Shown: in pieces, positions 1 to 64,000 of the stretch | Numbering within the stretch: position 1 is the stretch's first letter | Layout: each line of letters starts with the position of its first letter | Assembly (NCBI GenBank): GCA_022925895.1 | Contig: JAKSYS010000144.1 | Span: forward strand, 1 to 64,000 | Length of the DNA: 64,000 nt | From: Fragilaria crotonensis | Lineage: Eukaryota; Bacillariophyta; Fragilariophyceae; Fragilariales; Fragilariaceae | Direction of reading: 5' to 3' | The notes under the pieces: generated by a model | What the model was told of the DNA's origin: nothing | The model's database searches: none | What the model saw: the letters and a program-made list of their open reading frames with translations, nothing else | Made by a program: the position numbers and the translations under genes

Positions 1-248
1 CCGATTCCTTGTTTGCCTGAATCGTTCTGTTCTGAAAACTTGTGAAACGAGTATGTACACTCTACAAACCGATGACTGGATTGACGAAGGAAGTTGAAAC
101 TTTCCTGTTGATTCTCGATTCTGACCCTTCAACATCTCTACGTTGCAAGCTGCTTACAATAACGACATTAACTATTGCGTTAATGCATAAGCTGTGCGGA
201 AGGAGGAGTGAGGCGTTTTTATAGCAGGAACGCGTTGTGCCCCATCCA

Positions 249-1864
249 ATGGTTTTTTCCCCTCTTTCCGTATTTTCTTACGGAAGCATCAGTCCAACCA
301 GCGTTGTCGAAACTCGCGTCTTGACCTGTGAAGAATTGGACGCCACCGTGGCAGACTCTCCCAAGGACGTGAAAGATGATACTCCTCCCGTCACTGTGAC
401 GGCGACTCCTGTCAAAACGCTTGGCAATTTGCAACTCGCTGTCATTGTGTTTTACACTGTTTCAGGTGGTCCATTTGGGATGGAAGAGACGATTCGTGCC
501 AGTGGAGCCTTCTACGCCCTGTTGGATTCGCACTCTTCCCTCTCATTTGGTCCGTTCCAGAAGCCCTGGTGACGGCTGAACTGGGTTCGGCATATCCAGA
601 AGCATCAGGTACCGTCGCTTGGGTTGAAGAAGCGTTCGGTCCCTTTTGGGGATGGTTGCAAGGATGTTTGACCTGGGTATCCGGTGTGACGGACAATGCC
701 ATTTACCCCGTCTTGTTTCTTGACTATGCTTTTCAATTCTTTCGCAACGACGATGATGATGACATGGATCCGGTCATTCGATTTGCCATTCTCGCCTCCA
801 CCTGCATTCTGCTCACCTACATTAACTACCGTGGCATGGATCTTGTTGGTGACATGTCACTCACTATTTTCTTCCTATCCATGAGTCCCTTTGTTGTATT
901 TTGCCTCATCGGTATGTTCAAGGTCGACCCATCCCGATGGCTCGTGCAACCAGATCCCAATATTGAGTCCATGGATGAAGGCAATGGTGCTGGTTTTGTT
1001 GCTACCACCGCCATTGGTGGAATTATTTGGCGACCATACCTCAACAATCTCTTTTGGAACTTAAACTCCTTTGACTCCGCATCTTGCTTTGCTGGAGAAA
1101 TCAGCGATCCCGGCCGATCTTTTCCAAGGGCCATGTTTGGAGGAATTCTCATTGTCACGGTGTCCTACTTGTTGCCTCTCCTTGTCGCACTTGGATCTAC
1201 TACAGCAGCTCAAGGGGACTGGGTCGATGGTTACTTGACAACGGTGGTATCGAATACTGTCGGAACATGGTTGGGTGCATGGGTGCTCTTCGCTGCTGGT
1301 ATTTCCAATCTGGCCATGTTCATGAGTGAAATGTCGTCAGATGCCTTCCAAATCCTTGGTTTGGCCGAGCGAGGATATCTTCCCAAGATTTTCGCCAAGC
1401 GCAGTCGCTATGGAACTCCAACTTGGGGTTTATTGGTGGGAGCTGCTGTTATATTGGCGATGAGTGTCACTGATTTGTCCTCCTTGATTGAGATGCTCAA
1501 CTTCAATTATTCCATCTCTCTCGTGATCGAGTACTGTGCCTTCATCCGGCTCCGCATCGCCCGTCCAAATCTCAAGCGACCCTACCGCATTCCTTTGAAT
1601 ACCTTTGGTTGTATCCTCATGATCATTCCACCTCTTGTGTTCACAACCATCATTATGATGCTCGCCTCTTACGTCACCTACATTTACGCCGCCACCACTG
1701 TCGTTGTGGCGGGGGTCATCTACAACTTCCGCAAGCGTGATACCAATGCTGTTATGGTTGGTGGGTCCTACGATGCCGTGCCGGTGCACGATGTTGAAGT
1801 TGCCAAGCTCTCGGCGTCATTTCGCCACGAACCAGATCCTGCACCACCGCCCCAAGTCTCCTGA
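249..1864 (+). CDS. APC-family polyamine/amino-acid permease (LAT/PUT type), frame broken once
   Basis: Multi-pass plasma- or endomembrane transporter of the amino acid-polyamine-organocation superfamily, expected to carry polyamines or amino acids. The N-terminal part holds the first-helix glycine motif (VSGGPFGMEE) and the middle has LFWNLNSFDSASCFAGE, the segment typical of plant and protist polyamine-uptake/LAT transporters; about eleven hydrophobic helices follow. The ATG at 249 is the first in frame. The protein is contiguous in homology but the frame changes at bases 522-526: one G appears to be missing in the GG at 524-525, and restoring it joins the two halves with no gap. No intron fits there. 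Probably a consensus error, otherwise a pseudogene. Substrate is inferred from family only. It converges with the downstream gamma-glutamyltransferase. Confidence 0.8.
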
Positions 1865-2090
1865 CAACCCGTATCAAATCGACACTACCTGGTACCATCA
1901 CGACAAATACCTCAGACGGGTTGACCTGCGGTATTTGAATAAGAATCAACAAAAGCCACACTGCAGGGTTCGCACATGTCTGATGAAGTACATATTGCAC
2001 ATTTTAACTCGTTTTACAGTCTTTAATCTCCTGCAGAATGTAGACTAGTCAATGCAGGTGAATTGCACGATGCCACTTTCGAGACGGGCA

Positions 2091-4429
2091 TTATACACCA
2101 GCCGGTTGACCACCCTTGCGAATGTCCGAGACGGCTGACATTTTCTGATGTATTCGGCTTCGAGACACCACTTGCACACATCCAGCATAGTTGATTGGGA
2201 CTAGAGAATGTCCTGTCGTTTCCAGTTCCAGCCGCGTACGGGTTGGAACTTCAATCACGTAATCCTCTTTTGAAACCAAGGTGGATTCAAACAGAGTCCA
2301 TGCTTTCGAATGGTACAACAGCTGGTCGTGCACGCGTGGACTTGTCACGGCGGCAAACAAATCCATCTTTTCGACAGCATGATTCAAAAACGTTTGCAAG
2401 GTGGCCGAGATAATCTTGGGCCCGCCGCTGGCACCCAATACCATGAAAAGGTCACCAAGTGATAGCGATTCGTCGAGGCCAGATTTTGCCTCAAAGATCA
2501 GTGTAGGAGACATGGACGACAATGGCTTTTTGCCGGGAGCAATAAAGTTGGACTCAGCAGGCTCAAGGCCGAAATAGTTGGGACGATCAGGAGTGGCAAA
2601 ATCGTCCATTTGACTGTTCAGTAAAATACCTGTTCTTCCACTTACTACCCCAGAGCCGAAGAAATTGTTGATTGAACTCGTCAAGGAAACAGCATTGCCC
2701 TTGTTGTCCATGATCGAAACATGACTGGTACCCTTGTCCTCCAGATATCCAAAATTCCGAAGGGATCTTCCATCACCGTCCTTGAGGCTCCATGTACCTG
2801 TCGAACTGGTTCCCTGACTCGCGGAATCATCTCTTATTTTGGCCCACTTCTCGCCACCGTACTTTGATAGCGGCAATGATGCATCCTTTCTTGTCATTTG
2901 TCGAAGACTCTCCATATAGCCATTGTAAACGAGATCCTTGACGGCAGCTTGAACGATATTGCCATTATATTTGGGATCACTTAGAGACATTCGAATCGCA
3001 AAAGCGTGTCTCATGGCTTCGACCAGCCGATGGTCCTTAAGAGAAGGACCGCCTAGGATGTTTTGTGCATCATCCTTGACGAAGCTGGAGAGGAAACGCG
3101 CCGCTCCTATTAGTGTGGCACCCCCTGAACTTGGAGGTGGAACCCCAACCATAGTATAGCCAAAGACGTCCTTGGCTATCAACGGCGAACGAAGAGTGGG
3201 GGCATATCTTGCCATGTCTTTTACCGTAAGGATGCCTCGGCTTAGTCGAACGTCATCGACAAATTGTTGGGTATGACTACCGTTGTACAAGGCCATTGCA
3301 CCCTCGATTTTGACGGACTCCAAAAACAAAGCCAGGGCCTCGTTCTTGATAATGTCACCTTCCTCCAAGCGCACCTCGCCCGATCCGTCTTTCGTAAGAA
3401 GTCTTCGAAGTTCCGAAAAGGCCCATCGTTCCGACGAATGCTTTGCGATCGCGTCCGCCAAAAAAGAAGACACTGGCACACCATTCCGTGCCAATTTTAT
3501 CGCAGGATTGACCACTTGGGCCCACGAGAGCTTTCCAAACATGGAATGTGCCACCTCAAGGCCGTATAATTCCCCCGGCACGGCGATTGCCAAACCCCCA
3601 GTTGTGGATGCAGTTTCGGACATGTTTGAAAACATGTCTCTGTGCGCTTTTATCGGTGCCACTTCGCGAGCGTCAATGACCAAAGTTACCTTTCCTGCGG
3701 CATCCACTGTTACGTTACGGCGGGCGTCACGAAAGAAGGGAACAAAACGGGAATTGACTTTTCCATCTTTAGCATCCTTGTCAATATGAATAACCATGAA
3801 CATGCCACCGCCAATACCTGATGATGCTGGATTGCAAACTCCTAAACAAAGAGCAACCGCAACGGCAGCATCAACGACATTGCCGTTATCAACGTTCATT
3901 ATATGATGGCCTAAATCGGAGCAAACGGAATGATCCGAAGCCACGGCGCCGCGCTCCAAATTCTCGACTGCGTGAAAATGTGAGTGCAGCCATTCGCTTT
4001 CCATGAATCGCCGAGCCTTGGCATTGCCTTTTACGTACCTGTCGACCATGACTTTAATCTCTCCCTTTTCAAATCATCGGTTGCATCGGATGCATCATTG
4101 AGTGTATTGAATCCAGGGCCCATCCGTATCAGTTCCACAGAAGTGACAACTATGGAAACAACCAACGCGATCGACAGCAGAAGCATGCACTGCCGTCGTT
4201 GCCAGAGACCCATTTGCTGCACATGCTGGCTAACAACAACTCTCTGGGGAATCTCTTCCCCCTCCATTCGAAAGGTCTCTACATCAGGTGTCGCTCCGGT
4301 GAAGGACTCCCTGAAGTCGTCATGTTCCTGGAAGTCCCGAGATATCGGATACGCGCACAAGCTATCCTCGTCATCAAAATCAAGCAGTTCGGAAATTGGC
4401 CGATTCTTGATTGCTCCGCCACTTTTCAT
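2091..4429 (-). CDS. gamma-glutamyltransferase, membrane-anchored, copy 1
   Basis: Hydrolyses or transfers the gamma-glutamyl group of glutathione and related peptides, normally outside the cell or in vacuoles. Two exons: 4429-4039 and 3967-2091, giving 755 residues. The 71 bp intron (3968-4038) starts GTACGT and ends CACGCAG and keeps phase 1. Residues 1-80 are an acidic cytosolic tail, 81-101 a single membrane helix, so it is a type II membrane protein. The Ntn-hydrolase domain begins at GAVASDH; the self-processing and catalytic threonine is about Thr544 in GTSHVSIMD, followed by the conserved GNAVSLTSSINNFFG block, and SSGGAT lies upstream. All key motifs are intact. A paralogue lies 6 kb downstream on the same strand. 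Divergently transcribed from the carrier-like gene at 5705. Confidence 0.93.
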
Positions 4430-5252
4430 GGCGGGCGATGGTTGCTATTATAAAGGCACAGATTGTCACAACGATGCAGGGGCTCGTTGGTGTAACCGCA
4501 ATCGGCGTAAGCACTTCGTCTGCCTTATTCGTCTCTCGCTACGGAGTGCGACAAGGTCGTCGGACCGACTGCTTCCCCTGTCTTATCGAAGTATAGCTGC
4601 AGTGTATTTGAGAGTGAAGAATGTGCGAGGCATCGGCATTTCAAGGAGGTTCACGCTTTCTATCAAAAAGACATACTGCCAGCTCTGCGCAGTGCACGAG
4701 AACAGGGGTCCAGTACTCGTTGTACGGAATACCGTTAGTCATTTGTCATGACAAAATGCCTATATGAGTATGACCAAATTGCCTGACAAAAGCAGCAATG
4801 TACGAGTATACGGTATACCGGTATACCCCACGACCACTCCCCAGCCGACTCCGGACTCCGGAGTGGTACTACCGCAGGTGCTGCTACTCCTCCGTACTTG
4901 TACCCTTCTAATCGGTGGATCATGAGAAACGCACCGGGCATTTTCTGACGTTGAAAGCTGTGTCCTCCTTTGCTGTATTTCATATTTCATACCCATGTAT
5001 AGTACACATGCTACTAGTCACCAGTACTCGAGTACCGGGTCCGGTTCAGGCTAAGGCTACCGGTGTACACTATCAATTCACGATTCACAATGGTATGTAC
5101 GTAAGTAGTACTCCAGTACCAGTAAAGTACAAGTACTCACCAAAAAGCCCTATACTGGTACCCGGCTTGAGTACTGTCATACATATTTTTTTCGCATGAT
5201 CTGTTGACAACAACGACTTGATACTCGGAGTAATTCCTTGCGTCATGTCTCA

Positions 5253-5260
5253 TGACGTCA
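5253..5260. promoter_or_regulatory. CRE-like palindrome TGACGTCA
   Basis: Perfect TGACGTCA inside ATGACGTCAT, 445 bp upstream of the carrier-like gene. This is the classic bZIP (CREB/ATF) site; in diatoms related TGACGT elements are known in CO2/cAMP-responsive promoters. Function here is inferred from the motif only. Confidence 0.4.
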
Positions 5261-5398
5261 TGCGTCGCCAGAAACCATGAATATGATAGGGGCGACACTA
5301 CTGCAAATCCTGAAACTTCGTGTTTGTCTGTGTCGTCACGAACACGAACCTCCCACCACCACAAATTCATGATAGGTGGACATCAACTCTAGATTCTA

Positions 5399-5448
5399 GA
5401 AAGTACACTGGTGTACTTTCACCCTGCACACGTGATCACATGATCACG
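5399..5448. promoter_or_regulatory. two adjacent inverted repeats with a CACGTG box
   Basis: 5399-5408 and 5411-5420 form a perfect 10 bp inverted repeat (arms GAAAGTACAC) with a 2 bp spacer. 5431-5438 and 5441-5448 form a perfect 8 bp inverted repeat (arms CGTGATCA), also with a 2 bp spacer. CACGTG, an E/G-box, lies at 5429-5434. The cluster is about 260-305 bp upstream of the carrier-like ATG, a plausible position for paired dimer-binding sites. No factor can be named. Confidence 0.4.
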
Positions 5449-5704
5449 AGTCATTAACCTCTCACCATCCTGTAGTTCACTTCAACTCGCATACATTATC
5501 AGCTCTCACTTTTTGCTCCTGCTTCTGCTTTGTCTGCTATCTTTTACTGCTCTCATAATAGAACACTCTTCAATTCGAATTCGATCGATTCCCGCATCTC
5601 GAGTTTGAAATTGCAATCCGAACTCTGAACTTGACACAACTGTCAACTCTCGCTTCTCGACCGCGCTTCGCTTTTCTTGTTCCCAGATTCTCTAGTCACA
5701 AGCC

Positions 5705-6841
5705 ATGTCGCCAGGCAAGAGCCACAAGGATGGAAGCATTCAACGGAGGAGTACTGCGATACAAGCCTCCACCATGGGCCTTCCCGAGGCTGTGGTCGAG
5801 TCGGCGTTGGTCACCTATCGATCGGTTGGCATCGGGGTGTTTGGCGTGATTATGCGCTTTAGTGGCATGCCACTCGAGAAAATTGCTCTTTTTATGAATT
5901 CAAGCCAAGTATCGGGGCCCAATCCAATGAGACAATCCCTTCGTCTTACCTTCGCCGAAGGACCTCTTGCACCTTTTCGGGTCGTCGGCCCGGCATCGCT
6001 GGTGGCCTGGTTCTTACAATACTCTATCATGGGGTTTGCATTTCAGTTCTTTGACCACAGTCTCAGTAACCTCTTGGACGTCAAACCCGTGTATTATGGT
6101 CACGAACTCATGACCCCGCCTGACGACGACGACGTCAGCACCACGCCTGCCGAATGGTTCAAGTCATCATTTGCTAGAATCCTTTCACCGGCACTGGCAG
6201 CTGCTCTCGAATCCAAGGTCTCCAACCGTGCCGAAGTTCAGCGATACTTCGGTCCCGGTCAACTGGCAAAGGTGGAATCTCAATTGGGGTGGGGTGCGAT
6301 GCGGCGGGCTGCGGGTCCTGCCTTTCTGCCCAATTTCATGAGAAACTTCATCATGTGTCAAACTACTTTCTTGTTGACGCCCATTACCTACAAGCTATAC
6401 TTTCCCCAAGAGCAGAAGAGCAAAACGACGCTATTTTGGTACGGTCTGAGCATGAACATTTTCGTCGGCAACGTCTTTGCCATTACACAACAGGCATTGT
6501 GGGGGCGTACCTTGGATTATGCCTCACAACACGGCAAAATCGTGTACACCAACATTGTTCGGGAGGGTTTTCGAGCTGACGGAGTGGGCGCCTTTTTCAC
6601 TGGCCCCAAGTGGTTCTCTCGAGTCATGATGAACGCGCCAGCGCAGGGCGTCCTCCCTTGGTTTTACAATGAGGTCTTGCCCCTCGGGGAGCGGTCCGTC
6701 CTCCGGGCTGTGAAATATGTCGTGTACGAGCCTATTGAGAAGGAATACCGCCAAGTTAAGCACAACGAACAAAGGTTGAAGCCTCTCCATCAAACCCGAA
6801 TGACGGAGGTGACACTGGCGAAATCGCCGTCGACTCGGTGA
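5705..6841 (+). CDS. mitochondrial-carrier-like membrane protein
   Basis: 378 residues, single uninterrupted frame from the ATG at 5705. The second half (about residues 200-330) has the look of mitochondrial carrier (SLC25) repeats: a helix around FMRNFIMCQTTFLLTPITYK, then IVREGFRADGVGAFFTGPKW, which resembles the loop and start of a carrier repeat, and a final PAQGVLPWFYNEVLP helix. The canonical PxD/ExxK/R signatures are poorly kept, so it is a divergent member or only a fold relative. An acidic loop (PPDDDDVST) sits near residue 140. If truly SLC25 it acts in the mitochondrial inner membrane; the substrate is unknown. Expression is plausibly driven from the 5.25-5.45 kb palindrome region. 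Confidence 0.55.
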   Translation: MSPGKSHKDGSIQRRSTAIQASTMGLPEAVVESALVTYRSVGIGVFGVIMRFSGMPLEKIALFMNSSQVSGPNPMRQSLRLTFAEGPLAPFRVVGPASLVAWFLQYSIMGFAFQFFDHSLSNLLDVKPVYYGHELMTPPDDDDVSTTPAEWFKSSFARILSPALAAALESKVSNRAEVQRYFGPGQLAKVESQLGWGAMRRAAGPAFLPNFMRNFIMCQTTFLLTPITYKLYFPQEQKSKTTLFWYGLSMNIFVGNVFAITQQALWGRTLDYASQHGKIVYTNIVREGFRADGVGAFFTGPKWFSRVMMNAPAQGVLPWFYNEVLPLGERSVLRAVKYVVYEPIEKEYRQVKHNEQRLKPLHQTRMTEVTLAKSPSTR

Positions 6842-7808
6842 GACCAATTGGACGGTACCGATTCAAATCTGCGACGTGTACTTCGAGAAACGCGACAAAT
6901 GCATTTCCAAATGACATATTGAATCGTATATAAGAGCTATACCTTTTTAATAATAGTCTTTAGATGTTTTTCACATGAATCGAGAGTTTGTTAAGGCCTA
7001 CGCTCCGCATTCCTAACCTCACGGGCTAGCTCAATGCTGTGTATTCACTATTCACTGGAAAAGTGCGGCATCATTCCTGTCCCACGTACTTGGTACTAGT
7101 ATCCCTACAAAAGATACGACTGCGAATGTGCCGACACCGAACTCCAAGTTCAAAGCGTAGACTTATGAGCCAAGCACAGGTTCAAGTTTCTAGGTACGAT
7201 AGTCAGTCGAGGATGGCACAGTTGGTTATCTCTGACTTCGTCGCATCGTATGCTCGAAGTGTACATGTATGATATCCAGTTCAGCTCATCATTTCCTGCA
7301 GGGACTGTGGTAGGAGGTAGGATGATGTTTGATGGTGTTGCTGATGAGGTACACGTACTACCAGTACCAGGTACCAGGTTGTTACCGGTAGTTGTTAATC
7401 CGAGTACTCGTATGCGCGCCGCACAACTATGCATATATTTATGTAAGTATACTCTACATTGATCAAACATATACGCATGCTTATCGGAGGGAAGTCCTCA
7501 GAATTCGATAGAGAGAAAAAAGTTACTGTACCAGTAATAGCAAAAATAAAATAGATGGGGATATTACTTTTTTAGATATTTGCATATGTAGAGTGGAAAA
7601 TGGGAACCAATCAGCTTGTGGACCCGGTATTCACTCACGTGCAGGGTATCATGCTTGTACCAGGGTTTTGCTGTTTTGCACTCATCGAAGTGAACCTGTT
7701 ACCACTTGAGTTGATGCATCGTGTGACACCAGGCTGACATCCGCCTCTGTTGTCTCCACACATTTCGATCTTATTATAGTAGCGAAGATCCCAGCATATA
7801 TTTGAACG
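6842..7808. other. intergenic
   Basis: No gene recognised. Contains the 3' end of the carrier-like gene, scattered GTAC-type palindromes around 7340-7410, and the upstream region of the gene at 7809. The small open frames here show no protein-like composition. Confidence 0.55.
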
Positions 7809-8822
7809 ATGAAGCAAGTGTTGCTTTTGTTCCAATTACTACTTGTCAGCTCTGTTGACGCTTTCGTCGCACCGAAACAGGTTGCTCTTCGAAGTTCGGC
7901 TATCCAAACAACCATCAGCAGAAATCCTGGTTCTCGTCTAAATTCCATCGCCGACACAGTCGAAGGTGCCTTTGGACCATCCAGAAACACAGGACTGACA
8001 TCGCGTGTTATCCGAGTGGCAAATCATGCACCAGCATTCCTAAGTCTCCTTTACTTTGGGTTGGTGTCCATGAGCTCCATGATGCCCGACGTCATGCCCG
8101 TAAAACCTACCCTGGCATCTGTCTTGACCCAAAATGTAGGACCAACTACCAATCGTCTCTTTGCCGACTATTTCCCCACTCTTGTGACTCCGCCGTCCTT
8201 CATCTTTCTGGTTTGGCCCACAATTGTTGTTGTTCAGATCGCAACGCTGGTCTTCTCAGTATTGCAACCCATGAAGAATGAACCGATTCTTTCGCAAGAC
8301 GATCTCACTGCATTGTCTATCTCCAATCTGGCGGCGACACGGTGGCTCATTGTCGCGTCGCAAACGGCTCCTGGGTGCCTGAAGCTCGCAAGCTGCCTTG
8401 TCCTTCCCTTGGTGCCACTCTTTAGTGGCTATCCACTGCGTAAAATGGAAGGAAGTAGCGCGATGGAGTTCAAGTTCAAGTCAGTCATCTTTCAGCTTTA
8501 TTCCAGTTTCACAATCATTGCCAGCTTGTTGGCGCTGACTGTGGAGCTGCAACACGGTGGTCGACTGCCGAAACTTCCGGCTGAAGCCGCGGCATCCGTC
8601 TTTTTGGGACTATACTTTCTCATGGTGTCCATGAAGAACAAGAGTGGAATCAAGAAGATAGTCCAGGCAGGAGCCATTTCTGGCATTGCCGTCAAAAGAG
8701 TTCAAGAATGTATGGCCAGAGGAGCTTCTGGTGGTGTGTTTGAGTCGTTGGTGTCTATAAGCTTTCTGGGTACACTCTTTGTGTCTTTCAAGGCAATGCA
8801 GAAGTTGGTTGAACGAAAGTGA
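7809..8822 (+). CDS. plastid-targeted multi-pass membrane protein, TspO/MBR-like
   Basis: 337 residues, one frame. Residues 1-18 are a signal peptide ending in SSVDA, followed by FVAP: the Ala-Phe step of diatom plastid presequences, then a Ser/Arg-rich transit-like stretch to about residue 65. Five or six hydrophobic helices follow. The segment VTPPSFIFLVWPTI resembles the first-helix signature of TspO/MBR-type proteins, in which Pro precedes a helix with Phe and Trp-Pro; this is a weak match made by eye. The last part (RVQECMARGASGGVFESLVS) is not recognised. Likely place: a plastid membrane. Function unknown; tetrapyrrole or carotenoid-related binding would be speculative. Confidence 0.6.
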   Translation: MKQVLLLFQLLLVSSVDAFVAPKQVALRSSAIQTTISRNPGSRLNSIADTVEGAFGPSRNTGLTSRVIRVANHAPAFLSLLYFGLVSMSSMMPDVMPVKPTLASVLTQNVGPTTNRLFADYFPTLVTPPSFIFLVWPTIVVVQIATLVFSVLQPMKNEPILSQDDLTALSISNLAATRWLIVASQTAPGCLKLASCLVLPLVPLFSGYPLRKMEGSSAMEFKFKSVIFQLYSSFTIIASLLALTVELQHGGRLPKLPAEAAASVFLGLYFLMVSMKNKSGIKKIVQAGAISGIAVKRVQECMARGASGGVFESLVSISFLGTLFVSFKAMQKLVERK

Positions 8823-9544
8823 TGTAGAATACGTGTTGAAGTTATAACCCGAGGGGCGAGCAGGTTGTACCGCGCTTCTACTTGGGTCTCTGATGGGATG
8901 TAAGGAAAAGTTTGTGCTCGTCTTAACTGTGTAAAAGATGCTTCTGATGGATTGCTCATACCTGTCCTTAGCTGCAATTTCCAACATTATCAAATCCCAT
9001 GCCATCCTGGTGCTCTCAACCATGGCTTTCATTGTGAAAACAAAATGCTCGTCTCCATGTTGAGATCCAGCGTCCAAGCTGCCTCTAAGAAGTAATAGTA
9101 CACATACTAGTCGTAAAATGCAGTAGAGAACTTGTACTAAGAAGCTCTCTGAAAAGCTATGTGTTATTGATTCATTCCGCAGTATGATAGGGATGTCATC
9201 CATCTTCAAAATGGCAACAGTGGTCCTCGAGGAGCCCTGCATTGCTATAAAAGGCTGTAAGTGTGTGCAAAGATTCCGTCACGGCAGGTTTCCGTTGATG
9301 TTTACCTGGTACCTTCCATATAAGTAGTAAGTGACGTCATTTCACGAAACCGAAGTGGACACATGCATATTGCATCTTGCATCATCGAATCCACATGTGC
9401 GTGTACCCCAAATACCGAACACGAAATGTATAATACCTGGCGTCTGGCGTGTCGTGCTGTCGTGCTGTCGTGCTCCTACGAGCTGGCAACACATCACCAA
9501 ACATTTACTTGTAGTACTTGTCAAACGAATAAACGACCTAGGCC
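8823..9544. other. intergenic, upstream of the fibrillin gene
   Basis: No gene recognised. Contains a TATA-like TATAAAAG at about 9246-9253, a CRE-like site at 9332-9339 and GTAC palindromes (ggtacc near 9309). Open frames on the minus strand (8610-9242) are not protein-like and overlap the upstream gene. Confidence 0.55.
9332..9339. promoter_or_regulatory. CRE-like palindrome TGACGTCA
   Basis: Perfect TGACGTCA about 205 bp upstream of the plastid fibrillin start codon, matching the site upstream of the carrier-like gene and those in both LTRs of the Copia element. bZIP binding is inferred. Confidence 0.4.
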
Positions 9545-10293
9545 ATGATAGCCCTCCGCTGCATTCTCGTATCCATCGCGTTTGCCGAATGCGCCACGGG
9601 ATTTCAGAATCTCATACCAAACTTTCAAGGCTTTGGACTGTCCAAGCAGCTCGTGCCGAAAACATTTGGAGATACCGACCTTGAGAATCAACTTTTGGAT
9701 GCCATTTCACAAACCGAACGTCTCTCCACATCCGAGGAGATCGATAGTATCATTGCTCAATTGGAACGCAGCGACAAGACACTCCCACGCCCATCTATTG
9801 CTCCCCAGATTTATGGTCGTTGGCGGTTGCTGCACACTTCCAACGCCGCAACAGCCTCCCCCATTCAACGCAAGGCCGTGGATGCATCCAAATTTGCCAT
9901 TTATCAAGATATTTCGTTAAGAAATGAGAATACAAGCGACGAAGTTCTCATCGTGAGTCAAGTAGTCAAATTCAGTGATACGGCTGAACTTAGGGTCGAC
10001 GCCTTGGCGTCAACGCCGGCGTATCCTTTGGCGGAACTCACCGATCGCAAGTCCACGGGGAAAGTCTTGGGGCTCAACATTCTAGGTGTATCCCTGGTGG
10101 GAGACGAGGCCGCGCCGGATCGAATCGACCTGATTCGCGGGTTGACTTTGTTTTTGATGAGGGCAATTTTCAGTTTGGAGACTTGAAGATTCCATACCCC
10201 GTTCCGTTTCGACTGCCACTGTTTCGCGATTGGGTCAAGGGGTGGATTGATGTCACTTACTTGTCGGATCGCATGCGGATTTCGAGAAAATAA
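9545..10293 (+). CDS. plastid lipid-associated protein (PAP/fibrillin), frame broken once
   Basis: Fibrillins coat plastoglobules or thylakoids and help store or move prenyl lipids. The start ATG gives a short signal peptide ending near CATGF, suggesting secondary-plastid import. The PAP domain begins at LENQLLDAISQTERL and holds the conserved YGRWRLLHTSNAATASP. The frame closes early at 10186, but the family's C-terminus is encoded at once in another frame: VDFVFDEGNFQFGDLKIP, then WIDVTYLSDRMRISRK, stop at 10291. The switch lies at 10139-10141 (GGG), where one missing G explains it exactly. Treat as one intact gene of about 248 residues with a consensus error. Its 3' end faces the second gamma-glutamyltransferase 102 bp away. 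Confidence 0.82.
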
Positions 10294-10395
10294 GGGAACC
10301 ACATTTGTTTTATTGAAGGAACAGCCAGAAGTGTAGTTGAATATTTACATAATTAATCTTACTGTCGACCAATTAGGTCGTCACCCTTTCGACAT

Positions 10396-12838
10396 TCAGT
10401 ATCCCGCAGGAACACCAGCCTTGCGAATGTCTGACACTGCAGACATGGAAGCCGTCTCTAAATCCACTGAAACAGCCTGCACCACACCAGTATAGTCGAT
10501 GCTGAGCAGCTGGTGATCTCTGTTGATCAAGGCTTCCTTCGTGCGGTTGGAGACTTCAATGTGCGGGCCGGCATTGTCCAGGTCAACACTTTCGAAACAA
10601 GTGACATCTGATCCATGGTACAGTAACTGGTCATGGACACGTGGATGTGACATGGCATCAAAGAGTGACATACCTAACAGTGCATGATTGATAAACACTT
10701 GTACAACAGACGTGATGATTTTTGGGCCACCACTAGCGCCGATTGCCAGAAACAGCTTTCCAAGTGAGACATTCCCTTCGTCTTCGCTCTTCTTGAAAAC
10801 CAGCATTGGCGCCATCGATGATAGAGGTTTCTTTCGTGGCTCAATAAAATTTGCTTCGGAGGGTTTCAGCCCAAAGTAATTGAGTTGTCCAGGTGTGCCG
10901 AAATCTTTGGGATTGGAAGGCAGGCGAATCAGATTTTTTCCGAATGAGGTATCGGGAGAGATTACAAAGCACGTACCGTCCATTTGATTGTTTAAAACAA
11001 TCCCAGTTGACTGGCTTACTATTCCAGATCCAAAATAAGTATTGATTGTACTTGTCAAAGATACTGCGTTCCCTTGAGAATCAACAACAGATAGGTGGGT
11101 CGTTCCGTGGTCCTCCAAGTACCCAAAAGTACGATAAAGGTGCCTTTTCTGATATCGTAGTCGTCGCGAGCGGTCCCCTTCGTGTGCATCGTTTGCGTCA
11201 ACAGCCCCTTCGCCATCTTTGAGTTGAGCCCACTTAGGACCGCCAAAAGCAGACAAGTTCGCAGTTTCATTATCTCGATAGGAAATTCTCAACTCTTCCA
11301 TGTAGCTGCCGCTTACTAAGTCCTTGGTGGCATCCAGCGTAACATTGGTTGAGAAGTCGGGATCGCTCAGCGACATGCGAATAGCAAATGCGTGTCTCAT
11401 GCCTTCAACTAGACGATGAATCGACAGCGTGTCTGCCAAGGAGGCCATGGGCGAAGAAAATCCGGACAAGAAACGCAAAATTCCAATGATAGTTGCACCA
11501 CCTGAACTGGGTGGTGGGACGCCCACAATAGAGAAACCGCTCGCTTCTGAAATCAGCGGAGACCTGAGGGTTGCTTTATATCGGTTCAGATCTTCTTCTG
11601 TGACGATTCCGCCAGCCGCCTGTATATCTGCAGCAAGATTCCTGGCTCGTTCTCCCTTGTAGATTGCATCGGCACCTTCCTCCATGACAGCCTCCAACGT
11701 CTTCGCCAGAGTTGGGTTCTTGAGAAGATCCCCTTCCTTAAGCATTGTTTGGCTCAGTCCATCTCGAGTTAAAAGTTTACCAAGTCCAGTCAATCCGTAC
11801 TTGACGATGTTATTCTTTTGATTTGCAATATCAATTGACAAATGGTTGGTAACAATCACGCCGTCTCGTGCCAATCGAAGCGCGGGTTCCACCACCACAG
11901 ACCAGTCCAGCGATCCATGTCTGGCATGCGCCAATTCTAAACCCCGCAATTCTCCCAAGACGGCCACGGCCAGACCACCCTTGACCGATGCAGTGGGAGG
12001 AACATTAGGTTGCAAATACATGTCACGAAAGGCTCCATCCGGGGCCACTTCGCGGGCGTCAATAACTTCAGCTATCTTCTCATCATCCGCGTAACCGGGG
12101 AAACTAGCATTTCGAGCATCCACAAAATCTGGTCGCCGGATGGAAGCATTTGAGCCATTTACACTAGTCGCATCATGCGCAGTAGCAGCCATGTTCCATC
12201 GCTTCTCATGATGCTTCCGATCGGCATGAATGACCATGAACATACCTCCGCCAATTCCGCTAGATGCTGGATTGGCAACTCCCAAACAAAGAGCGGTTGC
12301 AACTGCGGCATCAACAGCATTGCCTCCATGAAACTCCAACATGGATTTTCCAATGTCCGAACAGACTGGATGGTCTGATGCGACCGCTCCTTGTTTCAAT
12401 CCCTCCACTAGGAAACATCAAAGAGATACAAATGTTGTCAGACATTGGTATTTCCATTGGTCGAAAAGTCCAGTTTTGCTTACACGTTGACTTTGGTTTG
12501 AGCTTCAAGACGGCATCAAGATCCGAACTCAAACCACAGGTTCCTGTTCCGGTCGACGAATCAGGGCGCAACAGATGAGAGATGTACTGAAATGGCGAGC
12601 CATCTGTAAGAATTACCAGCAGTAGTAGCACGAGCGTAAGGACACAGAAGCCGGCGCAAACTACTGCATGTCGATTCCCATCGAACCTTTTCACGTTGCT
12701 GTGGCTATTGTCAATGCAGTTTTCGTTGTTGTTTTCGCCTTCAGAAGGATCCAACAGTTGTGATGCCTCAGCATATATATTTACAGCACCGGGTGGCGAA
12801 GGCACCTGGGAATAACCATCTTGACCTCGAGGACTCAT
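10396..12838 (-). CDS. gamma-glutamyltransferase, membrane-anchored, copy 2
   Basis: Paralogue of the gene at 2091-4429 with the same plan. Exons: 12838-12484, 12407-10977 and 10904-10396, giving 764 residues. The first intron (12408-12483, GTAAGC..CCTAG) sits at the equivalent place in copy 1. A second intron (10905-10976) has no equivalent in copy 1. A membrane helix at about 58-78 follows an acidic cytosolic tail; the catalytic threonine is about Thr554 in GTTHLSVVD, and SSGGAT is present. Splicing intron 2 gives QMDDFGTPG, matching QMDDFATPD of copy 1, which is why I call it an intron although it has no stop. The ATG at 12838 is the first in frame. Glutathione or gamma-glutamyl peptide turnover at a membrane surface is the expected role. 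Confidence 0.92.
10905..10976 (-). other. stop-free in-frame intron of 72 nt in gamma-glutamyltransferase copy 2
   Basis: Donor GGTACGT, acceptor CCAAAG, length 72 (24 codons) with no stop in the coding frame. The paralogue is contiguous at this point, so removal is favoured. Retention would insert 24 residues a few dozen residues after the catalytic threonine. Alternative splicing is possible and not decidable from DNA. Confidence 0.75.
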
Positions 12839-14087
12839 GATGGCAGAACAAGGTGGCAAGACTCCGAGTAGGTGAGTGTCACAATCGCACAATTTTGAAC
12901 CTTAAGTAGAGGCTACAGGCTAGACTGCGTATCAACCACTCAGCACTCTGCGATTTGCAAAGCTCCGAGATTGATTGCTTTATGTTGGCGCGTCAACCGT
13001 CTCTATGAGAGCCAACTTGTCTGACTGGTTACACGTCAACCACAAGGGGACGTCTATCGTTAATCAATCAACGCAACAGAATGGTCAACCAGCACAAGGA
13101 CTACAATGTTACTACCGGTAGTTAGAGAGGAGTACAATGTCTCTACTAGTAGGACTTGATCATTGATGATTGATGATAGAACGCACTCCTCTACAGAACA
13201 TCGACTGCGCATGCGGTACTCGTTTGCGTGCATGTCTCCGAACCAAAGTGTACGATTGAAGTTGAGTTGAAAATGTGGAACTCCCCCGGCAGCCGGCAGT
13301 CTACGGTCTACGCATACGTCTCATGTATATTGCGTATTGTCTATATTCGCAATTCGTACAACGACTAGCAGAGTGGTACTCCGGAGTACCGGTACTTAGT
13401 AGTTTATAGTATACCTGCTACTGTACGACTCTCTACGGTAGTACTTGAAGTAGTAGTTGCTGTTGTAGGATACTGAGCACTGTGCACTGAGGATGCATGG
13501 TACTGTAGTATGCCCAATCCCCGGTACTAGTGCTACCGTAGAACAGCTCGTGCAGTGTTTTCATCATAACTCGATGTTTTTCGACACATAAAATGCATTT
13601 GAGATATGTGTTTGTGCTTGAAAAAATCATCTATTCGGTCTGCCAGTTTTGTTGTCACGTTTTGCCTACTCGACTATCATATGACATAGTCGTATGTACC
13701 CGAACCGCGTATGCATACGTGAATCTTTCAGTCCTACGTGTCTCGCCGATGACGTTTTCCATGGCACCTGCTGAACACATTTGAATACGCGCATGTCACA
13801 CTCCTACATGAACCTTCATCCGAGATCCAAGTCTGCACAAATCATCATCTCGTCCTGCACCGCAACTGTTCTCGTCAAACATAAGTACGCATCTCGAATC
13901 CCTATTGACGTTCTTTCGTATCTTCGGTCGATAGGACGTTCCGTAGAGTCCCCGCTGACTGAAGGTACTGAAGTTGAAACAGGTTTTGGCAACTGGACAG
14001 CTGAATCCAAGCTTAAGACAGAAAGTTGAGTTTTAAGCACAAAAAGGCGGAGCACATCAGCGACACAAACCCAAGTCCCACACCGCT
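12839..14087. other. intergenic between divergent genes
   Basis: No gene recognised. GTAC-type palindromes are dense from 13100 to 13530 (ggtacc, gtactccggagtac, agtact). It must hold the promoters of the gamma-glutamyltransferase copy 2 and of the metallophosphatase. Confidence 0.55.
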
Positions 14088-16004
14088 ATGGTAGCGACCA
14101 CTTCCTTTCTTGTTATAATGGCTTCCTTAGCATCGAGTGGTGGCAGGGCGCCCTCCTCGGGAGACAAACTCTCAGAACACTCGACCTCAACCTGGATCCC
14201 AACTCCTCCCCTGGAATCGCAGTCCAAGTTGACAATTGTGCAAGTGACCGACGTTTACACCTTGGAACATTTTGCATCACTCAAGACTCTTTTGCGCGAC
14301 GCCAGACAGCGCTCCGCCCCTTCCTCCGTCGTATCGGTGCTCACTGGCGATTTCCTCGCTCCCTATTTGCTCTCTAGTGTCGATCGAGGCGCAGGCATGA
14401 TGAACGCCTTGGCCAAAACTCCAATCGACTACTTGACGTGGGGCAACCACGAGGCTGATATTAACCATCGGACGGTGTGCAAGCATGTCAAGAACTTCCC
14501 AGGAACATTCATCAACACGAATATGCAAGATCATGAAGCGATGGAGTATCAGAAACCTTTCGAAATCTTGAAGGTTACCTCCCCGGACGGATCTCAGACT
14601 CGCACGGTTGGATTGATTGCAGTGTTGTCAGACGATCCTGCCCTGTACAAGCACTTTCAGGAACCAGGTGCCTTCGGAGGGGCCAAAATTCGCGATCCAT
14701 GGGAGACTCTGCGGGAATACAAGGACCTTCTGGAGAAACCACCCTACTCCTGCGACCTTGTTATCCCCTTGCAACATATGTACGTTCCCGACGATCACAA
14801 GACCTGTCGCATGTTTGATTTTCCGGTTATTCTGTCGGGCCATGACCATCATCGGGTCGACGAGACCATCGAGGGGACACGATTGCTCAAGCCCGGGTTG
14901 GATGCCATTTACGCCACAGTCTTAGAGATCTGTTGGGACGATGCAAGTAGTAAAAATCCTAAGATATCAGCGCGATTCGTCAAAACGTCTGACTGGGAAC
15001 CAGATGCAATTCTCAACGAGGAGAATACCAAGGCGTATGACGCACTGCTGCCTCTCCGCAACACGGAATTGGCACGCGTTCCATCATCATTTGAGCCCCT
15101 TTCTTCTGTCAATGCTCGCGGGAGCGTCACTACCATGGGGAAATTGATCTGCAGTCTCTTACGATCCTCCCTAAATGTGAGGCGTGGTCGCCAGCGAACA
15201 CACCTTATAGATGCCGTCCTGCTCATGGGGGGAAACATTCGCGGAGGGACTGATTACCCTCCTGGTTCCTTCTTTTCGTTGGAGGCTCTAGAAGCGGAAA
15301 TCAAGTCGGATGAAGTGGTCGGAGTCGTTGACATGCCTGGCTGGGTCCTTGCAAAGGCAATTTCCGAAACTCATTCGGGACCTCCAATACCTGGTTGGAT
15401 GCAATACGACATTGATGTAAAGGAAGAGTTTCAGGAGGGTGTTACTCCAATTGTTACTCATGTTTCTGGCAAGCCGCTCGACCTGGAGAAATTATATCGG
15501 GTTGCAACCAAGGTCTCGGATTTGACCAATGGGCAATCGCCGACATTGACAGAGTATTACAAGGCACACCCAGACGCGCTTCCGCCCAAAGGAAATTACG
15601 TTAACATTTACGCAGAACTCATGTCCTACTTTGCCCGAAATTTGTGGCGAAAGATCTGGGAAGCAGTTCAGCCGTCACCAACGGAGGATTGCGATGATAC
15701 GTGCATGTCGGAGGAGCGACTTGAATTGCTAGATCGGGATCACGACGGAGTAATTGGCATCCCAGAGATTCACGCTGCTCTTGGCGACAAGTTAGGGCTT
15801 TCTGTGGATGCCAACGAAATGTCCTTGGCGACATTCGTGCACTCTTTTGCCGATGTGAATAATGATGGAAAAGTGACGTTAAGAGATCTGGAGTTGTTCT
15901 GTAAAGAAATGCCTGATATCTACGAAAACGACAAATGGAGGTTGAGGAACTCCAGGCTGGCAAATACGGACGAACCAGCGCTAAGCACAAGCACGAGCAC
16001 GTGA
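14088..16004 (+). CDS. 5'-nucleotidase-like metallophosphatase with C-terminal EF-hands
   Basis: 638 residues in one frame. A hydrophobic N-terminus (LVIMASLASSGG) suggests secretion. A calcineurin-like phosphoesterase domain follows: TDVY at about 54-57, GD at 87-88, GNHE at 119-122 and GHDHH at 251-255, the metal-binding set of the UshA/5'-nucleotidase family. The usual DxH first motif is D-V-Y here, a change seen in some protist relatives. The middle (about 340-520) corresponds to the 5'-nucleotidase C-terminal substrate domain, with GGNIRGGTDYP. Two EF-hands close the protein: DRDHDGVIGIPE starting near 549 and DVNNDGKVTLRD near 589, both with good calcium-ligand spacing. Likely role: extracellular or vacuolar hydrolysis of nucleotides or phosphoesters, possibly calcium-dependent. 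Confidence 0.85.
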   Translation: MVATTSFLVIMASLASSGGRAPSSGDKLSEHSTSTWIPTPPLESQSKLTIVQVTDVYTLEHFASLKTLLRDARQRSAPSSVVSVLTGDFLAPYLLSSVDRGAGMMNALAKTPIDYLTWGNHEADINHRTVCKHVKNFPGTFINTNMQDHEAMEYQKPFEILKVTSPDGSQTRTVGLIAVLSDDPALYKHFQEPGAFGGAKIRDPWETLREYKDLLEKPPYSCDLVIPLQHMYVPDDHKTCRMFDFPVILSGHDHHRVDETIEGTRLLKPGLDAIYATVLEICWDDASSKNPKISARFVKTSDWEPDAILNEENTKAYDALLPLRNTELARVPSSFEPLSSVNARGSVTTMGKLICSLLRSSLNVRRGRQRTHLIDAVLLMGGNIRGGTDYPPGSFFSLEALEAEIKSDEVVGVVDMPGWVLAKAISETHSGPPIPGWMQYDIDVKEEFQEGVTPIVTHVSGKPLDLEKLYRVATKVSDLTNGQSPTLTEYYKAHPDALPPKGNYVNIYAELMSYFARNLWRKIWEAVQPSPTEDCDDTCMSEERLELLDRDHDGVIGIPEIHAALGDKLGLSVDANEMSLATFVHSFADVNNDGKVTLRDLELFCKEMPDIYENDKWRLRNSRLANTDEPALSTSTST

Positions 16005-16221
16005 ACCTAATTTACGCTCAGAATCCCGCACCAGACAACCTTTCACCTTGCATCGATTTCCTTTGTCGTCGCTCTCGCTTAGATTTCTGCGTTCGCAAGC
16101 TTCGCACGTTTCATATCGAACGATACGCGATTTCGGTGGCAGACATAGGTGTCAGGGTATAACGTTCACCACCTTGATACGAACATTCCTAGCTGGTTTA
16201 GTAAGTGTCAGAGCGATGTGT

Positions 16222-18998
16222 TTAAGCCCAATACATGTGAGATATTCCAAACACAATAGGACGACCCGCACCGCGCAATCGAAACCACTTCAACGTCTTG
16301 CTCGTCTTTGGTGAACTCTGGGTCGTCCAAAGGGTGAGCGTTTCAACCACTCGTTGGAGATTCTTTTTGCGTTCAAGGAACTCTGTGTTGTTTAACGTAG
16401 TGATCTTCCCATTGATGGCATAATCAAAGGCAAAGGTATCGGGCAATGGGGACAATCGTAGTTTCGCATCTTGACATTTCGATGTGGGTTGATGGGTATA
16501 GCTTCGTCCACCTCTGGATACGCTAGGTCACCCATGAAATACATGTCTTCCCGATCGTCAACGGATTCTTGCTCCGATACCGACGACTCTCCCAAGCGTC
16601 GCCTTTGCCATCTACAGTTGACCAACTGCGAGCACGAGGATTTTCTTCCTGAACATGCCATGTTTGCAGCTTGACAACGATAATACCTTGCCTGAGAGCC
16701 TTCAATGTCATGACAAGCCAACCGGAGATCGCCCCCACGATGGCACCACGGCCATCGGGTGGCCCAATAGGAAACACTCTTCATCCGGTGCATGGGCACA
16801 CACCGAATCGTACGTGCCATCACAATACCCTTGGACTTCTAGCGCAACATCCCATCCCTCACCAGGAACTATATCCTCATCAAGGCGGCGACGACGTCGT
16901 GGCATCAAGTCAGAAATGTTTGCCCTTGATGTCCTTTCGGACGATTTCGAAGGTTGCATCGCATTCAGCGAAGCACTGTGTGAATACCAAGTTGGCAGCT
17001 CCTTGGAAGCATCCAATCGGCGACGGCCCATGACGATCGACAAAACGTCAACTTCTCCTTCTGGAATGTCATAGGCAGGGTTATGAACATCCGGGCCGTC
17101 GTACAGTGCCGGTCGCTTGTCGCCGTTGATTGGCACATACCCACTCGGAGCTGCCCTAACAATGCTCGTCAATGCCGATTCTTCATAGTTCGCACGAGGC
17201 GTATACTGTGTCTTGCCGTTAATGGGAGTGAAGCACATTCGTAGAGGCAACTCTTCCTGCTTGGCGATATCCGGACAGTGTCCCAAGCTCTGATCCATGT
17301 TACGAACCTTGTTACGAATGTTTTCATAATAGTCAGTCACATGCCAATATTCATCATCGAGAGGTTGTCCTGTCATGGTGTTCTCCATCCAGAATTAACT
17401 GCCACTTCAAGACCTTCCAAGACGGCAAATGCCAAGACACGCCCCATGAGTTGATGAGGTCGCCATCCTGGGTGCCACTTAACTTGTCCTCGGGGTGTGA
17501 TGGCTGCTCACGAGTGGGAACAATACCGTCGGTTCGATTAATCCAACATGTTGATGAGAAGCGATTTTCCTTACATAGATCCTGGCGCTCACTGCTACAT
17601 TTCATGTTGCGAGCTGCGAAGGAGCAGGGTCAAGGCCTGTTCTTCACTAGTCGTCTCTGGCACACCAGCAAATCCAGTGCCCCACTCACCGACATCGGCG
17701 TCGGCTTCTTCGTGATACAACTTGAGGAGATCGAAGGAGGCCCCCGACACAGGCACACGATTGCCACTCATGAGAACTTGACGGATGACCAAGTCAACAT
17801 GATGCGGTGCATTACCCTCTGTCATGCCAGAATCCCAGAGAAACAAATCAACATCCGATCCATAGATATCACGAGCTCCCATCCCTCCCTGCAACGTCCC
17901 CAAACCACCTTGTGCCATATTGCGTGTGATCAGTTTGACACCGAGACGTTCAAATATGGGCTTCATGATCCGATGGAACTGCATTGCATACGATTGCCGA
18001 AAGTGATTGCCCTGCCCTTGCGCCGCCGAATGGCCAGCAAGCACGACTGTGAAAGTGTCGCGGGTGAGCATGGCGTGCAACAAGCGCCGGACCAGTCCTT
18101 TGAACGACCGCTTGGTGGTCCACCCACCAATATCCCTTGCGCCTTCTTTTCTGAATTCAGGCGGTGGCTCCGTTTCTGTGGTCAAATCAATCTTTTCCCA
18201 GTGAAACATTTTCATGCGTGACGCCATTACTTCAGGGGGAAGCGGCTTCCCGTGACCATATTCCGCAAATATACTTTCCATGGCTCGATCGATAAGATTG
18301 CCTGCATCGTTTAGGTAGTGATTTACAAATACGGAATCGGTTTGCCAAGAATTTGACGGGAAGTCGTCACCAGGAATGTCGCGGTTTGGGTATTTGGAAA
18401 GGTAATCTTCTTTGGGACGCGCGTCTTCTTCGCCATCCCAGAAATGCCAGCTTCCCCATAAATCGGAAAGTGCATCTCTCTTGGCATCGTCTATTGGTCC
18501 CGCTTCTTTGTCTGGTTCAAGACGAGGAATCTTGTTGTTTGGTTTCGGTTTTGGTTTTGGTTTCGCTACTACGATTTGCTGCGGAACAGGAGGGTCAGTC
18601 GTAGGTTGCTCGACAGTCTCAGGCTTCGGATCGACGACGACGACTTGCTCTCCACTTTCGTTTGGGCCGGTTTGATCACTTTCAGTATCTTCAGGAGCTG
18701 AAGTGGGTGAATCGGGATCCACAAATTCCACTAGAGCCCCTTGGCTTACTGGACCACTTATTTCATAACTACCGCTCTTCGAGGCCATAATCACAACAAG
18801 CAAGACAGCCAGGCAACCAATGGTCATCAAAAGCACGCGACGGTTTCTCCTTCCAACGGCGTTGTCAATGAGTTCGTCGCAATAGCTGGATTTGAAGAAC
18901 GAACGACTAGCTCCAGCCCCCACCCCGGATGTCCCACCGGCACGAATCAAACCTGCAACCTCTTCCAGGTTGTCGTCCTGGAAATTCATTGGCGCCAT
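16222..18998 (-). CDS. type II membrane protein with SGNH-hydrolase-like lumenal domain, several frame breaks
   Basis: N-terminal cytosolic part, membrane helix at about 54-72, a Pro/Lys/Glu-rich stalk with a KPKPKPKP run, then a domain with VVLAGHSAAQGQGNHF (GHS at 322-324), NMAQGGLGT and LFLWDSGMTEG. These blocks look like the Ser, Gly/Asn and Asp motifs of an SGNH-type esterase; the assignment is by pattern. A clear intron, 17614-17689 (GTGAGT..TTCGCAG, phase 1), joins to ARNMKCSSERQDLC. Further on, homologous-looking sequence continues through several frames: a break near 17385, a missing C at GGG 16757-16759, two more shifts near 16560 and 16460, and a missing T at AAA 16329-16331. The C-terminus includes GWLVMTLKALRQGIIVVK and FAFDYAINGKITT. 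The exact end (about 16208-16222) is uncertain. Function unknown; carbohydrate acetylation or deacetylation is only a guess. Confidence 0.6.
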
Positions 18999-19959
18999 GG
19001 TTGATGCGATGATCTTTGTCGTGACAGCGTGTCAGTTGGTCCGGCGGAACCAATGCAAATTCAATTGAACCAGTTAATGTTCACTTGAGTTGCGCTCGAC
19101 GATGACAGATGTATGTTTCAAGTTTTGATCACGATGCCTCGGTGCCAGTCTGTGCGCCATCTCAGGCTGCTGGATGATACTGGAGCATTGCTAATTGCTA
19201 AATATATACATGATACGCATAATTGGTATATCTATGATACCAGGTACGGATAATTGGTATATCTATGCCAGTTCGAGCTCTTTACATAGACCAACTCTGT
19301 ATGCACTACTGTAGTACTTCTACGCAACTCGTACAGTCGCCCAGTATGGGTATGACATACCAGGTATACGTACGTGTGTACTTGTACTTCCATACGCACC
19401 TTGTACCTTGAACATACGTAACGTCGTGCACGTAGCCTGTGCTGTACTCCGCGTACTACAGTACTACTAGTAGTACTATATAAGAGTCCAGAGTCCAGAA
19501 TCCAATACTTCAGTATGATACAGTATCAAACGACACAGTGTTGAGGGTGTTAGTAGAGGTAAAAGTTACTTAGATGCCATCACGTCCCTATTGACAATAC
19601 TACAGTATGATAGCTAATAGCAAGTTGTGACGATACCTGGTACAAGTACCTGGTACCCTCTCCACATGACATCCGGTGAAGGCAAAAAAAGAAATCTTGG
19701 CTTGGGGACATTTGTTCATGGATATGCAATATGCAGTGCTACCCCACAACCAAATGAAGTCGGAGTCAAGAAAAGATTCAAGAAAACCCAGCGCAAGATG
19801 GCTTGTGATGTACGTACAATTGAATTCGGATTGTGGCACCAAGCTGATATACTCGATTTAAGACAATGCTTCCATACTCTTCTTCGACCTGATAACATAT
19901 TATGCATTATGCTCAAATAGCTGGCAGAAACGCTTATGCGCTCATCTATATTAAAACAA
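18999..19959. other. intergenic
   Basis: No gene recognised. Very rich in GTAC/TAGTACTA palindromes between 19200 and 19520 and near 19630-19665. It should carry the promoter of the minus-strand SGNH-like gene. Confidence 0.55.
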
Positions 19960-21639
19960 TTATTTCTTACTCCGGTAGCCATTCTCAATTATTGCAGGGA
20001 GTTTCGAAATAAACTTTCGGAGAGTCCCCTTGATGCCGCCATACGTACGGTTCCTGGAGTCATGGTTGAGGCGAAATACAGCACTCCGGTTTCGTTCAGG
20101 AAGAGTAAGTATTGATCTGAATAGATTTTCCCATTTCCTCAACAATCCACTAGCCCTGGCCTTCCATGGTCCATCCTTAATCCTAAAGGGTCTCCAAACC
20201 TTGATTCTCTGCCGCAGATGCATCCAAACGTCACCCACAAACAGTTTGAGCTTAGTGCGCTGCGGCCCACGCGCTAATTGTGCCATGATTGATTCTACAA
20301 CTGGCAAAGGTATCACCCGAGACGTCTCATCCGCGCGTGATGTCGAACGTGTTGCGAAGGGACGCATCTCATGGAACGAAAACAAGTAACACTTCTCAAG
20401 AAATATTGCCATAAGAGAGCATTCTTCTTTTGCTGCGATACGAGTCACAACTTCCAACTTCAGCAGCGTGACAAGCATGTGATCCTCAATAACGGCACAT
20501 GCGCTCGAACTTTGCAGGACTCCCTCCGATGCGGCGTAAGAGACATCGTCAGGCTTCCAGTGAAGCGACGAAAAACGATCCCCAACTTCGGGATGTCGGT
20601 TGTTATCGGTCTCAATCAAGCCTTGTCCTGCCTCATGCACTCTTCCCTCGCAACGCGACCCCATATGGAGTAAAGCACCCCTGTCAGGCGCTCCAACGTC
20701 GTCGAGTAACGCAGTGGGCTGGAAGTTATCAACACGTCCAAGAACTGTACGCATCACTAGTATCAGAGGACGGAGCGTGTCTCCAAGCCAAGAATTCATC
20801 GCTCGCGAGTATGAGTCTTGTCTTTCCCACGCAGTTGAAATCTGATCTTGCATTTCTCTTAGGGTTGGATAAAGGGAAAGGACCGCCGGTTGGTGTTTCA
20901 AGCTTTGTCTCATAGGCTCGATAAAGACATTGGTAGAGACAACGAACCACGACGAAACCAACATCAGGACAAAAAGAAGCAAGAACGGTCCATCTCTCGT
21001 CTTGGATGGTGTTTCTTTTGGACACTGATGCTCCACAGTGGAAACGGACGATGCAGCTGTGACAGCATCTACGTTTGGCTCAAGAAGGGTGCCTTCAATG
21101 AGGCTGCTGTAATAAAGAAGACAGGAAGCATCCCACGTTGATTCTGAACGTTGGAGATGATGATACGCACACACTGGAGCGTGTTGCGAAAACCTCGTGT
21201 CCAACGGTAATCTCTTTGCTATTTGCGCCACGGCTTCCAGCGTTCGTTTATCACTTGTTTTCCGTAGCGAGACCACTGGAGTAATTGAAGGACTCAAGGG
21301 TCTAAGTGCTCTCGTTGATGTACATGTAGCGGTGCTTGATTCGACATCCACCGAATGTGTGATTTGGTCGCTGCTGCGTGTTGCTCGCCCATTCACTCGT
21401 CGTAGCGTCCCAAGGGCAGCGCGCAAATCCTCGTGATCTCTACTGTTCGTCAAATTTGTGGCACATGTACTTTCGTCGAGTTTTGAGGACATCGGCGCTA
21501 AATCATCTCCAGTAGAGCGGATTACACCCCAGTGTTTGTATCGTTGCAATTCGAATTCAACAGATTGTGCTCGTCGCGTCTTTACCAACCGATTAAGACG
21601 GACTGGGTCGAAATCGAACGAAGTCGACTCCTCTATCAT
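19960..21639 (-). CDS. hypothetical single-pass membrane protein
   Basis: 559 residues in one open frame from the ATG at 21639. I do not recognise a family. One strong membrane helix lies at about 218-240 (PFLLLFVLMLVSSWFVVSTNVFI). The N-terminal 210 residues are Ser/Thr/Arg-rich and low in structure; the C-terminal half is mixed helix-like, with a basic end (GIKGTLRKFISKLPAIIENGYRSKK). The length of the frame, its ATG and its even composition support a real gene, but there is no homology evidence and no intron signal to confirm it. Confidence 0.5.
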   Translation of the reverse strand: MIEESTSFDFDPVRLNRLVKTRRAQSVEFELQRYKHWGVIRSTGDDLAPMSSKLDESTCATNLTNSRDHEDLRAALGTLRRVNGRATRSSDQITHSVDVESSTATCTSTRALRPLSPSITPVVSLRKTSDKRTLEAVAQIAKRLPLDTRFSQHAPVCAYHHLQRSESTWDASCLLYYSSLIEGTLLEPNVDAVTAASSVSTVEHQCPKETPSKTRDGPFLLLFVLMLVSSWFVVSTNVFIEPMRQSLKHQPAVLSLYPTLREMQDQISTAWERQDSYSRAMNSWLGDTLRPLILVMRTVLGRVDNFQPTALLDDVGAPDRGALLHMGSRCEGRVHEAGQGLIETDNNRHPEVGDRFSSLHWKPDDVSYAASEGVLQSSSACAVIEDHMLVTLLKLEVVTRIAAKEECSLMAIFLEKCYLFSFHEMRPFATRSTSRADETSRVIPLPVVESIMAQLARGPQRTKLKLFVGDVWMHLRQRIKVWRPFRIKDGPWKARASGLLRKWENLFRSILTLPERNRSAVFRLNHDSRNRTYGGIKGTLRKFISKLPAIIENGYRSKK

Positions 21640-21803
21640 ACTCTTAGCATGAAATTTCAGCGTGTTATCGGGATGTACTAGTAGTGTTTGCCTTTCTTCT
21701 CCCCTCTTGTCGATGTGTAATCCATCTCAATGCTAGACTGGTTTACGTGCTGGAGGCTCCACTTCACCGAATCCGGATCTGTCGAATTGAACATTTTGGA
21801 TTC

Positions 21804-21895
21804 AAGTACTAGTACTGGTACTAGTACTAGTACTAGTACTAGTACTAGTACTTGTACTTGTACTTGTACTTGTACTTGTACTTGTACTTGTACTC
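21804..21895. repeat. hexanucleotide microsatellite, ACTAGT switching to ACTTGT
   Basis: About 90 bp of six-base units, first (ACTAGT)n with one ACTGGT variant and then (ACTTGT)n, all sharing the GTAC junction. The switch is a single A to T change spread over consecutive copies. It is intergenic. Confidence 0.9.
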
Positions 21896-22378
21896 CAGTT
21901 CACTACCGTATATAAAATACACCGAAAAGTGTAATACTGAACGGTGTGATGTACAATGTTGTCTGAAACGTGGATTTTGTGGACCAGTATGATAGCGCAT
22001 ACAAAAACATACAAGTACCTGGTACATTGTACCTGGAATGCAACATACAGAAGCGTTCGGATACCAAAAGGTAGGGGTTCAACTTGTTTTTACCCAGGCG
22101 CAGTCTGTGCCTACACTTCAATAGACAATGCGATTGGATGGATCGGCGAAGTTTAGATGCAGCTTGCCAAGCTGGAGTATCAGGCAGGGCAAACTAGTGA
22201 GGTTCTTAATATCTTGGGTGTAGTTGAGGTGAAGGGATGGGGCAAGGTATGCGAGGTCGAATGGAAGTGTAAGTCCGTATCGAGGCTTCAAACAATCACT
22301 AGGTCGGACTTCGGTTGGATCTGATCAAGCAGTGTCGCACGCCAAAGCGAAGAGGCCTCTGAACTCGACTTCCCGTAG
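21896..22378. other. intergenic
   Basis: Nothing recognisable apart from short GTAC palindromes near 22012-22035. The TSTSTS/YKYKYK frames over the microsatellite are artefacts of the repeat. Confidence 0.5.
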
Positions 22379-22786
22379 ATGGATTGCAGACGGAGGACTG
22401 AAAGCAGTTCCTGGAATAATGGAGCGTTTCCAGGTGTCAAGTCAGCTTCGTCCAAAATGGGAAAGAGTCACTCCGAATTTGGGAAGTATCTGGATTCTCT
22501 CCCAGAAGCGCGCATCTTCGGAGTGGCTCAACACGAAGGGTGGTCTGCAGAAGATGTCAGAGTTCGCCAATATGCGCTTTCAGAAGATATGCATTGTTAG
22601 GTTTATCTACATATGGCGATGGAGCAGTACCTCGAAGCTTTGAAGGCTATCAAGCCCTCCCTCGCGTATTGTCCCTTTGGTTCGAGTACACATTGGTTGA
22701 GAGACGAGTATCTTGAAGAGGGGAAGCCAAACAAAATAGCGGTGACACGCCACTACAACCATCGTAGGGTCAAGTACACACTATGA
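22379..22786 (+). pseudogene. possible gene remnant with an in-frame TAG
   Basis: One frame reads protein-like sequence (SEFGKYLDSLPEARIFGVAQ, HEGWSAEDVRVRQYALSEDM) to a TAG at 22598-22600 and then continues in the same frame from ATG 22613 (AMEQYLEALKAIKPSLAYCP, FGSSTHWLRDEYLEEGKPNK) to a TGA at 22784. Composition suggests a former coding region. The family is not recognised. It could be a decayed duplicate, a fragment of a mobile element, or a gene with an undetected intron around the TAG. Confidence 0.35.
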
Positions 22787-22903
22787 TCTCTGAGGCGACG
22801 TGTCACGAAAATCTAGTTCAGCTTTACATAGGGTGGATGCCGTGGATCTAAAATCATGCCTTTCCTATAGTGAAGCTCGTGCGTATTATCTTTTTGATTG
22901 GGT

Positions 22904-24004
22904 TTACCTTTCATCCCATGATTTCTCAAGTTCCAAGACTTCTGGAGGCTTCCTAAATTCATTGTTCAATGCCATGGCAGCAAACAAAGCCCCAACCAGC
23001 CCAAAATATCCACCTGTGAGTGCAGCGCGTTGCGCGAGACTAATGTTGTAGTAATTCCTGGGAGTGGCGTTGGGATTGGAAAAGCGTTGATACGTCTGCC
23101 AACCACCAGCGATCATCACAAGAAAAATGATGGGATTATGGATTGTGCCGTTGTAAATCAACATTCCACCAAGACCCAAGCCCACGACACCCGCATAGGG
23201 TGATAGAGCACCAGTAATTCTTCCGCCGTCTAACATGGTGTGAGCTCTGGCGAGTCCGCTAATGTACTCAATACCTGGCAACGAAATTCACTTACCCATC
23301 ATTCCAATCGGAAGGAGGTTGAGAAGATTAATAAAGTAACCAAAATCAGCCAGAGCATACAACAGCTGAGAGTCCATAGCACGCGCTCCCAAAGAACAGC
23401 CCAGTGCACCGATGGAGCCAAGAATAGGTCCTCCAAGTCCAACTAAAGCATCCTCCCAGGCATCTTCAGGACGACGTTTCATTGCGACGGTAGCGCCCAT
23501 GAAGGGGACAAACACCATTGGAGAAAACGGTATGCCTCTATAGTGCATGACGAGGGCGTGGCCACTTTCATGCATCAACGTCAAACCAACTATCCCTGCT
23601 GCATAGGGGAGTCCAAAGAACATGCTGTATGTTCCGATGGTGACAAACATGGAACCCAAGGTCGCGAGCTTTCCCAACTGGAGCGCACCGAGAATGTACT
23701 TTCCTTTCCCCAACAACAGCAGGCCACCAGATCCAGCGACTGCAAGTCGCTGGAATATTCGGTTATTGGGAGGCGGATTACGGCCACCACCGCCGCCTAG
23801 CGATGAAAAGTGCGAGACAGCGCCAAGGTGGTGGAGGCAAGGAAGAGATTGGCCGTGACTTTGCAGGACCGGCCGTCGGGCATAATGCAGGATTGAAGTT
23901 CTGGGAAACACTGATGAACTGAGTCTGCTTGATCGTAGCAGTGTAGCGTGGCTTGCCCTCATCGTCATCGATGATAAAGCGCATGATCCGATCCTAAAGA
24001 TCAT
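22904..24004 (-). CDS. M50-family zinc metalloprotease (site-2 protease-like)
   Basis: Intramembrane metalloprotease. Exons 24004-23296 and 23229-22904, 344 residues. The 66 bp intron (23230-23295) has a strong GTAAGT donor and a TTAG acceptor, and splicing restores NLLPIGMMDGGRI, the second metal-binding (DG) motif. The first motif HESGH is at about 145-149 in a hydrophobic helix, as expected for M50. The Ser/Arg-rich first 70 residues look like an organelle presequence; there is no clear Ala-Phe plastid cleavage site, so mitochondrion or plastid are both possible. The frame track extends to an upstream GTG; the ATG at 24004 is used. Regulated proteolysis of a membrane protein is the likely role; the substrate is unknown. 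Confidence 0.82.
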
Positions 24005-25390
24005 CTTGTTCACTTCTTACTGTGTTTTTTTTACACTCCTTTGCTCAGGAAGTATGGACCAGCCGTACGATCTACTATAAAATCATTGCCGCACTATGCA
24101 TACACCATTTTTATGTATGTTACTGATACAAACTACTACTGTAACAACACCTGGTTAGAAAACCAGGATGACCAGAAAACGAGTACTAGATATCTACGTA
24201 TTATACAGTACAAGTACTTGAGTATGAGGTATGAGAAAAGTGGCTTGATGATTCGATTCACACGTGCAACACTACCATACACGAGTAGCAAACACGTAAC
24301 CTTATGCTTAAGGTTGGCAAAGGCGTCTACTTGAGGGTAGTATGGACGGACAGGCCATGTGATCGGTTTTTGTGGATAGTATTGTAGCCTCATCAACAAG
24401 CCACGTTGACGCATGCTTTGCATTCAATCCAGCATCTAATGTCTCCTCAAAATTGTTCTGCTTATGTTCTAAAGGGCAATGATGCCCAATATGGCCTTAA
24501 GATTGCCCATCCTCACGCGTCAATTGGGGCAGTGATCGGACCAGTGCCGCTTCTGCATTGTGTTTGGTCGTGAGACGAAGGTGGGGTCCAAACGCAAGTC
24601 CGCAACCACAGTTCAAGGATGGAGTGCCCCATTCTGATATGATTATAATGAGAAACATCTTCATGTTCAGCATCCATCTCACTTGGACCTGTACACCAAT
24701 GTTGCTCTTGATTCCATTTCCAAGTGTGAAGCATCCTTAATGAGGCCCCGACAGGAGGTGTAGTATTCAAAAATTGAATCAAATCACACTTTGCATCTGA
24801 ACAGAGCAACTGAAAGTCTTTGTTATTGACAAAGGCAGCATTGCTGTGGAATCAATCATGGGTGAAATGATGTTTAATCATTAAGATCATGTCAACAGTA
24901 ATGAAGACGCACGTTGATCATGCTGCTACTATGGAGAAGCAGGATCATGCATTTGGTAGTCAACAAGCTGAGCTTCATGCCCTGCAAAGTCAATGTACTG
25001 TGCCATAAGATTGAGTGCTTTAGCTGTTTAAGTGAGCATACAATTCTTCAGATGATGAGGATGCTGAGGATTATTCCTACTATTCAGTGACAATTCCACT
25101 GACCAAAACCACATGTTTTGGGCTTGATGCTGGTTGTTTGTTACATGTTCTGTGGAATCCTTTTTTATGGCATCCAACATCATTGGATTGTTAACATTGG
25201 TGTGACAGGTCAGCTCAAGATCCATCATCTCATGTTGTCTGCAGCCATAGTGCTGTTGCTTTACTGAACGTTCATTAATTTCTCTGTGGATGGGCAACCT
25301 GGGTTGACGCATTGATAGAAAAGCTTGGAAAATGAGCAGAAGCATCTTTAGCGTGACATTTCCCTCATATATGTTCTGCTTGCAACCAAA
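24005..25390. other. gene-poor stretch, probably decayed repeats
   Basis: No host gene recognised. From about 24420 the base composition changes to AT-richer, GTAC-poor DNA that runs up to the transposase-like remnant at 25391-25834, so this may be the rest of a degraded transposon. No terminal repeats could be identified by eye. Confidence 0.45.
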
Positions 25391-25834
25391 TTGATGATAT
25401 CACTATATACAGTGATCATGGTAACAATCCAGGTGCAGATCCCAATGCTCCTCTCCCTCCAGAGCCGCTACCAGCCACACGACAAGCTTGTCAAACTCTC
25501 TGCCACTAACTTTATTTGCATGATTCATCAGCATGCCTTCCAATTGGAGCACCGTTGCAACATCATCGCCAACGAGCAAAAAAATCTTCTCTATGTCTAC
25601 CAATCGGAAACTTTCTTGAAGGAAGGGATTGATTTTATGTCTAGCCAATCACGCTTCAAGGATGGTTGGAGTTTACTTGCTTGGTTGCCGGTTGCCAAAC
25701 CTGATGGAGTAGCAACCCTATTCCCTGGAACGAGTACGGTAGAGTCTGACTTCTCCACAGGGTTGTCGGATTTTGGATTAGAAGGAGTTCTGCAAACCAA
25801 GCAATTTCTCTTTATTGAGCAATATGAGCCATGA
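25391..25834 (+). pseudogene. 3' fragment of a transposase-like gene
   Basis: 147-residue frame with no convincing N-terminus. The last third (VATLFPGTSTVESDFSTG, then LSDFGLEGVLQTKQF) resembles the conserved C-terminal end of hAT-like transposases and related proteins found in oomycetes and diatoms, where a TVESDFS motif is followed by an SLEGxxxxKQ helix. Only this end is present. Judged by pattern only, so the family assignment is tentative. Confidence 0.4.
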
Positions 25835-26296
25835 TACTAGAGTCCACTTAAAATTAGAAATTAGCTAGTGACGCCATTCCAACCTTAATATTGCACCTAC
25901 TCCCATTCAACCATCGTACAAGTAACACGTAATACTCATAGCTGCCTATTTTATGCCTACCGTTATCCTGATCAAGCGCCTACAGTATGCTAACATAGAG
26001 GTATTTTAAGCGCCCGCCCATAATTATGACAACAGCCCCGTTCGTACTTCATTTTCGGAGTACTCTACTCTCAAGCAGTCATAGTACCGGTTCAAATGTC
26101 TCTGAATCATGAATCATTACTCTGATTAGACTCGTCATCTTCTCGTGTTGAGAGAGAAGAATAAGCACAAATCCAGTTTTTCATGCACCTACTCTCTACC
26201 ACACGAGGACGGGTATAACGCACCACGGTGGAGATTGACGGCAGATGTCAGGTCCGATGCCATTACTTGGGTAGCTAACCAGGGTTGCCGATCAAC
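25835..26296. other. intergenic
   Basis: Nothing recognisable. It is the 3' flank of the FKBP gene. Confidence 0.5.
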
Positions 26297-27025
26297 CTAC
26301 AATTTCTCTCCCCTCAGAAAGCCTCCCTTCCCATCTGCCTTGTCGACACGAATCAATTTGATGTTGAACAAAAGGGTGCGGTCCAAACGTGGATTTTCTA
26401 ACACAAAATTGAGAGCCCTCTGGCCTGAAAATGTCGCAGGTTTTGGACCGACAACTTCGTGCAACAGGTCACGGGGCGGATACGAGAGGTTCTTTTCAAA
26501 TGGAACCACGACTTGCCGAACGCCTCCAGGCTTCATGGTCAGGAGGGCCTCTTCGACCGCCTGGATCATGGCGCCGGATCCTATAATCGTGCGACTGAAG
26601 TCCAAATCTTTATCAAAGGCTCCACCAACAGGACCACCCTTGGCTTGAAAGGGACGTCCAAAGTAACCAATGGTATATCCCGACCAATCAAATACAACGC
26701 GATCCCCTTTGGCGGGGGTTACTGTCCCCGAACCGGTCGACACATCGCGATACCTCCATCCCGACGGTGTTTCGATGAAATCTTCGTATTCTTGAACGAA
26801 TTTTGGTGTTGCAATGGGTTCAGCGCGGGCCAGAGAAGGGAAGAGGAAGGAAGCAAAAAACGTGGTTCCAAGGAGAGCTCTCCTAGTTTTGTCACCATTA
26901 CTTTTAGTAGCACAAGCCTGGTGCGATTCCGTTGTAGAGGTCGCCGTCGAAATGGAACTGGGAACAATCTGACTGAACCCATGGCATAACGACACGAAAA
27001 GTGAAAAGTGCAATAAGAGATGCAT
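26297..27025 (-). CDS. FKBP-type peptidyl-prolyl isomerase of the thylakoid lumen
   Basis: 242 residues in one exon. Residues 1-16 form a signal peptide ending SLCHG before FSQIVP (plastid Phe step); residues 17-45 are a Ser/Thr-rich transit part. A second targeting signal has twin arginines at 48-49 (KTRRALLG), a hydrophobic core and an ARA cleavage site before EP at about 68, the mark of Tat-dependent import into the thylakoid lumen. The mature part has the FKBP fold with DRVVFDWSGYTI, IIGSGAMIQAVEEALLTMKP and GGVRQVVVP, as in plant lumenal FKBPs. Expected to help fold or assemble photosynthetic lumen proteins. ATG at 27025. Confidence 0.88.
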   Translation of the reverse strand: MHLLLHFSLFVSLCHGFSQIVPSSISTATSTTESHQACATKSNGDKTRRALLGTTFFASFLFPSLARAEPIATPKFVQEYEDFIETPSGWRYRDVSTGSGTVTPAKGDRVVFDWSGYTIGYFGRPFQAKGGPVGGAFDKDLDFSRTIIGSGAMIQAVEEALLTMKPGGVRQVVVPFEKNLSYPPRDLLHEVVGPKPATFSGQRALNFVLENPRLDRTLLFNIKLIRVDKADGKGGFLRGEKL

Positions 27026-27489
27026 TACTGTGTATGGCTAGTCCAGGATGAAGATGGAGTTGTCCTGTTGCCTACTGAGCCGAGTGCCTTTTCTGAGGTA
27101 GAACTGTTGTAAAGATGATCGAAACGATATGATCGCATCGCAACGATATCATCGCATCACCAACATCCAGCATCCGCTCACAGGCCACACATCACCTACG
27201 TACTCAATTTCTTCGAATCGTACAGTACTACTGTGGCGAGTACGCAACCACTGCGGTAGTAGCAGTACAAGTTACTGCTGTACCAGAGTCGAAGTACTGG
27301 CTACAAGTACATAAGCACCACACTTCTTGCGGCTACTGATACCGACTACTGACTCCTGCTTGCTGCTGTACATAGTGCCATACAATCGGTGGTATTGTAG
27401 GGCAAGTGTGCAAGTACTTACAGTACTTGCTTTACTTCTGCGGCGCCTACTTGTACCGTAAACCATAACTCCCGACTACGCGGAGTACT
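27026..27489. other. intergenic, GTAC-rich; ends in the Copia target duplication
   Basis: Promoter side of the FKBP gene. GTAC palindromes are frequent from 27195 to 27490 (agtact, gtac, cagtac). Bases 27485-27489 are GTACT, one copy of the Copia target-site duplication. No gene recognised. Confidence 0.6.
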
Positions 27490-27527
27490 TGTCACTACGT
27501 ATGAAGTTAATCAATAAGAGCAGCTTA
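27490..27527 (-). repeat. Copia LTR, left copy, outer part
   Basis: First 38 bases of the 138 bp LTR (starting TGTCACTACG on the plus strand), cut off at the TTA used as target by the nested transposons. The rest continues at 35795. Confidence 0.92.
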
Positions 27528-30500
27528 GCCCCAGACACAAAATTTTAAGGACAAAAAAGAGGACAAAATTTGGCGATACTCGCTAACTTCCTATTTCTGA
27601 AACAATGAGAAACGAAGGCGTACAGTTTGTTCGTGAAGGCATAAGCTTCCTAAATCTGTCCCGCTTTTGTTGTTCGGGCCAAAATTGATGGAGTTACGGT
27701 GATTGCAAAACGAGGTAGTTTTCGCTGTGGAATAGCAACTTTTGTCCTACCCAGATCTCGGCATAAGGACAAATTCCACAAAAAATCCTCGTGCAAAATT
27801 CAATTTCTAATTTTTCACATGTTGAATTCTCTTGTTAAACCTATCGTCCAACATGACCATGGGCGCTTTCTCTGAATTTAGCGGCTACCCCACTGTTTTT
27901 CATAGCTGACAACTCTGTCTTGTCCATCTTAATGGTACAGTAATCACGCTAGTTGATAATCGCCTTCGAATTGCAGGACGTTCACTTCCTTCATTGTCGT
28001 CATCACCGGTGAATGCATCGTCGCTTTCTTCAGGCACCTCGACATCCACCTGCTGGGCTGAGTAGTAGTCTTCGTCATCCTGCTGTGACTGGGAGTCATT
28101 ATGCTGATCAGCAGCAACGCTTGCACCAACAGCAGGTGGCAACAGGTCACCAACAGGTGCAGCATCTGGATCAGCACGAACCGCCTGATCCGGATCTGCA
28201 TCTGGATCATCACCCACAGCAGGGTGACGAGGTGGCAAAGGATGCCGGTTGCTGTGCCCGCGCACTGTAACATTCAGTTGCTGTGCCTGAACACAGCAGG
28301 GGTCGAATAATTCGTGAGAGGTGTGAAAAAGTTCAAAGCAACTGAGATCGTTGTACCTCCTGACTTTGCACAGTGCGACTTCACAAACGGCACAGTACCA
28401 TGTCGTCTTCCTTCCGTGTCTGCTGTGTTGCCCTCCTCTGGAGTGATCCAATCGACAGCACCAAACACAACTTGATTGTCTCCGCACCGAACAAGGATAG
28501 TGAACAATTCTTCGGTTCATTCGCTTAGCAATAAGCTCTGGCATCGAGAAGTAGGCGTCGCGTTTATTGTAGGCAATCGACACCATTTCTGAAGCGTTGT
28601 TCCTTGTCTGTCTCGTCCGTTGCGTTTCGACTTCACCATCGTCATCACTTGTTCCGGGCATCACGACGACTTCATCATCTTCGTCGCTGCTGCTCGATTG
28701 GTACATAATTGGGGGCACAACGTCAACTCGCAGATCATCCGCAAGCATGTGGCAAAATTGACGAAAAGGAGGTAGTCGTGCACGTGTTTTCTGGAACTCT
28801 TTGAAGGACCGGCATTCTGCACTGGCAAGGAAAGCTGCTGTTCGGCTTAGGTTGAACGAATGATATGCATTATACACCGTCGACATTACTAAGCGCAACC
28901 AAATGGCGCCAATCGGTCCAAGATGCGCATGGATGGACTTGGTGTTTTTCTGAAAGCGGCTGTAGACATCGATTGGTCCCTTTCCCCTGTTCCATGTTGC
29001 TACCACCTCGGGTAGAAGATGTCTTCCTGCAGGAAGCGGACGCCCTCGCTCCAAAATCATTCTCGACATTTCTTTCCAAAGGCACAGTGTTGTATGTACA
29101 CTGTGCCTATCAACAGCATGGGACCCTGCTTCAATTTCCAGCGTTGCTGGGAGAATTCCATCAACAACCCAACCAAGATGTTGGCGCCCCAAATCGCCGA
29201 TTGCCGACAGGTACTGCTGTCGGATTAAGTTGGTCACCCGAACATGAACAACTCTGATGATTTTTCTTAGTGACGCCACGACATACAAAGCATCATCCAA
29301 AGACCCTGAAGCCATTCCATGCAGTAGTTGACATCGATACGATGCATCTGGGATGGACCTGTGGAAAGACAGTGGATCCCGCTCTGCCTCAATTTCTTGG
29401 TATTCCCCATACAGTCTTGCCAATTCCACCTCTGCAGACAATGTGGCGTCGGAACACTTCGACTTCATTTCCACCAAAGCGACAAAGTGCTGCCTCCCTC
29501 CAGGCGATTCGAGGGTAACTCCAGCTATTGCGTCGGGCGAGAATGCAGCGTTGTTGTCATCCTTATGGCACAGCAGACCAAACTCGTGCAGACTCTCAAT
29601 GTCAACCCGACGACCAAGTACCGTTGTTGCCTCTGCACTTTTCTGTAACACAAAGGCCGGTAGGTTAGCAAAAATGAACGGTTCATTGAGGGTACCTTCG
29701 CGACAAGCCTTTGACTTAAATGGAGGCATGAACCATGACTTGAAAAGTACGCTCAAGATCGTTGGCTGCGCTGGTGTTGCGCGTTGTTCCCGAGGCAGCC
29801 ACGACAGAATTCTTTGAATTAGAGTTGCCTTCGTTCCAGAAACTGGGAGACTTTTTCCTCGGCAAATGATTCGGAGTTCAGGCAGAGTCCTTGGTTGTAA
29901 CATTTCTATTCCATAAGACTCGTCATCTACTTCAACTGGCAGCTCTCGTTCGTTACTTCTTTGTAAGCCAAGAATATTTATCACGGCATCCTCGTTTTCA
30001 TCGAGTCCAATGCTTCTGGAACTAAGCATCTTCCACACACTGTAGGCACCAGTTCCGGTGATGCAAAACTTTCTCAAGAGGAACCATTCGGGTGTTCTTT
30101 GTGTCTCGGTCAGAATTCTGACCGAGGAAGTTATGTATGGAATAACAATGTCGCTTGGATTGACGTACCGAATCCTAGAACACTCCCCATTTCGGGTGAT
30201 GAGGGTATATCGACCCGGGCCTATGTTTGGATCAGTTGTGTGCATGAGCACAACACGACCCAACCCACTCCTGTTGGCTAGGGCATATTGCTTCTGTTGT
30301 CCAGTACCCTTTACAGCCCAATACGCAGCCATGGTTCCCTTCTCAGTGATGAGACGACGTGTTCGGCCGGGATTTTGGTCGAAAGTAAATGGGAACGACT
30401 TCATGCGTTGAGACGTGCCAACAAGCACAGCACCTTTCCCAATCGCGAACGTGTTGACCGCGCCTTCGATGCCACCGTATCCTCGGTCCCAAAAGAACTT

Positions 30501-32080
30501 CGTTCTATTCAAACGAATCTGGGACTCAATGGAAGCGCCAGACAGCGAGAGAAGAAGGATCTTGACGCAATCAATGGTGGACTCGTTGCGAGCTGCAACA
30601 TGTCCCCCACAGTACAAGGAGGTGCAATTCGACACAGCACCGTGGTGGATGACACCCAAACCCTTGTTTGGGTTGTTGATTTGGGAGTAACCCTCCAGGA
30701 CCACCTTTCTTGATCGAAGACGCAGGAGATCGTCGTCAAGGCCAACGTCAGTCGTACCGGGTATAAATGCGAGTTCGGAACAAATTCGACGAACCAGTGC
30801 CATGGCAGTTGCCAACTCCCTGTTGTGGGTCATGGGTGGCTGCCATACTCCGGTTGTTGCAGCGTATTTGGATGCATAACCACATAAAACTGACGTGGTC
30901 CGAACATTGCTGTTGGCGTTCAGGCATTGCAGTATCTGTTGGTACCTTGCAAGGGTCATGCCAATAGCCTTTGCCGAAGGGAAGTTTGACGTGTTGTCTT
31001 CATGAAAGTACATTTTAGGTGACACCTAAAGATGAGGCGGAGCAAAGGAGTTAGAAGGATGATGAACAACAAGACAAGAAGAGCAAGAGAGGTTCAATGT
31101 TGTAGTAGCGTGATGTGATCCTCGTACCTTATAAAACGAAAGCATCAATTCTACGCGAATGAAAGACAGTATTTCGGCGCTTGTGACAGGATTGCTACTA
31201 CTCATGTTGTTGTTGATGAATGCCTTCATGTATCCCAGGAGATGGGGATCCATAAATGCCTTCAGAAAATCACCTGGCGGAACCTTACTCATGTCGCGAT
31301 GACGCTTACCAAAGAGCTTTCTTTTGATCTTGTCCAGGACCGCCGGAACCTCTTCGCGAGCTCTAGCAAGCAAGCGATGGTCCACACCATCAATAGAGAT
31401 GACAACATTGGGAGCTAGTGCATCACCAATGAGATACGTCCAGCCATGACTTGCATCGCTCCCATTCCTCTGTTGCAACAGTGTTGGAAAGTCTTCGTTG
31501 TCAGCATCACTTTCATCCTCCTTGTCGTTGTCGTTGTCACTAACGTATGCGCTTAATTCAAAAAGGGAATCCATCATGTTGTCGTCAACATCGCCCCCAA
31601 CTCCACCAAGATCATCATTGTCATCGTTACACTCTTCCTCATCCTCCATTGTGCTCCCACCATACAAATTTCTGATCAATTGTATGGACGGATATGAAGA
31701 ACAAGTCGTGATACGTTTTTTTGTGTCGTGTTTATCGCTAAAAATTGACACGACGAGGATGCAATCCAACTGGAAGAACGTTGGGACCCGTGTGTGTTCG
31801 TCAAATCCCGTTTGCTCCTGCATCAACCCTGGTACCCCGGAGGTACTATTGGTGCATTCAGGGCAATCCGTGACATACAGCGACTAAGCTCGTAGCATTC
31901 AGGCGGTGAGATCGATGTTAACAAGGTACTTGCCGTGTTAAATTTCATCAACCCGTGGTTATAAGGTTACTTTTTGTCCTCTCAAATTCGATGCTGGCTT
32001 TTTGAGAGGACAAAAGTTGAATCGTGTTTTCAATCTTTTTTTGCTTTGTGTCCTACCGGAGAGGACAGAAATGTCTGGGG
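27528..32080 (-). mobile_element. piggyBac-like DNA transposon carrying a SAP/YqaJ nuclease module
   Basis: Nested in the Copia LTR. Ends read CCCCAGACA inward on both sides (27529-27537 and complement 32072-32080), flanked by TTAG on the left and TTA(G) on the right when the adjacent Harbinger element is removed, so the duplication is TTAG or TTA with one asymmetric end base. CCC-starting termini and a TTA-type 4 bp target recall piggyBac (TTAA). Subterminal DNA has several GAGGACAAAA-like motifs on both sides, probable transposase sites. One spliced gene fills the element. Confidence 0.85.
27900..31649 (-). CDS. piggyBac-like transposase with SAP and YqaJ nuclease domains inserted in its DDE core
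   Basis: Exons 31649-31128 and 31025-27900, about 1215 residues; the 102 bp intron (31026-31127, GTACGA..CTTTAG, phase 0) joins LMLSFYK to VSPKMYFHED. After an acidic tail (1-60) comes a piggyBac core: first acidic cluster GLDDD near 271-273, second Asp near 354 in FFWDRGYGG, and RVVLMHTTD. Then, where piggyBac would go on directly, lies a YqaJ/lambda-exonuclease-like module (about 486-800: WFLLRKFCITGTGAYSVW; Glu622; SPD with Asp672; VEMK with Glu693 and Lys695) containing a SAP DNA-binding motif (554-586). The piggyBac core resumes at NRGKGPIDVYSRF (third Asp near 860) and STVYNAYHSF. A cysteine/histidine cross-brace zinc finger (about 1027-1078) matches the piggyBac C-terminus. The second exon is unbroken. 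Residue roles are inferred from motifs. Confidence 0.85.
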
Positions 32081-32468
32081 TTAGAGCATCCCCACTCCCC
32101 ACCGCTGGAGCGAAATCTGAGATATGACCCGATAGGACCATTTGCGTCGACAATTTTGTCCAAAATGCATGGCACCGCTTGGGCTCGATACCTCAGATTT
32201 CGCGCCCGAGGGGCTCGAAATCTGAATTGGGGCTCGAGAATAGAACCAAATTGCTGAATTCTCGAGCCGGGTCCAGATTCTCGCGCCCCTCGTTTTGTCC
32301 TATTCGACCCATTCGAATAAAAAATTAACCAATAGAATGTTATCACGGACGCTGTTTGAAGAGACCGTGACTGATGTCATTTTGCCCGTGATCGGAATGT
32401 ATCATGTATCATGTATGAACATTCTCATGTATCATGTATAATAACAATAGAATTTTGACTTCCAAAAA

Positions 32469-33886
32469 ATGAACTTCTTTGACGACGACGACGACGACGA
32501 TGACATCATGGAGTTCCTCATCCATGAGGAGGACGATGACTTCACCGAAGCTCTGGTTATTATCGCCGACAATCTTGAGGACGATACCGACGAGGATGAC
32601 GATGACATTCCTTTTGTTCCCCCATTTGTTTGGGGTAGTGGTTCTCGTGTTGGAAAGGCTCCCAACATTGAACGTCGTCGTGTTTTTTACTCACACCTCC
32701 TTTTCAATGATTTTTGGGGTCCTACTCCCATTTACAACGCCACATACTTCAAGAAGTTCTTCAAGATGCCAATTGCATTGTTTGACGACATCGTGGCAAA
32801 AGTGACTGCAAACGACGACTACTTCCGACAGAAGACGGATGCTGTGGGTAAGATGGGACTGTCATCGCTTCAGAAGATCTGCTCAGCTGTCCGTCAGCTC
32901 ACATCTGGTGTCAGTTCCGCAGAACACGATGACAAGTATCGTATGGCTGCATCAACAGGGTTGGAAGCCTGCAAACGCTTCTGTCATTCAGTCATTGAAG
33001 TGTATGGTGACGACGCGCTCCGTCACCCAAATGCTATTGACATCGGACGACTGCTTGATGAGGGTTGCGCTGCTGGCTTTCCCGGATGTATAGGCTCAAT
33101 TGATTGCATGCATTGGGAGTGGAAGAACTGTCCTTCCGGTTGGAAAGGCATGTTTCAAGGAAAGTCAGGCGTCCCGACAGTTGTTTTGGAGGCAATCGCT
33201 GATAACCGATGTCGTTTTGGCATTTCAACTTTGGATCTGCAGGGGCATTGAATGATCTCAACATCTTGGACCGCTCTCCCTTGTTTGACAATGCCGTTCG
33301 CGGTGAATCTCCTTCTGTTCATTTTGTTGTGAATGGGAATGCCTATCAGTACGCATATTGGCTTGGTGACGGAATCTATCCTCGCTATGCTTGCTTTGTG
33401 AAAACGTTTGCAAAACCCCAGACTCGGATGCAAAAAATGTTTGCATCGGCGCAGGAGGCAAAGAGGAAGGACATTGAGCGAGCGTTTGGAATGCTCCAAG
33501 CAAGATTTCATATCCTGACCTCAGCTTGTCGTCTTTGGGAACGTCATGCGATGAAGACAGTCATCAAGACATGTGTGATTCTTCACAATCTTGTGATTGA
33601 CTTCGAGCGCCAGAACGGAATCGATTCTGACTACATTAACAATGAAATGTACATCCCGCAGCATCCATTTGTTGTCATTCCTAGAGAGGGAGGACAAACT
33701 TGTGATACGAGATCCCAAATGATCTCGGCAATGCAGAACTCGGAACTTCACACTCGTCTTCAACACGATTTGATGATCGACAGGTGGGAAAAATGGTACG
33801 CAAACAACAATGATGACGATGACGAAGAAGAAGCTCACGACGACGACGAAGCTCACGAAGAGAACGAAAACGAAAACGAATTGTAG
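32469..33886 (+). CDS. Harbinger-type DDE transposase (DDE_Tnp_4), frame broken once
   Basis: Begins with an acidic low-complexity stretch after the ATG at 32469. Catalytic motifs are in order: GSIDCMHWEWKNCP (first Asp), ALNDLNILDRSPLF (second Asp) and KDIERAFGMLQARF (Glu). The frame changes near 33215-33218 (TTTT); adding one T gives the contiguous NRCRFWHFNFGSAGALND expected of the family. An acidic Glu/Asp-rich tail ends the protein. With the frame restored it is about 473 residues and has a full catalytic triad, so the element may be active apart from the apparent sequence error. Confidence 0.85.
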
Positions 33887-34040
33887 AACAAAAACGAATA
33901 GTAGTATGACAATAACCAGCACGGCAAGTATAAGTTTGTTGACGATGCACGACGACGACATTGTTGTTTCAATCTCCTAGTATTAGAAGTAGTAGCAGTA
34001 GCGGTAGAAGTTGTCGTGTATTATCTTACTAGTACTATTG

Positions 34041-35527
34041 TTAGGCGTTGTCAAGTGCAGTCCACTGCGTTTCCTCCTCTTCCATCGCCTCAACCTTAAC
34101 TTTGACCATCAATGGAATTGGAGCATCGTTTTCCTTTTCGTCGTCAGAAAAATCAGATCCACGAAGCATCGTTAAGTCGATGACGGGCGGCGTATTCTTC
34201 TCCAGCCACTTGCGTGCATTAAAGTACGTTTCATCCTCGTAATCGTCGTCATCATCGTCATCCTTTTCCTCTTTGTCGTTGTCGTTGTCGTTCATTGACG
34301 TGGCTGCCGCTGCGTCAAGAAGACACCCAACAAGCTTCTGCGTGTCAGGCAAAAGTCCGAAATCCTCTGGCTCGTCATCATCTGGCTCGTCATCATCGTC
34401 GTTGTTGAAGCTAACAGGAACGTCCTCGTCGGGCTTCGTAATGACGACAGCAGAAACCTCCCTAGCAGCACCAGCATAGTACTCCGCGGACTTTGCGGCA
34501 AAAAAGCGAGTGAAGCAACAGATTGCGGATTGGCCAAGAAGAGTTGCATCATCAACTGCTCTTTAGCAATTCCGTTTTTGGCTTCTACAGCCAAAGCCAT
34601 ACGCATTCCAACTTGGTTTTTGGTTTCCGCCGCCGATGCCAAACGTTCAAGCGAAACCTTGTTCGAATCAAAACGGGCGGATGGTAACTGTACCTTCAGC
34701 CTTTTGTTAGCAGAAGCAGCCTGCTGCTGTGCAATGACTTTCGCTTTCTTCTTTCCAATTGAAGGGCGAGGTGTCATGGAAAGGTCAGCATGAAGAACAG
34801 CACGACGAAAACCAGAATTTGCCGCACTTGTCCTTGCATCATCGTCAGGAGCGTCGTCGTCAGCGGCAGACATAGCAGGTTCTGCTTCAACGATGTTGCT
34901 CTTGTCAACAAGAACATTTGGATTTTCGTCGTTGCTATCAACAGATGAATTCAACAAAGCAGTTATGTTAGCAACAGGGAACAGTGCAGCAACACGAATG
35001 GCATCACGTTCCATAGCACGTTCGTTGTCGTTGTCGAGGAGGGCCAATGCCCGAGCCACTCTGGGATGGATAGTTTCAAGTGAGATTTCATACTTAGGCA
35101 ATGTCCTCTTGAGTATATCATACACAATGTTGTGTTTAAACATCTTTCCCTGCTTGGTCTGAAACTCAGCCTTCGCCTTTGTTGCGTAGTCAATCATGGA
35201 CCAACCACTGTGGAATTCACGAAGAGCGGAGTGAAGATAGCCAACATACTTGTTCACTTCAGCCTGCAACACTTTGTTGAACCGATTCTTCAATGAGAGA
35301 AGAGTACGGGTTGCCAATCCTCCGCCCTTGATAAAACTGTCACGAATCTTCTTCCAATACGTCTCGCCATCTTGATCAGTACCGATTGCCGCATTCGTCG
35401 TGACGAAAACATACGCAGAAGCCAACTTCATGTCTTCATCAATCTTGAAGTTACCAGTTGAACGACCAACAGTGGAGCGAATGCTGGCTCGGTTTGTACC
35501 CTGGTTGTCCGCATTGGCATCTTCCAT
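34041..35527 (-). CDS. Harbinger accessory protein, Myb/SANT (trihelix)-like, frame broken once
   Basis: ATG at 35527. Residues 20-150 (GNFKIDEDMKLASAYVFV, YWKKIRDSF, TLLSLKNRFNKV, FKHNIVYDILKRTLPKY) follow the trihelix/NAM-associated pattern of the second protein of PIF/Harbinger elements, which binds DNA and helps the transposase enter the nucleus. The frame shifts at the A6 run 34500-34505; one extra base gives a continuous acidic C-terminus ending at 34041. About 495 residues when joined. Convergent with the transposase gene. Confidence 0.72.
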
Positions 35528-35791
35528 GGTGGATGAAGTTAAAAGAAGTGACAAGGAGGTGAGGATCAATCGGCAAAACACTCGTTGACACCAGACGACA
35601 ATACTCGAGACTACACACAAAATTCAAAGCGGAGTCTAATTTACGGCGCGCGCCAGTATTAATTGCTGGAGAATTTGAAAAAAATCTGCACGCGGTGCGA
35701 GAAAGATACCACCAAAATGTCCAAAATAGGTTTCTAAAGGCTCGAGACCAATATGTCCGATTCAGATTTCGCTCCAGCGGTGGGGATGCTC

Positions 35792-37642
35792 TTAGTAGAT
35801 TAATGAGATGAGTGGTGAGTGCGAGTCTAGAGTCTCGCAACGTGACGTCATCTGTGGATCGGGGAACCCGGAAGTAATACTGTAGGGAGAAACACACCCT
35901 CGCACAGGAGGCGGCACGACGTGAGCGGCAAGAGCACGCTGAAGATACTGATATCGCATGAGTTTGTGATGGGCAGGTGGGTGGTGTTTGGAAAAATAAT
36001 CGGCGCTGTTGGTTTTGCCGGGACGCCAGTAGAGATTGAATTGCTTCTGGGAAATGCGATCTTTGAGCCAATGATAGCGCATGTCAAAGGCCTTGGATTT
36101 TTTCATGCGAACTTGAGCGTGTAGGATACCGTGAGCAGTGGCATTATCGGTTTCAAGAGGAGTACCGTTAGGAGGCTGTGGATGACCCATTTCAGCAAGA
36201 GCAGTACGCATAGGAACGGCTTCTTGAGCGTTGAGGAAAAGACTGCCGGTTTCAGCTTCGGAGGCAGAGGCAGCAACAGTGCGGATGGTCTTGCATAGAA
36301 CATGGACGGCACCATTGAGCTTGGGGTTTGGAGGAGAGCTGGTAGCACTGGGAAGGTCGGTAAGGAAGAAATGGCCGGCGGCACCACTGCGAGCGTTGGG
36401 AAGGACAAGATATGCAGCATCGGAACAGACAGCGAGGATCATATCGCTGGCGTGGTAGCGAATCGTAGCATCGGGATGCGTAGACAGGTAATCAAGAAGC
36501 ATATCACAGGCTTTGCTGGTGTGCTCGGTGGGAGCGGCTTGACTGTTGGAAATTTCATTCAACGCGACAATGATGGTGGGATCGCAACCGCGGGAGTAAT
36601 AGAGAAAGAGACCGGAGATTTGTTGCACACGTTTGATACCAAGCTTGTCTAGAAGAGGGGAGATGTCCGAGTTCGCAAGTTGAACTTTCTGACCGTACAC
36701 GGGGGCGGTCCAGCGATGTGGGGAATGCTGAGGTCGGGGGGGAGACGGATGACGCAAGGTGAGAAGCGCTTTAGGGACGTAGCCCGGCATGGAGATATCG
36801 ACGTGTCCGGCAGAGTAGTCCCAGTTGATCTTGAAGCCGAGATAACTGGAACCAGTCCAGTCTTTGGTGAGGGCATACTTGGTTGCGAGGGCAGCAAAGA
36901 GATGATCAGCATCAGATTGAGAGAAGAATTTAATGCCGAAGTCATCAACGGCGAGAGTGAACGTGGTGCGACGATCGGTGTGGCGCCAGAGGCCAGGAGT
37001 GTGCGCGACAGGGAAGTAACCGTAAGGGGCGAGGTGTGCAGTGAGTTGATCGTACGCAAGAATGGCAGCTTCTTTGAGGCCGTACATACCCTTGCGGATT
37101 TCGACGTAGATATAACCCTTGGAGTCAAAGTGCGCATCGGTGAGGTTGTACTCGGCAATGACTTCGGCCGTGAGATAACGGCGGTGAATGCGCATGTATT
37201 GGAAAATGGGCATATCCGACACGAGGAAAAAATCTTTCAAGTCGCCGGTGCAATAGCGGGCGCCAAGGTGAGCATCGGAAATGACACTATTGAGATGAAG
37301 CTTTGTGTCGACGAGACCAATGGCCGGAGAACGAACATCTTGGTAAGCATCGAGACGGTCGCCACCGACAGTCATGCGAATGCGATAGGGCTCGGCTTTG
37401 CCAGGTCGCATGGTGCAGACGAAGTTGGCGTAGGTGACCTTGCGACCGGGCGGGATCTGATGGGGATAAATGAAGACCATGGTGTTGTTGCCGAGGATTT
37501 GGTCGTCACGGGAGCGGGATTTGGTGAGGCCTTGAGTGCAGCGTCCCCATTCGTTGGAAAGAGAAGTGGACCAGAGGAGGGAATCAGGTCCGCGAAGGAG
37601 AGAGTCAATGTTCTCGGGCTTGCCAGTGGTAGGATTGTACAT
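35792..37642 (-). CDS. Copia reverse transcriptase and RNase H
   Basis: Reverse transcriptase with RYCTGDLKDFFL (motif A region), GMYGLKEAAILAYD and LAVDDFGIKF, where the usual YVDD box reads AVDD; a connection region; then RNase H with CSDAAYL, ASASEAETGSLFLNAQEAV and ETDNATAHG, and the tail SADYFSKHHPP. It joins the integrase frame at 37642-37645: one more A in the AAAA (minus strand) gives GKMYNPTTGK without a gap. The AVDD form should be checked, since Tyr is near-invariant in active elements. The stop codon lies in the LTR, at the TTA where the nested transposons inserted. Confidence 0.88.
   Translation of the reverse strand: MYNPTTGKPENIDSLLRGPDSLLWSTSLSNEWGRCTQGLTKSRSRDDQILGNNTMVFIYPHQIPPGRKVTYANFVCTMRPGKAEPYRIRMTVGGDRLDAYQDVRSPAIGLVDTKLHLNSVISDAHLGARYCTGDLKDFFLVSDMPIFQYMRIHRRYLTAEVIAEYNLTDAHFDSKGYIYVEIRKGMYGLKEAAILAYDQLTAHLAPYGYFPVAHTPGLWRHTDRRTTFTLAVDDFGIKFFSQSDADHLFAALATKYALTKDWTGSSYLGFKINWDYSAGHVDISMPGYVPKALLTLRHPSPPRPQHSPHRWTAPVYGQKVQLANSDISPLLDKLGIKRVQQISGLFLYYSRGCDPTIIVALNEISNSQAAPTEHTSKACDMLLDYLSTHPDATIRYHASDMILAVCSDAAYLVLPNARSGAAGHFFLTDLPSATSSPPNPKLNGAVHVLCKTIRTVAASASEAETGSLFLNAQEAVPMRTALAEMGHPQPPNGTPLETDNATAHGILHAQVRMKKSKAFDMRYHWLKDRISQKQFNLYWRPGKTNSADYFSKHHPPAHHKLMRYQYLQRALAAHVVPPPVRGCVSPYSITSGFPDPQMTSRCETLDSHSPLISLIY
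35795..35894 (-). repeat. Copia LTR, left copy, inner part
   Basis: Remaining 100 bases of the left LTR, ending GGGAGAAACA. Contains a perfect TGACGTCA at 35843-35850. Differs from the right LTR at two bases. Confidence 0.92.
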
Positions 37643-39717
37643 TTTCCGGCAATTGTGGGATCGTGTTGGATCGATTGGGCGAGAGGAAGACGACGATGAG
37701 TACGCGGGTCAAACATGAGGCGAGTGAGGCGGGAGCGGGGGCTTTGCCGGAGAATGGCTGCGGGGAGCGGAAGCAGTTTGCTCGAAACCGGGACGGGCAC
37801 CCTCGGAAGTGAGACAGGGGCCAGGAGGAGGGCAGATCGGGGAGACACGATCGGGGTAGGAGAAGGGTCAGGGGAGACCGATGGCACCCTCGGAGGAGCA
37901 ACAGGCACAAGAGTCGGCGGAGAGGATGGGAGAGGGTGGACGGCACGACGAAGGATGTCGGCGACGCGAGCGTAAGCGTTGAGGATGGGTGGACCAAAGG
38001 AGAGAGGATCGTGGAGAGGGGAAGAGGCAGGTTGCTGGTGGCTCAACAAGTGAAGCATGTCCTCGGCAGTTTGGCGGAGATAATCTGCGCGAGAGAATTC
38101 GGGAAAAGCAATTTTTTCGGGGAAGAAATCGACTTTGAGCACGTCGCGTTCGTGCATCGTGTCTTGGAAGTAGCACTTCCAACAACGGTAGTGTTCCAGG
38201 GAGGGACCAATATACCAGCCGACCTTGCCGTGTTCGCCAAAGGGGGTGCGAGTGTCGGCTGAAGTGTGCGCGACGATTTGAGTGCCCATGGGGGCAAGTG
38301 GCGTACGATTGAAATCGTAGTTGCCGAAAAGGGAAGCATGAGCCGAGAGCGAAGGATGAATGCGCGAAGAACGAAGGAGATTGAGGGTCAACGTCGTTTG
38401 AGGCAAGAGCCGATCCCATTCAGTGAGAGGGAATTTGGAATGGACGGTGCAGAGGACTGAGACAAAATGATTCTTGAACGTCCTGATGGCACGTTCAGCC
38501 GCGTTGGCACGGTGTTCTTTAGGGGGAACCCGCTGGAATTGGATCTTATACTTGGTGAAAGCGTCTTTGAGATCTTGGGAACATTCGTTGTCGAGAATAT
38601 GCAGATCCGGGGGATGACCGTGGCGCAGGAGCAACTTGTGAGTGGTCTCCCAAGCATTTCGGATGCTGGCGGCCTGCCGATTCGGAATGGCGACAGCATG
38701 AATGGAGTTAGTGTCTTGGTGGTAGAGAACAAAAATATAATTGTTACCACGACTGGAAGGGACGTGAAAGCGACCAGTTTGGTCGGAATAGGACTTGAGA
38801 AGCGATTGGTTGGCGAGGAGCATGACGGAAATTTGATGAGTGCGGGGCGCAAGCAAGGGAGCGACATCGATGTCGGAATCATTGGCGAAAGCGTCAGAGA
38901 GTGGAACCGAGCGAGTGGAACGAATGTTCTTGGCCTCCTGATCTTGGTGGCCAAGAGTCGTAGCGATTGATTTAGGAAGGTGTTTGCTGATGAGCTGCGT
39001 AGTAAGGCCAGGGAAAGTGGTGAGATGACCGCGACGAATGGCCCGTAGGAGAGTAGAGGGGGAGGGACTACCGAGGGCAGCGTGATGGTAAAGTGCGAGA
39101 GCTTCGCGAGACCGATCGAGCCGGAGGATACCATTAATTTGATGAGTAGGAGTGGCGAGAGGGATGGACCAGAGACCATGAGGAGTGCGAGTACCAGTGA
39201 TGATGACAGTGTCGTTCTTCAGTATTTTTACATCGAACTTGGAAAAAATAGCGAGGCAGTCGTCGTCGCAGAGCTGAGCTAGGGAGACAAGAGTACCAGT
39301 GCGGAGGTCATCGAGAACGAAGGCAGACTGAGCTGTCGCGCTAAGGCGGGAGGAGAGCGGGAGAAGACCGTGAAGGGTAGAAGACATGACATCACCACTA
39401 GCTGAGAGAACGGTAGGGCCATTGGACACAGGAACCGGACTACGTAGATGGACTACGTCGGAACTAGCAACGAAAGTGCCAGTGGCACCAGAATCAAGAA
39501 GCACGTGAGGGGTGGGCGGGCTGTCTACAGAAGGGGGAGATAACGTATACGCTAAAGGATGCCCTCTACGGTAGGCCCGGAGTGTCAGGCGGGAAGCCAG
39601 AAGCAGTTCGTCGTGCTGCCACCTTGCATATTGGCGAACGTCGCAGTACTCTGATGGCCAGGTAACGTGTGGTTGCATTCCGAACTGGGATGAGCACAAG
39701 CGCCATGTGACCAGCAA
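37643..39717 (-). CDS. Copia protease and integrase
   Basis: Aspartic protease with LLDSGATGTFV; pre-integrase zinc-binding region with LYHHAALGSPS; integrase core with SYSDQTGRF, LHILDNECSQD and EHRANAAERAIRTFKNHF (the D,D,E triad), then GWYIGPSLEHYRCWKCYF as in Copia integrase C-termini, and a long Pro/Ser-rich linker toward the reverse transcriptase. The open frame continues on to 37372 but is non-homologous after 37642. Upstream it overlaps gag in the -1 frame (39585-39717). Confidence 0.88.
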
Positions 39718-40853
39718 TAAGCACGAGGACCGGGAGCACTAGAGCGTCGACCACGACCACCACTGCGATCTTGGGAACGACCGGAGCGACCACGGGAGGA
39801 GCGAGTGTCGCGGTGAGACGAACCGTTAGAGGAAGAGCCGGTCCGCAGCAGAGACATCATCTCAGACATCTGAGTGAGGAGAGCAGCTTCGCGAGCAGCG
39901 AGAGCAGAATCGCGTTGTTGAAAGGCGGCGTTGGCAGCATCGGTCGGGAGGGTGATTGGCGGAGGGGTGTCAGGAGGAATAGCATCAAGAAGACGTTGAG
40001 CGACAAGGTCGGCCATGGTGGCAACAGCATTGGCTTGATGGGCAGGCTGTTGATGAAAGATGTCACCAGCAGTCGGGAGAGAGCTAAGATCGCTCTGGGC
40101 GTCACGAAAGTGAGTGAGCATGTTAGCCCAGGTGCGTTCGGCGGGAGGACGTCGATTCCAAAGACAAAGATCCTGCTGGAGAATGGGTTGGCGGGCAAAA
40201 ATCACATACGCCATGTCCATCATTTGCTGAGGAGTCATGGGAGAGAGAGCATGCTCGGCGAGATCAGCGAGATCGTCGATAGCGTTGAAGACAGTGTCAA
40301 CGGGGAGAGAGATGTCGTAGTGCATGTTGAAAGTGGACATCTCCTTGGCCTTGACTTGCTGAGGCGTAATTTTCCCATGAGTGGCAAAAAGATGCATGAG
40401 AACCGCGCGAATATCGGAGGAGTATTGGCCAGTGGTGCGGTTGAGCAGGGCTCGTAGATAGATTTGATCAATAGACTCGACTATCTGCGCGATGAGCGCC
40501 TTCTCTGTAGCTTGACAGAGGTCGAAGGAGAGTTTAAGCTCGCGCCAGACATCTTTGGCGGCTTCGATTTGCGGGCCAGTGCCGTTAGCAGGTGGAGTGA
40601 ACGGGCCTGGATTAGGAGGACTAACCCAAGGGACAGTATGCGCCAGAGTGGCGTACCGGTCGGCGGACAGAATGAGGCCGAGGTGGCCGTATTGGCCGCC
40701 CCCGAGCGTGGAGGGCACAGAAGAGGCATTGGCCTTGATCTCGGTACAAGTAGCGAGAGTCTGTAGAGTTTCGTAGGTGGGCTGGCCATGAACTCTAGTG
40801 AGCACCTTGTGCTGGAAGTAAGTGTCATTGACACTGGGAAGGCTGGTTGACAT
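39585..40853 (-). CDS. Copia Gag
   Basis: 422-residue capsid/nucleocapsid protein starting at ATG 40853, only 30 bp from the 5' LTR. Helical middle part, then an Arg/Ser-rich stretch and a zinc-knuckle-like end (YCWSHGACAHPSSECNHTLPGH), as in diatom Copia Gags. Pol overlaps its end in the -1 frame. That could be a programmed frameshift or the same one-base loss seen elsewhere in the window; no clear slippery heptamer was identified. Confidence 0.83.
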   Translation of the reverse strand: MSTSLPSVNDTYFQHKVLTRVHGQPTYETLQTLATCTEIKANASSVPSTLGGGQYGHLGLILSADRYATLAHTVPWVSPPNPGPFTPPANGTGPQIEAAKDVWRELKLSFDLCQATEKALIAQIVESIDQIYLRALLNRTTGQYSSDIRAVLMHLFATHGKITPQQVKAKEMSTFNMHYDISLPVDTVFNAIDDLADLAEHALSPMTPQQMMDMAYVIFARQPILQQDLCLWNRRPPAERTWANMLTHFRDAQSDLSSLPTAGDIFHQQPAHQANAVATMADLVAQRLLDAIPPDTPPPITLPTDAANAAFQQRDSALAAREAALLTQMSEMMSLLRTGSSSNGSSHRDTRSSRGRSGRSQDRSGGRGRRSSAPGPRAYCWSHGACAHPSSECNHTLPGHQSTATFANMQGGSTTNCFWLPA

Positions 40854-40882
40854 GGTCGAACCAGAGAATGATCACTAAGCTG

Positions 40883-41020
40883 TGTCACTACGTATGAAGT
40901 TAATCAATAAGAGCAGCTTAGTAGATTAATGAGATGAGTGGTGAGTGCGAGTCTAGAGTCTCGCAACGTGACGTCATCTGTGGATCGGGGAGCCCGGAAG
41001 TACTACTGTAGGGAGAAACA
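40883..41020 (-). repeat. Copia LTR, right copy (5' LTR)
   Basis: Complete 138 bp LTR with TG..CA ends, followed by the GTACT duplication at 41021-41025. It contains the TTAG that served as target in the left copy, and a TGACGTCA at 40969-40976. The primer-binding site should start at 40882 on the minus strand (CAGCTTAGTGATC); I could not assign it to a tRNA. Confidence 0.93.
40969..40976. promoter_or_regulatory. CRE-like TGACGTCA in the Copia 5' LTR
   Basis: Perfect 8 bp bZIP-type palindrome, also kept in the left LTR (35843-35850). Its place in the promoter-bearing LTR suggests the element's transcription responds to a bZIP signal. Inferred from motif. Confidence 0.42.
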
Positions 41021-41025
41021 GTACT

Positions 41026-41731
41026 TTCGGCGTGTAAGTTTTCACGTCTTTCTATAGAAGGAAAGTGTTTAATCACCAATCAATCTAAACTACTAATCCA
41101 TAAGCATGCATTCTGCTACTTTCTGCCAGCAGTGTAGTGCCCGTGATCATCTACAGATAACGGTATGCCTGTGGTCGGCATACTGAGTTTGAATTGGAAC
41201 GCTGAGAGATGGTGATGCGAACCATGTCATCGCGCCGCTTCGTAGTACCAGTAGCCCCATTCACAACATTGATAAACGAACGAAAAAAATCGGCAAAAAT
41301 CTCTTGCGAAAGCTGCATCGTGGGAATGGAAAGCTTGGACGCTCAAGAACACACAGAAGACAAGAATAACTCGAGCGAGAGTCTCATTCGAGAATCACAC
41401 GACCGACACTGCTGCAAATCAAAACGTTGCTGAAGACAATTCCAGGGACCTTGGGAGAGACAAGGTGACAGCGATATTCATGCAGAAGGACAAACTGTAG
41501 CAACATTGCCCATTTCGGACCAATAAATTGGTAGTATGCGCTAAATTTCATCAGAGGTATGGTAATACTAGGCAAGGAGGCAGTTGAGATAGCGTACTGT
41601 ATTCGAATTTAAAATTTGAACTCCGTTCGCTTCGACAACTCGTCTCTTCATTTCTCAGCCTTAGAATTGGCCTCGTCTAAATCCTGATTCAATTCCGGCA
41701 ACAGCAACTGATCGGGCGGCAGCTCGACGAC
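41026..41731. other. intergenic
   Basis: Sequence to the right of the Copia insertion. No gene recognised; small frames near 41209-41433 have no support. Confidence 0.5.
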
Positions 41732-42013
41732 TCATTTCCTTTGGGTGAGCTGATTTTCCGCACCAGTGTCCAGTCGATACAATCGTTCCCGTTCCTTCAA
41801 GTCGGCCAACAACGTGGCATAGGATTGTGCCAGTGCATGAAGGGAAGACGATGCCTGTACGGAGTCGCCATCCGCAGCGGCAGCACGACGACTCCGTTGC
41901 AATACAAATTGGCGGGTCGTGCTAGACGACGAATCGCCACCTACCAAATCTACCCGGTTCTTTAGCCTTTGCAAGATAGATCGAAGGACATGCCTCGGAG
42001 TTGTTGGAGGCAT
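41732..42013 (-). CDS. small LYR/FMC1-like protein, possible mitochondrial ATP synthase assembly factor
   Basis: 93 residues from ATG 42013 (MPPTTPRHVLRSILQRLKNR). Pattern: LR near the N-terminus, a conserved-looking basic helix (TRQFVLQRSRRAA), then ASSSLHALAQSYATLLADLK, ERERLYRLDTGAE. This resembles FMC1-like and related LYR small mitochondrial assembly proteins (a helix with Q/A-x-x-Y-x-x-L-L followed by RExxxLY). The match is by eye on a short protein. Divergent from the gene at 42555 across about 540 bp, likely a shared promoter. Confidence 0.5.
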   Translation of the reverse strand: MPPTTPRHVLRSILQRLKNRVDLVGGDSSSSTTRQFVLQRSRRAAAADGDSVQASSSLHALAQSYATLLADLKERERLYRLDTGAENQLTQRK

Positions 42014-42554
42014 GATCGAGTGGTGCGTATTATGCACTTGTGCGAGGCTCACACGGAGAATGCAAGAACAACGATCACAAGAGAAAGGATGTACCTGTAG
42101 TAGCTCGGAGAGTGGCGATGGTCCAAGTGAGCGTTGGTCCTGGTAAAAAAGGTCGACCACGAGTGCGCATAGTGAGATCGTATGACACTCACGTACAGAG
42201 ACCGTATGTTGTACGGCAATGGGTCAAGAGAGCGATATTGAATGGGAATACAAGAATATAATGTACTCCAGTACACCATAATACGCCACAGCAGTATAAC
42301 AAAAATCATTTTGCTATTTTGAGCACCTCTTGCGAACCTTGGATGCATTTTCTTAAAATTGACACTGGACACTGGACTGATAATGTGCGCACAAACCAGA
42401 TCGCCCAATTCGATCGAATGCACATCCAGCAACCGTTCTTTAATTCAATCTACGCAGTGGTATAAGGTTCTTGTTCTGCTTTTCGACTACTATTGGTGAA
42501 CTTGCAAGAGGTAACAAGCAGGTATCAGACACAACTCTATCAGTGCCGGGATCC
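42014..42554. other. intergenic, shared promoter region of two divergent genes
   Basis: No coding sequence recognised. A TATA-like GTATAAGG lies near 42460, about 95 bp before the plus-strand ATG. Confidence 0.5.
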
Positions 42555-44357
42555 ATGGCAATGGAAACACCCTCCACATCACGCTTTGAATGTTATGTTA
42601 CCAATGACGAATCTATTCGGAGTGCTGAGACCTTCGCCTTTTCACCGGAAGAGGGCAAAAAATCTTCCTTTATCTTGACATCGACGCACGAAGATGCAAC
42701 CGTCTTCGGCATTGAGGCGCCAGCTCATGTATGCATCGAGGCCGTCTCTTCGGATGACAATCAATGCCTTCCGTTTGTGTTGGGAGGTTTTGAAATTGTG
42801 TCCAACTCACGGAATCTAGAGATTTACGTATCAGATGAGAATGACAAGGAAACGTACCTCACGACCTGCCGCGGGATCAAATGGCGTCCGGAAGTTAGTA
42901 CTAATGAGCTTGACAATCAGCAACCGCCTCCGGAAGATAACTGGCACAAGGCGCTCTTGGTTATTCCAGGCGGCCCTCGCACCATGACAAGGATTCGATT
43001 CAAAATGTTATCCATCCGACCGCCGTCTGACACCAAGTCGTTGGTCCACTATGTCAAACTGAAAGGTCGACTGCCTGTTGTTGAACGCGTTCCTTCGCAA
43101 CCGCAGCCACTACATCACGTCAGCAATACCTCGGCCGACGCCCAATTTGCAACAACAAACGCTTCTCCACCGCAACAGCAACCCCTGTCGATATCTGATG
43201 TCGCGGCGGCACTCGCCGGCGTTTCCATGATGGTTCATAGCACAGAAGAACGACTCACCAAGGTCCTGGAGTCAAGTCTCCTTCAACTCAACCTGGGGAT
43301 CTCGAATCGGCTGCAGGGAGTCGAACGAGTTGTGGGTATGCAATGGACTGCAATTCAACAGCTGCAACAGCAAAATGCTATTATTTTACAGCAGCAAGAG
43401 CAAATGTTGCACGAAATGCGGGAACAACGCTCCATACACACTCATATCCTTGAATCGTTGACGAAACTGCAATTGTCCAATCAGCTGCTGCAGAACGAAA
43501 CTGAGGTAATGGAATGCGGCACGGAGGATGACGATAGTAAACCGCCGTCTCGAATCCTGGGAGTCAACGAATCGGAAGGGATTGATGCCTTGACGCTCAC
43601 CGGAGCGACGATCAACGGCGGTGGCATACCACATTGTGAGACTCTCGACGAGGAGAATCACTCAAATGTGTCCTCAGAAGCTCGACAGTCTGAGCTCTCA
43701 CCCGCCGTCGACGATGAGGACAGTAAACCTCCCTTGCGCGCACGAAGCCTTGGTAACATCGTTGACCACAATATATCGTTGCCGATAGCAGAAGTAGAAG
43801 TAGAACTACCAGAATACCACGTCGACGAATCTACAAATGATGCGACGATTGTTGGCATAGAACATGCCGACTCGGAGAAGGAAGCAACTGAAGGAGGGAT
43901 AGAACTTACTGCAGATTCTAAAAATGGCATTGCAGTCGCGGACGACGACGATGGCAAGCCTCCGTCGCGTGCACGCGTCGACGATGATGCACATGGTTCC
44001 GCTCTCCGATCACTCCATGACCAGGGGATGCCCTTGTCAGCAATTACAACCGAGCCACACCCAACCAGAGAATTCGCTTGTTCTGATGCGGATGAAACAG
44101 CAGAGAATGACGACGAACCTAAATGCCGTCGTCGCAACGCCGACGAGGATGAGAAGGAGGAGGCGATGGACATCGTGCACGTAGCATCACTCGGCGTTGT
44201 CCAAGCTGCTTATGGGGATAGCGACAGACCTCCATCTCGTTCCAGGCAAGGGGAAGATCAGAGCGTTGGACTGATGCTGGTCCTGGAACCTCCGGATAAG
44301 GGCTGTGGAGGTCCACACGAGGTAGTGACGAGCGATCCTAGGATAGAGGAAAATTGA
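42555..44357 (+). CDS. PAAT (C10orf88)-like protein with coiled coil and repeated acidic/PPSR motifs
   Basis: 600 residues from ATG 42555. Residues 1-180 look like a discoidin-type beta-sandwich as in PAAT/C10orf88 proteins: GGFEIVSNSRNLEIYVSD, then ETYLTTCRGIKW, a hydrophobic strand and IRFKMLSIRPP. A Gln-rich coiled coil follows (QLQQQNAIILQQQEQMLHEM). The acidic C-terminal half repeats a short motif about four times: DDSKPPSR, DEDSKPPLRAR, DDDGKPPSRAR, GDSDRPPSRSR, plus a weaker DEPKCRRR. The repeats look like copies of one linear binding site. Cytosolic or nuclear; no signal peptide. Function unknown; PAAT in animals is linked to mitochondrial ABC transporters. Confidence 0.6.
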   Translation: MAMETPSTSRFECYVTNDESIRSAETFAFSPEEGKKSSFILTSTHEDATVFGIEAPAHVCIEAVSSDDNQCLPFVLGGFEIVSNSRNLEIYVSDENDKETYLTTCRGIKWRPEVSTNELDNQQPPPEDNWHKALLVIPGGPRTMTRIRFKMLSIRPPSDTKSLVHYVKLKGRLPVVERVPSQPQPLHHVSNTSADAQFATTNASPPQQQPLSISDVAAALAGVSMMVHSTEERLTKVLESSLLQLNLGISNRLQGVERVVGMQWTAIQQLQQQNAIILQQQEQMLHEMREQRSIHTHILESLTKLQLSNQLLQNETEVMECGTEDDDSKPPSRILGVNESEGIDALTLTGATINGGGIPHCETLDEENHSNVSSEARQSELSPAVDDEDSKPPLRARSLGNIVDHNISLPIAEVEVELPEYHVDESTNDATIVGIEHADSEKEATEGGIELTADSKNGIAVADDDDGKPPSRARVDDDAHGSALRSLHDQGMPLSAITTEPHPTREFACSDADETAENDDEPKCRRRNADEDEKEEAMDIVHVASLGVVQAAYGDSDRPPSRSRQGEDQSVGLMLVLEPPDKGCGGPHEVVTSDPRIEEN

Positions 44358-44530
44358 CCTGATAGACATTTTCTAGGGCTTAAAAATGCAATACTATTAT
44401 ATAAGTAACCTTGGTCCATGATTAGCTTCGAGATTCAGTCAATACCAAAGGTTGGGAATGGGAAGTTCACCGGCAAGAATTGCCTAAAGGCAACCGTTTC
44501 ATTGTCATAGGAAGGAGAAGTGCAACGTTG

Positions 44531-46486
44531 CTAAGACCAATATGCAGCGGGGTCACTTGAATGGTACTTGATATCAAGTAAAGCACCGCCAAACGACAAA
44601 CCATCCAGTCGCGAAATCTCGAAGATGATACCAGGAGTCTGGAACGACACATACATTCGCTTGCCGTCAGGTGAGAAAGCTAGCCCAGTGGTTTCACCCG
44701 AAAAAGTGGTAGTAGCGGGATCGTTGTCGATGATTGTGACGTATTTCCCCGTCGGATCGCGACCATGAACTCCGCAATACGTACCACCATCCTAGGAAAT
44801 CATAGAAGTGGACGGACATGAGATGTTTCGAACGTAACGGAGCCCTTTGGACGCGTTCCCGCCGAGCTCGTGCTTACCTCGCAGAAATACAAGATGCTGC
44901 CAGGATCTGACCCGATTAAGCGACCAACCTGGTCAGGTTGATTATTGAACTGTACAAGAAAACACATTTGTGAGGTGGGGACTGGGCTAAATACAATCAC
45001 CACTGACAATGGACAAAGGGCTAGGCGATTGGTACTTACGACACCTTGATTAGTCGATTCTTTCGTGAACGTTCCTTGTCTCAGTTGTAAGATGAAGAGA
45101 GTCTTGTCGACTTTGGAAACAAAGTAAAGGACGCCATCCTTGATGTCTATTCCTTCCGCGTTAGGGTATAGACTTGGTGTGGCTTAGGCTTTCGTCGACA
45201 CCCATGAGAAAGTGCCGGAGTTGCCACTGTCCACTCGCAAGTACCTGTGAGTTCCTGTAGAATACAACTCTTCGCGTGTTCCCAAGTTTGCCGAGGGGGT
45301 GAACTGAACGAGAGGGCCAGTTGAAGAATCTTCAGTGATGTAATAGACGTGACGCCCGAGTGATGGGTCAAAATCATACGCAACACTCTCAAAGTTACCT
45401 CCATATGGAACCAAGTTGGTCTTTCTTCCGACAAACGCGCCCTCGGGCGACACTTCCCAAGTGAATCCGCTGGTGCCATACTCCTCACAACTCAGCCATG
45501 TGTTGTAGGGACTGCGACCACCACTGCAGTTGTTATTGGTGCCAGAAAGGACACGCTTGTAACCAACCACGTTGCCATTGGAATCAAATTCGATCGACCC
45601 AACTCCACCGGAACCAACGACCTCAGAGTTCGAGACGTAGAAGTAGTTGCCTGAGTTATCATTCTTCACGAAGACAGCAGCGCCATCTGGGTTGATATGA
45701 AGGTTGACCGAGGATTGCTGTCCATTTGCAAATATGACAGGTTGACCTTCGGTGGCAATTATGCGCGCGTCAAGCCCTGTTGACAAGCGAAGTCCCAACG
45801 ACTACTGTGAGATCACCAGGGACGTAGGTGGGCCCTACAGAAGTTGTGGGACTTGCTGTGGACTTGTTGTGCCCGGTGGCAGTGTCGGTGGAAGCGTTGG
45901 AGTGGCGCTGTAACAGTACGAAATTCCGGACACACCGGCTCCAGAGCATCCAGGAACCGCTTCGCTGCCAACGCGCTGAAAGCAGGCAAGGCCTGAAGCA
46001 CAATCGGCGTTCGTATCACAGTCTCCCTCGCACTTTCCAAGAGGAAAGGAGCGGGCTGGTTTGCCGTTGTCTCCAGTATAGGCCAACGAATTTTCGCCGT
46101 TGGGCTTGTAACAATAGTCTTTCCCTGACGTCCCAGTACCACTACATCCTGGGACAGCCTGGGTGCCACTTCGTTCGAAACACAAGAGGTCGCCAAAGCA
46201 TTCTTGACTTGTATCGCAATCTCCAGAACACGCGGGAAGCGGGGAAGGCTGTTGAAGGTGATCCATTGTCTCCTTCGATGAGGAGAGACTTCAGTGGCGC
46301 TGATGCTGCCGAGAGGAATGAAGGGCTTGCGCCGGTCGGGATTGTCGGAGTTCGCGAGGTGGGACGTATGGTTGGAATTTTCTTGGCTGCGATCGTGCTA
46401 CAAGCTGCCAAAACGACGGTGGCAACATGCAGAAGATGAGGCGAAGCCCCTCTCCTATCACTGGCAAAGGCGTTTGGAGAAACCAT
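44531..46486 (-). pseudogene. PhoX-like phosphatase with Cys-repeat N-terminus, copy 1, disrupted
   Basis: Paralogue of the gene at 51637-53391. A signal-like start (ATG 46486) is followed by two copies of a cysteine repeat (CSGDCDTSQECFGDLLC, AVPGCSGTGTSGKDYCY) and a DUF839/PhoX domain (GRSPYNTWLSCEEYG, DSSTGPLVQFTPSANLG). Downstream exons 44949-44878 (FNNQPDQVGRLIGSDPG, YFCE) and 44791-44531 (DGGTYCGVHGRD, GLAFSPDGKRMYVSFQTPG) are clear, with introns 44950-45039 and 44792-44877 at the same sites as in copy 2. Disruptions: one extra C near 46240, shifts near 45840 and 45795, and an in-frame TAA at about 45184-45186 after STKA, beyond which the same frame goes on (LYPNAEGIDIKDGVLYFVSK). Secreted phosphomonoesterase or phosphodiesterase by family; this copy is a pseudogene unless these are sequence errors. 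Confidence 0.7.
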
Positions 46487-49400
46487 GGATGTTTGATGTT
46501 ACGACGTTTTATGGATTCAACGAAACCCAAATGTAGCGCTCCTCATCTTTCAAGTTTTTCACTGGGTTCTTCCGTAATGACTCTTAATTCTTGTTAGTTA
46601 TTTGGCAAGACTCGTGGCTTCTGGTGACATTCGAATACATTGAAGATTCAAGTACGTACAAGTACTGCAGTAGATGGATCCTGCACAGTGCCGTTTTATA
46701 ATCCCAAACACGGAAGATGGCGGATAGCATCCTTCGAATCCCCACAAATCCACACAAAGCACAGTCGACAACACGAACCACACAGCCCACTCGGCAACAT
46801 AATGACTATCGGCATGGATTCGATGGTCATATGTCTGTTAGTTTGGGTGCCATTCATGATATCAGGAAAAAGTAATAAATCGGGTACGACAGTACACATA
46901 GAGCATTGAGGAAAGATTCGAGAATTCCAACCAATAGACGCATAAGTGGCACTCCAGAGACATATGCAGGATTCTTACCCCAATCTATCATGCACTTCGA
47001 TTATTCATCAAAATTTAACGCGCATGACGAATGCACTTCCGATTCACGACTACCGGTATTAGTCTTTTGAAGGTTCTTCAATATGAAGTTCTTCCTCAAC
47101 AACTGTCGTAAACGACCGAGCACTCCTGTGTTTTTTCTTGTTTCTTGGGTTGCAATCCCGAGTTACAGGACCGAGATCTGCTCTATCATATGTTCATGCT
47201 TCTCGGCAAACAGTGCATGTAATCCTATAGTACTACCTGGTACCAGGTACCGGTAGTATGTATTACTGGTTCGCTCTAATCCTTGCTGGTTTAGGTTCCA
47301 CCACGTTTTTCCCGTAAGTCTTACTGCTGGTTCCTGGAGGCAATTTGGAATTTGAGGAAATGGCATGATGCACATACAATTGTTAACCTATTAGGAACTT
47401 GAAGGCAGGGCGAGATAATGAAGTACTCCGAGTATTTTCATATAGGTGTCCCACAAAAACGAAACACTGCAATCAAAGGACTCAACAATCATACGAGCCC
47501 ACCAAGCATACCCTTCGGGCAACCTTACTCCGTGTGAACGTTCCACTTGGCAGACCCTGGAGTTTGTTTGTCAGTTTGCTATAGTGAAAACATGGTCAGA
47601 CTTTATGGTCAATCCACACTGTTCTTCATTTACTGATTGGTTAGTGTGATCCTGTTACAAGAATTTGTTAAATGTGGTTTGTTTGCTGCTGCACTGTCTG
47701 GACGCCATGAGAGTCAAGCAAGTGTGAAACAATTTAAAGCAGCCAAACAACCTAGCTAGCTTAATGGGATTGAATGGGCAATTATGATGCTTTAGTCCCC
47801 AGAGTTGTGCTATATTGTGGAAACCACGAGTCCTCCTTATGGAGAAGAAGTAAAGCCTCTGGAAGGTCCGGCCCAAGCACGTTTCAGCCGTTTAGTTTGT
47901 GACCGTCGTCAGAAATGCGTCAGAGATTTTCCAAATTGTATGTATTGCAAGATTTGTAGCTCGACTGGTCGATGCAAACGAGCCGGCAAGGTTTTCTCCT
48001 CGTAAGTAAAAAATTGCTGACCGTCAGTAAAAAATTGCTGACCGACAGTAAATATTTACTGACCGTCAGCAAAATTGCTGACCGTCAGTAAATAATTGCT
48101 GACCGTCAGTAAATCTGATTTGTCTTTAAGAAGGTTTCGTGGACACATGGTATGTTCTTACGTCAGTAATTTCTTCTGACCGTCAGCAATTTCTTTCTGA
48201 CCGTCAGCAATTTTTACTGACCGTCAGCAAATTTTACTGACCGTAAGTAAATTTTACTGACCGTCAGCAATTTTTAAGTGACCGTCAGTAATTTTGCACT
48301 TTGCACCATTCACATGATAATAGCGCCAACCTACTCTTCACGTTGCGTCACCAAGACTCAGAATGGAAGCGATTTTCACCTCCAGGGTATCACGTGTTTT
48401 CGTCTTATTCACGATTCCCTAGGTATGGCCGGGCCTTCCTGGTGGTTCAATTTGGCAAGCAGAGACAAGCAACATACTACCGCACCTATTTTAATGGGTC
48501 TAGATTGGTCCGGACCCTTGAAAAAGAAGGAACAGTGTATCTGTGTCCAATTTCCATTCCAGCCAATGTTAATATATGTGTGATATGACTCCTGCCCTTG
48601 TAAATAACTAGACTTTGCTTGATGTGGTGGCTACTCTGAAACCATGCAATACTTCAATATTTGTTGCCAGTTGTGCAAAATCAAAGAATTGGAGGCATTG
48701 GTACCACTGGGGAAGAGAGCGAACACAATTGACTGAAGAAATGTTGGCTTTGAACAATGGAAAGGCACATTAAATAAGTGAGCTGATCCGGTGATAAGCA
48801 AGCAAGGATACAGCAGGAGGGTTCCATCAAATGGTTTGGCAAGTATTGCAAAACTGGTGTACTAATGTAGTAATTCTGGCACAATGAAAGGGTTTTCATT
48901 GCCATATTCTTTCCAAAGTTCCTCCAATCACATCAACTGCAATACCATACCATGGTGCAGTGATTACTTCTCTTGGTCTGATGTGCACTTGTGAGCCTTG
49001 CTATCATTTTGGCCTCATACTTTTTACATTCTCAGCATGTTTCCACAACAACATCATGATGTATCCTTCCATTGAGTCCTGGGCAAGGAGAAACATATAT
49101 TGCATTGTTGCCACCAGCAGTAGGGCAAGGATTCAGTAGATGGTGAGTATGCAACTATCCTACAATCCTACTACAGCATGTCTACATGCATACTGCATAC
49201 ATAGCAGTTGTGAGGTGCGTAGTCAATCACAATTTGAATGTTGAATGAACAGTACCTCATGTACAAGTGTCTACCCACCCGGGCCCCTGCCTTCATTCAT
49301 CCAATTTCATGCCTTAATTAACCCCATGATTTTCGTACGTGTGCAAGACGATTTTCTGTAGGTTTCATACTAGGGGCTACAGAAAAAATTGCTCCAATCG

Positions 49401-50457
49401 CAGTCATCAATTGAAAAGATAACAACACAGATCACCATTCATTTGGTTCATTTTCCTTTTTACTTTCTTTTCAGTGGAAGTCACTGATGTGAAGAAAAAG
49501 CTTGAGACTTGATTTTTTCATCCCCAATCAGTCTCGGACTAAAAGGTATCTACTTGCGTACCACATAAAAATGGCTTTGGCCCAATAAAATGGCTTTGAA
49601 CCAATCTCTTGTGGAATTCAACGACCTCTACACAAGGACACTCCAATTTTCATTATTTCACACCGTGACCTATTGTAAAGCTCTCCTTAATGAACACATA
49701 GAGGTATGTTCTGCAGATAGAAAAGCAATATAATTGCTCAGTTCTCTCAAATACGCATACTGCAGAGGAGACGTCAAAACATTGTTGCACGACCATTTTT
49801 CAAATGTCAAGGATGCCCTCCCAATTTATACAAGCTACAGTTCTGAATATTTTCATGCGTTGGAGAGAATTCCACTTGGCGTTTGTTCCACACTGTGTGG
49901 TACAACAGCTTGTACTAAACCCTGTACCAATACAAATTTTGATTGACGATTTACTCATCAAACTCTTGTGAAAAATATCAAGAACGGGATATAAAATATT
50001 ATTTATATAGGTATACATATTTATGCACAACTTTGAACCAGTAAATGAAAAACGAAGACTTGTATATCATTGATAGGCAATTCGGATCTTGCTCCAGTAC
50101 TTTGATAATTCTTCATTGCTGTCGACTAGCAGATGAAGGATCAATGATACAGAACTGCTCGTTAAACATTTATGCTTCTATTCATACGGAGATAAAGTAA
50201 TTTGAAACTCTTGTGAAACTATTGGTTCCAAGCCGTTCTTATTTTTTATGTGGGAGCGGGTGGTACATATTACGTATGACATAGTCCTACGAGGACTATG
50301 GTAGGAGTGTACCGTACTCTTGTATGGAGTATGGAATTTTTCGATATTGAGAAATGATTTATAGAGCCCTAAGAGGGCTCGTATGTCATACATAGAGTCC
50401 ACCATCACAGAGATCAGGAAATCAGGCATCTGACTTCATTGTGATCATGCGCAGTTG
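46487..50457. other. 4 kb gene-poor stretch with decayed repeats
   Basis: No host gene recognised. Short Cys-rich coding-like fragment at about 47805-48005 (RFSRLVCDRRQKCVRDFPNC, MYCKICSSTGRCKRAGK) directly before an array of small palindromes, and weak frames at 48301-48588. The AT-rich, GTAC-poor composition from about 47400 to 50000 resembles 24.4-25.8 kb, so both may derive from old transposons. Confidence 0.45.
48017..48290. repeat. array of degenerate palindromes, core CTGACCGTCAG
   Basis: Eleven copies of a roughly 20 bp unit whose core CTGACCGTCAG is a near-perfect palindrome flanked by AT-rich spacers (TTNCTGACCGTCAGNAA). Five copies lie at 48017-48115 and six at about 48175-48290, with a 60 bp interruption. 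One copy reads CTGACCGACAG and one CTGACCGTAAG. Function unknown. Confidence 0.85.
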
Positions 50458-51426
50458 ATGTTCGCCGAACCTCTGATGAAAATGGACCACGACGAACTGC
50501 TGAGCTGCCTTGTCAAGATTTCCGTTGAGTGGGATGATAGCAATTCGTGGGATAGCCCCTTTCCAAATCGTGTCGAACTTTGGGGTTTGCCGGAACAGCT
50601 CTTCCATGAAGTCACAAGGTCGTCCAACAACCCCTTAGAGGACGGTACTGGGACACGACCATACTCAGGAGCAACTGTCTTTCTGCAATTCTGTCGTGTC
50701 CATCCCGACATTTTTCTAGACAGAAGTTATTGTCTGGTAGAGCTAGGAGCTGGCATTGGTACTTGTGGATTGGTTCTTGCCTTGGCTCGACGACACGCGA
50801 GCAATTGTCCTGATAAAGTTGGAAGGCCCACTGGTGTCAACCCTCAACCAAGTATCTTGCTCACCGACGGGGAAAAATTGACAACAGAAATTGCAAGGCG
50901 AAATTGTTCGCTTCTGGGTATGACTCCTGGAGAAGTAGATGTGGAAGTTCTTCGATGGAGTGAGGATTTGCACGAGATTCGTAAGGTTGCTCCACTCCAT
51001 TGCTTTCACTACGTTGTCGGGACTGATCTGTTGTATTATCGTACCCCTGCCCGAGCCCTGCTTACTACAGCAGAAGCCTTATTGTACCACCAACATGGCG
51101 ATTCATCTGCCCCGAATGGCGCCAAGTCGTCAAGCATGGCATATGAGGGAGCCATTTTTCTTCCGGCTACCATTCGCACTCCGTCGCTGGGTGATGAATT
51201 GGTGGAAATCTGCAATGAGCTGAATTTGGTTGTCCTCATTGTTCCCATTGAATCATTTTATACTCCCGTTAATCCAATGATGTACAACATTTCCTTCCTC
51301 GTTGTGATCCGTAAGGAGCCAACCTACAACCTGCGCTACAACACGCGTTACGCGACGCCCGTCCGTTCGATCCCCATGAGGAAAGTGATGATGATGGCAT
51401 GCTGCCATTTTCGAACTAGCTACTAG
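50458..51426 (+). CDS. METTL21/Methyltransf_16-type protein methyltransferase
   Basis: 322 residues from ATG 50458. Seven-beta-strand methyltransferase: YSGATVFLQFC before the SAM site, LVELGAGIGTCGLVLA (glycine motif near 95-110), LTDGEKLTTEIARRN, and GTDLLYY, the post-II motif typical of METTL21/EEF2KMT-like lysine methyltransferases. Likely methylates a lysine of a cytosolic protein; the target is unknown. The last 25 residues (TPVRSIPMRKVMMMACCHFR) look out of frame: one base shifted gives an acidic ending (DARPFDPHEESDDDGMLPFS), so a base is probably missing near 51345-51355. Convergent with the PhoX-like gene. Confidence 0.75.
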   Translation: MFAEPLMKMDHDELLSCLVKISVEWDDSNSWDSPFPNRVELWGLPEQLFHEVTRSSNNPLEDGTGTRPYSGATVFLQFCRVHPDIFLDRSYCLVELGAGIGTCGLVLALARRHASNCPDKVGRPTGVNPQPSILLTDGEKLTTEIARRNCSLLGMTPGEVDVEVLRWSEDLHEIRKVAPLHCFHYVVGTDLLYYRTPARALLTTAEALLYHQHGDSSAPNGAKSSSMAYEGAIFLPATIRTPSLGDELVEICNELNLVVLIVPIESFYTPVNPMMYNISFLVVIRKEPTYNLRYNTRYATPVRSIPMRKVMMMACCHFRTSY

Positions 51427-51636
51427 CACACTGGCATTTTCTGCACGCTTCGCATCTGTCAATGCACTGAACGATTTGGCAACCAATTCATTATTGCTCA
51501 TGGACATAACTATGAGCAATCTGGTTTGAACGAGTCCATTGTCGCGTTTGATCTAAGAAATCCGAGCTACTATGTTATGAACGAAAATGAAATGGCTCTT
51601 CTGTTTGAGGAGGTCAACCAGATGGGTGCCTCAGTA

Positions 51637-53391
51637 TCAAATGGCATGGTACTTGACATCGATGAAGTCGCCGCCGAAGGAGTAGCCATCCGTGCGGCTG
51701 ATCTCAAAGATTACTCCTGGTTTCTGGAAGGACACATACATGCGTCTCCCATCAGGCGAAAATGCCAAACCAGTTGTCTCGCCTGTCAAGAGTCCAGAGT
51801 TGGGATCATTGTCAATGATGGTGACGTATTTTCCGGCCGAAGTACGACCGTGAATGCCGCAATAGCTCCCCCCGTCCTGTTTGCAAAGGAATTGTCAGCT
51901 CATCTACAAAACATTTTCAACCAAAAACATTGCCCAGACTCACCTCGCAAAAGTACAAGACATTATGGGGGTCAACTCCGATAATGCGGTTGACTTGGTC
52001 TGGCTGGTCGTTGAACTAGAGAGACGCAAGTGATGTAAGTCTGTTTCGTGATGTGGAAGGCGGTGTTGACGTGCTTTACATACCAAACCTTGGTTGGTCG
52101 ATTCCTTGGTGAAGATCCCAGCGGCGAGATTCAATATGAAGAGAGTCTTGTCTACCTTTGATACGAAGTAGAGGAATCCGTCCTTCGCATCGATTCCTTC
52201 CACATTGGGATAAAGTTGTGGTGTTGCGTTAGATTTCTTGGCAACCCACGAAAAGGTGCCGAAATTGCCACTGTCTACTCGCAAATATCTGTGTGTGCCT
52301 TGCGAGTACATCTCGCCCGGAGTACCAAGATTTGCGGAAGGAACGAACTGGACAAGCGCGCCAGTCGGAGAGTCTTCAGTGATGTAATACACGTTGCGCC
52401 CTTGTGCGAGATCGAATTCATAAGCTACGCTCTCATAGTTACCGCCCTCAGGGACCAGGTTCGTCTTTCTTCCGACGAACTTGCCTCCTGGAGATACTTC
52501 CCAAACAAATCCATTCTTTCCATTTTCCTCGCAACAACCAGGTGTTGTAGGGCTTCGACCTCCGCCACAGTTCCGCTGCGTACCCGACAATACTCGGCGA
52601 TATCCCAGGACGTCACCTTTGAATTGAACTCGATCGATCCAACCCCGCCGGTGATGTTGTTCTCGGAATTTGAGACGTAGTAGTAGTTTCCGGATCCATC
52701 TTTCTTTGAAGATGCCAGCAGCATCTGGGTCAGTGTGGAAGTTGACAAGAGACTGAGCGCCGTTATAGTACTTGACTGGTCGGTCTTTGTTCGCGACAAT
52801 GCGAACGTCCAGACCTGCTGAGAGGCGAAGACCGGCCTTGACAACAGTGAGCAGGCCAGGGACATAGGTGACTTTGGTGGCAGTCGTCACCCCGGGAGTA
52901 ACTGAAACAGACGATGATGGGGAATTTGGGATTGTTCCAGGTGCAGCTGGACTGTAACAATAGGCCCTTCCGGTGACGCCGGTTCCGGTGCAGCCAGGGA
53001 CTGTTTGGGTGCCGGTTCGCTGGAAACGCTTGAGAGTGTCAGCGCAGTCTGCGTCGGAATCACACTGCCCCTGACATTTCCGAAGTGGGTAAGATTCCGG
53101 ATGCTTTTGCTTGGTGGCAAGGAAAGTCAATGCCTGCGGTTTCTGTGGGTTGTAACAGTAGTCCTTGCCATACTGACCAGCTCCGGAGCACCCGGGAACC
53201 GTCTGGAAACCTGTGCGCATGAAACATGTAAGGTCGCCGAAGCATTCAATGTCGTTGTCGCAGTCTCCCTGGCACAAACCAAGTGGAAACACATCCGAGG
53301 GACTGCCGTTGTTGCCAATGATGTCAAGGGCGTAAACATCGCCGGTGACTGTCAATACCATGAAAGCTAGGGCGCTCCAGTAGAGTGTCAT
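51637..53391 (-). CDS. PhoX-like phosphatase with two N-terminal cysteine repeats, copy 2
   Basis: Signal peptide (MTLYWSALAFMVLTVTGDVYA), two diatom-type cysteine repeats (CQGDCDNDIECFGDLTCF, TVPGCSGAGQYGKDYCY), a Ser/Thr/Pro linker, then a DUF839/PhoX domain. Exons 53391-52084, 52015-51944 and 51876-51637; introns of 68 bp (52016-52083, GTATGT..CTCTAG) and 67 bp (51877-51943, GTGAGT..AACAG), ending DGYSFGGDFIDVKYHAI. Middle exon is 72 bp as in copy 1. Within 52540-52720 four small indels shift the frame out and back (52718, 52622, 52550 and 52535 regions) and the true frame reads KKDGSGNYYYVSNSENNITG in between. No premature stop. Expected role: secreted phosphate scavenging from organic phosphate, with the cysteine repeats anchoring it at the cell surface or wall (inference). 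Confidence 0.78.
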
Positions 53392-54590
53392 TATGAACCT
53401 GGGGAGAGGTTCGGTGTGAGTTACTTTGCTAATGGTCAACCCCTTGTCTTTTCGTTCGGATCGGCCTGCCCAAGAGAAGATCTCAGCAGACGGTGATGTA
53501 CGAGGGAGTTTGGCCGAACATTGCTGTAGCCTCAGACAGTTAGTTTACCTACCTTGACAACGCTTTCAACGCGAAGAATCAAAAAATTGTGAGCGGTCGC
53601 ACCGGTGATGGGAAGGGGACTTCTGCCTCTTGCCACCTGGCTAGTAGAAGCCCACGAAAGTATGAAATGCGAACGGTTGGGTTTTCGAAGGAAACTTATG
53701 ACCGTCTGTCAGTGCGAATTAATTCATGATAGAACAGAACGCGCTTAATTTTTAAAAAACTACCCTGTCGAGTTCGAGTCGTCGGGAGACAACGTTTGGT
53801 ATACTCCGGCTAGGCTGCGTCAGCGAACCTCCGCATCAAATGACTGGACAGTGGTGGCTGGTGGCTACAACGCTTGATCGCCATTGATGGGCGATCGTGC
53901 CAAAAGGGTAGCTTTGTGGAGAGACTCCAACTGTTCATGTGTCGCGAAAACCAGCACCCTCGACGGACAAGATAAAGATTTGCCTTGCCTCTGGTCACCC
54001 TCGTACGGATGTCGCACACCTCATTGGTTACTACTCGGCAGATTAGATCCATGCCTAGAGAGCCATATCTAAGGGAAGGCTGGAGACTTACGGACAGTTT
54101 TGTGATCTGTACTCTTCTGGAGTACCAGAGTAGTACTTAAGTCAAAGTCTTACCGCTCAACGTCTCAACCATAGGGAGTGCTAGGTCCATCTATCATGTA
54201 GAGGACGACTCAAGACCACTCTACTAGAGACTACTAGTGAATACTAATGGCACCCATAGACTCCAGAGACTGTCGCTACAGTGCTTGGCACTCTAGGCTC
54301 GGAGTCTGGAGTATAAGCACACGTACGAGAGTGTTTGCTTATCATCGTTAATGGACTCTCTCCATTCTTGACTCTGCCAGTGCTTGCACCAAGAACACTC
54401 GGCTGTTAAGATAAGATATAGGTAAAACGCTATTCATACACTCTTAGTATCATTGGGAGATCTCGTAGATAGGACTGGAACACTGTGGACTGTTGACACG
54501 ATCGTAGGCAGTGTTAATAAGTAACGGTACAAACCTGTGTGCCTACTACTCCAGTACTAATGCAACAGTAAGAAACAACATGAAAACACC
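53392..54590. other. intergenic
   Basis: No gene recognised. Upstream region of PhoX-like copy 2 and left flank of the tyrosine-recombinase element. GAGTAC/AGTACT and ACTAGT-like short repeats occur from 54110 to 54330. Confidence 0.5.
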
Positions 54591-54814
54591 CGACGTGTGT
54601 ATCCACTGCAGCGTCGAAACCAGTCTGTCTCCGTTCTTGACTTGCTGAGATTTTGTCCCCGTGGCCAACCCCTCTCAGTCTTCTTGTGACGTTGTGATGT
54701 ACTCCGAGCTGGTTGGAGCACACCTTATCTAGTAGGTAAGCAAGGCTGTTCCTTTTGGCGTTGCTGGGATCTCTCCGGCTGTAATCTTGCTCCAGTTCCC
54801 GGATTTTTGTTTCC
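54591..54814 (-). repeat. split direct repeat B2
   Basis: About 224 bp, matching 55166-55392. Begins CGACGTGTGTATCC on the plus strand. Confidence 0.92.
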
Positions 54815-54830
54815 GAGGGTGGGCGGGTGG

Positions 54831-55165
54831 TATTTTAGAACTTAGTTACTAGGATGATGCGATGATGCTTGCACGATTTTGACCCGTTTGGTGAAAATGT
54901 GAGAGGCCTGTGTTTTCGACACTGGGCTCCAACTTCCTTCCTTAATTCATCGTGTGGTTGGGGGCGACTTGCCTATCAGTTCCGTCACGGACGTATCGTT
55001 GGTTCGGGATCCTCCCGAACCTGCGTGAAGGTATCCCCAATTCTCCTGGAAGTCTACTACTGTAGCGTGCTGTCTGCTACCGTAGTACGGTACCCTGTAC
55101 CCGATGACGATTCAGTTGAAGCGCAGTGCCGACTCATCGCACCGCCACTTCTTCAGACCTTGTCA
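54831..55165 (-). repeat. split direct repeat A2
   Basis: About 335 bp, matching 61601-61937. Begins TATTTTAGAACTTAG on the plus strand and ends CTTGTCA. Confidence 0.93.
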
Positions 55166-55392
55166 CGACGTGTGTATCCACTGCAGCGTCGAAACCAGTC
55201 TGTCTCCGTTCTTGACTTGCTGAGATTTTGTCCCCGTGGCCAACCCCTCTCAGTCTTCTTGTGACGTTGTGATGTACTCCGAGCTGGTTGGAGCACACCT
55301 TATCTAGTAGGTAAGCAAGGCTGTTCCTTTTGGCGTTGCTGGGATCTCTCCCGGCTGTAATCTTGCTCCAGTTCCCCGGATTTTTGTTTCCC
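55166..55392 (-). repeat. split direct repeat B1
   Basis: About 227 bp, matching B2. Differences from B2 are one-base changes in C-run lengths (three places). Confidence 0.92.
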
Positions 55393-55446
55393 GGTCCCAC
55401 ACCATTGAATGATTTGGGTTTCACTCTCTCCGGTTCTCCTGCTTAC

Positions 55447-56729
55447 TCAGTGATGGAGGTGTAGTGCTTCTATGACTACGGGTGCTCCGTCTTCTTTTCC
55501 GGGACCATTGAACAAGCGGCGGCGAGTCCGGGGGTCGGAGGGTGGGGCTTTTCGGGAATTTGTTGCGTCGGTAAATGTATTGAATTTTATCATGTCAGTG
55601 GACATGTTGTCGGTCCATTCAAGGACTTGGGGTCGGATGTAGACTAGGAAGGCGTCCGAGACCCATCTCCCCATCATCATTATGTCCATGACGGGGTGGT
55701 TCATCAGGAAGAGGCCCATGGCTGCTCCCGATCGGAGGGAGCGGGTGCCGATGTCGACGGCGTTGAAACCGAAGGTCGGCCTGCCGCCCTTGAGGGTGCA
55801 GGTTGATCGCATGAACAATCGCAGGGCAGATCCTGTGATCTGTGAACGAACGGTTTCGAGGAATGTCGCGTTGATCGACGTATCGGGGTTCGCGTCAGGC
55901 ACACGACGGTAGATTCGCTCGACAAGCGACCGAATACGCTTGACAGGGCAGAGGACGGGGTCGGAGGTGCTGCGTTGTGTGCGTTTCTCCATCCTGACAC
56001 CGTTCTTCTGGTCTTCGAAGGTGATTGTCACCCGAGTGGCTGACGTTATCTGAGGTGAACGGTGTGGGAGCTCCCTCTTCTTGGCATCCCAGAATGTGAT
56101 ACCACGGAGTCGAACGATCCGAGTCCTACCAGTCTGCGGGTGAGGGTGAATTCGCAGGATCGCATCGCGAAGAAGTAGGCCATTATGGCTAGTTCCGAAA
56201 TGATTGCGAATTCAGTGTCTCTCGTGATTTCCACGCTGGTCCCCGCTGTCAAGTACATTGCTCGGAGGAGCTTAGGAGTGATGGCTCGCTGTTGGTTTCG
56301 GGGTGGGTCGTCGTTCTCGTATGAACGAAAGAGTGCTCGGATGAATGGTCGGAGGTGCGAGCTTCCCGTGACGTGAATGGGGCTCGGCCGGAGATCGTTC
56401 CGAAACGCCGCAGCCAGGTGGCCTGCGGCTTGTCGGACAGTGCTTGCCACCAACGGTCGCGGACGAGTCCCTGTAACGTCCCCGTTGGTGGACCAAGTGG
56501 AGACGCGGTAACATTGAAGGAAGGCTTTGGTGTAAAGTTCGCGTTCGTTGTTGGATAGCAGAGCGAGGAAGGGGTCAGCTGTGTATCCGGTGTGCCTTCC
56601 AAACCCAATCCATCGTCGCCACATCCGGTCGGCTTCCTCGTGTCTCCCTTCCTGGCAGCTTCTAAAGACAATGCTGCGATTCGCAGCACTTGTGTGACCC
56701 AACAGAGTATCTCGCTGGGCAGTTGACAA
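55447..56729 (-). CDS. tyrosine recombinase of the retroelement, frame broken once
   Basis: N-terminal SAM-like DNA-binding half (WRRWIGFGRHTGYTADPFLA), then the catalytic half: MRSCEFT (first Arg), TRSLRSGAAMG in the place of the usual HxxR motif, and GRWVSDAFLVYIRPQV with the nucleophilic Tyr. The first position of the HxxR motif reads Arg instead of His; whether that is family-wide cannot be told here. The frame changes between about 56046 and 56150: reading on in the other frame gives the continuous RLRGITFWDAKKRELPHRS. One base is missing. About 425 residues when joined. The step replaces the integrase of LTR elements. Confidence 0.85.
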
Positions 56730-56779
56730 ATGTCGAAATTTTCCGGCACCCGAGGTAAGGTTTTCCCGAAAGCGCTGAG

Positions 56780-59471
56780 TTAGAATGTCGTTTGGGGATC
56801 GTCGTGCGCTAAGGGGTGGGTTTTGTCGCGGTTGTCATTTCCGGCGAACGACAGGAGATCCGCTACAACATTCGACTCGCCCTTGATGTGTTGCGATGCA
56901 ATGCAGCAGTCGTATTTCATAAGAATTGTTGCGAGGTGGCGGGCGGCAAACAAGTGCGCCTTGTGCTCCATCGACGACGATTCGAGGCCTGAAGTCTTGT
57001 ATAGCCATCCAATGGCTGACGTGTTGTCACCGATGGCGAGTATGCAGGATTGGTTGGTGTTTGAGTCCAGGCATTCCAACCAGATATTCACGATCATCCC
57101 CACAAATTCCAGGAGGTTGTTGACTCCCTTGTGGCCATGGATGATGCTGGACCGAGGGATTTTGATCCTCCAGGCTTGGCCGGACAGACTGTAACCTCCC
57201 AGCCCGACGGGGCAGGCGTCGGACCAGCATATCCTGTCTGGTTCGCGTGTTACAATCAGGTTGAGGGAGACACCTTGGTTTGCCCTGGCCAGTATTGTCT
57301 TCCACAATCGGAGATCCTCATTCACTTCACCCTGGATCCGAATTATCCTGTTACTGTGTTGTCGGGGAGTGAGGAGTCCCCGCAGTCTTCCCAGGAAGTG
57401 GCGAGTCAACATGATGATGTAAGCCGAGTGATTTAATCGCCCGACTAACTGGTCCAGTTCTTGGAAGCGGCAGTACCCTTTCCGGGTCATATCGTCGATC
57501 TCTCCTGTCCAAGCTCGGAATTTGTCGTCTGGTAGCGTAATCAGCAGTCGCCTCGTGTCCAGCCTCCAGCCGAGGACAATTTGAACTTCTGCGGGGCTCC
57601 CTTCCGCGATGAGTTTGGTCAACGAGAGCAGTGGTCGTCTGGGTATGGGTTCTTTGTCGTCCCCTGCGTGAGGTCTGCTCGTGACGTGGATTGCAAGCGG
57701 GACTACATGGGGTTGGGACCGACAGTTTTCGGGGGTGTCGAGGAAGACATTTATCAAGTCGTCGATGAAACCGTCGACCCTCCCTACGGGACCTGACTCG
57801 GGCATCGGCACTTCGACGGCCATCCGTCGGCCAGTCGCGATCGCGACTGATTCGTTCTCACGCTGAGGCATCGGGGTCTCGGACTGGGCTGGGTTCCGAA
57901 GCTCCTGGTTCCACTTGCACCGAGAGATCTCGTTCGCCAGGTCCGTCACTATCTCCGAGAACAGGCACCAAGTGGGCGGGTTCGGGATCCGCCGAAGGTC
58001 AGTCGCAGGGACAAGTAGGCCATTCCATTGTGGACTGCTATTGTCTGCGCTGCCGCCTCCCCACTGTGAGCTATCCTTCGGTAGGCATCACTGTAATCGT
58101 ACTTGCTGATCAAAATCCGAATCGTTGGGAATTTTAACCGAACCGCCACGATATAGTGCAGGATCCTGGGGAGACACCATCCATAAATCATTTCGACGTA
58201 CTCGGACATGTCAATCCTGTCGTTTATGGACGTTGCTGTGCCATTTTGGTTCGAGGAGAAGCTCAGGTCTTGTGTCATGCGGTACTTGATCTCCCTATTC
58301 CCGTGTGCATCAATCGTCCACTGCTTCACCACCCCGAGCGGTTGCACTGCGGCTCCGGGTATTTGTTCCAGTATCGATACCGGTATGGGAATCGTGAAGC
58401 CGTGTGTCACGTCCTTTGCCAGAAGTTTCTGGAGTTGGTCTGCTGATTCCGTCGCCGATTTGTGGTTTCCCCCGTTTCAACAGTGTCCGTAACTCTGCTG
58501 ACTTTGTGGTCGAGGTCAGCTCCGTCTTGAACACGTAGGGCATACCCCTTGTGAGTACCAGCGCCAGTTTGTCAAAGTTTGGGTGCCTTCCAATTATCGG
58601 TTTTAGCTGATTGACGGTTCTAAACTCCGAACCGTACCCGAGCGTTGTGTCCGAGAATTTTTCGATCAGCTCCGACACGTTGAAGTTTGATTCCTTCAGT
58701 ATCTTCGCGTTCGCTTCTGCTGCTTTCGCGTTCTGTTCGAATTGGATGGGCGACTTTGCTGGTACCTCTGTCTTCCTGCTTGCCGCTCGTGCCAGCTCGA
58801 CAATGAACCAGCTGGGGATCTCAGTCTTGTTATCGTCGGGCCCTTTTACCGCTACTCCAAAGAAACTGGCGGCACTGCTTGGAAGGTAGTGTGCCGCTTT
58901 CAACCCCCCGCTTGTTGTCGGTTTTGAACTCACCTGTTGTTAATTTGTCCGTTTCGTCCGCTAAGGCTAATCGCGCCGTGTTCCTGGTATCCTTGCGCCT
59001 TCTGTTGCGTGCTGCTTCCGCTTCCGCTCTCGTGCTCCGCATCCCTGGACCCAGTTTGTTTGTTCCCAGCAAAGCTGGGCTCCCATTAGTTAGTGTCGCC
59101 ATTGAATGTTGGTTGTCGCACGGCGAGTTCTGGTCGGGGAGGGATCGAGGCGGGCTTTCGGGGGCTGTTCCCCGTACTTGCAAAAGGTTCAGCGCTGGTG
59201 GAGGGCACCAGTGCTTGGGGGTAAGCCCGGGGGTTGGAGGGGTGGGTTCGGGCGGTGCAATCCGCCGTACTTGCAGGGTGTTTGTCGCCCCGGTGGGGCG
59301 ACTGGGGGGAAGCCCACTCGTGGGAGCAGGGGTGGGTTCGGGCGGTGCAAGCCGCCGTACTTGCAGGGTGTTTGTCGCCCCGGTGGGGCGGCTGGGGGGA
59401 AGCCCAAAAGTGGGGAGTTGGTGATGGCCACATGCTGCGAGAACATGCACGACGGGAGTGCCGAATGGCAA
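56780..59471 (-). CDS. retroelement reverse transcriptase and RNase H, frame broken several times
   Basis: A Pro-rich N-terminal region with two 30-residue repeats (GLPPSRPTGATNTLQVRR), a linker, then the reverse transcriptase: TIPIPVSILEQIPG, KYDYSDAYRRI (motif A), TFGGS (motif B) and FIDDLINVF (motif C, IDD). RNase H: CWSDACPVGLGGYS, IGDNTSAIGW and HIKGESNVVADLLS. Frame switches fit an extra G near 58890-58910, an extra G in the run at 58469-58473, and a missing base at GGG 57984-57986, where restoring it gives SPNPPTWCLFSE. No ATG was settled for the N-terminus, which may begin by frameshift from gag. Confidence 0.83.
59241..59406 (-). repeat. tandem 90 bp coding repeat in the retroelement
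   Basis: Two copies (59241-59330 and 59331-59406, the second incomplete) of a GC-rich 90 bp unit encoding a 30-residue Pro-rich repeat. The period is a multiple of three and the encoded repeat stays in frame. Confidence 0.85.
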
Positions 59472-59492
59472 TGCTTCGCGTGGCCGGTCCCA

Positions 59493-61596
59493 TCAAGGTC
59501 CTGCCGAGGTGACGGGTGTGGTGGGTGGGTGGACCTCTCGCATGATGCGGTCGGCTTGTCGGAACTCCGGCGAGGTCATGTTCTTCGCGAGAACATGTGC
59601 GAGTTTGCACCCGTAGGTGCACTGTGCCGTCATTTGGAAGCGGACACAAAGTGGCGCCGCTCGCGGTTGCTTATTTTTCTTCGGTAACCGGGGGTCCATG
59701 AACTTTGGCCATCGATGAGTCCCGGGGGCTCTGTCCGCGAACAAGCTCAGGAAATCGACACCCTCCTTGACAAGCCATGACGGGTGCGGGTCCTTGTTGG
59801 GATGTGCATCCGACGGGTGATGTTTTTGTACCCGAGGGCACCTGAGTTGGGGTGGTGGCCTTTGATCTCTTGGTAGATGGTTCCTCGGTTCCCGTTGTAC
59901 TAGTGGGTCTCGCCGCTTTCTTGGGAGTAGGGGAGAGCGCTGCCGGGAGTGCAATAGTTAGGGTGTCGCCATCCTCAATCTTGTCCATAAGCTTCTTAGC
60001 CTTTTCGACTAGCAAGTTTTCGTCTACCATGTCGGGTAGCTCTCCTGCACTGGTAATCATGTCGAAGAAATTTTGTAGTGCCGTGTCAACACTGTACACG
60101 AACTTTGACCCAAAGCGGTCCTCCGTTTGGAACCTGTCATGAATTTTGGCAAATGCCCGGTTCCACCGGCGTGTTTCCAGTATGTATGCTAACCCTTTTG
60201 TAGCAATTGACCCCTTGCAGGTTAGCAGCTCCAGCATTTCGAAAGCCGTTTGTAATTGTGTTTTTAGGTCATGAGCGTTGGTGGGGTGGAAGAACCCTTG
60301 CTTTGCATAGTAGGCTATGGTATCGTCCTCTACGTCCATATCGAAGTACTCCCGGAGGGAGGCCGTGGTACTGTCGAATCCGCGTGCTCCCATATCCACT
60401 GTCTTTGGATGAAACATGAATACCGTGAATCCCCCTGGGTTCGCAAGATTTGTCTCTAGGGACAGGAATCCGGTGGAGAGGAATCGGTGGCAACAACCTT
60501 CGGAGAAGGTTCCGCTCCATCCTCGTCCCGCGGCTTTCAGTAGTCCTATGGCTTTTTGTGGGGTTTTGGTCATAATCAGAGTCAACATGAACTCGGACAT
60601 GACTGGCTCGTCCCCCATCTTTGTTGTGCATAAGGCGGTGAAGAGTCGTTTTTGGTCGGGGCCCAGCGCTTTCAGTAAGGATAGATTTGACTCCTTCTTC
60701 GAGATCTCGTTTTCTCGGCTCTCGTGCATCCGGTTCAGTTCGCGTACAATGCTTTGCGAGGAGATCGCCCAAGGTGCTGCAGCGTCGTCGACGGGCTCAT
60801 CCCCTCCTCGTCGTTCTCTCTCTGGGGTGTCAGTTCTCCCGTCGCCTATCAGTTTTCTTTTGATGTTCCTGATGGTGTGATTGAGGGTAGGATTCTCGTC
60901 AACGTCGGTGAGTCTGACTGCGGTTAGACCTCCGTTGTCGGAAGCCCAAAGCATTCCCAGAAGTAATTCGAGGTTTGTCGCGTCGGATAGCTTCCTTTCC
61001 ACTTCTTCTTCGTCATCCTCCTCTGGGTCGACTCGAAGGGCGTCGATGATTTTGATTGCCAATTCGCGGGATCTGACCGTTGGAGCCCCCTTCGCCAAAT
61101 GGAAAATCGCTGGGTGGATGAGGAAGAGGTTCGGTTTCTGGCGGAGTATGACATTTCCTTGGGAAACAAGGGAGGCAAACTCGTCTCCAGTCGTTGCTCC
61201 TGTCATGGATTCAAGGGTAGGGCAATTCACCGTAGTGGTTCGCCTACCATTGGTAACTTTGATCTGGGCTGTTGCATCCTCGCGTGCGAGCACCTTGAAG
61301 TAGCAACTATCACCAAGGTTACCTTGAATGAAGACTAAGTCAGAACCCCCGGGTTTATTGCACAGAAACCCGTGGTGGATTATGTTCATTTTTCCAGGTT
61401 CAGCTGGGACAATTATCATGTTACCGTGCATACTTCCCGCGATCGACTGAGTAAACGTGTCCGGCTGTTCGAGAAAGCTGACAGTTTTGGTGACTAAATC
61501 AACAAATTCCTCGTCGAATAAGCTCTGGTAGGTTCCCTCGTCTTCCCGGTTTCTAGAGTAGAAGGTAGTCCAGGAGGTGGAAGCAATAGAAGCCAT
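59493..61596 (-). CDS. retroelement Gag with C-terminal CCCH zinc finger, frame broken once
   Basis: ATG 61596 lies 5 bp from repeat A1. The first 590 residues are one frame without known motifs; the helical region VMSEFMLTLIMTKTPQKAIG and later FEMLELLTCKGSIATKGLAY look capsid-like. Near the end the frame changes at the T5 run 59823-59827 (A5 on the coding strand); with one base fewer it continues to SWLVKEGVDFLSLFAD and a CCCH-type finger (LCVRFQMTAQCTYGCKLAH), the expected nucleic-acid-binding tail. Total about 700 residues. Assignment as Gag rests on position and the zinc finger. Confidence 0.72.
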
Positions 61597-61600
61597 TGAA

Positions 61601-61937
61601 TATTTTAGAACTTAGTTACTAGGATGATGCGATGATGCTTGCACGATTTTGACCCGTTTGGTGAAAATGTGAGAGGCCTGTGTTTTCGACACTGGGCTCC
61701 AACTTCCTTTCCTTAATTCATCGTGTGGTTGGGGGCGACTTGCCTATCAGTTCCGTCACGGACGTATCGTTGGTTCGGGATCCTCCCGAACCTGCGTGAA
61801 GGTATCCCCCAATTCTCCTGGAAGTCTACTACTGTAGCGTGCTGTCTGCTACCGTAGTACGGTACCCTGTACCCGATGACGATTCAGTTGAAGCGCAGTG
61901 CCGACTCATCGCACCGCCACTTCTTCAGACCTTGTCA
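61601..61937 (-). repeat. split direct repeat A1
   Basis: About 337 bp, matching A2 (54831-55165) except for one-base T-run and C-run differences. Forms the 5' end and probably the promoter of the retroelement. Confidence 0.93.
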
Positions 61938-62011
61938 AGGCGTGCGGCCTATCCCAAAATAGTGTTCATTTAGATCCTACCAAGTGTTGATCATCCTGTG
62001 ATTCAGCCAAC

Positions 62012-62748
62012 ATGCAACCACCCACCAGCACAATCATGTGGAGCGTTTGTATACTCTGGACAACGCTGGTCTCAGCTGTCCTTGTATTGTCAAATTCCAG
62101 GGCATCTGATGCATTCCAAATGCCTAGACCATCCCTGACGTCATCAGCTGCCACTGACGAAGCATCGCGGTGCGTCTCTCATCGGACGCAGAGGAAAGTT
62201 TCTTGAGTCGCTTCACCAACCCTGTCTTGGATGATCCCTACCTTCCTTTATCCGACGTTTGTACGGCGCAGATTGTGGCACCGTCGTTACAAGTCTTTTG
62301 GATTAGTTTAGTCCACGCGCCGTCTCCGACATGGTTGAGGCCAATTTTCGACAGTGCTGTACTATGGCAAACACGAGGGTCTCTCATGGCCCCAACCTTG
62401 ATACACGGAGCAGGTCTGGCATGCTGTTGGCTCTTGGGTGCATTGGCCGCCAAAGCATACGAGCGAAAGGCCATAGACCCGACTGTCGAAGGTGGTGGCT
62501 ACGGGGCGGTGTTTGCAACTATAGTAAAGGCAGGAGCTTTCGCTACTGGTGTTTTGATTCTGGCGACACAAGCAGACTTGCTATTCGAATTTGGTCGCTT
62601 TGTACAGCCAGGTGAATCAGAAGCTACTGATCTGAGACTACTCTCCGCCTGGGTCGAAGTTCTCAATGACGTTGTCTTCGAGGCCACCAGCCTGACAATG
62701 TTTCGCATATACCTGGCCGTGTCAACTGGTATAGGAAGAAACCCATGA
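62012..62748 (+). CDS. plastid-targeted membrane protein of unknown function, frame broken once
   Basis: ATG 62012 opens a signal peptide (MWSVCILWTTLVSAVLVLSN) ending SRASDA before FQMP, a typical diatom plastid cleavage site. The frame would stop at 62204, but the next frame continues (VRLSSDAEESFLSRFTNPVL) to 62748; one G missing at 62169-62170 explains it. The mature part, about 190 residues, has three hydrophobic helices (QVFWISLVHAP, HGAGLACCWLLGALAAK, VKAGAFATGVLILATQ) and an acidic loop. No known family recognised. Integral thylakoid or envelope protein by inference. Confidence 0.65.
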
Positions 62749-62773
62749 GACAAATCTGTGTGTAACCTTAAAA

Positions 62774-64000
<1,227 letters not shown>

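Follow-up and report, generated by a model that had tools for sequence, protein, structure and literature searches.

A gene on the minus strand of contig JAKSYS010000144.1 of the diatom Fragilaria crotonensis raises the question of whether a cut-and-paste transposase can hold a second enzyme within its own catalytic region and, if so, what that enzyme does for the element. A sequence-only reading of the 64,000-nucleotide stretch that was analyzed (positions 1 to 64,000; here, the window) had proposed a piggyBac-like transposase interrupted by a SAP and YqaJ nuclease module. We consider this to be, more likely than not, a piggyBac-superfamily transposon whose transposase carries a doubly nested insert and whose nuclease would resect the donor flanks, favoring copying repair.

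The element and its gene

The element, its target sites, and the exons of its gene lie in the window as follows.

27529..32080, minus strand: whole element, 4552 bp, with ends CCCCAGACA...TGTCTGGGG and GGACAAAA-type subterminal repeats; similar ends occur in relatives and short derivatives
27525..27528, no strand: left copy of the target-site duplication TTAG, adjoining the element's left end
32081..32084, no strand: TTAG adjoining the right end, consisting of TTA and the first base of a Harbinger insert
40883..41020, plus strand: empty site, an uninterrupted copy of the target that is the 3' copy of a putative LTR
31128..31649, minus strand: exon 1, amino acids 1-174, with an acidic N-terminus and the start of the piggyBac N-terminal domain
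31026..31127, minus strand: intron, GT-AG, 102 nt
27903..31025, minus strand: exon 2, amino acids 175-1215

The termini of this copy read CCCC..GGGG; the original right flank resumes past the Harbinger insert, again with TTAG, at 35792-35795, and the empty site holds a single TTAG, at 40918-40921. Perfect 4-bp duplications flank 14 of the 21 loci at which both ends were compared (3 TTAA, 5 TTAG/CTAA, 5 TTAT/ATAA, and 1 ATAG). Loci with recognizable ends have CCCC.. termini, with 5'-CC..GG-3' as in the piggyBac superfamily; neither end of L009 nor the left end of C327 was recognizable. Three derivatives of about 1.1 kb (C131, C197, and C284), which could not accommodate the gene, retain both ends and perfect duplications. 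The element is mobile, as shown by computation, with TTAA-like 4-bp duplications, and it is probably autonomous, its single sizeable gene being the transposase. A domesticated host gene is not a reading that suits the element ends, the duplications, and the many copies.

The transposase gene (31649-27903, minus strand) consists of two exons encoding 1,215 amino acids, with no stop within the frame. At the window's splice junction, five group A relatives (L010, L013, L014, L016, and L017) have a GT-AG intron of differing sequence, and all 10 of the group B/C copies examined (L018-L022, L025-L027, L061, and L062) encode that same junction with no intron; a donor pattern search at the junction in L009, L011, L012, and L015 found none. 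The spliced, unbroken gene first read from the sequence is backed by relatives, and the span given for it, 27900..31649, covers the gene, the mobile unit being larger.

The family occupies 28 places in this genome, including the window (from a grouping of 64 matches), with a few more found in a later search. The relatives at the 27 further places, some only ~43 to 51% identical, have their parts in the window's order, L009 among them within a single open exon of 999 amino acids. Two separate genes joined by chance, the outcome that the sequence-only reading had set against itself, are not what these relatives present, since they share the order on many contigs. That the arrangement is a chance fusion, an assembly error, or a misread gene model is barely credible: the catalytic core does lack profile similarity to the genome's ordinary piggyBacs, but the order recurs at 27 further places, the splice junction is conserved, and the insert is constrained. 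Beyond this genome, no relatives were found in phage, viral-contig, and prokaryote-genome collections, which hold few eukaryotes, so that absence there says little about spread. Among the genome's ordinary piggyBacs, L033 has one relative in viral contigs and L029 has none there; PADLOC and PHROGs yielded nothing useful.

Composition of the predicted protein

From its N-terminus to its C-terminus, the predicted protein comprises the following parts.

30915..31334, minus strand: piggyBac N-terminal homology (start of PF13843), ~aa 106-211, with the intron lying inside this span
30735..30737, minus strand: putative first catalytic Asp, D271 in GLDDD, in 23/23 copies
30486..30488, minus strand: assigned second catalytic Asp, D354, with a GT motif at +23, in 20/22 copies
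29958..30098, minus strand: YqaJ nuclease, N-terminal part, ~aa 484-530, with W488, R492, T497, and T499
29796..29888, minus strand: SAP motif within the YqaJ domain, aa 554-584
29178..29750, minus strand: YqaJ nuclease, catalytic part, ~aa 600-790, with E622, D672, E693, K695, and Q740
28956..29012, minus strand: assigned third catalytic Asp motif, P846..WNRGKGPID860, aa 846-864, with D860 in 18/22 copies
28290..28502, minus strand: C-terminal Cys/His-rich domain, ~aa 1016-1086, with Cys/His columns

Membership in the piggyBac superfamily is supported by the Pfam hits of relatives, by motif spacing that fits published values, and by the termini and TTAA-like duplications. The N-terminal homology has a profile score of 41.9, against a shuffled maximum of 22.4. 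PF13843 (DDE_Tnp_1_7) exceeds its cut-off in 10 group B/C places (E 2e-6), the match covering the N-terminal part only (profile ~1-99 of 349), and reaches only an E value of 0.2 with the window's own exon 2; exon 1 has no match. The PF13842 zinc finger matches three of seven C-terminal domains (best E 2.5e-4), so that the C-terminal zinc finger first proposed for this copy stands for those members but is not matched in the window copy itself.

The DDD triad is assigned by motif spacing only, the core's profile alignment not being significant: hhalign comparisons of the catalytic core with the genome's ordinary piggyBacs (4 and then 9 proteins) gave nothing above shuffles, and neither did a separate profile alignment with ordinary piggyBac. 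The distance from D354 to the GT motif, +23, equals that from D346 to G369 in piggyBac, and P846, W852, N853, and G857 precede D860 at the offsets at which P433, Y439, N440, and G444 precede D447. The placement of the second Asp at D354 and of the third in the NRGKGPID region fits this published spacing, which, with the PF13843 and PF13842 matches in relatives, supports piggyBac-type sequence on both sides of the insert. The first Asp, left unplaced by the sequence-only reading, is most likely D271; piggyBac D268 has a Glu directly after it, in a region conserved from P261, and D271 is taken as its counterpart because D268 is set in a DE motif (PMC2533014). With D271 as the counterpart of D268, we reject the alternative that neither this protein nor the ordinary piggyBacs of the genome keep the first Asp, which would have suggested that YqaJ had taken over catalysis. 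A PDB search with exon 2 or either flank retrieved no transposase, as was also the case with ordinary piggyBac L029, and a single-sequence structure model had a pLDDT of 32, too low to be of use in judging whether the flanks share one RNase H fold.

Between Asp 2 and Asp 3, and so within the DDD catalytic region, lies a YqaJ/lambda-exonuclease-type PD-(D/E)xK nuclease with the SAP motif nested within it. When compared as a profile with 12 phage lambda-exonuclease/YqaJ proteins, the insert scored 62.4 (95%), a value reached by none of 60 column shuffles (maximum, 24.6), and the transposase flanks did not match the YqaJ profile. The window's SAP motif matches PF02037 above its cut-off (E 5e-7), as do those of four of five A2 members, the fifth being a piece without the SAP region. 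E622, D672, E693, and K695 align with E85, D119, E129, and K131 of lambda Exo, and W488, R492, and Q740 align with W24, R28, and Q157. These residues are kept in most copies (E622 in 19/22, D672 in 22/24, E693 in 20/22, K695 in 19/22, Q740 in 23/24, and W488 and R492 each in 20/22). The YqaJ and SAP assignments of the sequence-only reading hold. Its appeal to profile searches came out in part, with the insert matching the YqaJ profile and relatives matching PF13843, but with Pfam's YqaJ family (PF09588) silent on the insert and NCBIfam TIGR03033 reaching only an E value of 0.012, in one of three. The proposal that the nuclease had become the insertion domain is likewise only partly sustained: the nuclease is nested between Asp 2 and Asp 3, but ~95 residues, starting with the GT motif (377) and reaching ~475, still occupy the native insertion domain's place. 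SAP-YqaJ (~480-800) comes after this retained region and ahead of the third-Asp motif; it has not replaced the native insertion domain.

Conservation and role of the nuclease

In comparisons between W, L009, and L013, in which synonymous sites are near saturation, the proportion of nonsynonymous differences is 0.18 to 0.22 in YqaJ (residues 600-790), 0.22 to 0.25 in the whole insert, and 0.15 to 0.20 in the N part and C core. Between groups, the nuclease is held by purifying selection, which had been put forward as a check, nearly as strongly as the transposase core. Residues 600-790 are looser (0.42) than the core (0.16 to 0.24) in the pair L021/L025, and the C-terminal domain is loose (0.46 to 0.47) in two of three group A pairs; both may in part reflect broken copies that were wrongly aligned. 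The dN/dS ratios within groups are mostly 0.3 to 1.0, and most copies are therefore decaying.

A nuclease kept through the element's evolution probably helps it to move, and its most likely role would be donor-end resection after excision, steering repair to copying. The DDD domain would perform cut-and-paste, and SAP would keep the nuclease on DNA; after excision, the nuclease would degrade the 5'-phosphorylated ends of the donor flanks. A resected empty site would less often be rejoined seamlessly and more often be repaired with a homologue or sister in which the element is still present as the template, yielding net copies. In lambda Exo, R28 binds the 5'-phosphate, and the nuclease keeps the matching residue, R492. 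In its strongest form, a transposase with built-in 5'-end resection, whose excision ruins seamless TTAA rejoining and forces the copying repair by which the element gains copies, the proposal is less likely than not.

It is rather unlikely that the nuclease works instead in the transposition reaction itself, for example on hairpin ends or the target: ordinary piggyBac resolves its hairpins with the DDD site alone, and lambda Exo-type enzymes require free 5'-phosphate ends. The TTAA-like, not strictly TTAA, duplications would suit such a role, as would the insert's location at the insertion-domain position, which lines the DNA channel in piggyBac (PMC7351741). An insert that serves only in DNA binding or structure, its nuclease chemistry unused, is improbable; SAP by itself would give DNA binding, and catalytic residues are missing from individual copies (L012, for instance, has E693K), but these residues are kept, under purifying selection, across groups only ~43 to 51% identical.

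Assignment to Kolobok (as KolobokE) or ISL2EU, which also have members with lambda-exonuclease/YqaJ nucleases, is very unlikely. Kolobok too produces TTAA duplications, KolobokE has the same kind of nuclease (PMC9587614), and the core here has no significant profile match to piggyBac. Kolobok, however, has 5'-RR termini and a C/DxxH signature between the second and third catalytic residues, whereas the termini here are 5'-CC..GG-3', not 5'-RR..YY-3', and no C/DxxH occurs at aa 355-480 or 801-860 (26 rows, some incomplete). PF13843 and PF13842 match relatives, and the nuclease is nested inside the transposase rather than following it or having an ORF of its own.

Because it is scarless, piggyBac is a leading genome-engineering transposase, and a natural relative whose catalytic region houses a conserved nuclease directly raises the matter of the donor site's fate. 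Such a relative also makes it possible to test, within one protein, whether steering of repair lets transposons gain copies. The arrangement suggests that elements could go on moving with an entire second enzyme, which in turn contains a third domain, lodged at the DDE insertion-domain position.

Comparison with known systems

With piggyBac (of Trichoplusia ni and the genome's ordinary elements), the element shares D/D/D spacing, CC..GG termini, and 4-bp TTAA-like duplications, and its relatives share the N-terminal PF13843 homology and the C-terminal zinc finger. It differs in the nesting of SAP-YqaJ between Asp 2 and Asp 3, which lie 506 residues apart, compared with 101 in piggyBac (D346-D447) and 126 in L033, and in its duplications, which include TTAG, TTAT, and ATAG besides TTAA. 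Lambda Exo and YqaJ recombinases are stand-alone phage enzymes; here, the insert has counterparts for lambda Exo W24, R28, E85, D119, E129, K131, and Q157 but sits within a transposase and is interrupted by SAP. KolobokE, a eukaryotic transposon of the Kolobok superfamily, has TTAA duplications and a lambda-exonuclease-like PD-D/ExK nuclease (PMC9587614), downstream or separate rather than inside. ISL2EU (PHIS superfamily; PMC4482050) has its YqaJ exonuclease domain in its own ORF beside a DDE transposase that carries HTH and THAP domains, whereas here one continuous protein holds both. KolobokE and ISL2EU, both of other superfamilies, are the closest known systems; if the proposal is true in its strongest form, lambda-exonuclease-type nucleases would have been recruited separately by three kinds of DNA transposon, piggyBac, Kolobok, and ISL2EU, perhaps for the same end.

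Structure of the gene and its nuclease insert

The sequence-only reading had described a single spliced, unbroken gene in which a piggyBac-type transposase encloses YqaJ/lambda-exonuclease-like motifs that are themselves split by a SAP motif, and both the continuity of the gene and the position of the SAP motif were borne out, as follows.

31649-27903, minus strand: transposase-nuclease gene, two exons, 1215 residues after splicing, no stop
Residues 554-584 of its protein: SAP (E value of 5e-7), after the W..R part of the nuclease (N-terminal to it) and before the first catalytic Glu (C-terminal to it)

The splice junction (...ELMLSFYR VSPSLYF... or VLPSLYF) corresponds to intronless coding sequence in all 10 relatives examined from group B/C (L018-L022, L025-L027, L061, and L062). 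In 5 relatives from group A, to which the window copy belongs (L010, L013, L014, L016, and L017), a GT-AG intron of different sequence occupies the same junction; a donor pattern sought there in 4 more group A copies (L009, L011, L012, and L015) was not found. The gene is the sole sizeable one of its element.

A match to YqaJ in the middle of the protein, which HMM searches had been expected to return, emerged from profile comparison but not from the Pfam YqaJ model, which has no match in the window copy, 4 relatives, or the genome. A profile of the insert (aa 476-840, 19 rows) was compared with an alignment of 12 phage nucleases, lambda Exo among them, and matches it at 95% probability with the whole domain aligned (score of 62.4, against a maximum of 24.6 in 60 column shuffles); the score climbs to 73.5 once the SAP region is omitted. 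The N and C flanks score 12.9 and 11.0 against YqaJ, and the insert scores 17.5 against piggyBac, all inside the shuffle range. Paired residues (lambda Exo/insert) are W24/W488, R28/R492, E85/E622, D119/D672, E129/E693, K131/K695, and Q157/Q740. In the PDB, the insert profile finds its top match in the SIZ1 SAP (E value of 0.009).

Relationship of the flanking sequence to piggyBac

At 10 group B/C loci, the N-terminal stretch of the protein matches PF13843 above its cutoff (profile positions ~1-99; E value of 2e-6), and aa 100-235 of the family resemble the ordinary, insert-free piggyBacs of the same genome (score of 41.9; shuffled maximum of 22.4). PF13842, a zinc finger of such transposases, was recognized in the C-terminal domain of 3 out of 7 copies (best E value of 2.5e-4), with no match in that of the window copy. 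Profile comparison finds no significant similarity between the catalytic core and the ordinary piggyBacs; the core was assigned by published spacing. G369 of the piggyBac GTVRxNKRxIP motif lies at +23 from D346 (PMC2533014), and P433, Y439, N440, and G444 lie at -14, -8, -7, and -3 from D447 (PMC7351741, PMC2533014). The window protein has G377 at +23 from D354, and P846, W852, N853, and G857 at -14, -8, -7, and -3 from D860. The match in spacing of D354 and D860 therefore places the insert between the second and third Asp, where the piggyBac insertion domain (372-433) is likewise described as breaking the RNase H fold (PMC7351741). The nuclease has not, as had been proposed, taken over the place of the insertion domain: ~95 residues occupy that place and SAP-YqaJ comes after them. 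D271 (GLDDD), the putative first catalytic Asp, is likened to piggyBac D268; its next residue is Asp and not the Glu given for piggyBac (PMC2533014). Copies keep the Asp at D271 (23/23), D354 (20/22), and D860 (18/22, the rest being 3 Asn and 1 Gln). A single-sequence structure model of exon 2 has a mean pLDDT of 32.

Genome-wide, PF13843 has 84 matches, a count in which fragments and 10 copies from the insert-bearing family are included. Ordinary piggyBac-like transposases without the insert are numerous (e.g., L029-L033 and L046-L049) and fall into at least two distant groups. One of them, L033, has a relative (66% identical in the best segment) on a contig filed as viral, L066 (IMGVR_UViG_3300049043_000356), which represents either a virus carrying a transposon or contaminating host DNA.

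The element, its target site, and its relatives

The gene lies within the following features.

27525-27528: TTAG of the left flank, adjoining the left end of the element
27529-32080, minus strand: whole piggyBac-type element, 4552 bp, ends CCCCAGACA...TGTCTGGGG
32084-35791: PIF/Harbinger-type element, both ends GAGCATCCCCAC, TTA duplication, inserted in the target duplication on the right side of the piggyBac-type element
27490-27528 and 35792-35894 (split by the piggyBac-type element), 40883-41020 (uninterrupted): 138-bp repeat, TG...CA

TTAG is seen twice on the right (32081-32084, then 35792-35795) because the Harbinger-type element, whose transposase pieces (32451-33886) match Plant_tran (E values of 1.6e-20 and 7.9e-53), entered at TTA. 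This element also holds a 443-aa open reading frame (35623-34295) without a Pfam match. The uninterrupted repeat at 40883-41020, which reads ...AGCAGC TTAG TAGATT... with a single TTAG, is an empty site within the window and demonstrates the 4-bp duplication: it is identical to the 39 bases flanking the element on the left, and the 103 bases from 35792 match it at 98%. The repeat looks like the LTRs of a putative retrotransposon, whose 5' LTR was probably the target of the insertion. Relatives of the stretch starting at 35792 occur on contigs C175, C554, C50, and C460. An FKBP-type peptidyl-prolyl isomerase gene (26300-27037, minus strand; PF00254, E value of 1.2e-7) lies ~490 bases away from the piggyBac-type element.

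Searched at the protein level, with 44 of 104 candidates scored, the genome (62.1 Mb, 881 contigs) gave at least 64 matches, which we grouped into at least 28 places, window included; a group B query adds one more place on C261, the second there, together with C65, C437, C340, C202, and C106. Among 25 relatives compared (20 whole loci, 5 partial), none has the N flank directly joined to the C flank; the middle is partly or wholly missing in L015, L016, and L024, and C361 carries a relative of the window copy with an internal deletion. By DNA, the copies group as L009/L012 (97%) together with L011; L010/L013/L014/L017 (98-99%, ~4.4 kb); L018/L020/L022/L025/L026/L027/L061 (98-99%, ~4.0 kb); and L019/L021/L062 (96%), with protein identity of ~43-51% between the better copies of groups A and B/C. 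A frame break near query residue 128 is common to L018, L022, and L027 (group B, 98-99% identical) and absent in L020 and L025; broken copies may have multiplied in trans.

Perfect 4-bp duplications flank 14 of the 21 loci in which both ends were compared: 8 of the first 14 (window, L009-L013, L015, L017, L018, L020, L022, L024-L026) and 6 of 7 further loci. They comprise TTAG/CTAA (5), TTAT/ATAA (5), TTAA (3), and ATAG (1), all 14 with a central TA; L009, L010, L012, L013, L017, L020, and C327 have no perfect duplication. Outside this count are L014 and L027, which are truncated where their contigs end, L016, L023, and L028, each with a single end seen, and L019 and L021. On C131, C197, and C284, both element ends lie ~1.1 kb apart within perfect duplications, shorter than the gene would need, and these elements were therefore probably mobilized in trans. 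Places on C327 (~287506-288423) and C156 (~4078-6128; among the 7 further loci, with a TTAG duplication) share subterminal sequence with the element, have variant ends (CCCCGGTCG...), and are possibly a sister family. On C651 (10505-10550 and 12330-12385; L080 and L079), an identical AAACACCTGTCTTCT stretch, a direct repeat longer than expected, stands in both flanks outside a TTAA duplication.

Constraint and possible role of the nuclease

Purifying selection on the nuclease, which the sequence-only reading had proposed to look for, is evident when the window copy, L009, and L013 are compared with one another. Per site, nonsynonymous differences amount to 0.18-0.22 in YqaJ (600-790) and 0.22-0.25 over the insert as a whole, with 0.15-0.19 for the N part and 0.15-0.20 for the C core, against synonymous differences of 0.62-0.90, near saturation, in these regions; the SAP region (0.32-0.36) and C-terminal domain (0.26-0.47) are looser. 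Between the window copy and L025, values are similar for the N part, insert, and C core (0.37-0.39). In L021 versus L025, both broken, YqaJ (0.42) exceeds the core (0.16-0.24), so that the nuclease seems less constrained in that pair. Within-group ratios are mostly 0.3-1.0, like those of decaying copies, with frame-shifted stretches in several of those pairs; L009/L011 gives 0.19 for YqaJ 600-790.

Domain order, mobility, and constraint are established here by computation. Excision of the piggyBac type leaves donor flanks with 5'-phosphorylated 4-nt overhangs, and enzymes of the lambda Exo type begin at 5'-phosphate ends via an Arg, whose counterpart, R492, is retained in 20 of 22 copies; the donor flank in the same complex is therefore the nearest plausible substrate. 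The nuclease might instead act on the transposon ends or the target, or the insert might have a structural role. If the donor flank is the substrate, its resection by the nested nuclease would favor copying repair, with a net gain of elements.

In the literature searched (few subscription journals; bioRxiv and Repbase outside), we found no piggyBac with a nested nuclease, and an earlier mention is possible. Among known systems, Kolobok has TTAA duplications, 5'-RR termini, and a shared C/DxxH signature (PMC9587614); ISL2EU differs in that YqaJ is carried by a separate ORF (PMC4482050).
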